Origin: a virus
DNA length: 22,347 nucleotides
Virus record (IMG/VR): IMGVR_UViG_3300047476_000904
Span: 1 to 22,347 of that record
Reading direction: 5' to 3' (one strand)
The notes under the pieces are model-generated. The model was not told the DNA's origin. It worked only from the letters and a program-made list of their open reading frames with translations, and searched no databases. Shown here piece by piece: positions 1 through 22,347 of the stretch; position 1 is the stretch's first letter, and the number at the start of each line of letters is the position of its first letter. A program made the translations under genes and the position numbers.

Positions 1-25
1 TACCGTCTAGCGTTGCTGTCTTCAT
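1..25 (-). CDS. Start of a leftward gene, cut by window edge
   Basis: An ATG at 25-23 on the minus strand opens a frame reading MKTATLDG before the window ends. It overlaps the stop of the upstream 69-aa gene by 4 bp (ATGA), and a GGAGG lies 7 nt before the ATG. The same arrangement joins the two genes before it, so a third member of this leftward operon is likely. Eight residues do not allow a function to be named. Confidence 0.5.
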
Positions 26-231
26 GCTGCATCCTCCGGCCATTCGTAACCGAACATCGCTATCAGTATGTCGCGCACTTGCTCTCTGTCGTGGCTGTCA
101 CCGTCGAAGGCTATGCGTGTGCGCTTCTTGTGTATCTCGGTCGCTGCCTTCACGTCGGCTAGCGTTACGCCCATTGGGTAGAGGCCATACGGTCCGTAAT
201 AGCTAAGCACGTAGGTGTAGAAGTCCGTCAT
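22..231 (-). CDS. Small hypothetical phage protein, 69 aa
   Basis: I do not recognise this protein. The frame can be extended upstream to 360, but the ATG at 231 is preferred: AAGGA sits 9 nt upstream, and the ATG overlaps the stop of the zinc-ribbon gene by 4 bp (ATGA), the usual sign of translational coupling. The N-terminus is aromatic (MTDFYTYVLSYYGPYGLYPMG), followed by a charged helical-looking stretch (about residues 24-60) and an acidic end (EWPEDAA). There is no signal peptide or clear membrane segment. It is the middle gene of a leftward operon that continues past the left edge, opposite in direction to the virion genes. That suggests an early or regulatory or host-takeover role, by position only. 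Confidence 0.6.
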   Translation of the reverse strand: MTDFYTYVLSYYGPYGLYPMGVTLADVKAATEIHKKRTRIAFDGDSHDREQVRDILIAMFGYEWPEDAA

Positions 232-431
232 GATGATGTCCTTTTTGGGTTGAGGTTTTTGAGGTCGGATATATCCGTTATGAGCATGTAGTTGGACTTG
301 TTGATTGGGGCTGTGCAGTATGTGACTGCGTGTGCCCGTGTGTCGCCGCAGTCTAGGCATGTAGTGTAGCCTAGGCGGAACCGTTCAACTGCGAACGGCG
401 TGTAGCAGTCTCTGCATAAGACCTGTGTCAT
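228..431 (-). CDS. Small zinc-ribbon protein, 67 aa
   Basis: The protein has two CxxC pairs, C6-C9 and C25-C28, separated by 15 residues. This is the classic spacing of a treble-clef or zinc-ribbon Zn site. Such tiny phage proteins may bind DNA, RNA or host transcription proteins; which one applies here is unknown. The ATG at 431 is chosen over the upstream ATG at 482 because GGAG lies 8 nt before it and the Zn site begins just after it. The ribosome-binding site lies inside a 16-bp palindrome at 435-450, so initiation may be controlled by a repressor or by RNA folding. It is the first gene of a leftward operon, about 65 nt downstream of the predicted start point of the promoter at 503-531. 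Residues after 36 show no motif I recognise. Confidence 0.7.
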   Translation of the reverse strand: MTQVLCRDCYTPFAVERFRLGYTTCLDCGDTRAHAVTYCTAPINKSNYMLITDISDLKNLNPKRTSS

Positions 432-434
432 TTC

Positions 435-450
435 CTTAACTCCAGTTAAG
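435..450. promoter_or_regulatory. 16-bp palindrome over the zinc-ribbon RBS
   Basis: CTTAACTCCAGTTAAG has 7-bp arms around a 2-bp centre. On the minus strand the centre supplies the GGAG of the ribosome-binding site. The related core CTTAAC-N4-GTTAAG recurs at 2302-2317, and a variant at 2329-2346, in the other regulatory region. It could be an operator, or an RNA hairpin that hides the RBS. Confidence 0.55.
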
Positions 451-502
451 CGTTTCGTGTTTGCACTGATGTGCGGGGTCATCGACGTCCTGCCGATTAT
501 TT

Positions 503-531
503 AAACTAGCAGAAAGTCCCTCTTATGTCAA
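503..531 (-). promoter_or_regulatory. Leftward sigma-70-like promoter for the zinc-ribbon operon
   Basis: Read on the minus strand, a perfect -35 TTGACA (531-526) is followed by a 17-bp spacer and a weak -10 TAGTTT (508-503). The spacer ends in TGC, an extended -10. Transcription would start near 496, about 65 nt before the zinc-ribbon ATG at 431. The spacer contains GAGGGACTT, which recurs once more 61 bp upstream, so the promoter may be regulated. Confidence 0.55.
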
Positions 532-598
532 ATGGAGGTGGGATTTGGTATTGTAGGACTTTGTGGAATGTTAGAAGTCCCTCATTCGTTTTCTAACA
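513..598. repeat. AAGTCCCTC direct repeats and TGTTAGAA inverted repeat
   Basis: AAGTCCCTC occurs at 514-522 and 575-583, exactly 61 bp apart. The inverse core GGACTTT lies between them at 556-562. TGTTAGAA (569-576) and TTCTAACA (591-598) are perfect 8-bp inverted arms with a 14-nt loop that contains most of the second copy. The first copy lies between the -10 and -35 of the leftward promoter, which suggests operator function. Confidence 0.45.
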
Positions 599-665
599 AT
601 ATGAGGATGGCTGGAGAGGCGCAGAAGTGTGCGGTTTTTTGGGGGTAGTAGTATAGTATAGTTTT

Positions 666-911
666 AAAGTTATAATGTAGTAGGGAAAATAGAGAGCCCG
701 GCACTTTTTGCCCTTCGCACTGCATAGAAGGGGTCGGACAGATGCGCACTGTCAAAAATCAAAATCCGGCTTCACAACCCAATAACTTTCTAACTTCCTA
801 CAATAGGGGTGTAAACCATTGAAAAACAAGGAAAACTAAAGTTATTGTTTTAAAGCCGCACCATAACTTTGCACTATTTTGCCAACTTTGCATTTTCTTG
901 TTGACTTTGCC
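666..911. repeat. ATAACTTT octamers and three 19-bp iterons
   Basis: The octamer ATAACTTT is present at 782-789 and 863-870, and its complement AAAGTTAT at 666-673 and 838-845, so orientation alternates. Copies two and three are part of a perfect 10-bp inverted repeat (CAATAACTTT 780-789, AAAGTTATTG 838-847, 48-nt loop). The fourth runs into three degenerate tandem units starting at 865, 884 and 903, exactly 19 bp apart, sharing (A/G)ACTTTGC and then ATTTT or TTTT. The surroundings are AT-rich. This resembles iterons next to a DNA-unwinding element. Confidence 0.45.
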
Positions 912-920
912 CATTTTGGA

Positions 921-944
921 CGTTAGGTTGAGTTCAACCTAACG
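921..944. repeat. Perfect 24-bp palindrome
   Basis: CGTTAGGTTGA (921-931) and TCAACCTAACG (934-944) are perfectly complementary 11-bp arms separated by GT. No T-tract follows on either strand, so it is unlikely to be a terminator. A dimeric protein-binding site or a cruciform is more plausible. It directly follows the third 19-bp iteron. Confidence 0.6.
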
Positions 945-949
945 GTCGG

Positions 950-996
950 GGCGCTCACCCAACCAGTTAGCTCAGGCGCTCACCCAACCAGTTAGC
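950..996. repeat. 22-bp perfect direct repeat, two copies
   Basis: Copies at 950-971 and 975-996 are identical over 22 bp (beginning GGCGCTCACC, ending CCAGTTAGC) and start 25 bp apart with a 3-bp gap. They sit between the 24-bp palindrome and the ACTATCA array. Perfect identity in a non-coding region implies either recent duplication or selection on both copies. Confidence 0.6.
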
Positions 997-1000
997 CCTT

Positions 1001-1126
1001 ACTATCACCGCAACTATCATGGACCACTATCACAGGTAGGTAACTATCACGTGGTTAAGGACTATCATGGATAAGTGACTATCATAGGTAGAACACTATC
1101 ATTGGTGACTATCATCACTTCTATCA
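1001..1126 (+). repeat. Array of nine ACTATCA repeats
   Basis: ACTATCA begins at 1001, 1013, 1026, 1043, 1061, 1078, 1095 and 1108, and a TCTATCA variant begins at 1120. All are in the same orientation, usually followed by C or T and often by GG. Start-to-start distances are 12, 13, 17, 18, 17, 17, 13 and 12, an almost mirror-symmetric series. The repeats are too short, and the gaps (5-11 nt) too small, for a CRISPR array. Iterons for a replication initiator, or an operator array for the neighbouring orphan gene's product, are the likeliest readings. Confidence 0.65.
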
Positions 1127-1169
1127 TAGATTAATTATGACAATCTTCGATTGACGTTAATTTGTTTTG

Positions 1170-1208
1170 TTTGTCCCCGAAGGGGACAAAGGGCGCGGAA
1201 AAATCCGC
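1170..1208. other. Two strong hairpins at the end of the repeat region
   Basis: TTTGTCCCC (1170-1178) and GGGGACAAA (1182-1190) form a 9-bp stem. Read on the minus strand the loop is C(UUCG)G, an unusually stable tetraloop. A second small hairpin, GCGGA-AAAA-TCCGC, follows at 1195-1208. No T-tract follows the first stem on either strand, so these may protect RNA ends or act as a barrier rather than as ordinary terminators. Confidence 0.5.
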
Positions 1209-1224
1209 ACCCCGACGCGGACGC

Positions 1225-1279
1225 AAAAAAAAACCCCCGCGACCCGAGGGCCGCGAGGCGGAGGCGCGGCGGAGCCGCG
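1225..1279 (-). terminator. Rho-independent terminator of the orphan leftward gene
   Basis: On the minus strand a GC-rich hairpin (1255-1238, stem CGCGGCC/GGTCGCG with one G-T pair, loop CTCG) is followed by CCCC-complement G residues and nine T residues (A tract at 1225-1233 on plus). A second hairpin, CGCGGC-TCC-GCCGCG, lies just before it (1279-1265). This sits 40-90 nt beyond the stop of the leftward gene ending at 1317 and would keep its transcripts out of the repeat region. Confidence 0.7.
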
Positions 1280-1316
1280 AGGCGGGAGGCGGGAGCCGAA
1301 ACCCCCGCCAGTTATG

Positions 1317-2192
1317 TTACGCCGCGAAATAGGCAGCAATCTTTTCAGCCAGACCGCGCAGCTTATCCTCGACCGCAGTAGATGGAGCGAACGAGCTTTC
1401 ATCATTATCGCCTAGCACTTCATCCATGCACTTGATGACATATTCCAGAGACTCGCCAAACTTCTCACCATTGGCAGGCTTAACGCGATTAGTCTTGGCT
1501 TGCATATAACCACCAGCGACAGCCGCAGGAGCCAGCTTATTAGCAATGTCGGTGGCAGACGGAACCTTGCCGAAGATTGGATTGTTGCCGCCTACGCACT
1601 TAACCTTGAGCGCCTTAGCTTGCTCGAGTAGCGTTTCATCGTCAGGAACAGGCAGACCTTGCAGCTCGAGATTGCCCCGAACCCGCTCGACCAGACCACG
1701 AGCCAGCTCATTAGGCGCGCCGTTATCATCGACCAACTCATAAGCGAGAGAAGCAGGCACTCCCACCGCTAGCACTGGAACAGACTTACCCTTGCGCGGG
1801 ACTTTAGCGGTAGTAATCTCAACAGGCGAACCAGCCCAACCAGCCGATGCGATAGTGAAGGCACGTTGAAACGCCATTTTATCAGCCGAGGACATCCCGC
1901 CCTCAATCCCGAAGTTATCAGCCACAGCGCGATACATAGCAGGCAGAAACTTGCCATCGGTAGAGCCATCTTCATGCCGCCGAGCCTTGAACATATCCTC
2001 GAGCAGACACACGCCGGAAACCTCATTGTCACCCGAACCATACGACCAGCGCATAGAGTAGAAACGATTGTCAGCGATACCCGAAGCCATCGTTGCGATG
2101 CCAGACTGAGCCATAGCCGAGCCATCGCGGAACATATCCACACCTTTTGAGATGGTAGAGGCATTCGATAAGAGCTTTGCATTTAATGTCAT
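1317..2192 (-). CDS. Orphan leftward protein of unknown function, 291 aa
   Basis: I do not recognise this family. The ATG at 2192 has AAAGGAA 7 nt upstream. The gene stands alone: it has its own promoter candidate (2245-2273) and terminator (1225-1279), and points away from the virion operon. The N-terminal third is Ser/Ala/Gly/Met-rich with MRWSYGSGDNEVSGVCLLED near residues 47-66. The middle (about 90-150) looks like a mixed alpha/beta domain (AFQRAFTIASAGW, SVPVLAVGVPASLAYEL). The C-terminal third (about 155-291) is helical and ends in a charged amphipathic helix. No signal peptide, membrane segment, nucleotide-binding motif or Zn site is visible. Its position beside the ACTATCA array makes a DNA-binding, copy-control or early-function role conceivable, but nothing in the sequence shows this. 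Confidence 0.75.
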   Translation of the reverse strand: MTLNAKLLSNASTISKGVDMFRDGSAMAQSGIATMASGIADNRFYSMRWSYGSGDNEVSGVCLLEDMFKARRHEDGSTDGKFLPAMYRAVADNFGIEGGMSSADKMAFQRAFTIASAGWAGSPVEITTAKVPRKGKSVPVLAVGVPASLAYELVDDNGAPNELARGLVERVRGNLELQGLPVPDDETLLEQAKALKVKCVGGNNPIFGKVPSATDIANKLAPAAVAGGYMQAKTNRVKPANGEKFGESLEYVIKCMDEVLGDNDESSFAPSTAVEDKLRGLAEKIAAYFAA

Positions 2193-2216
2193 TTTGTATT
2201 TCCTTTACTTGTGTTG

Positions 2217-2237
2217 CTGGCAGGACTTCCCCGCCAG
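2217..2237 (-). other. Small hairpin in the orphan gene leader
   Basis: CTGGC and GCCAG arms with a partly paired interior fold into a stem just 25 nt upstream of the ATG at 2192, before the ribosome-binding site. It may stabilise the leader or affect initiation. It is imperfect, so the call is tentative. Confidence 0.3.
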
Positions 2238-2244
2238 TGATTTA

Positions 2245-2273
2245 TTTATAGACCAGATAGACGCTTAGACCAA
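2245..2273 (-). promoter_or_regulatory. Leftward promoter candidate for the orphan gene
   Basis: On the minus strand TTGGTC (2273-2268), a 17-bp spacer and TATAAA (2250-2245) match sigma-70 spacing, with a weak -35 and a good -10. TGGTCTA occurs twice, 17 bp apart, overlapping the two elements, which could be a regulator site. The start point would lie about 45 nt upstream of the ATG at 2192. Confidence 0.4.
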
Positions 2274-2301
2274 ATCGACTTGATGAATTAAAACGGGAGA
2301 G

Positions 2302-2346
2302 CTTAACCACAGTTAAGACATCGCAGAGCCTAACCACAGTTAAGGC
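2302..2346. promoter_or_regulatory. Pair of CTTAAC-N4-GTTAAG palindromes, putative operators
   Basis: CTTAACCACAGTTAAG (2302-2317) is palindromic with 6-bp arms. TAACCACAGTTAAG is repeated exactly at 2304-2317 and 2331-2344, 27 bp apart. The second copy lies in a slightly imperfect palindrome (2328-2346, GCCTAAC/GTTAAGGC). Both resemble the palindrome at 435-450. They lie about 30-75 bp upstream of the leftward promoter candidate at 2245-2273. Confidence 0.55.
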
Positions 2347-2376
2347 ATAGCGCGACATGGCGCGAGGCAAGCGCAG

Positions 2377-2408
2377 CATAGAAAATAAAATCGGTCTGCT
2401 TCGCAGAC
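2377..2408 (-). terminator. Possible leftward terminator
   Basis: GTCTGC (2394-2399) and GCAGAC (2403-2408) form a perfect 6-bp stem with a 3-nt loop. Read on the minus strand it is followed by CGATTTTATTTTC, a broken T tract. It could stop leftward transcripts coming from the virion region. On the plus strand only ATTTGATT follows, which is weaker. Confidence 0.35.
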
Positions 2409-2657
2409 ATTTGATTAGGTTAAGTATTAGTGAAGTGGAGTGTAGGATTAACAGGGGTGGGGTGTATCGGATTGACTATACTGTTACCCTACCTACCCCC
2501 GACCCCCCTCTGGTGGCATGTTGTTACCCCACCACTACATACATACTATTTTGCATATTCGACGACGCACTTTTGAAAATCATACCCCCCACCCCCTCTT
2601 TTTCCAGCCACCGGTTCGCTGCCGCTTAATGCAGCCAGACCCCCCGTCGATGGTACC

Positions 2658-2686
2658 TTGACGTCCAAACCCCACGGGGGTATTAT
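2658..2686 (+). promoter_or_regulatory. Strong rightward sigma-70-type promoter for the virion operon
   Basis: TTGACG (2658-2663), a 17-bp spacer and TATTAT (2681-2686) each match consensus at 5 of 6 positions with ideal spacing. The start would be near 2693, giving a leader of about 147 nt before terS at 2840. It is the best promoter match in the region and points into the packaging and head genes. Confidence 0.6.
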
Positions 2687-2839
2687 TTTTGAACCGTTAT
2701 TTGACATTGCGGTACCGGTAGGGGTGGTGTTTCCCTCAGTTTGCGCCGCCCCTATTTTCCTCTTTCCTTCTCCCACCTACACTGCTACACGGCGTGCGCA
2801 TAAACTTATCTCAGCCTCCTACAAGCGGAGCTTACATAC

Positions 2840-3454
2840 ATGCCTATTATAAAAGCCGAACCGAGCACGGAGTATCCTGTGCCGTTTGACCTGTCCGATG
2901 AGGACTTCGATAATTTTGCGGACAAATTAGCATCCATAGGTAATACAGCAGAGCTGCTCGAGCAGCTTGGTGCCCCAGTCGAGTTGGCCAAGGAAAACGT
3001 CGAAGAAGAGGCAGCACTGCTAGATGCAGCCATCGACAACCAGAAAATAACACCATTACAGTCCAGCCTGCCAGCTGCCCTCGGCGCTGCGGCTTTCCTA
3101 CGTGCTTATGGCCAAGGCCGGGCGATGGATGCGGGTCAAGTACGCACTGCGCTGACTAATAAGCTGCTAGAGATTGCTGACTGCGGCGAGATTAAGTACG
3201 AGCTTAAGGCTATTGAGCTGCTTGGTAAGCACTCAGATGTGGGTCTGTTCACTGAGCGCAGTGAGATTAACGTCAATTATAACTCGCCCGAAGGTCTGGA
3301 GAAGGCCATTACGGACCGGGTCAAGCGCCTGCTGAATGCAGACGTCATAGATATGAAGCCACTGGGCATGGACCTCGACGAGGAGCTAGGCATCCTCGAT
3401 GCGGATTTTGAAGATATACTGGCTGATGAGCCCACCGAAGAGGTGGACGAGTGA
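2840..3454 (+). CDS. terS: Terminase small subunit (TerS), 204 aa
   Basis: TerS recognises phage DNA and hands it to the large terminase subunit for cutting and packaging. The clearest sign is the stretch KYELKAIELLGKHSDVGLF at about residues 119-138, close to the ELLGKHLGLF-type motif of Terminase_2-type small subunits, just before an oligomerisation-like helical C-terminus. The N-terminal 70 residues are very acidic, and the tail (about 165-204) is also Asp/Glu-rich. That is unusual for a DNA-binding protein and may contact TerL. The ATG at 2840 has GGAG 9 nt upstream. Its stop overlaps the GTG start of terL by 4 bp (GTGA), the classic terS-terL pairing. The call rests on the short motif plus position, so it is good but not certain. 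Confidence 0.75.
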   Translation: MPIIKAEPSTEYPVPFDLSDEDFDNFADKLASIGNTAELLEQLGAPVELAKENVEEEAALLDAAIDNQKITPLQSSLPAALGAAAFLRAYGQGRAMDAGQVRTALTNKLLEIADCGEIKYELKAIELLGKHSDVGLFTERSEINVNYNSPEGLEKAITDRVKRLLNADVIDMKPLGMDLDEELGILDADFEDILADEPTEEVDE

Positions 3455-4968
3455 ACATCACGCTCAAAGACATACCCAAGATACTCCCAAAACTCTCACC
3501 CGCAGAGCAAGAACAGCTGCTCGCTGAGCTAGATAAGCTGGAGAAGCTCAAGACGCAGGAGTTGGCGCGCAAGCGGTTCCTGAAGTTCGTAGAACAAGTT
3601 TGGCCGACATTCATTGGAGGTAGGCACCATGCGAAAATGGCAGACGCCTTCGAACGCGTTGCTCGTGGTGAGTGCAAACGCCTCATTATTAATATGCCAC
3701 CGCGACACACAAAGTCGGAGTTCGCCTCTTACCTGCTCCCTGCATGGTTCCTCGGACTCAACCCCCATAAGAAGATTATCCAGTGCTCGCACACAGGTGA
3801 GCTAGCTGTCGGCTTTGGCCGTAAAGTACGTAACTTGGTGGATACAGAAGTGTACCACGAGACGTTTCCTGACCTGAAGCTAGCTGCAGACTCTAAGGCG
3901 GCTGGCCGGTGGAATACATCGAAAGGGGGTGATTATTTCGCTATCGGTGTGGGCGGTGCGGTTACCGGTAAAGGTGCTGACGTGCTCATCATTGATGACC
4001 CGCACTCAGAGCAGGAAGCTGCGCTGGCGGAAGTTAACCCAGATATCTACGACAAGGCATATGAGTGGTACACCTCTGGTCCACGTCAGCGTCTCCAGCC
4101 GGGCGGTGCCATTATTGTCGTGATGACGCGGTGGTCGAAGCGCGACCTGACCGGGCAGATATTAAAAGACGCAGCTGCTAACGACAGCCTCGGTGAGTGG
4201 GAAGTCATTGAATTTCCAGCGATTTTGCCTAGCGGCAACCCGCTGTGGCCTGAGTTCTGGGAGTTAACCGAGTTAGAGAAGGTCAAGCGCGACGTCCCTA
4301 ACAGTAAGTGGATGGCGCAGTACCAGCAGAACCCGGTGTCAGAAAGCGCCGCCATTGTTAAGAGAGAGTGGTGGCAGGAGTGGGAGAGTGATGACCCGCC
4401 CAGCTGTGACTTTGTGCTGCAGGTGTGGGATACGGCCTTTGAAAAAACTAGTAGGGCGGATTACTCCGCATGCACGACATGGGGTGTGTTCTACCACCCT
4501 GATGACAACGGCATAACGCAGGCCAACATCATACTACTTAATGCCTTCCGTGACCGCATGGAGTTTCCAGAGCTGAAGCGTGTGGCTGTCGAAGAGTATA
4601 AAGAGTGGCAACCAGACGGCGTCATAATCGAGAAAAAGGCATCAGGTGCACCGCTCATCTACGAGATGCGGGCTATGGGCATACCAGTGCAAGAGTTTAC
4701 GCCTACCCGGGGTAACGACAAGATTTCCCGTCTCAACGGTGTTGCAGACATATTCGCATCAGGCCGGGTGTGGGCACCAGCAACGCGCTGGGCGGAAGAA
4801 GTGATTGACGAAGTGGCAGAATTTCCCGCTGGCTCTAACGATGACTATGTTGATACAGTATCCATGGCCTTGCATAGGTTCAGGCGTGGGGGGTACGTGA
4901 CTACTAACCTAGACGAGCCCGAAGATATCGTGTACTTTAGGTCGAACCGCAATCAGGGGTATTACTAA
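3451..4968 (+). CDS. terL: Terminase large subunit (TerL), ATPase and nuclease, 505 aa
   Basis: TerL is the motor that pumps DNA through the portal and cuts the concatemer. The ATPase domain carries the Walker A-type loop PPRHTKSE (83-90), Walker B DVLIIDDPHSE (177-186), and the coupling motif MTRWSKRDLTG (225-235). The RNase H-like nuclease domain has VWDTAF (D327), IIEKKASG (E394) and DDYVDTVSMAL (D465, D466, D469), the expected acidic triad. Its length is typical. Note that Walker A has Thr where many relatives have Gly (PPRHGKSE). Translation starts at a GTG that overlaps the terS stop by 4 bp. The first 40 residues are a Leu/Glu/Lys helix that could contact TerS. The stop overlaps the next ATG by 1 bp (TAATG). 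Confidence 0.96.
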   Translation: MNITLKDIPKILPKLSPAEQEQLLAELDKLEKLKTQELARKRFLKFVEQVWPTFIGGRHHAKMADAFERVARGECKRLIINMPPRHTKSEFASYLLPAWFLGLNPHKKIIQCSHTGELAVGFGRKVRNLVDTEVYHETFPDLKLAADSKAAGRWNTSKGGDYFAIGVGGAVTGKGADVLIIDDPHSEQEAALAEVNPDIYDKAYEWYTSGPRQRLQPGGAIIVVMTRWSKRDLTGQILKDAAANDSLGEWEVIEFPAILPSGNPLWPEFWELTELEKVKRDVPNSKWMAQYQQNPVSESAAIVKREWWQEWESDDPPSCDFVLQVWDTAFEKTSRADYSACTTWGVFYHPDDNGITQANIILLNAFRDRMEFPELKRVAVEEYKEWQPDGVIIEKKASGAPLIYEMRAMGIPVQEFTPTRGNDKISRLNGVADIFASGRVWAPATRWAEEVIDEVAEFPAGSNDDYVDTVSMALHRFRRGGYVTTNLDEPEDIVYFRSNRNQGYY

Positions 4969-5240
4969 TGGCAAACGTTAAAGCACTTTTTCCTATCGGC
5001 AAAACTCAATGGTCGAAATGGTCTGACGACCAACGTACGGCGTTCAACGAGGCACGCGCAGAAGGCATAGAATATGCCGATGCCGTAGCAGGCGCGAACC
5101 AGACGCAGACTAAAAAGAAAAAGAACGTGTTCGATATCATCGGAGACGTAGCGGAAACCGCAGTTCGCGTAGGTGAAGTGGCGGCATCTGTCTCTCCGGC
5201 ACTCGCAGTGGCCAAGACTTTGGCGAAGAAGGTCAAGTAA
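4968..5240 (+). CDS. Small hypothetical protein between terL and portal, 90 aa
   Basis: I do not recognise a family. The start overlaps the terL stop by 1 bp (TAATG). The N-terminal half has Trp/Ser/Asp-rich KTQWSKWSDDQRTAFNEA (about 12-29). A lysine cluster KKKKN (50-54) leads into an Ala/Val-rich amphipathic helix ending in KTLAKKVK. No signal peptide is present, and the C-terminal helix is too polar for a confident membrane span. The stop is directly followed by the portal ATG, so it is clearly part of the packaging and head operon. A minor virion or packaging-accessory role is possible, by position only. Confidence 0.7.
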   Translation: MANVKALFPIGKTQWSKWSDDQRTAFNEARAEGIEYADAVAGANQTQTKKKKNVFDIIGDVAETAVRVGEVAASVSPALAVAKTLAKKVK

Positions 5241-7721
5241 ATGGACATCGACAAGTCGCTCAACCAAGCCCCGCTAGGTATGTCTTCGATGATGGAGATG
5301 GACGAGGGTCCTGACATTGAGATTGAGATTGAAGACCCTGAGAGTGTCGAGATTGGCATCGGGGGTATGGAGATCGAGATCGACCCTAGCGAGGACGAGG
5401 GCGACTTTAACGACAACCTAGCCGAAGACTTGGACGAGGGCGTGCTTACAGAGCTTGCTGGCGACCTTATCGGTGAGTTTGACGAAGATATTGGCAGCCG
5501 TAAGGACTGGATACAGACATACGTAGACGGCCTTGAGCTGCTGGGTATGAAGGTTGAAGACCGGACCGAGCCTTGGCCCGGCGCATGTGGTGTGCATCAC
5601 CCACTGCTGTCCGAAGCTGTGGTTAAGTTCCAAGCCGAGACTATGAGCGAGACATTCCCAGCCCAAGGGCCGGTGCGTACGCAGATTATCGGTAAAGAGA
5701 CTAACGAGAAGAAGGACGCCGCTGCACGCGTCCAAGAAGACATGAATTACCAGTTGACCGATGTGATGGTCGAGTATCGCCCTGAGCATGAGCGCATGCT
5801 GTGGGGGTTGGGCCTCGCAGGTAACGCGTTCAAGAAGGTGTATTTCGACCCATCACTCGGTCGTCAAGTCTCCATGTACGTCGCTGCGGAAGATGTAGTC
5901 GTACCTTATGGCGCGTCCAGCTTGGAAGTCGCTGAACGCGTCACCCATGTGATGCGGAAAACCCCGAACGAGCTTAAAAAGCTCCAAGCAAATGGGTTTT
6001 ACCGTGATGTAGACCTACCAGACCCCGTCAATTCGATGGATGAGGTCGAGCAGAAGATTTCGGAGCAGCTCGGCTTCCGTGCTGAGACCGATGACCGGTA
6101 TAAATTGCTGGAAATGCACGTTGATATCGTCATTGAGGACGACGAATACCGTAGCGACGAGGAAAACGAGCTTGGTATTGCGCTCCCATACGTCGTTACC
6201 ATAGATAAAGAGACCGAGACGGTCCTATCTATCCGCCGTAACTGGAACCCAGATGACAAGAAAAAGCTTAAGCGCAACCACTTCGTACATTATTCGTACG
6301 TTCCGGGCTTTGGCTTCTACGCTTTTGGCCTTATTCACCTTATCGGTGCTTTTGCTAAGTCTGGTACCAGCCTTATTCGTCAGCTTGTCGATGCTGGTAC
6401 TCTATCTAATCTACCGGGTGGATTTAAAACTAAGGGCTTGCGCGTCAAGGGTGACGACACCCCGATAAGCCCTGCTGAATGGCGCGATGTGGACGTAGCG
6501 TCGGGTACGATGCGCGACAATATCATGCCGTTGCCGTATAAAGAGCCAAGCCAAGTGCTCTACAGCCTCCTTGGGACCATCGTAGACGAAGGTCGTCGCT
6601 TCGCGGGTATGGCGGACATGAAGGTGTCTGACATGTCTGCACAGGCTCCTGTGGGCACCACACTGGCTATTCTCGAACGTACGTTGAAGATGATGAGTGC
6701 CGTGCAGGCACGCGTCCACTACGCGATGAAGCGGGAGTTCCAGCTTCTCAAGGGCATCATCCGCGACTACACGCCAGATACGTACAGCTACGAGCCAGAA
6801 GAAGGCGGTCGTCGGGCCAAGAAGTCTGACTACGACAACGTCGAGGTTATTCCGGTCTCTGACCCTAACGCAGCGACAATGGCGCAGAAGATTGTACAGT
6901 ATCAGGCTGTCATCCAGCTGGCCCAAGGCGCGCCGCAGATTTATGACCTGCCATACCTGCATCGCCAGATGCTTGAGGTGCTGGGTATCAAGAACGCCCA
7001 GAAGCTCGTACCGCTCAAGGACGGTGACGACATGAAGCCACGTGACCCCATCTCTGAGAATATGGACGTCATCAACGGTAAGCCAGTCAAAGCGTTTATC
7101 TACCAAGACCACGAGGCGCACATCGCAGTCCACATGGCTGCTATGCAAGACCCCAAGATTATGCAGCTTATGGGCCAGAGTCCTAATGCACAGACAATGC
7201 AGGCCTCTATGCAAGCGCATATAGCAGAACACCTTGCGTTTGCGTATCGCAAGCAGGTCGAAGAGCAGGCTGGTGTACCACTACCACCGCCTAACGCAGA
7301 AATGGACGAGAACACCGAACTGGCTGTCTCCCGTCTGGCAGCACAAGCAGCACAACAACTGCTTCAGAAGAACCAAGCCGAAGCTCAACAGCAGCAGAAC
7401 CAACAGATGGCCCAAGACCCCATCGTACAGATGCAGATGCAAGAGCTTCAGATTAAGCAGGGTGAACTCGACCTCAAGCGACAGAAGCTACAGATTGACG
7501 CCGCTGAGAAGAATGACCGCCTAGAACTCGAGCAGATGCGCATCGAGTCACAGGAAGAGATTGCTGGCCTAAACGTCGGCGCAAAACTTGCCACTTCCAA
7601 AGGACAAATGGAAGCTAAGCAGGAAGCGGAAGGACTCCGCATGGGTATCGAATTGGCCCGTGAAGCCTTCCAACGTGAACAACCCGTTCCTAACCAAGCA
7701 ACGCCCAAGGAGAATGAATGA
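5241..7721 (+). CDS. Portal protein, P22-type, 826 aa
   Basis: The portal is the dodecameric ring at the head vertex through which DNA enters and leaves. The core (about 85-640) resembles the P22-type portal family. It includes the WPGACGVHHPLLSEAVVKFQ segment near 113-132, the GFYAFGLIHLIG/AKSGTSLIRQLVDAGTLSNLPGG stem and channel region around 355-395, and RRFAGMADMKVSDMSAQAPVG around 450-475. It is somewhat longer than P22 gp1 (725 aa). The first 60 residues are very acidic (IEIEIED and related), and the C-terminus (about 673-826) is Gln-rich then a long heptad-like helix, fitting the barrel extension of P22-type portals. The ATG follows the preceding stop directly, with GAAGG upstream inside that gene. 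The end overlaps the next ATG by 4 bp. Confidence 0.92.
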   Translation: MDIDKSLNQAPLGMSSMMEMDEGPDIEIEIEDPESVEIGIGGMEIEIDPSEDEGDFNDNLAEDLDEGVLTELAGDLIGEFDEDIGSRKDWIQTYVDGLELLGMKVEDRTEPWPGACGVHHPLLSEAVVKFQAETMSETFPAQGPVRTQIIGKETNEKKDAAARVQEDMNYQLTDVMVEYRPEHERMLWGLGLAGNAFKKVYFDPSLGRQVSMYVAAEDVVVPYGASSLEVAERVTHVMRKTPNELKKLQANGFYRDVDLPDPVNSMDEVEQKISEQLGFRAETDDRYKLLEMHVDIVIEDDEYRSDEENELGIALPYVVTIDKETETVLSIRRNWNPDDKKKLKRNHFVHYSYVPGFGFYAFGLIHLIGAFAKSGTSLIRQLVDAGTLSNLPGGFKTKGLRVKGDDTPISPAEWRDVDVASGTMRDNIMPLPYKEPSQVLYSLLGTIVDEGRRFAGMADMKVSDMSAQAPVGTTLAILERTLKMMSAVQARVHYAMKREFQLLKGIIRDYTPDTYSYEPEEGGRRAKKSDYDNVEVIPVSDPNAATMAQKIVQYQAVIQLAQGAPQIYDLPYLHRQMLEVLGIKNAQKLVPLKDGDDMKPRDPISENMDVINGKPVKAFIYQDHEAHIAVHMAAMQDPKIMQLMGQSPNAQTMQASMQAHIAEHLAFAYRKQVEEQAGVPLPPPNAEMDENTELAVSRLAAQAAQQLLQKNQAEAQQQQNQQMAQDPIVQMQMQELQIKQGELDLKRQKLQIDAAEKNDRLELEQMRIESQEEIAGLNVGAKLATSKGQMEAKQEAEGLRMGIELAREAFQREQPVPNQATPKENE

Positions 7722-7912
7722 CTCATGAGTTACTGACGTACCTGTCAAAAAAGATACAAGACGAGATTGACGTACTTAGCGGCGACCTCGCCCGTGGAAC
7801 TGCAAAAGACCACGGGGACTATAAATACGCCTGCGGGATTATCCGTGGGCTTATGATTACAAACGGTTTCATTGCTGAAGCCGCACAAAGAATGGAACAC
7901 GACGATGACTAA
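7718..7912 (+). CDS. Small conserved phage protein after portal, 64 aa
   Basis: This is a short helical protein (about 7-25 and 35-60 helical) with the segment GTAKDHGDYKYACGIIRGLM (27-46). I remember very similar small proteins directly after portal genes in aquatic phages, but none has a function I can name. An AAGGAG lies 6 nt upstream, and the ATG overlaps the portal stop by 4 bp. It has an acidic C-terminus (EHDDD). A minor head-assembly role is suggested only by position. Confidence 0.8.
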   Translation: MTHELLTYLSKKIQDEIDVLSGDLARGTAKDHGDYKYACGIIRGLMITNGFIAEAAQRMEHDDD

Positions 7913-8348
7913 TGCAGAGGACAATACTCTCCCGACCCTACCAGAGATTTTTCTGGCTTCGGACGTAAACAACATTCAGGACGCAACAGTGCTGCCTGAC
8001 ACCGACGAGAAGAAAGCCAAGCAGCTTCCAGACCCGTCAGGCTACCGCATTCTGTGCGCTATTCCTGAGGCTGAAGAGAAGACCGCTGGCGGTATCTTCA
8101 AGGCCGACTCTACCAAGCAATTTGAAGAGCTCAGTACTCCAGTGCTTTTGGTGCTGAAGATGGGTCCAGATTGCTACAAGGACGAGAAACGCTTTCCGTC
8201 CGGCCCATGGTGCCAAGAAGGCGACTTCATCCTTACCCGCCCACATGCAGGTAGCCGTGTGAAAATCCACGGTCGTGAGTTCCGCCTCATCAACGACGAC
8301 AGTGTCGAAGGTGTTGTTGAAGACCCCCGGGGCATTTCCCGCGCTTAA
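7905..8348 (+). CDS. GroES-like co-chaperonin, 147 aa
   Basis: GroES-type proteins cap the GroEL folding chamber. Residues 45-140 follow the Cpn10 order. SGYRILCAIPEAEEKTAGGIFKAD matches the first strand plus mobile loop (about 56-75, with TAGGIF in place of SAGGIV). TPVLLVLKMGPDCY matches the GEVLAVGNG strand, and QEGDFILTRPHAG the VGDIVIFNDGYG strand. REFRLINDDSVEGVVED matches the closing strands. An extra N-terminal arm of about 44 residues, acidic and Pro-rich, precedes the barrel. Start chosen: ATG 7905, which overlaps the previous gene's end; a TTG at 7872 would add 11 unlikely residues. Phage T4 gp31 is the known example, needed for capsid folding. The location between portal and scaffold fits the same job. 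Confidence 0.8.
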   Translation: MTNAEDNTLPTLPEIFLASDVNNIQDATVLPDTDEKKAKQLPDPSGYRILCAIPEAEEKTAGGIFKADSTKQFEELSTPVLLVLKMGPDCYKDEKRFPSGPWCQEGDFILTRPHAGSRVKIHGREFRLINDDSVEGVVEDPRGISRA

Positions 8349-8377
8349 CGGGCGTAACCCGTACATAGGAGAATGAT

Positions 8378-9322
8378 ATGAGTATGGATGATAACGACGA
8401 CTTCTCGTTTGAAATCGAAGACGAAACCCCCGTTGAAGGTGCTGAAAAGCCCGAAATTGAAATCGAAGATGATACCCCCGAGGCAGACCGTGGCCGTGAG
8501 CCAATGCCAAAGGAACTTGTTGAAGAGCTAGAAGCTGATGAGCTTGAAGATTATTCCGACAAGGTAAAGACCCGTCTGAAGCAGATGAAGAAGGTCTGGC
8601 ACGACGAGCGTCGTGAAAAAGAACGCGAAATGCGCGAAAAGGCAGAAGCCCTTTCTGTTGCTCAACGCGTTATGGAAGAAAACCGTAGGCTGAAAAGCAC
8701 GCTAGCTAAGGGCGAAGAGTCCCTTATGGGCAGCTACAAGCAGACTGCGGAAATGGAAGCCGCAGCGGCTAAGCGTGAGTTCAAAGAAGCGTACGAGTCA
8801 GGTGATGCAGACCGTCTAGCAGACGCTCAAGAAAAGCTTGCAGAGGTTAACTACCGCATGCAGCAAATAAATAGTTATCGTCCTACTTTACAAGAAGAAG
8901 ATAACGAGGTAGAAATACCGCAACAGCAGGTACAAATTCCGACACCTGACCAGAAAACTATGGCGTGGCAAGAGCGCAATACGTGGTATGGTACAGACCC
9001 GGAAATGACTGCATCTGCTCTTGGGCTTCACCAGAGGCTCATAAATGAACGTGGCCCGCAGTTTGCAGGTACCGACGAATATTGGGGCGTTGTAGACAAA
9101 ACTATGCGCCGTCGCTTCTCCGATTACTTCGGAGACGAAATGGATAATGGTGACACCAAACCCACTGCACGCGAACAAAAAGCGTCATCGGTCGTTGCTC
9201 CAGCCTCACGTACACGGTCCCCCAAAAAGATTGTGTTGAAACAGTCCCAACTGGTGATTGCTCGTAAACTGGGTTTAACCCCTGAGCAGTACGCCCGTGA
9301 ACTTATGAAGATGGAGAAATAA
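8378..9322 (+). CDS. Head scaffolding protein, 314 aa
   Basis: Scaffolds template the procapsid and are then removed. The protein has the usual make-up: an acidic N-terminus (about 4-36, with the repeated EIED-TP motif), a long charged coiled coil (about 45-165, rich in Glu/Lys/Arg/Met), a Gln/Pro linker (170-192), a conserved aromatic segment (195-255), and a basic C-terminal helix-loop-helix (KKIVLKQSQLVIARKLGLTPEQYARELMKM, about 283-312). In P22-type scaffolds a basic helix-loop-helix at the C-terminus binds coat protein. AGGAG lies 5 nt upstream of the ATG, and a small ACGGG/CCCGT hairpin (8347-8361) precedes it. The position between portal and major capsid genes supports the call. No protease domain is visible. 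Confidence 0.8.
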   Translation: MSMDDNDDFSFEIEDETPVEGAEKPEIEIEDDTPEADRGREPMPKELVEELEADELEDYSDKVKTRLKQMKKVWHDERREKEREMREKAEALSVAQRVMEENRRLKSTLAKGEESLMGSYKQTAEMEAAAAKREFKEAYESGDADRLADAQEKLAEVNYRMQQINSYRPTLQEEDNEVEIPQQQVQIPTPDQKTMAWQERNTWYGTDPEMTASALGLHQRLINERGPQFAGTDEYWGVVDKTMRRRFSDYFGDEMDNGDTKPTAREQKASSVVAPASRTRSPKKIVLKQSQLVIARKLGLTPEQYARELMKMEK

Positions 9323-9323
9323 A

Positions 9324-9800
9324 ATGACTGATATTATTGACGCCCTAGAAGGCAAAGCGGGCTCCGCCCGTGCACCTCGTGAAACCCGTGCAGAAGCTGA
9401 ACGTCCCAAAGTATGGCAACCGGCATCGACCCTGCCAGAACCGGACAAACAAGCTGGCTATGCGTATCGTTGGATACGTGTATCGTCGATGGGTAAAAAC
9501 GATGCTAGCAACGTCTCGTCCAAACTACGGGAAGGTTGGGAGCCGGTGGCAATTGAGGAACAACCTCAGTTCCAAATGTTGGTGGACCCGGACAGCCGTT
9601 TCAAAAACAACATCGAAGTCGCAGGACTGTTGTTGTGCAAGGCACCGGAAGAACTGATGGCGCAGCGTAAGGCATACTTCGCTAACAAAAATCAGTCTCA
9701 GATGGACTCCGTGGACAATAACTTCATGCGTGAGAACGACGCTCGTATGCCACTCTTTAGGGAAAAACGGTCTACGACGTCATTTGGCAAAGGCAAATAG
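9324..9800 (+). CDS. Conserved phage head-region protein, 158 aa
   Basis: I recognise the pattern but not a function. YRWIRVSSMGKNDASNVSSKLREGWEPV (about 48-75), then NIEVAGLLLCKAPEELMAQRKAYFANK (96-122), then SVDNNFMRENDARMPLFREKRSTTSFG (129-155) recur in proteins between scaffold and capsid genes in aquatic phages. Such a protein could be a minor head or assembly component. The ATG lies 1 nt after the scaffold stop, with GGAG upstream. The first 35 residues are Arg/Ala-rich and probably disordered. Confidence 0.8.
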   Translation: MTDIIDALEGKAGSARAPRETRAEAERPKVWQPASTLPEPDKQAGYAYRWIRVSSMGKNDASNVSSKLREGWEPVAIEEQPQFQMLVDPDSRFKNNIEVAGLLLCKAPEELMAQRKAYFANKNQSQMDSVDNNFMRENDARMPLFREKRSTTSFGKGK

Positions 9801-9816
9801 CTAAAGGAGCTATAAA

Positions 9817-10434
9817 ATGGCATACCCTTCTGTTACCAGCCCTTACGGGCTAATCCCGATCAATCTGATCGGCGGACAGGTTTTTGCTGGTGCAACTCGT
9901 CAACTTCCAATCGCAACCAACTCTTCGACTGCCATCTTCTATGGTGACGTCGTTAAGTTGCTCGCAGGCGGTACTGTTGGCAAGGACACTGGTACAGACG
10001 CTGCTACACCAGTCGGTGTTTTCCTCGGTTGCACCTATACGGACCCAACCTTTGGTCTGACATTCCGTCAGTACTACCCCGGCACCACGAACATCAGTGA
10101 CATCACAGCATACGTTCAGGAAGACCCTGATGCGTTGTTCAAGGTCGCTGTATGCGCTGGTACCAACTCGAACACCATCAGCTATCTCACTCAAGCCGCT
10201 GTCGGCTCGAACGTGAAGCTCGCTAACGGTGCGAACAACGTAGGTTCGACCTCGAACGGTAACTCCAAGGTGGGTGTAGACTCGACCGAAGGTACTACTT
10301 CGACATGGCCTATCCGCGTAGTCGATGTTGTTCCTGAAACCGCTATTGCAGGTAACCCCGGTTCTTACACCGAAGTTATCGTCAAGTGGAACCAAGGCAC
10401 TCACCAGTACCTCAACCCAACCGGTCTGGCATAA
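9817..10434 (+). CDS. Probable capsid-associated structural protein, 205 aa
   Basis: This is a beta-rich protein full of Gly, Thr, Asn and Val. Its N-terminus (MAYPSVTSPYGLIPINLIGGQVFAGATRQLPI) is characteristic of proteins encoded just before the major capsid gene in related phages. It has no signal peptide or coiled coil. A strong ribosome-binding site (AAAGGAG) lies 7 nt upstream, suggesting high expression. A head decoration or stabilising role is likely, but this is inference. Only 12 nt separate its stop from the capsid start. Confidence 0.75.
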   Translation: MAYPSVTSPYGLIPINLIGGQVFAGATRQLPIATNSSTAIFYGDVVKLLAGGTVGKDTGTDAATPVGVFLGCTYTDPTFGLTFRQYYPGTTNISDITAYVQEDPDALFKVAVCAGTNSNTISYLTQAAVGSNVKLANGANNVGSTSNGNSKVGVDSTEGTTSTWPIRVVDVVPETAIAGNPGSYTEVIVKWNQGTHQYLNPTGLA

Positions 10435-10446
10435 GGAGACTGACTA

Positions 10447-11358
10447 ATGGCAATTTCACGCGCACAACTTCTTAAGGAACTGTTGCCCGGACTGAACGCT
10501 TTGTTCGGCCTCGAGTATGCACGTTACGGCGAAGAGCACAAAGAAATCTACGAAACGGAAACTTCTGAACGTTCGTTCGAAGAAGAAACGAAGCTTTCTG
10601 GTTTCTCGGCTGCTCCAGTCAAGAACGAAGGTTCGGCCATCGCATACGACAACGGCCAAGAAGTCTTCACCGCTCGCTACAACCACGAAACGATTGCCCT
10701 CGGGTTCTCGCTGACTGAAGAAGCGATTGAAGATAACTTGTACGACTCGCTGTCGTCGCGTTACACGAAGGCCTTGGCTCGCGCCATGTCCTACACCAAG
10801 CAAACTAAGGCTGCTGCAGTCTTGAACAACGGCTTCGACACCGACTACACTGGCGGTGACGGTCAACCATTGTTCTCGGCTTCGCACCCATTGGTTTCTG
10901 GTGGCACGAACTCGAACATCCCAAGCACTCCTGCTGATTTGAACGAAACGTCGCTTGAAGCGGCTGTAATTCAGATTGCAGCGTGGACGGATGAACGCGG
11001 CCTGCTCATCGCAGCTAAGCCACGTAAGCTTATCGTACCACCAAGCCTGATGTTTGTTGCTACTCGCTTGCTCGAAACCGAACTCCGCGTTTCGACTGCA
11101 GACAACGACATCAACGCACTGAAGTCAAACGGCTCTATCCCAGAAGGTTACGCCGTAAACCACTTCTTGACCGACACTGACGCGTGGTTCTTGACCACCG
11201 ACGTGCCAAACGGTCTGAAGCACTTTGTTCGTACGCCAATGGCGACGGGCATGGACGGTGACTTCGATACTGGTAACGTTCGTTACAAGGCTCGTGAGCG
11301 TTATTCGTTCGGCTGGTCAGACCCTCTGGGTATGTACGGCAGCGAAGGCGCAGCCTAA
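10447..11358 (+). CDS. Major capsid protein, gpT-like HK97 fold, 303 aa
   Basis: This is the main shell protein. The sequence matches the Mu gpT-like capsid pattern: a helical N-terminus (AQLLKELLPGLNALFGLEYARY), the E-loop-like VFTARYNHETIALGFSLTEEAIEDN around 74-98, GQPLFSASHPLVSGGT about 139-154, the KLIVPPSLMFVATRLLETELR segment about 193-213, and a closing RERYSFGWSDPLGMYGS. AAGGAG lies upstream of the ATG. Codon choice looks very uniform (GAA, TTC, TCG, AAG), as in a highly expressed gene. A terminator follows at once, ending the first virion transcript. No separate protease or pro-domain is visible, so maturation may not involve cleavage. Confidence 0.9.
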   Translation: MAISRAQLLKELLPGLNALFGLEYARYGEEHKEIYETETSERSFEEETKLSGFSAAPVKNEGSAIAYDNGQEVFTARYNHETIALGFSLTEEAIEDNLYDSLSSRYTKALARAMSYTKQTKAAAVLNNGFDTDYTGGDGQPLFSASHPLVSGGTNSNIPSTPADLNETSLEAAVIQIAAWTDERGLLIAAKPRKLIVPPSLMFVATRLLETELRVSTADNDINALKSNGSIPEGYAVNHFLTDTDAWFLTTDVPNGLKHFVRTPMATGMDGDFDTGNVRYKARERYSFGWSDPLGMYGSEGAA

Positions 11359-11362
11359 TAGT

Positions 11363-11388
11363 TTCCCCGAGAGCGTAGCTCAAGGGAA
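11363..11388 (+). other. Hairpin just after the capsid gene
   Basis: TTCCC (11363-11367) pairs with GGGAA (11384-11388), and GAGC-GTA-GCTC forms an inner stem (11371-11381). It begins 4 nt after the capsid stop and directly precedes the terminator hairpin. It may protect the capsid mRNA 3' end. Confidence 0.4.
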
Positions 11389-11394
11389 CGGGGG

Positions 11395-11428
11395 GAAGGG
11401 AGGAGAGAAATCTCTTCCCTTCTTTTTT
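11395..11428 (+). terminator. Rho-independent terminator after major capsid gene
   Basis: GAAGGGA (11395-11401) pairs with TCCCTTC (11416-11422), and AGAG pairs with CTCT above a 2-nt GG bulge. Six T residues follow (11423-11428). It would end or attenuate transcription after the capsid gene. I see no convincing promoter in 11429-11532, so the genes beyond may rely on read-through. Confidence 0.75.
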
Positions 11429-11532
11429 GTTTGTGGTATATCTACGCTACTAGGGAACAATATTCGTACCGACCGGCCCAGCGGACTTAGTAGAGACGGT
11501 ACGTACGAGTGCTACTACACAGGAGATAAATC

Positions 11533-11886
11533 ATGGCTAATACCACATTTAACGGTCCAGTTCGTTCAGAGAACGGCTTCCAAACAATTTCAATCAACGC
11601 CACAACCGGCGCGGTAACTGTTACCGGCACCATCGGTGCAGCAATCACTGCAACCAGCACGGTCACTGCTCTTAGCGGTTCGGCTCTCACGGCTGGCGGC
11701 GCTGCTGCTTTCATCGGCACAAACACTGCTGCTGGTATGGGTGTCTACATGGGTTCAGGCGCTCCGACTATCGCTGCTGCCAAGGGTTCGCTCTACCTGC
11801 GTAGCGATGGTTCAGGCGTTGCTGACCGTGCGTATATCAATACAAACGGCTCGACCACATGGACGGCGCTTTCGACCGCAGCCTAA
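11533..11886 (+). CDS. Probable capsid decoration or minor virion protein, 117 aa
   Basis: The start MANTTFNGPVRSENGFQTI and the end PTIAAAKGSLYLRSDGSG..DRAYINTNGSTTWTAL are patterns I remember from small phage virion proteins beside capsid genes. The middle is an Ala/Thr/Val-rich repeat-like stretch. The LYLRSDG...W..L motif also appears in fibre-type proteins as a beta-strand surface element. AGGAG lies 8 nt upstream. It is the first gene after the capsid terminator. Decoration of the capsid is likely, though a different virion role is possible. Confidence 0.65.
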   Translation: MANTTFNGPVRSENGFQTISINATTGAVTVTGTIGAAITATSTVTALSGSALTAGGAAAFIGTNTAAGMGVYMGSGAPTIAAAKGSLYLRSDGSGVADRAYINTNGSTTWTALSTAA

Positions 11887-11914
11887 TCGGTAGCCTCTAA
11901 GAAGGAGAAACCCG

Positions 11915-12196
11915 ATGGGTATGCAATATGACGTCAAGAACGTACACGCGAACGCTAGTGGTAGCCTTGTAGGCTACCGCACACGTGTCAAAGGTATGGT
12001 TATCACTTCGGGTGGCACTACTGCCGGTTCCGTCATTCTTAAGGATGGTGGTTCTGGTGGTACAACACAGATCGAAGTTGATTTACCCGCTACTGCGGCT
12101 TTTCATACTGTGTTTATCCCCGGTGAGGGTGTGCTGTTCGAAACCAACGTTTACGCTGCGTTGACGAACTGCTCAGTCTCCGTATTCTACGGGTGA
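11915..12196 (+). CDS. Small beta-rich structural-type protein, 93 aa
   Basis: A Gly/Thr/Val-rich sequence with alternating hydrophobic strands (VKGMVITSGGTTAGSVILKDGG, TTQIEVDLPATAAFHTVFIPGEGVLF, SVSVFYG) suggests a compact beta-sandwich. AAGGAG lies before the ATG. It sits between a decoration-type protein and a glycosyltransferase, in the virion module. I know similar small proteins in this place in other phages but not their function. Confidence 0.7.
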   Translation: MGMQYDVKNVHANASGSLVGYRTRVKGMVITSGGTTAGSVILKDGGSGGTTQIEVDLPATAAFHTVFIPGEGVLFETNVYAALTNCSVSVFYG

Positions 12197-12199
12197 TAT

Positions 12200-12937
12200 A
12201 TGCAGCAGGAACAAAGCTACGACTTAGCTGGTAAGAGCGTCTTCATCGCTCTTCCAGCGTACGACTTCAAGGTGTCCTTGAAGCTAGCTGTTTCTCTTGC
12301 ACGCTTTGCTCAGCAGGCTGCGGCACACGGAGTTGAACTTCACATCGGCAGCATATGCGGGTGTTCGGTTGTTTCTCGTGCGCGCAACCTGCTGGCGCAA
12401 GACCTGCTTGAGTCCAAGTGCGACTACCTCATGTTCATCGACTCGGACATTAACTTCGAGCCAGAAGACGTATTCCGCCTCATGGCGTGGGGTACAGACC
12501 CTAAGAAGGGTATTGTAGCTGCGGTGCCCCGTACGCGCAGCGAAACCAAAACTTATATTGCTACTCTCGACCACGACGAGAACAACCAACTCACCATGAA
12601 CCAGATGGGCCTAGTACGTGCAAAGCGCGTGGCGACAGCCTTTATGCTCGTGCGTCGTGAAGTGTTTGAGCAGATGTCAGAGGCCCACCCAGAGTGGAGC
12701 TACTACGACACGCGGTCCGACCGCATGCTAAACGCTATGTTCGACTTCCTCGTCACCGACGAAGGTTACATCGGAGAGGACTTCCTCTTCTGCGACCGTG
12801 CACGGGAACTTGGTTTTGAAGTGTGGGTAGACCCCACAATCACACTGGGCCACATGGGCGTACAGGAATATATCGGCAACTACGGCGATGATATCCTCTA
12901 CCCGATGGTTGTCCCCGCACAGAAGGACGCAGCATAA
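12200..12937 (+). CDS. GT-A fold glycosyltransferase, 245 aa
   Basis: This is predicted to transfer a sugar from a nucleotide-sugar donor. VFIALPAYDFKVS (14-26) is a nucleotide-binding first strand. YLMFIDSDINFEPED (77-91) holds the DxD metal motif (D81, D83). GYIGEDFLFCDRARELGFEVWVDP (189-212) contains the GED motif of the likely catalytic base (E193/D194), and TLGHMG supplies a late His (H218) often used as metal ligand. The protein is soluble, without signal or membrane segments. It lies within the virion genes, so a virion protein (capsid decoration, fibre) or a host surface sugar could be the acceptor; the sequence cannot decide. Start: ATG 12200, with a weak GGGTGA site and 3 nt after the preceding stop. 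Its stop overlaps the next start (TAATG). Confidence 0.85.
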   Translation: MQQEQSYDLAGKSVFIALPAYDFKVSLKLAVSLARFAQQAAAHGVELHIGSICGCSVVSRARNLLAQDLLESKCDYLMFIDSDINFEPEDVFRLMAWGTDPKKGIVAAVPRTRSETKTYIATLDHDENNQLTMNQMGLVRAKRVATAFMLVRREVFEQMSEAHPEWSYYDTRSDRMLNAMFDFLVTDEGYIGEDFLFCDRARELGFEVWVDPTITLGHMGVQEYIGNYGDDILYPMVVPAQKDAA

Positions 12938-13200
12938 TGCCACTAGGTTTAAAACTACCACCTAAACTACAAGCCAAACTTGATGCGAGGGCGATGAACA
13001 AGTTTCAGGCGGCACAAGCTGGCGGTGCCAACATGGGTGCCCCTGCTATGGGCGGTCGCTACGGAGTCACAGACCGGGGCGAAAACACCAAGGACTTCAA
13101 AAAGGGCGGTAAGGTCAAGAAGATGGCTAAGGGCGGTTCCGCCTCTCGCCGTGCTGACGGCTGCGCCACTCAGGGCAAGACCAAAGGCAAGTTCGTCTAA
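12937..13200 (+). CDS. Basic Lys/Gly-rich protein with AKGG motif, 87 aa
   Basis: The N-terminal 40 residues are Leu/Lys/Ala then Gly/Ala/Met-rich. The C-terminal part is strongly basic: FKKGGKVKKMAKGGSASRRADG (54-75) followed by QGKTKGKFV. The final GGS..DG.A..GKTK pattern is also at the C-terminus of the 381-aa protein downstream. I recall such tails in many aquatic phages but no assigned function. DNA or capsid interior binding is plausible from charge. The start overlaps the glycosyltransferase stop by 1 bp and the stop overlaps the next start by 1 bp. Confidence 0.75.
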   Translation: MPLGLKLPPKLQAKLDARAMNKFQAAQAGGANMGAPAMGGRYGVTDRGENTKDFKKGGKVKKMAKGGSASRRADGCATQGKTKGKFV

Positions 13201-13454
13201 TGGCCAAGACGCCCGCTTGGACACGCAAAGAAGGCAAAGCGAAGTCTGGCGGGCTGAACGCCAAGGGTCGTGCGTCTTACAATAAAGCCAACCCCGGTAA
13301 GCCCGGCCTCAAGGCACCACAGCCTGAAGGTGGTCCGCGCAAGAAGTCATTCTGCGCTCGGATGTCGGGCATGAAGAAGAAGCTGACCAGCAAGAAGACC
13401 GCGAATGACCCTAATAGCCGCATCAATAAAAGCCTCAGGGCTTGGAAATGTTGA
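13200..13454 (+). CDS. Conserved basic protein, DUF6321-like, 84 aa
   Basis: AWTRKEGKAKSGGLNAKGRASYNKANPG (6-33), KAPQPEGGPRKKSFCARMSGM (38-58) and SKKTANDPNSRINKSLRAWKC at the end form a pattern I recall as a domain of unknown function found in phages (DUF6321, from memory). It is very rich in Lys, Arg and Gly, with Cys near the middle and at the very end. The start overlaps the previous stop (TAATG). No membrane segment or signal is present. Its function is unknown, and basic charge suggests nucleic-acid contact. Confidence 0.85.
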   Translation: MAKTPAWTRKEGKAKSGGLNAKGRASYNKANPGKPGLKAPQPEGGPRKKSFCARMSGMKKKLTSKKTANDPNSRINKSLRAWKC

Positions 13455-13455
13455 T

Positions 13456-13698
13456 ATGGAAATGATGCTCTGGAACATCGCATTGAGCGTCGTGGTGGCG
13501 GTTATGGGCTTCTTCCTTAGGGGGAAGATTGACGAGTTGGACCGTCTTGGTATCCTGCTCAACAAAACCCGCGAAGAAGTGGCGCGTGAACATGTCACTC
13601 GCGCTGAAGTTAACGTGATGGTCGATAGGCTTGGTGACCGGTTTGATAGGGCGTTCGAGCGTCTCGAGGCCAAGGTCGATGATATGAGGAAGGTATAG
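13456..13698 (+). CDS. Single-span membrane protein with coiled coil, 80 aa
   Basis: One hydrophobic helix (about 4-21, MLWNIALSVVVAVMGFFL) is followed by a long charged heptad-like helix (about 24-78). The positive residues after the helix (RGK) predict that the coiled coil stays in the cytoplasm. The ATG at 13456 starts 1 nt after the preceding stop with GGA 10 nt upstream; a frame-matched ATG at 13405 lies inside the previous gene and is less likely. Small one-helix proteins with such tails include holin-like or inner-spanin-like phage proteins, but no endolysin is nearby to support lysis. It could also be a virion or assembly membrane protein. Confidence 0.65.
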   Translation: MEMMLWNIALSVVVAVMGFFLRGKIDELDRLGILLNKTREEVAREHVTRAEVNVMVDRLGDRFDRAFERLEAKVDDMRKV

Positions 13699-13700
13699 TT

Positions 13701-14846
13701 ATGGCACGCAAGATGAAAAAGTTCTCTGCCGGTGGCGCACAAGGTCGTTATGACCGGCGCATGGCGGATATCGAAAAAGACCGCAAAATTGCTCTTGCCA
13801 AAGGTAAAAACGCAGATGTGGCTGAAGCGAAAGCCGCACAGCGTATCGCTGATGCCAAGGACGACCTAGCTAAGCGTACAGGCGCTGACCGCACTGCTAC
13901 ACGCAAAGCAGAGTATGACGCAGAACAGCGTTTAAGCAGGACCCGTAAGTTCGGCGCAGACAAACCCGCAGCCGCAGCTGAACCTGCTAAAACAACTACA
14001 GCCGCACCTACAGCCGAAACAGCGAAGGCTAAACCACAGAGCTTCGGTGCAGCATTCAAAGAAGCCCGTGCGCGTCTGGGTGCAGGTAAGACCTTCACCT
14101 TTAACGGTAAGAGCTTCACCACGAACATTGCTGGTGAAGGCCGTAAACCTGCACAGAAACCCGTACAAGGGTCTGCGGCTAAACCTGCGGCGACTACGCC
14201 TAAACCTGCGACGACTACGCCTAAACCTGCGGCAACTACTGCGACTGTGGCTAAGCCTGCGGCAACTGCGCCTAAGCCTGCGACATCCACTACCACTGCT
14301 CTCTTGTTGGCGTCTAAGACCGCTCGGGAAAAAGCGGAGAAAGACGCTAAAGCAAAAGCTGACAAGGCAAAAGCTGACAAGGCAGCTGCAAACGCAAAAC
14401 GCTTTGCTTCCCGTAACGTACAGTCTGCATACGGGGCTGCAGGTGTTAAACTCGCCAAAGGTGGCACAGTTAAAAAGGAAACTACTATGAGCAAAAAACC
14501 AATGCCTATGGGTGGCAAGCAACTGATGCCACTTAAGAAAAAACCAACAAAAGAACCAATCACAGGTGGTGCGGACACTGTGCCGTTGACCCCGGGCCGT
14601 AAAGAGTTTCTTAAGGAACTGGCGAAGCGCAACGCTAAGCCGGGTATGGCTAAGGGCGGCAAGGCAACTAAGTTTGGCGCTGCAATGGTCAAGAAGTCGG
14701 CTGACACTAAGGGTCGTGCAATGGTCAAGAAGTGTAGCGGTGGCTCCATGAAGAAATACGCCAAGGGTGGCTCCATCGACGGTATCGCTATCAAGGGCAA
14801 GACCAAGACTTCGATGGTCAAGATGAAAAAAGGCGGCTCCTGCTAA
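13701..14846 (+). CDS. Histone-H1-like Lys/Ala/Pro-rich protein with AKGG motifs, 381 aa
   Basis: This is a large, extremely basic, low-complexity protein. Parts in order: charged helix (1-85), short motif FKEARARLGAGKTFTFNGKSF (119-139, a small conserved block in phage proteins), Lys-Pro-Ala-Thr repeats (160-197), Lys/Ala helix (206-236), then an AKGG-rich region (250-381) with LAKGGT (251), MAKGGK (316), YAKGGS (353) and the GKTK tail. The composition resembles histone H1 and bacterial AlgP-type proteins, so binding to packaged DNA is plausible but unproven. The ATG at 13701 has GGAAGG 9 nt upstream. An internal in-frame ATG at 14487 (Met263) has its own perfect-looking AAGGAA 6 nt upstream. 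The stop overlaps the next start. Confidence 0.75.
   Translation: MARKMKKFSAGGAQGRYDRRMADIEKDRKIALAKGKNADVAEAKAAQRIADAKDDLAKRTGADRTATRKAEYDAEQRLSRTRKFGADKPAAAAEPAKTTTAAPTAETAKAKPQSFGAAFKEARARLGAGKTFTFNGKSFTTNIAGEGRKPAQKPVQGSAAKPAATTPKPATTTPKPAATTATVAKPAATAPKPATSTTTALLLASKTAREKAEKDAKAKADKAKADKAAANAKRFASRNVQSAYGAAGVKLAKGGTVKKETTMSKKPMPMGGKQLMPLKKKPTKEPITGGADTVPLTPGRKEFLKELAKRNAKPGMAKGGKATKFGAAMVKKSADTKGRAMVKKCSGGSMKKYAKGGSIDGIAIKGKTKTSMVKMKKGGSC
14178..14291 (+). repeat. 21-bp tandem repeat coding for KPA(A/T)T units
   Basis: Three 21-bp units (core CTAAACCTGCG, then CGACTACG-type ends) follow one another, interrupted by 9 bp (GCGACTGTG), then two more diverged units. They code for A/P-KPAATT-type heptapeptides. 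The nearly identical DNA in the first units suggests recent slippage, so copy number may vary between relatives. Confidence 0.7.
14487..14846 (+). CDS. Possible internal-start product of the H1-like gene, 119 aa
   Basis: ATG 14487 is in frame with the 381-aa protein (Met263) and is preceded by AAGGAA with a 6-nt gap, as good a site as many in this operon. The product would begin MSKKPMPMGGKQLMPLKKKP and hold two AKGG motifs, the Cys-containing KKCSGGS and the GKTK tail. The residues before it (LAKGGTVKKE) look like the C-terminus of other small proteins here, so two once-separate genes may be fused. Whether it is used is unknown. Confidence 0.4.
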   Translation: MSKKPMPMGGKQLMPLKKKPTKEPITGGADTVPLTPGRKEFLKELAKRNAKPGMAKGGKATKFGAAMVKKSADTKGRAMVKKCSGGSMKKYAKGGSIDGIAIKGKTKTSMVKMKKGGSC

Positions 14847-15136
14847 TGCGCGCTTGTCGGGGTATGGGGGCTATAAACCCTTCTAAAATGCCGGGGGCGA
14901 AAACTATTCGTCGTAAGGATAACCCCGACAACGTAACCGTGTACGCTAAAGGCGGCGAGGCGAAGCTCGACATTTCGAAGGCCATTAAGAAGCCGGGTGC
15001 ACTGCGCTCGGCTCTTGGTGCCAAGAAGGGCAAGCCAATCCCAGCCGGTAAACTTGCCAAGGCCGCTAAGGCTCCCGGTAAGTTAGGCCAACGTGCACGG
15101 TTCGCGCAGTTGCTGAAAGGTTTTAAGAAGAAGTAA
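14846..15136 (+). CDS. Basic conserved phage protein with KPGALR motif, 96 aa
   Basis: It starts MRACRGMGAINPSKMPGAK, a block I remember from phage proteins, followed by RKDNPDNVTVYAKGGEAK (23-40) with the AKGG motif. The second half, KAIKKPGALRSALGAKKGKPIPAGKLAKAAKAPGKLGQRARFAQLLKGFKKK, is a short domain repeated widely in phages. It is very basic and helical, and function is unknown. The start overlaps the previous stop by 1 bp and the stop overlaps the next start by 1 bp, so four genes here are joined by TAATG junctions. Confidence 0.85.
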   Translation: MRACRGMGAINPSKMPGAKTIRRKDNPDNVTVYAKGGEAKLDISKAIKKPGALRSALGAKKGKPIPAGKLAKAAKAPGKLGQRARFAQLLKGFKKK

Positions 15137-15531
15137 TGGCCCGGTCGGACGAACCTAAATGGAAGCGCATCGTTGCCAGCGTAAAGGCTGGCACGAAGGG
15201 TGGAAACGCAGGTCAATGGTCCGCCCGTAAAGCCCAACTTGCGACCCAGCGGTACAAGAAGTCTGGCGGCAGCTACAGCGGCCCGAAGACGGAAGCCCAG
15301 AAGTCTCTGTCCAAATGGACCAAAGAGGACTGGGGCACTAAGTCAGGCAAGCCGTCTACGCAGGGGTCAAAAGCCACAGGTGAGCGCTACTTACCTAAGA
15401 AAGCACGTGAGGCTTTGAGTTCGCAGGAATACTCTGCTACAAGCAAGGCGAAACGCGCAGGTATTAAGGCAGGTAAGCAGTTTGTTAAGCAGCCGAAGGC
15501 CATAGCGAAGAAGGCAGCGAAATACAGATGA
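15136..15531 (+). CDS. Basic protein, DUF5872-like, 131 aa
   Basis: PKWKRIVASVKAGTKGGNAGQWSARKAQLATQRYKKSGGSY (7-47) and KSLSKWTKEDWGTKSGKP (56-73), then TGERYLPKKAREALSSQEYSATSKAKR (81-107) and KAGKQFVKQPKAIAKKAAKYR. From memory this is the domain called DUF5872, seen in phages and some giant viruses. The basic, Trp-bearing pattern suggests binding to nucleic acid, and the TGERYLP block is very conserved. No enzyme motif is visible. Its end overlaps the next gene by 4 bp (ATGA). The domain number is from recollection only. Confidence 0.85.
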   Translation: MARSDEPKWKRIVASVKAGTKGGNAGQWSARKAQLATQRYKKSGGSYSGPKTEAQKSLSKWTKEDWGTKSGKPSTQGSKATGERYLPKKAREALSSQEYSATSKAKRAGIKAGKQFVKQPKAIAKKAAKYR

Positions 15532-16268
15532 CTACCTCGGGCACCAGCACATTTAATCTTAACCTCAACGACCTAGTCGAAGAGGCTTTTGAGCGTTGCG
15601 GGGCAGAGCTTCGCACGGGTTACGACCTGCGCACTGCGCGTCGTAGCCTCAACCTGCTTACTATTGAGTGGGCCAACCGTGGTATTAACCTGTGGACCAT
15701 TGAGCAGGGCTCAATCCCTATGGTGCAGGGGCAGATTGTCTATGAGCTACCTGTAGATACAATAGACCTGCTTGAGCACGTTGTGCGCACCCAAACCGGG
15801 GAGCAGCAGACGGACATTACGATTAGCCGTATCAGCGTCGATACATACTCGACCATCCCGAATAAGAATGCGCAGGGTCGGCCTATCCAAGTGTGGATTA
15901 ACCGCCAGTCAGGCGCGACCTACCCGGTGGGTGGGCAGCCTGCAGGTACTAACTCGACCACAGGTGTCGATCATCCATCAATCAACGTATGGCCCGCCCC
16001 CGACCAGAGCAACTTTTACACTTTTGTCTACTGGCGCTTGCGCCGCTTACAGGATGCTGGTGATGGTGTTACTACGCAGGATATACCGTTTAGGTTCCTC
16101 CCTTGTATGGTGGCTGGTCTCGCGTATCACTTATCCTTGAAGCTGCCCGGCGCGCTCGAGCGCTCTGCGGGCCTAAAGATGCAGTACGAAGAACTCTGGC
16201 AGCAGGCTGCTGACGAGGACCGTGAGAAAGCGCCATTGCGCCTCGCGCCTCGCCAGTATTTCCGGTGA
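15528..16268 (+). CDS. Probable head-tail connector or tail accessory protein, 246 aa
   Basis: VEEAFERCGAELRTGYDLRTARRSLNLLTIEWANRGINLWTIEQGSIPMVQGQIVYELP (about 17-75) is a helix-then-beta pattern typical of adaptor or connector proteins that stack under the portal. I recall the family in related phages next to the adaptor gene, functionally comparable to P22 gp4. The middle holds a beta-rich QVWINRQSG...HPSINVWPAPDQSNFYTFVYWRLR segment (about 123-172). The C-terminus is helical and ends ADEDREKAPLRLAPRQYFR. It has typical length and no signal peptide. It is separated from the second adaptor-type gene at 17000 only by three small genes. The exact position in the neck is inference. Confidence 0.7.
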   Translation: MTTSGTSTFNLNLNDLVEEAFERCGAELRTGYDLRTARRSLNLLTIEWANRGINLWTIEQGSIPMVQGQIVYELPVDTIDLLEHVVRTQTGEQQTDITISRISVDTYSTIPNKNAQGRPIQVWINRQSGATYPVGGQPAGTNSTTGVDHPSINVWPAPDQSNFYTFVYWRLRRLQDAGDGVTTQDIPFRFLPCMVAGLAYHLSLKLPGALERSAGLKMQYEELWQQAADEDREKAPLRLAPRQYFR

Positions 16269-16271
16269 TTT

Positions 16272-16664
16272 GTGCCTAATCGGTTTGCTTCTGGCAAATG
16301 GGCAATCGCCCAGTGCGACCGCTGTAACTTTCGGTATAAGCTGAAAGAGCTAAAGCGGCTCGTCATCAAGACCAAGAACGTCAACATCCTTGTGTGCCCC
16401 ACTTGCTGGGAACCGGACCAGCCGCAGTTGCAGCTCGGTATGTACCCCGTGGATGACCCGCAGGCTCTACGCAACCCACGTCCTGATAACAGCTACTACC
16501 AAGCGGGCCTCAACCCGAACAACAACCCAAGTGACGGTAGTCGCATAATTCAGTGGGGGTGGGCTCCAGTAGGACTAAATAATCCTTTGGGTTTATTTGG
16601 GCTTCCAAATACGCTATTAGGTAGTGGTCAAGTAGGGACCGTAACGATTGAGACGGAGAATTAG
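16272..16664 (+). CDS. Conserved zinc-ribbon virion-region protein, 130 aa
   Basis: It has a four-cysteine site, CDRC (15-18) and CPTC (42-45), with the aromatic segment FRYKLKELKRLVIKTKNVNILV between, followed by WEPDQPQLQLGMYPVDDPQALRNPRPD (46-72). This block recurs in phages between connector genes in my memory. The C-terminal 55 residues are Asn/Gly/Leu-rich and loosely structured, possibly a virion surface or membrane-contact segment. Translation starts at GTG 16272, 3 nt after the previous stop, with only a weak ribosome-binding site (GGTGA). The short gap suggests coupling. Its function is probably neck or tail structural. Confidence 0.75.
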   Translation: MPNRFASGKWAIAQCDRCNFRYKLKELKRLVIKTKNVNILVCPTCWEPDQPQLQLGMYPVDDPQALRNPRPDNSYYQAGLNPNNNPSDGSRIIQWGWAPVGLNNPLGLFGLPNTLLGSGQVGTVTIETEN

Positions 16665-16666
16665 TG

Positions 16667-16858
16667 ATGGATAAGAAAGATTTGAAGCAGGATAAGGCTA
16701 CCGCAGCGAAGGCCGTGCATAAGCACGAGCGCGCAATGCATAAGGGCAAGCCTATGACTAAGCTGGCCAAGGGCGGCAAGACCAACGCGCAAATGAAGGC
16801 GCTGGGTCGCAATCTCGCCAAAATCGCCAACCAGAAGAAATCTTCGCGGAGCAAATAA
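16667..16858 (+). CDS. Small basic AKGG protein, 63 aa
   Basis: A very Lys-rich, helical protein with HKHERAMHKGKPMTKLAKGGKTNAQMKALGRNLAKIANQ (18-56). The block is conserved across small phage proteins I recall, without known function. It carries the AKGG motif shared with three neighbours. ATG 16667 is chosen, because GGAG lies 8 nt before it; a GTG at 16664 overlapping the previous stop would add one residue. It is not a membrane protein. Binding to DNA or to virion protein is conceivable from charge. Confidence 0.75.
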   Translation: MDKKDLKQDKATAAKAVHKHERAMHKGKPMTKLAKGGKTNAQMKALGRNLAKIANQKKSSRSK

Positions 16859-16859
16859 T

Positions 16860-17000
16860 ATGGACTACAAACCCAAGACGGTGCCGATTGTGAAGAACAA
16901 CTCGGGCTATCCAAACAACGTAGCTAACACTCAGACTGTGAAAACTCGCGGCACTGGCGCGGCTACTAAAGGTACGCATAGCAGCAAGAAACTGGCCTAA
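16860..17000 (+). CDS. Tiny conserved basic protein, 46 aa
   Basis: This gene is easily missed by length cut-offs. ATG 16860 lies 1 nt after the preceding stop, and the TAA at 16998-17000 overlaps the next ATG (TAATG). It reads MDYKPKTVPIVKNNSGYPNN, then a KTRGTGAATKGTHSSKKLA tail. The motif (K/R)(T/M)RGTGAATKG is one I remember from small proteins of several phage groups, usually near tail or connector genes. Its conserved, glycine-rich, basic tail suggests binding to a partner rather than an enzyme. Function is unknown. Confidence 0.75.
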   Translation: MDYKPKTVPIVKNNSGYPNNVANTQTVKTRGTGAATKGTHSSKKLA

Positions 17001-17680
17001 TGAACTACGCACAACTGTTCGAGACAATCAAAGGGTACGTCGAAAACGACTTTCCCAACACTTCGTGGACCGGCTCTGACGGCACCACTCCGGTGACTTT
17101 GACATCTACCGAGCAGATCAACACGTTTATCGAACAGGCTGAGCAGCGCATCTTTAACATGGTGCAGCTGCTTGACCTGCGTAAGAACGTGACGGGTAAC
17201 ATGACGTCAGGTAATAAATACCTCGCAGTGCCTTCAGACTGGCTGGCTAACTTTTCCATGGCGGTTATCGACGCTACTGGGCGTTATGAGTATATGCTCA
17301 ATAAGGACGTCAGCTTTATCCGGCAGTCGTTTCCTAACCCAGATGACGAAGGTATACCCACGCACTACGCCTACTTTGACGAGAACTCGTACATCTTGGG
17401 GCCGACACCAGACGATAACTATGCAGTCGAACTGCACTACTTCTACTACCCAGAGTCCATCGTAACCGCTGGTACAAGCTGGTTGGGTGATAACTTCGAC
17501 AGTGTTTTGCTTTATGGCGCGCTGATTGAGGCGTATATCTTTATGAAGGGCGAGCAGGACATCAACGCCGAGTACCAGAAGCGGTACAACGAGGCGCTGG
17601 CGATGCTCAAACAACTTGGCGAAGGCAAAAACCGTCAAGACATGTACCGGACGCCACAGGCGCGGTATCCGGTCGCATAG
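17000..17680 (+). CDS. Head-tail adaptor protein, SU10-type, 226 aa
   Basis: Adaptors connect the portal to the tail. The sequence shows a family pattern I recall as the phage adaptor of the SU10 type: TFIEQAEQRIFNMVQLLDLRKNVTGNMTSGNKYLAVPSDWLANFSMAVID (about 42-91), GIPTHYAYFDENSYILGPTPDDNYAVELHYFYYPESI (118-154), and a helical C-terminus SVLLYGALIEAYIFMKGEQDINAEYQKRYNEALAMLKQLGEGKNRQD (168-214). The length is usual and no signal peptide is present. The start overlaps the tiny gene before it by 1 bp. A strong AGGAGG for the next gene follows its stop. It probably forms the first neck ring with the connector at 15528. Confidence 0.85.
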   Translation: MNYAQLFETIKGYVENDFPNTSWTGSDGTTPVTLTSTEQINTFIEQAEQRIFNMVQLLDLRKNVTGNMTSGNKYLAVPSDWLANFSMAVIDATGRYEYMLNKDVSFIRQSFPNPDDEGIPTHYAYFDENSYILGPTPDDNYAVELHYFYYPESIVTAGTSWLGDNFDSVLLYGALIEAYIFMKGEQDINAEYQKRYNEALAMLKQLGEGKNRQDMYRTPQARYPVA

Positions 17681-17689
17681 GAGGCATAG

Positions 17690-17974
17690 ATGTTCGACCC
17701 CGTTTCAGGCACTATTGGCAACGTCATGGTTATGGCTACCCAAGGACGTGGCTTCACGCCGGAAGAAGTTGCCGAGCGTGCGCTGGATAAAATTATCTAT
17801 GTGGGCAGCAACGCACATCCTGCTATCCGTGACCAAGCTGAAGCCTTCAAAGACAGCATCCGTGGGGTGCTAGTGCACTACATGCACGAAGCTGTGCGGT
17901 CGCATAACGTAACTCTGGTGAACAAATTTAAACAGGCGGGGTATCCAGAGCTTACCTCGATACTCGATACATAA
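17690..17974 (+). CDS. Small conserved phage protein, 94 aa
   Basis: RGFTPEEVAERALDKIIYVGSNAHPAIRDQAEAFKDSIRGVLVHYMHEAVRSHNVTLVNKFKQAGYPELTSIL (20-92) is a mainly helical pattern I remember as a conserved small protein in this place of phage genomes. Nothing catalytic is visible. Hydrophobic N-terminal residues (GTIGNVMVMATQ) do not make a membrane span. The AGGAGG site gives strong initiation. It lies between adaptor and fibre-module genes and may be a minor tail or neck component, or a host-directed factor. Confidence 0.8.
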   Translation: MFDPVSGTIGNVMVMATQGRGFTPEEVAERALDKIIYVGSNAHPAIRDQAEAFKDSIRGVLVHYMHEAVRSHNVTLVNKFKQAGYPELTSILDT

Positions 17975-17986
17975 GGAGGCCACGAA

Positions 17987-18457
17987 ATGGCAATTACTCA
18001 AGCAATGACCACGTCGTTTAAGGCCGAGCTTATGTTGGCTGTGCACGACTTCCGCGTAGGCGGCGATACTTTTAAGTTGGCGATGTACACCTCGTCGGCT
18101 GCGATTGACGCCAATACCGCCACATACACTACGTCTAACGAAGTAACCGGCACAAACTACACCGCTGGCGGTGGTACGTTGACTAACCTTGGCGTTGTTA
18201 CCTCGAACAATAACGCGTCTTCGGGTACGGGTTTCACAGACTTTGCCGACCTGACCTTCGCTAACGCCTCCATTACGGCTCGCGGCGCGTTGATCTATAA
18301 CACAACGCCTTCAGCTAACTCGAACGCGAACACCACGCTGACCAACGCTTCTGTTGCTGTATTGGACTTTGGTTCGGACAAGACTTCAACGGACGGTGAT
18401 TTCACCATCATCTTCCCAACGGCCACTAACACCACCGCTATCATCAGGATTGCATAA
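17987..18457 (+). CDS. Conserved beta-rich virion protein, 156 aa
   Basis: A Thr/Ala/Asn/Gly-rich beta protein, with TSFKAELMLAVHDFRVGGDTFKLAMYTSSA (9-38), TNEVTGTNYTAGGGTLTN (about 49-67), FTDFADLTFANASITARGALIYN (about 82-104) and VLDFGSDKTSTDGDFTIIFPT..TTAIIRIA at the end. These blocks recur in proteins before tail-fibre genes in many phages. It may be a tail or capsid surface protein; no function is established to my knowledge. AAGGAGG lies upstream, so it is likely well expressed. The stop overlaps the fibre start by 1 bp (TAATG). Confidence 0.75.
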   Translation: MAITQAMTTSFKAELMLAVHDFRVGGDTFKLAMYTSSAAIDANTATYTTSNEVTGTNYTAGGGTLTNLGVVTSNNNASSGTGFTDFADLTFANASITARGALIYNTTPSANSNANTTLTNASVAVLDFGSDKTSTDGDFTIIFPTATNTTAIIRIA

Positions 18458-20562
18458 TGGCACTTACCCTTGCGGATCGCGTACAGGAGACGACTGCTAC
18501 CACAGGAACCGGCACGGTAACACTTGCTGGGGCTGTTGCTGGCTACCAATCGTTTTCGACTATCGGCAGCGGTAATACCACATACTATACAATCACTAGC
18601 GACTTTGCTTGGGAAGTCGGGATAGGCACCTATACATCGTCGGGGACTACGCTCTCCCGTGATACCGTGCTGTCGTCTAGCGACGGCGGGGCTAAAATCT
18701 CGCTTACTGGCCTATCCAACGTATTCGTCACTTATCCGACTGAGAGAGCTATAACTGAGGGCTACGGCACTCTCCCCATTGCCAATGGCGGTACAGGCGC
18801 GACTGTGGCGGCTACGGCACGGACTAATCTCAGCGCAGCGGCTTCAGGTGCCAACACCGACATTACGTCTATCGCACTGACCACGGGTACAATTAGCACG
18901 ACTCCGTCGAGCAGCAGCGACATCGCCAACAAACAGTACGTAGACACTCAGACGTCTGCTGGTATCCACTTCCACCAACCGGTGCGGGTCGAAAGCCCCG
19001 TCAACCTGAACGCGACATATAACAACGGGACTGCTGGGGTCGGTGCAACGCTGACTAATGCTGGCACTCAAGTTGCGCTAGCTATTGACGGCGTGACGCT
19101 CAGCGTCGCTGACCGCGTCTTGATTTATACGCAGACCGATGAGACCCAGAACGGCATCTACGTCGTAACAAGCGTAGGTTCTGGTTCGACCAACTGGGTA
19201 TTGACGCGTTCCAGCGATGCAGACACTTATGTCAACGCTAGCCCAGACGGGCTGAGCCAAGGCTCAACTGTCTTCGTCCAACAGGGCACGACCGGCGCAG
19301 GTGAGACCTACACCTGCAACACGCTGGGTACGATTGTCTTCGGTACAACAGATATCACCTTTGCCCAGATATCGTCGGCACAGATTTATTCGGCGGGCAC
19401 CGGTCTTACACTGACTGGCACTACGTTTAGCCTAACTGCCCCTGTAACTGTTGCTCTTGGTGGCACAGGAGCCACTGACGCGGCTACGGCGCTGTCTAAC
19501 CTTGGTGCATACCCTGCGAGTAACCCTTCGGGCTATACGTCTAATGCGGGCACTGTAACCACTGTTGGCGGCACTGGCACGGTTAATGGTATCACACTAA
19601 CAGGTAGTGTGACCTCGTCTGGCAATTTGACGCTGGGTGGCACACTTTCGAATGTTGACCTTTCTTCACAGATTACCGGTACACTTGGCGTCGCTAACGG
19701 CGGCACAGGCGTAACTTCACCCGGCACCTCAGGCAACGTCCTAACCAGCAACGGCACCATTTGGGTGTCTTCAGCACCCACCAGTATAACGTACACTGCG
19801 GTCAAGACATCTAACTACACCGCCGCCGCCAGCGAGGGCGTACAGACCAGCACTAGCGGCGGAGCCTTCACGGTTACGCTTCCAGCCACACCGGCTGTTG
19901 GCGCGCAAGTTGTTGTCGTTGATACCTCAAACTCTTGGGCCACAAACAACCTCACGGTTGGTCGCAACGGCTCCACTATTGAAGGTTTGTCTGAAGACCT
20001 TGTCTGCAATATCTCTGGCGTCAGTGTCCAGCTTGTCTATAGCGGTACGACTTGGAACGTGTTCGCGCAGGTCGGCGGTGCAGGTGCAGGTGTTGTCTCA
20101 GTGGCAGGGGGCGGTACAGGCGCATCCACAGCAGCCGGTGCCCGCACAAACCTTGGCGCTGCCGCGTCAGGCGCAAACACGGACATAACTGCACTTGACC
20201 AAGACGTAACGATTACTGCGACTGGCACCATTGCCACGGATACCATCGGTTATCGTGGGTTGCCACAGAACAGCCAGACGGCGTCATACACACTGGCACT
20301 GGCAGATCAGGGTAAGCTGATTAACACCACAACCGGTGGCGTGATTATTCCCGCAAACGGCAGTGTGGCGTTTCCGATTGGCGCTGCGGTATCTATCTTC
20401 AATAACAGCGGCAGCAACCAGACAATCAGTATCACGACAGACACACTACGATTGGCTGGCACTGCCACCACTGGATCACGCACATTGGCTCAATACGGCC
20501 TTGCGACTTGCGTAAAAGTTACCTCTACGGCTTGGGCTATCTCAGGTGCGGGGGTCACCTGA
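18457..20562 (+). CDS. Tail fibre protein with GGTGAT repeats, 701 aa
   Basis: Residues 1-100 form a conserved fibre head domain (MALTLADRVQETT, GTVTLAGAVAGYQSF, YYTITSDFAWEVGIGTYT, TTLSRDTVL). It probably attaches to the tail or baseplate. Repeats then follow: ANGGTGATVAATARTNLSAAASG (109-131), LGGTGATDAATALSNLGAY (334-352), ANGGTGVTSPGTSGNVLTSNG (413-433) and GGGTGASTAAGARTNLGAAASG (551-572), typical of phage tail-fibre repeats. Between lie beta-rich domains, one with KQYVDTQTSAGIHFHQPVRV (159-178) and ADRVLIYTQTDETQNGIYVV (218-237), found in trimeric fibres. The C-terminus (602-701) is beta-rich. It is Thr/Ser/Gly/Ala-rich, with few charged residues. Receptor recognition is the likely role. 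Confidence 0.85.
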   Translation: MALTLADRVQETTATTGTGTVTLAGAVAGYQSFSTIGSGNTTYYTITSDFAWEVGIGTYTSSGTTLSRDTVLSSSDGGAKISLTGLSNVFVTYPTERAITEGYGTLPIANGGTGATVAATARTNLSAAASGANTDITSIALTTGTISTTPSSSSDIANKQYVDTQTSAGIHFHQPVRVESPVNLNATYNNGTAGVGATLTNAGTQVALAIDGVTLSVADRVLIYTQTDETQNGIYVVTSVGSGSTNWVLTRSSDADTYVNASPDGLSQGSTVFVQQGTTGAGETYTCNTLGTIVFGTTDITFAQISSAQIYSAGTGLTLTGTTFSLTAPVTVALGGTGATDAATALSNLGAYPASNPSGYTSNAGTVTTVGGTGTVNGITLTGSVTSSGNLTLGGTLSNVDLSSQITGTLGVANGGTGVTSPGTSGNVLTSNGTIWVSSAPTSITYTAVKTSNYTAAASEGVQTSTSGGAFTVTLPATPAVGAQVVVVDTSNSWATNNLTVGRNGSTIEGLSEDLVCNISGVSVQLVYSGTTWNVFAQVGGAGAGVVSVAGGGTGASTAAGARTNLGAAASGANTDITALDQDVTITATGTIATDTIGYRGLPQNSQTASYTLALADQGKLINTTTGGVIIPANGSVAFPIGAAVSIFNNSGSNQTISITTDTLRLAGTATTGSRTLAQYGLATCVKVTSTAWAISGAGVT

Positions 20563-21395
20563 TGACTGGGATTATGTGCGTTCTGGTTGGGATGGGCGGC
20601 GCTAAGGCGCCGTACTCTGCCAGTTACCTTGTAGTAGCAGGTGGTGGTGGTGCTAATTTCGCAGGGGGTGGCGCTGGTGGGTTCCTCACTGGTAGCCAAA
20701 CTTTAACACCTAGCACTACATATACTGTTACGATTGGGGCCGGAGGTGTCGGGGCCTCTGCCACTGTTAGTACAAACGGCGTAAATAGCGTGTTTAGCTC
20801 TGTTACTGCTACTGGTGGAGGTACCCTTAACACCACTGGCGGGTCCGGTGGCGGCGGGTATCCGGGGAGTGGTGCTGGAGGTGTTTCTGGACAAGGTTAC
20901 GGTGGGGGTGCTGGTGTTACTTACTCTTTTGATAACCCAGACGGTTCATATGGTGGTTGGGACTCTGGTGGCGGCGGAGGCGGTGCGGGTGGCTCAGGTA
21001 CTGCGGCTTATGATAGGTACGGAGGAAATGGCGGTAGCGGGGCATCGTCCTCTATAACCGGAACTTCCGTAGGCTATGCCGGTGGTGGCGGCGGAACTGG
21101 GTATGTTTACGAAAGCGACGGCTACCAATCTGGCTCCGGTGGTAGTGGTGGCAGCGGGGGCGGCGGTAACGGCGGAGGAGCATTTGCTTCAGCTACTGCG
21201 GGTACAGCTAATACTGGCGGCGGCGGAGGCGGTGCATTTTTAGGCGGACCCAACCGTCCGGGCGGTTCAGGAGTGGTAATACTTTCCGTTCCAACTGCCA
21301 GCTACAGCGGCGTAACGACAGGTTCGCCAGTCGTGACAACATCCGGCGCAAATACAATCTTGAAATTCAACTCATCGGGAAGCTACACGGCATGA
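20562..21395 (+). CDS. Glycine-rich adhesin-type tail protein, 277 aa
   Basis: After a short N-terminus (MTGIMCVLVGMGGAKAP), YLVVAGGGGANFAGGGAGGFLTG opens a long Gly/Ser/Ala/Tyr-rich region (about 22-240) with many GGGG and GGSGG tracts. It closes with GGSGVVILSVP and a small beta end. It resembles the glycine-rich domains of phage tail adhesins (compare the polyglycine sandwich fold of phage S16 gp38), which carry variable receptor-binding loops. The ATG at 20562 overlaps the fibre stop by 1 bp; an ATG at 20508 lies inside the fibre gene and is less likely. It probably caps the fibre or is its own adhesin. Confidence 0.8.
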   Translation: MTGIMCVLVGMGGAKAPYSASYLVVAGGGGANFAGGGAGGFLTGSQTLTPSTTYTVTIGAGGVGASATVSTNGVNSVFSSVTATGGGTLNTTGGSGGGGYPGSGAGGVSGQGYGGGAGVTYSFDNPDGSYGGWDSGGGGGGAGGSGTAAYDRYGGNGGSGASSSITGTSVGYAGGGGGTGYVYESDGYQSGSGGSGGSGGGGNGGGAFASATAGTANTGGGGGGAFLGGPNRPGGSGVVILSVPTASYSGVTTGSPVVTTSGANTILKFNSSGSYTA

Positions 21396-22347
21396 CCACT
21401 CTTTCAAGCATCCTTCCTCCGGTAAGTCTATCGACTGCTTCAGGCACACTACCTGCAAGCAGCGGTGGTACAGGGTTAATTTCACCCGGCGCTTCAGGCA
21501 ACGTCCTTATTAGCGATGGCACAGGTTGGACATCTGGTGCGGCAGCAACTGCGTACCCGCAGAACATCCAGAGCGGCAACTACACGCTGGTTCTGGGTGA
21601 CGCAGGCAAGCAGATTTATTCAGCCAACACAGGCGCGCAGACAATCACGATACCAACCAATGCGTCGGTTGCGTTTCCGCTTGGGACGTTGATTACGATT
21701 GTGAATATGGGCACTAACAGTATCTTGCTTAGTGTTGCGGGAGTTTCTGTTTTTAATAACGGAAACGCAAGTGCGTTCAGCAGCCCACTAGTACCACCCG
21801 CTAATTCCGTGCAGATTTTAAAAACAGGCACAAACTCTTGGAATGCTACGTTTGGTACTTTCGTTGCCCCTACATTTACATACCTCATGGTTGCTGGCGG
21901 TGGTTCGGGTGGTTCTAGTAATGGCGGCGGTGGCGGGGCTGGCGGATACGTAACTGGCACAGCCTCCCAATCAGGGACTCTAACAATAACTGTTGGTGCT
22001 GGTGGGACAGGTGGCTCTACCGTAAGCACTAACGGCACTAACTCATCTATAAGCAGCATTGGTACCGCAGCGGTAGGCGGCGGATACGGTGGGAATATTT
22101 ACAACACTATCATTGGCGCAGTAGGTGGCTCTGGTGGCGGTGGCCGCGGAAGCTCTGTCGGTGGAGCGGGGACTGCTGGGCAAGGATTTGCGGGCGGTAC
22201 TGCTTATTCAGGCTACGGCGGCGGTGGCGGAGGCGGCGCTAGTGCCGCAGGTGTTAACGGGGATTTTTATGCTGGCGGCAAGGGCGGCGATGGACTTTCT
22301 TATTCAATTACAGGAACGGCGGTTACTCGTGGCGGCGGTGGCGGTGG
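21392..22347 (+). CDS. Second fibre/Gly-rich fusion protein, partial (window edge)
   Basis: The ATG overlaps the stop of the Gly-rich gene by 4 bp (ATGA), and the frame stays open to the window end for 318 codons. Residues 1-50 contain SSGGTGLISPGASGNVLISDGTGW, and about 55-105 contain YPQNIQSGNYTLVLGDAGKQ and NASVAFPLG. Both parallel parts of the preceding fibre (413-437 and 601-642). From residue 166 on, TYLMVAGGGSGGSSNGGGGGAGGYVTG starts a Gly-rich domain like that of the previous gene. So it joins a fibre-type stem with a Gly-rich head in one chain, a paralogue of both neighbours. It lies at the same end of the virion cluster and is probably a second receptor-binding protein. Confidence 0.8.
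   Translation, partial: MTTLSSILPPVSLSTASGTLPASSGGTGLISPGASGNVLISDGTGWTSGAAATAYPQNIQSGNYTLVLGDAGKQIYSANTGAQTITIPTNASVAFPLGTLITIVNMGTNSILLSVAGVSVFNNGNASAFSSPLVPPANSVQILKTGTNSWNATFGTFVAPTFTYLMVAGGGSGGSSNGGGGGAGGYVTGTASQSGTLTITVGAGGTGGSTVSTNGTNSSISSIGTAAVGGGYGGNIYNTIIGAVGGSGGGGRGSSVGGAGTAGQGFAGGTAYSGYGGGGGGGASAAGVNGDFYAGGKGGDGLSYSITGTAVTRGGGGG

Follow-up and report, generated by a model that had tools for sequence, protein, structure and literature searches.

A heptamer array at the divergent hub of uncultured ~60-kb phages is a candidate iteron-like part of a replication origin

SaPI Rep uses its C-terminal domain to recognise the short iterons of its origin, and Cch, a DUF927 protein, is related to SaPIbov1 Rep and belongs to the same helicase group (PMC7581432). 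The alpha protein of phage P4 is a multifunctional primase-helicase whose winged helix binds origin repeats, and the pRN1/BIP-1 origin is a stem-loop of ~100 nt located 3' of the primase-helicase gene (PMC4234260). In iteron plasmids (RK2/TrfA, P1 and F), the origins consist of direct repeats beside an unwinding element (PMC4980987), and the parS site of pSM19035 is composed of consecutive heptads whose contiguity matters (PMC9499535). For the phage group considered here, we found no described origin in the literature.

The window, i.e., the whole stretch of 22,347 nucleotides that was analysed, is a fragment of an uncultured phage. Positions below are those of the window unless a relative is named. 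For the relative G009 (62,177 bases), a circular map was drawn from an exact terminal overlap of 127 bases, which resembles an assembly k-mer. The late genes, from the small terminase onward, and the early genes run in opposite directions and diverge at a hub of ~2.4 kb. The late operon starts with the small terminase candidate (TerS; 2840-3454, plus strand), named by its position, followed by the large terminase (TerL; 3451-4968, plus strand). The first early gene (228-440, minus strand) encodes a zinc-ribbon-like protein of ~70 aa that serves as a family marker; the other early products include an AAA ATPase, a DUF2201 protein, PolA, an exonuclease, an SNF2-type helicase and, near the end of the operon and ~20 kb from the array, a primase-helicase (944 aa in G009). 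The hub itself contains a gene of 291 aa (1317-2192, minus strand), an orphan in the initial annotation and here called the hub gene, with a strong intrinsic-terminator-like hairpin at its 3' side (1232-1258, minus strand). The array is situated between this terminator and an AT-rich stretch toward the early operon. As a separate observation, phrog_1574 (glycosyltransferase-like) is represented by two separate genes, one among the late genes of the window (12200-12937) and one among the early genes of G009 (48672-49433).

The array (1001-1126, minus strand) comprises nine heptamers, which read TGATAGT in the sense of the early genes and ACTATCA on the plus strand. Eight exact ACTATCA copies start at 1001, 1013, 1026, 1043, 1061, 1078, 1095 and 1108, and the outermost unit (1120-1126) is TCTATCA, or TGATAGA in the early-gene sense; the spacers are 5-6 nt long toward the ends and 10-11 nt long inside. 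The initial annotation had reported nine copies at these places, gaps of 12, 13, 17, 18, 17, 17, 13 and 12, and a non-coding setting, all of which proved correct to the base. Outside the array, both strands of the window hold a single further ACTATCA copy, at 22106. In 100 shuffles of the whole window, the heptamer occurred 1.8 times on average and eight times at most, never reaching nine. In 1000 dinucleotide shuffles drawn from the local non-coding region, or from the 990-1136 segment alone, no 7-mer exceeded three copies per 130 bp, compared with the eight observed. Such a shuffle check had been proposed with the initial annotation, and sequence of matched composition never attained the observed repeat count: a cluster of short direct repeats of this kind in non-coding DNA exceeds chance. 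Palindromic CTATCA...TGATAG sites were not enriched genome-wide, and the TGATAGT arrays found in other viral contigs looked mostly like simple tandem repeats with a period of 9, 12 or 15.

The same annotation had stressed the near-mirror order of the gaps. This order is present in the window, but 48 of the 1680 possible gap orderings (2.9%) are equally symmetric, and 4.3% have all long gaps contiguous and internal, making the symmetry weak evidence. In the relatives, the gap series in the early-gene sense are 12,12,17,17,17,17,13,12; 12,16,17,18,17,12,13; 12,13,17,17,12; 13,13,13,12; and 12. Of the six distinct arrays, four have short gaps outside and long gaps inside, while exact symmetry is not conserved, and we rejected mirror symmetry as a functional feature.

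No direct DNA relatives of the window were present among phage records. In every sequenced clade relative that spans the region, the array occurs at the same place and in the same orientation, so that the comparison suggested earlier upholds the conservation of the repeats and their place but not of their number. Nine units are found in the window and G001, eight in G009, G010, G011 and G012, six in G005/G006, five in G004 and two in G002. Between the window and G001, none of the 63 heptamer positions is substituted, compared with 8 of 52 positions in spacers of equal length (p=0.0013). G006 lacks exactly three units, namely those that two TCCATGATAGT copies bracket in the window, as would be expected if they were lost by slippage. 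The core-proximal unit is located ~465-500 bp from the TTGACA box (526-531, minus strand) across the relatives; this box is a conserved -35-like element of the putative promoter of the early operon. The AAAGTTA/TAACTTT sites (666-870; at 870-864, 844-838, 789-783 and 672-666) keep nearly fixed distances from the same box in all five clade members compared. Since the core-proximal unit and the AAAGTTA sites hold nearly fixed positions, the array appears to grow away from a rigid core.

Of the 13 clade contigs, the window counted among them, six (G001, G003, G007, G008, G009 and G011) have an end in the array or at most ~130 bp from it, and two of these, G007 and G008, with hub genes about 50% identical, both end at the TGAT of the first unit. 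The cause may be a copy number that varies in the population, or the ends may be genuine DNA ends.

The DNA around the array is rich in further elements. The conserved AT-rich hub core (559-949) is retained at 73-81% even where the neighbouring module has been swapped. It overlaps three 19-bp repeats with CTTTGC (865-921, plus strand) and a 24-bp palindrome, CGTTAGGTTGA-ac/gc-TCAACCTAACG (921-944), whose symmetry survives a paired T/A to A/T change seen in G001 and G004; G002 has other hairpins in its stead. The array is flanked by a tandem 25-bp element in two copies with a CTAACTGGTTGGGTGAGCGCC core (950-999, minus strand), which is present in all array-spanning clade members and absent from the hub-swapped relatives described below. 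Palindromic operator-like CTTAAC-N4-GTTAAG sites precede the early operon (435-450) and the hub gene (2302-2317). AT-rich, easily melted DNA adjoins the repeats: when nearest-neighbour stability was computed for 100-bp windows, the least stable one fell in the array or within ~120 bp of it in all eight array-bearing hubs. No Rfam match was obtained in window positions 1-3000. Two other structures were noted in passing. A perfect hairpin, TTTGTCCCC-GAA-GGGGACAAA, is located at 1170-1190, and its loop is reverse-complemented between the window and relatives. Upstream of the hub gene, at ~2450-2720, the minus strand is rich in G runs; the G009 counterpart is a long uninterrupted G run, and the G005, G010 and G012 contigs begin in or near this stretch.

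Does the array belong to the hub gene or to the phage backbone? Four records (L173, L174, L176 (G027) and L178) carry an unrelated gene of ~183 aa in place of the 291-aa gene and keep the AT-rich core as well as the terminase, with identities of 87-92% for TerS and 93-97% for TerL; for G027, the identity to clade members amounts to 96-97% in the AAA protein and 80-91% in the PolA fragment. In L173, L174 and L176, one or two TGATAGT units lie between the terminator of the new gene and the palindrome, and some of them directly precede a degenerate copy; the arrangement TGATAGT-N5-TGATAGT is found in none of the four records. Because units are kept despite the swap of the hub gene, the array follows the phage backbone rather than the orphan, and because only two units are present in G002 and one or two in the hub-swapped relatives, a large array is not essential. 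More broadly, the slot between the terminase and the early operon (compared in the window, L173, L174, L176, G015, G017, G019-G021, G023, G025 and G026) is variable and is occupied by a number of protein types (167-291 aa) that seem unrelated to one another; none of those scanned belonged to a known family.

Another important question is which protein could read the heptamers. The primase-helicase was studied in G009, as its gene would fall outside the 22-kb window fragment. It consists of a primase part, a self-loading helicase of DUF927 type (E=6.7e-29) and a C-terminal winged helix. Its sequence matches the solved structures of SCCmec Cch (5dgk, E=1.5e-12) and SaPIbov1 Rep (8tch, 1.4e-7). 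A model of the C-terminal 305 residues, with a confident winged helix at about residues 210-280 and weak elsewhere (mean pLDDT 62.8), matches Cch (6.7e-7), SaPIbov1 Rep (5e-5) and also the winged-helix protein TcpK. The predicted recognition helix starts with IAY in the TGATAGT phages, with IGY in G008 and with NY or NF in other members, a suggestive difference that is confounded with phylogeny. As all proteins co-vary across the family, a binder cannot be singled out by co-variation, and we rejected this approach for choosing one. From the domain content and the model, the primase-helicase appears to be the best candidate binder of the array.

Taken together, the data lean, if only slightly, toward the array being an iteron-like initiator-binding cluster at one side of a replication origin, probably bound by the winged helix of the primase-helicase. 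The initial annotation had offered iterons of an origin as one of three options, and this is the one best supported. According to the mechanism we propose, the primase-helicase would bind the TGATAGT heptamers through its winged helix, assemble at the array, open the adjacent AT-rich DNA and load outward; replication would then start at the hub and proceed in both directions toward the point where the two operons converge. An iteron-like origin is consistent with where the array lies, with the unstable DNA nearby, with the strand switch and skew minimum, and with the kind of initiator that is encoded. Local enrichment, invariant heptamers, the same place in relatives and motif turnover at the corresponding spot (see below) also speak for it, as does an early operon encoding PolA, helicases, an exonuclease and the primase-helicase. 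Against it stand the existence of arrays with only one or two units and the spacing of 12-18 bp, which is neither constant nor helically phased. In most genomes, the cumulative GC skew reaches its minimum within or close to the hub, where the coding strand switches; we rejected GC skew as independent proof of an origin, since it is confounded with gene orientation and transcription, and the hub gene's own GC skew tracks its transcription.

The zinc-ribbon gene, used as a marker, led to 80 related loci, and several full hubs of more distant members have, in the equivalent position, a different short word clustered on the same strand: AATGTTC in G023 (nine copies), TGTTCGTTTT in G020, TTGTTCG in G021, TTTGTTACG in G025 and CTAACATTAC in G017. 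These words are mostly of the (A)ATGTT[A/C] type, and shuffles seldom gave more than four copies; between this type and TGATAGT there is only a resemblance. In G023, the AT-rich stretch is flanked by forward copies toward the terminase and by inverted copies toward the early genes. The hubs of G015, G019 and G024 contain no clear repeat cluster, and that of G026 has only a weak one of another kind. Dispersed palindromic operator-like sites were compared in the window, G009, G015, G017, G019-G021, G023, G025 and G026. They occur 4 to 19 times, are largely restricted to the hub and the early region, and are subgroup-specific: besides CTTAAC-N4-GTTAAG of the window clade (in G009 at 1388, 58614, 61076 and 61716), we found CTAACA-N-TGTTAG, TACTGTC-N-GACAGTA, GTTATAC-N3-GTATAAC, CTAGGAC-NN-GTCCTAG and CCTGACC-NN-GGTCAGG. 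The palindromes differ between most subgroups and look like the sites of a family-wide early regulator with fast-changing specificity. As a tentative conjecture, which we hold to be possible rather than probable, the place of the origin would be fixed in the family, its recognition word (AATGTTC, TAATGTTAG, TTTGTTACG, TGATAGT) would be rewritten fast in step with the winged helix of the distant primase-helicase, and the copy number (1 to 9) would drift; the origin would then act as a specificity barrier between co-infecting relatives, served by a SaPI-Rep-like initiator acting far from its own gene.

The operator-like palindromes also bear on another explanation, namely, that the array is regulatory: a phage or host transcription factor would bind it cooperatively and, by looping or spreading, control the early promoter at a distance of about 470 bp, or else insulate the hub gene against the early operon. 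The hub is itself a regulatory region of divergent layout, a dispersed operator-like site is likewise present in the hub and early region of every phage of the family, and some long spacers of the array resemble half of the clade operator (CTTAACC versus CTTAAC-N4-GTTAAG). However, the nearest conserved promoter-like box is ~470 bp away, the copy number varies widely, and the array motif is clearly unlike the dispersed operator in G020, G021 and G023; because the motifs differ in these genomes, operators and arrays seem to evolve apart. We give the regulatory explanation a modest chance.

It is rather unlikely that the array is a packaging (pac) site, at which the small terminase would bind the repeats and headful packaging would start. 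The TerS gene lies at the opposite end of the hub, hub-swapped relatives with a TerS of 87-92% identity retain units, and the six contig ends at the array, of which two coincide to the base in the first unit, could be real DNA ends. These ends are, however, equally explained by copy-number variation breaking the assemblies, and several contigs run straight through the array. Moreover, the hub gene stands between the array and TerS, which are about 1.7 kb apart, and short-repeat arrays also occur in relatives whose TerS is only 30-50% identical to that of the window clade.

The hub protein had been put forward in the initial annotation as a protein to be assayed for binding, and a gene with its own adjacent site would be a simple arrangement: the hub gene adjoins the array, and both are conserved together in most of the clade. 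We consider this improbable, as the terminator separates the orphan from the array and the swapped relatives keep one or two TGATAGT units, those of G027, L173 and L174 beside the unrelated ~183-aa gene. The product has no Pfam or PHROG match and no match among phage records, and its fold has no convincing PDB or BFVD match (best BFVD E=2.5e-3, an uncharacterised viral protein); these inconclusive fold searches yielded no DNA-binding fold. To a similarly small degree, the array might be a neutral or selfish expansion of short repeats in non-coding DNA, free of any binding function, as the volatile copy number and the G006 deletion spanning two TCCATGATAGT copies, a product that slippage would give, might suggest; yet the heptamers are invariant while the spacers mutate, position and orientation are conserved, and different motifs occupy the same place in distant relatives. 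The partition-like complex offered in the initial annotation, i.e., a centromere of ParB/ParR/omega type maintaining a low-copy element, is very improbable: the array of 7-bp direct repeats recalls the pSM19035 parS heptads, but its heptads are not contiguous (spacers of 5-11 bp), no ParA- or ParB-type protein was detected among the early proteins scanned, and the gene set looks lytic.

If the origin reading is true, the array shows where DNA replication begins in a widespread group of uncultured ~60-kb phages, remote relatives by terminase of the pelagiphages HTVC023P and HTVC027P, and ties that origin to an initiator helicase of SaPI/SCCmec type. The series of one to nine units and the clade-specific words at a fixed locus would then offer a test of the joint change of initiator and origin. 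If the reading is wrong, what remains is a well-conserved regulatory array of ordinary interest.

How, then, does the locus compare with the known systems? The nearest isolated or named relatives, the Pelagibacter phages HTVC027P and HTVC023P and the phages DSL-LC04 and 023Pt_psg01, share 51-57% identity in the large terminase, but their gene layout near TerL differs from that of the window, and the array motifs were not enriched in the first 6 kb of the loci fetched. An origin of pRN1 type was rejected, because only an 11-bp terminator hairpin is found at the convergent junction in G009, G006 and G008. The parS site of pSM19035 (omega/ParB) is similar in its 7-bp direct repeats, seven to ten per site, but these are consecutive and read WATCACW, whereas the present units are separated by 5-11 bp and read ACTATCA. 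The iteron plasmids RK2/TrfA, P1 and F share the direct repeats next to an unwinding element; here, in contrast, no Rep of those families was seen, and the window's hub contains no DnaA box. Classical plasmid iterons are equally spaced in helical phase, whereas the present gaps are 12-13 and 17-18 bp, and owing to this uneven spacing we do not class the locus as a classical plasmid iteron array. Satellite phage P4, compared by description, likewise has a primase-helicase with a winged helix, its alpha protein differing in a TOPRIM-type primase. The closest likeness is to SaPIbov1 Rep and SCCmec Cch, both in the DUF927 helicase with a C-terminal winged helix, matched by sequence and model, and in their origins, where multiple short direct repeats occupy non-coding DNA close to an AT-rich stretch. 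In SaPIs, the origin immediately follows rep, whereas the repeats here are ~20 kb from the primase-helicase gene, which is located at the other end of the early operon and is followed by no repeat cluster, only by the 11-bp terminator stem; this distance counts against a SaPI-like origin, and as the repeats are not beside the initiator gene, we do not file the locus as one. In further contrast to SaPI and Cch, the primase is fused to the helicase, and the heptamers, as putative sites, are one-directional and irregularly spaced. Most likely, the arrangement is one already known in kind and newly found in this phage group.
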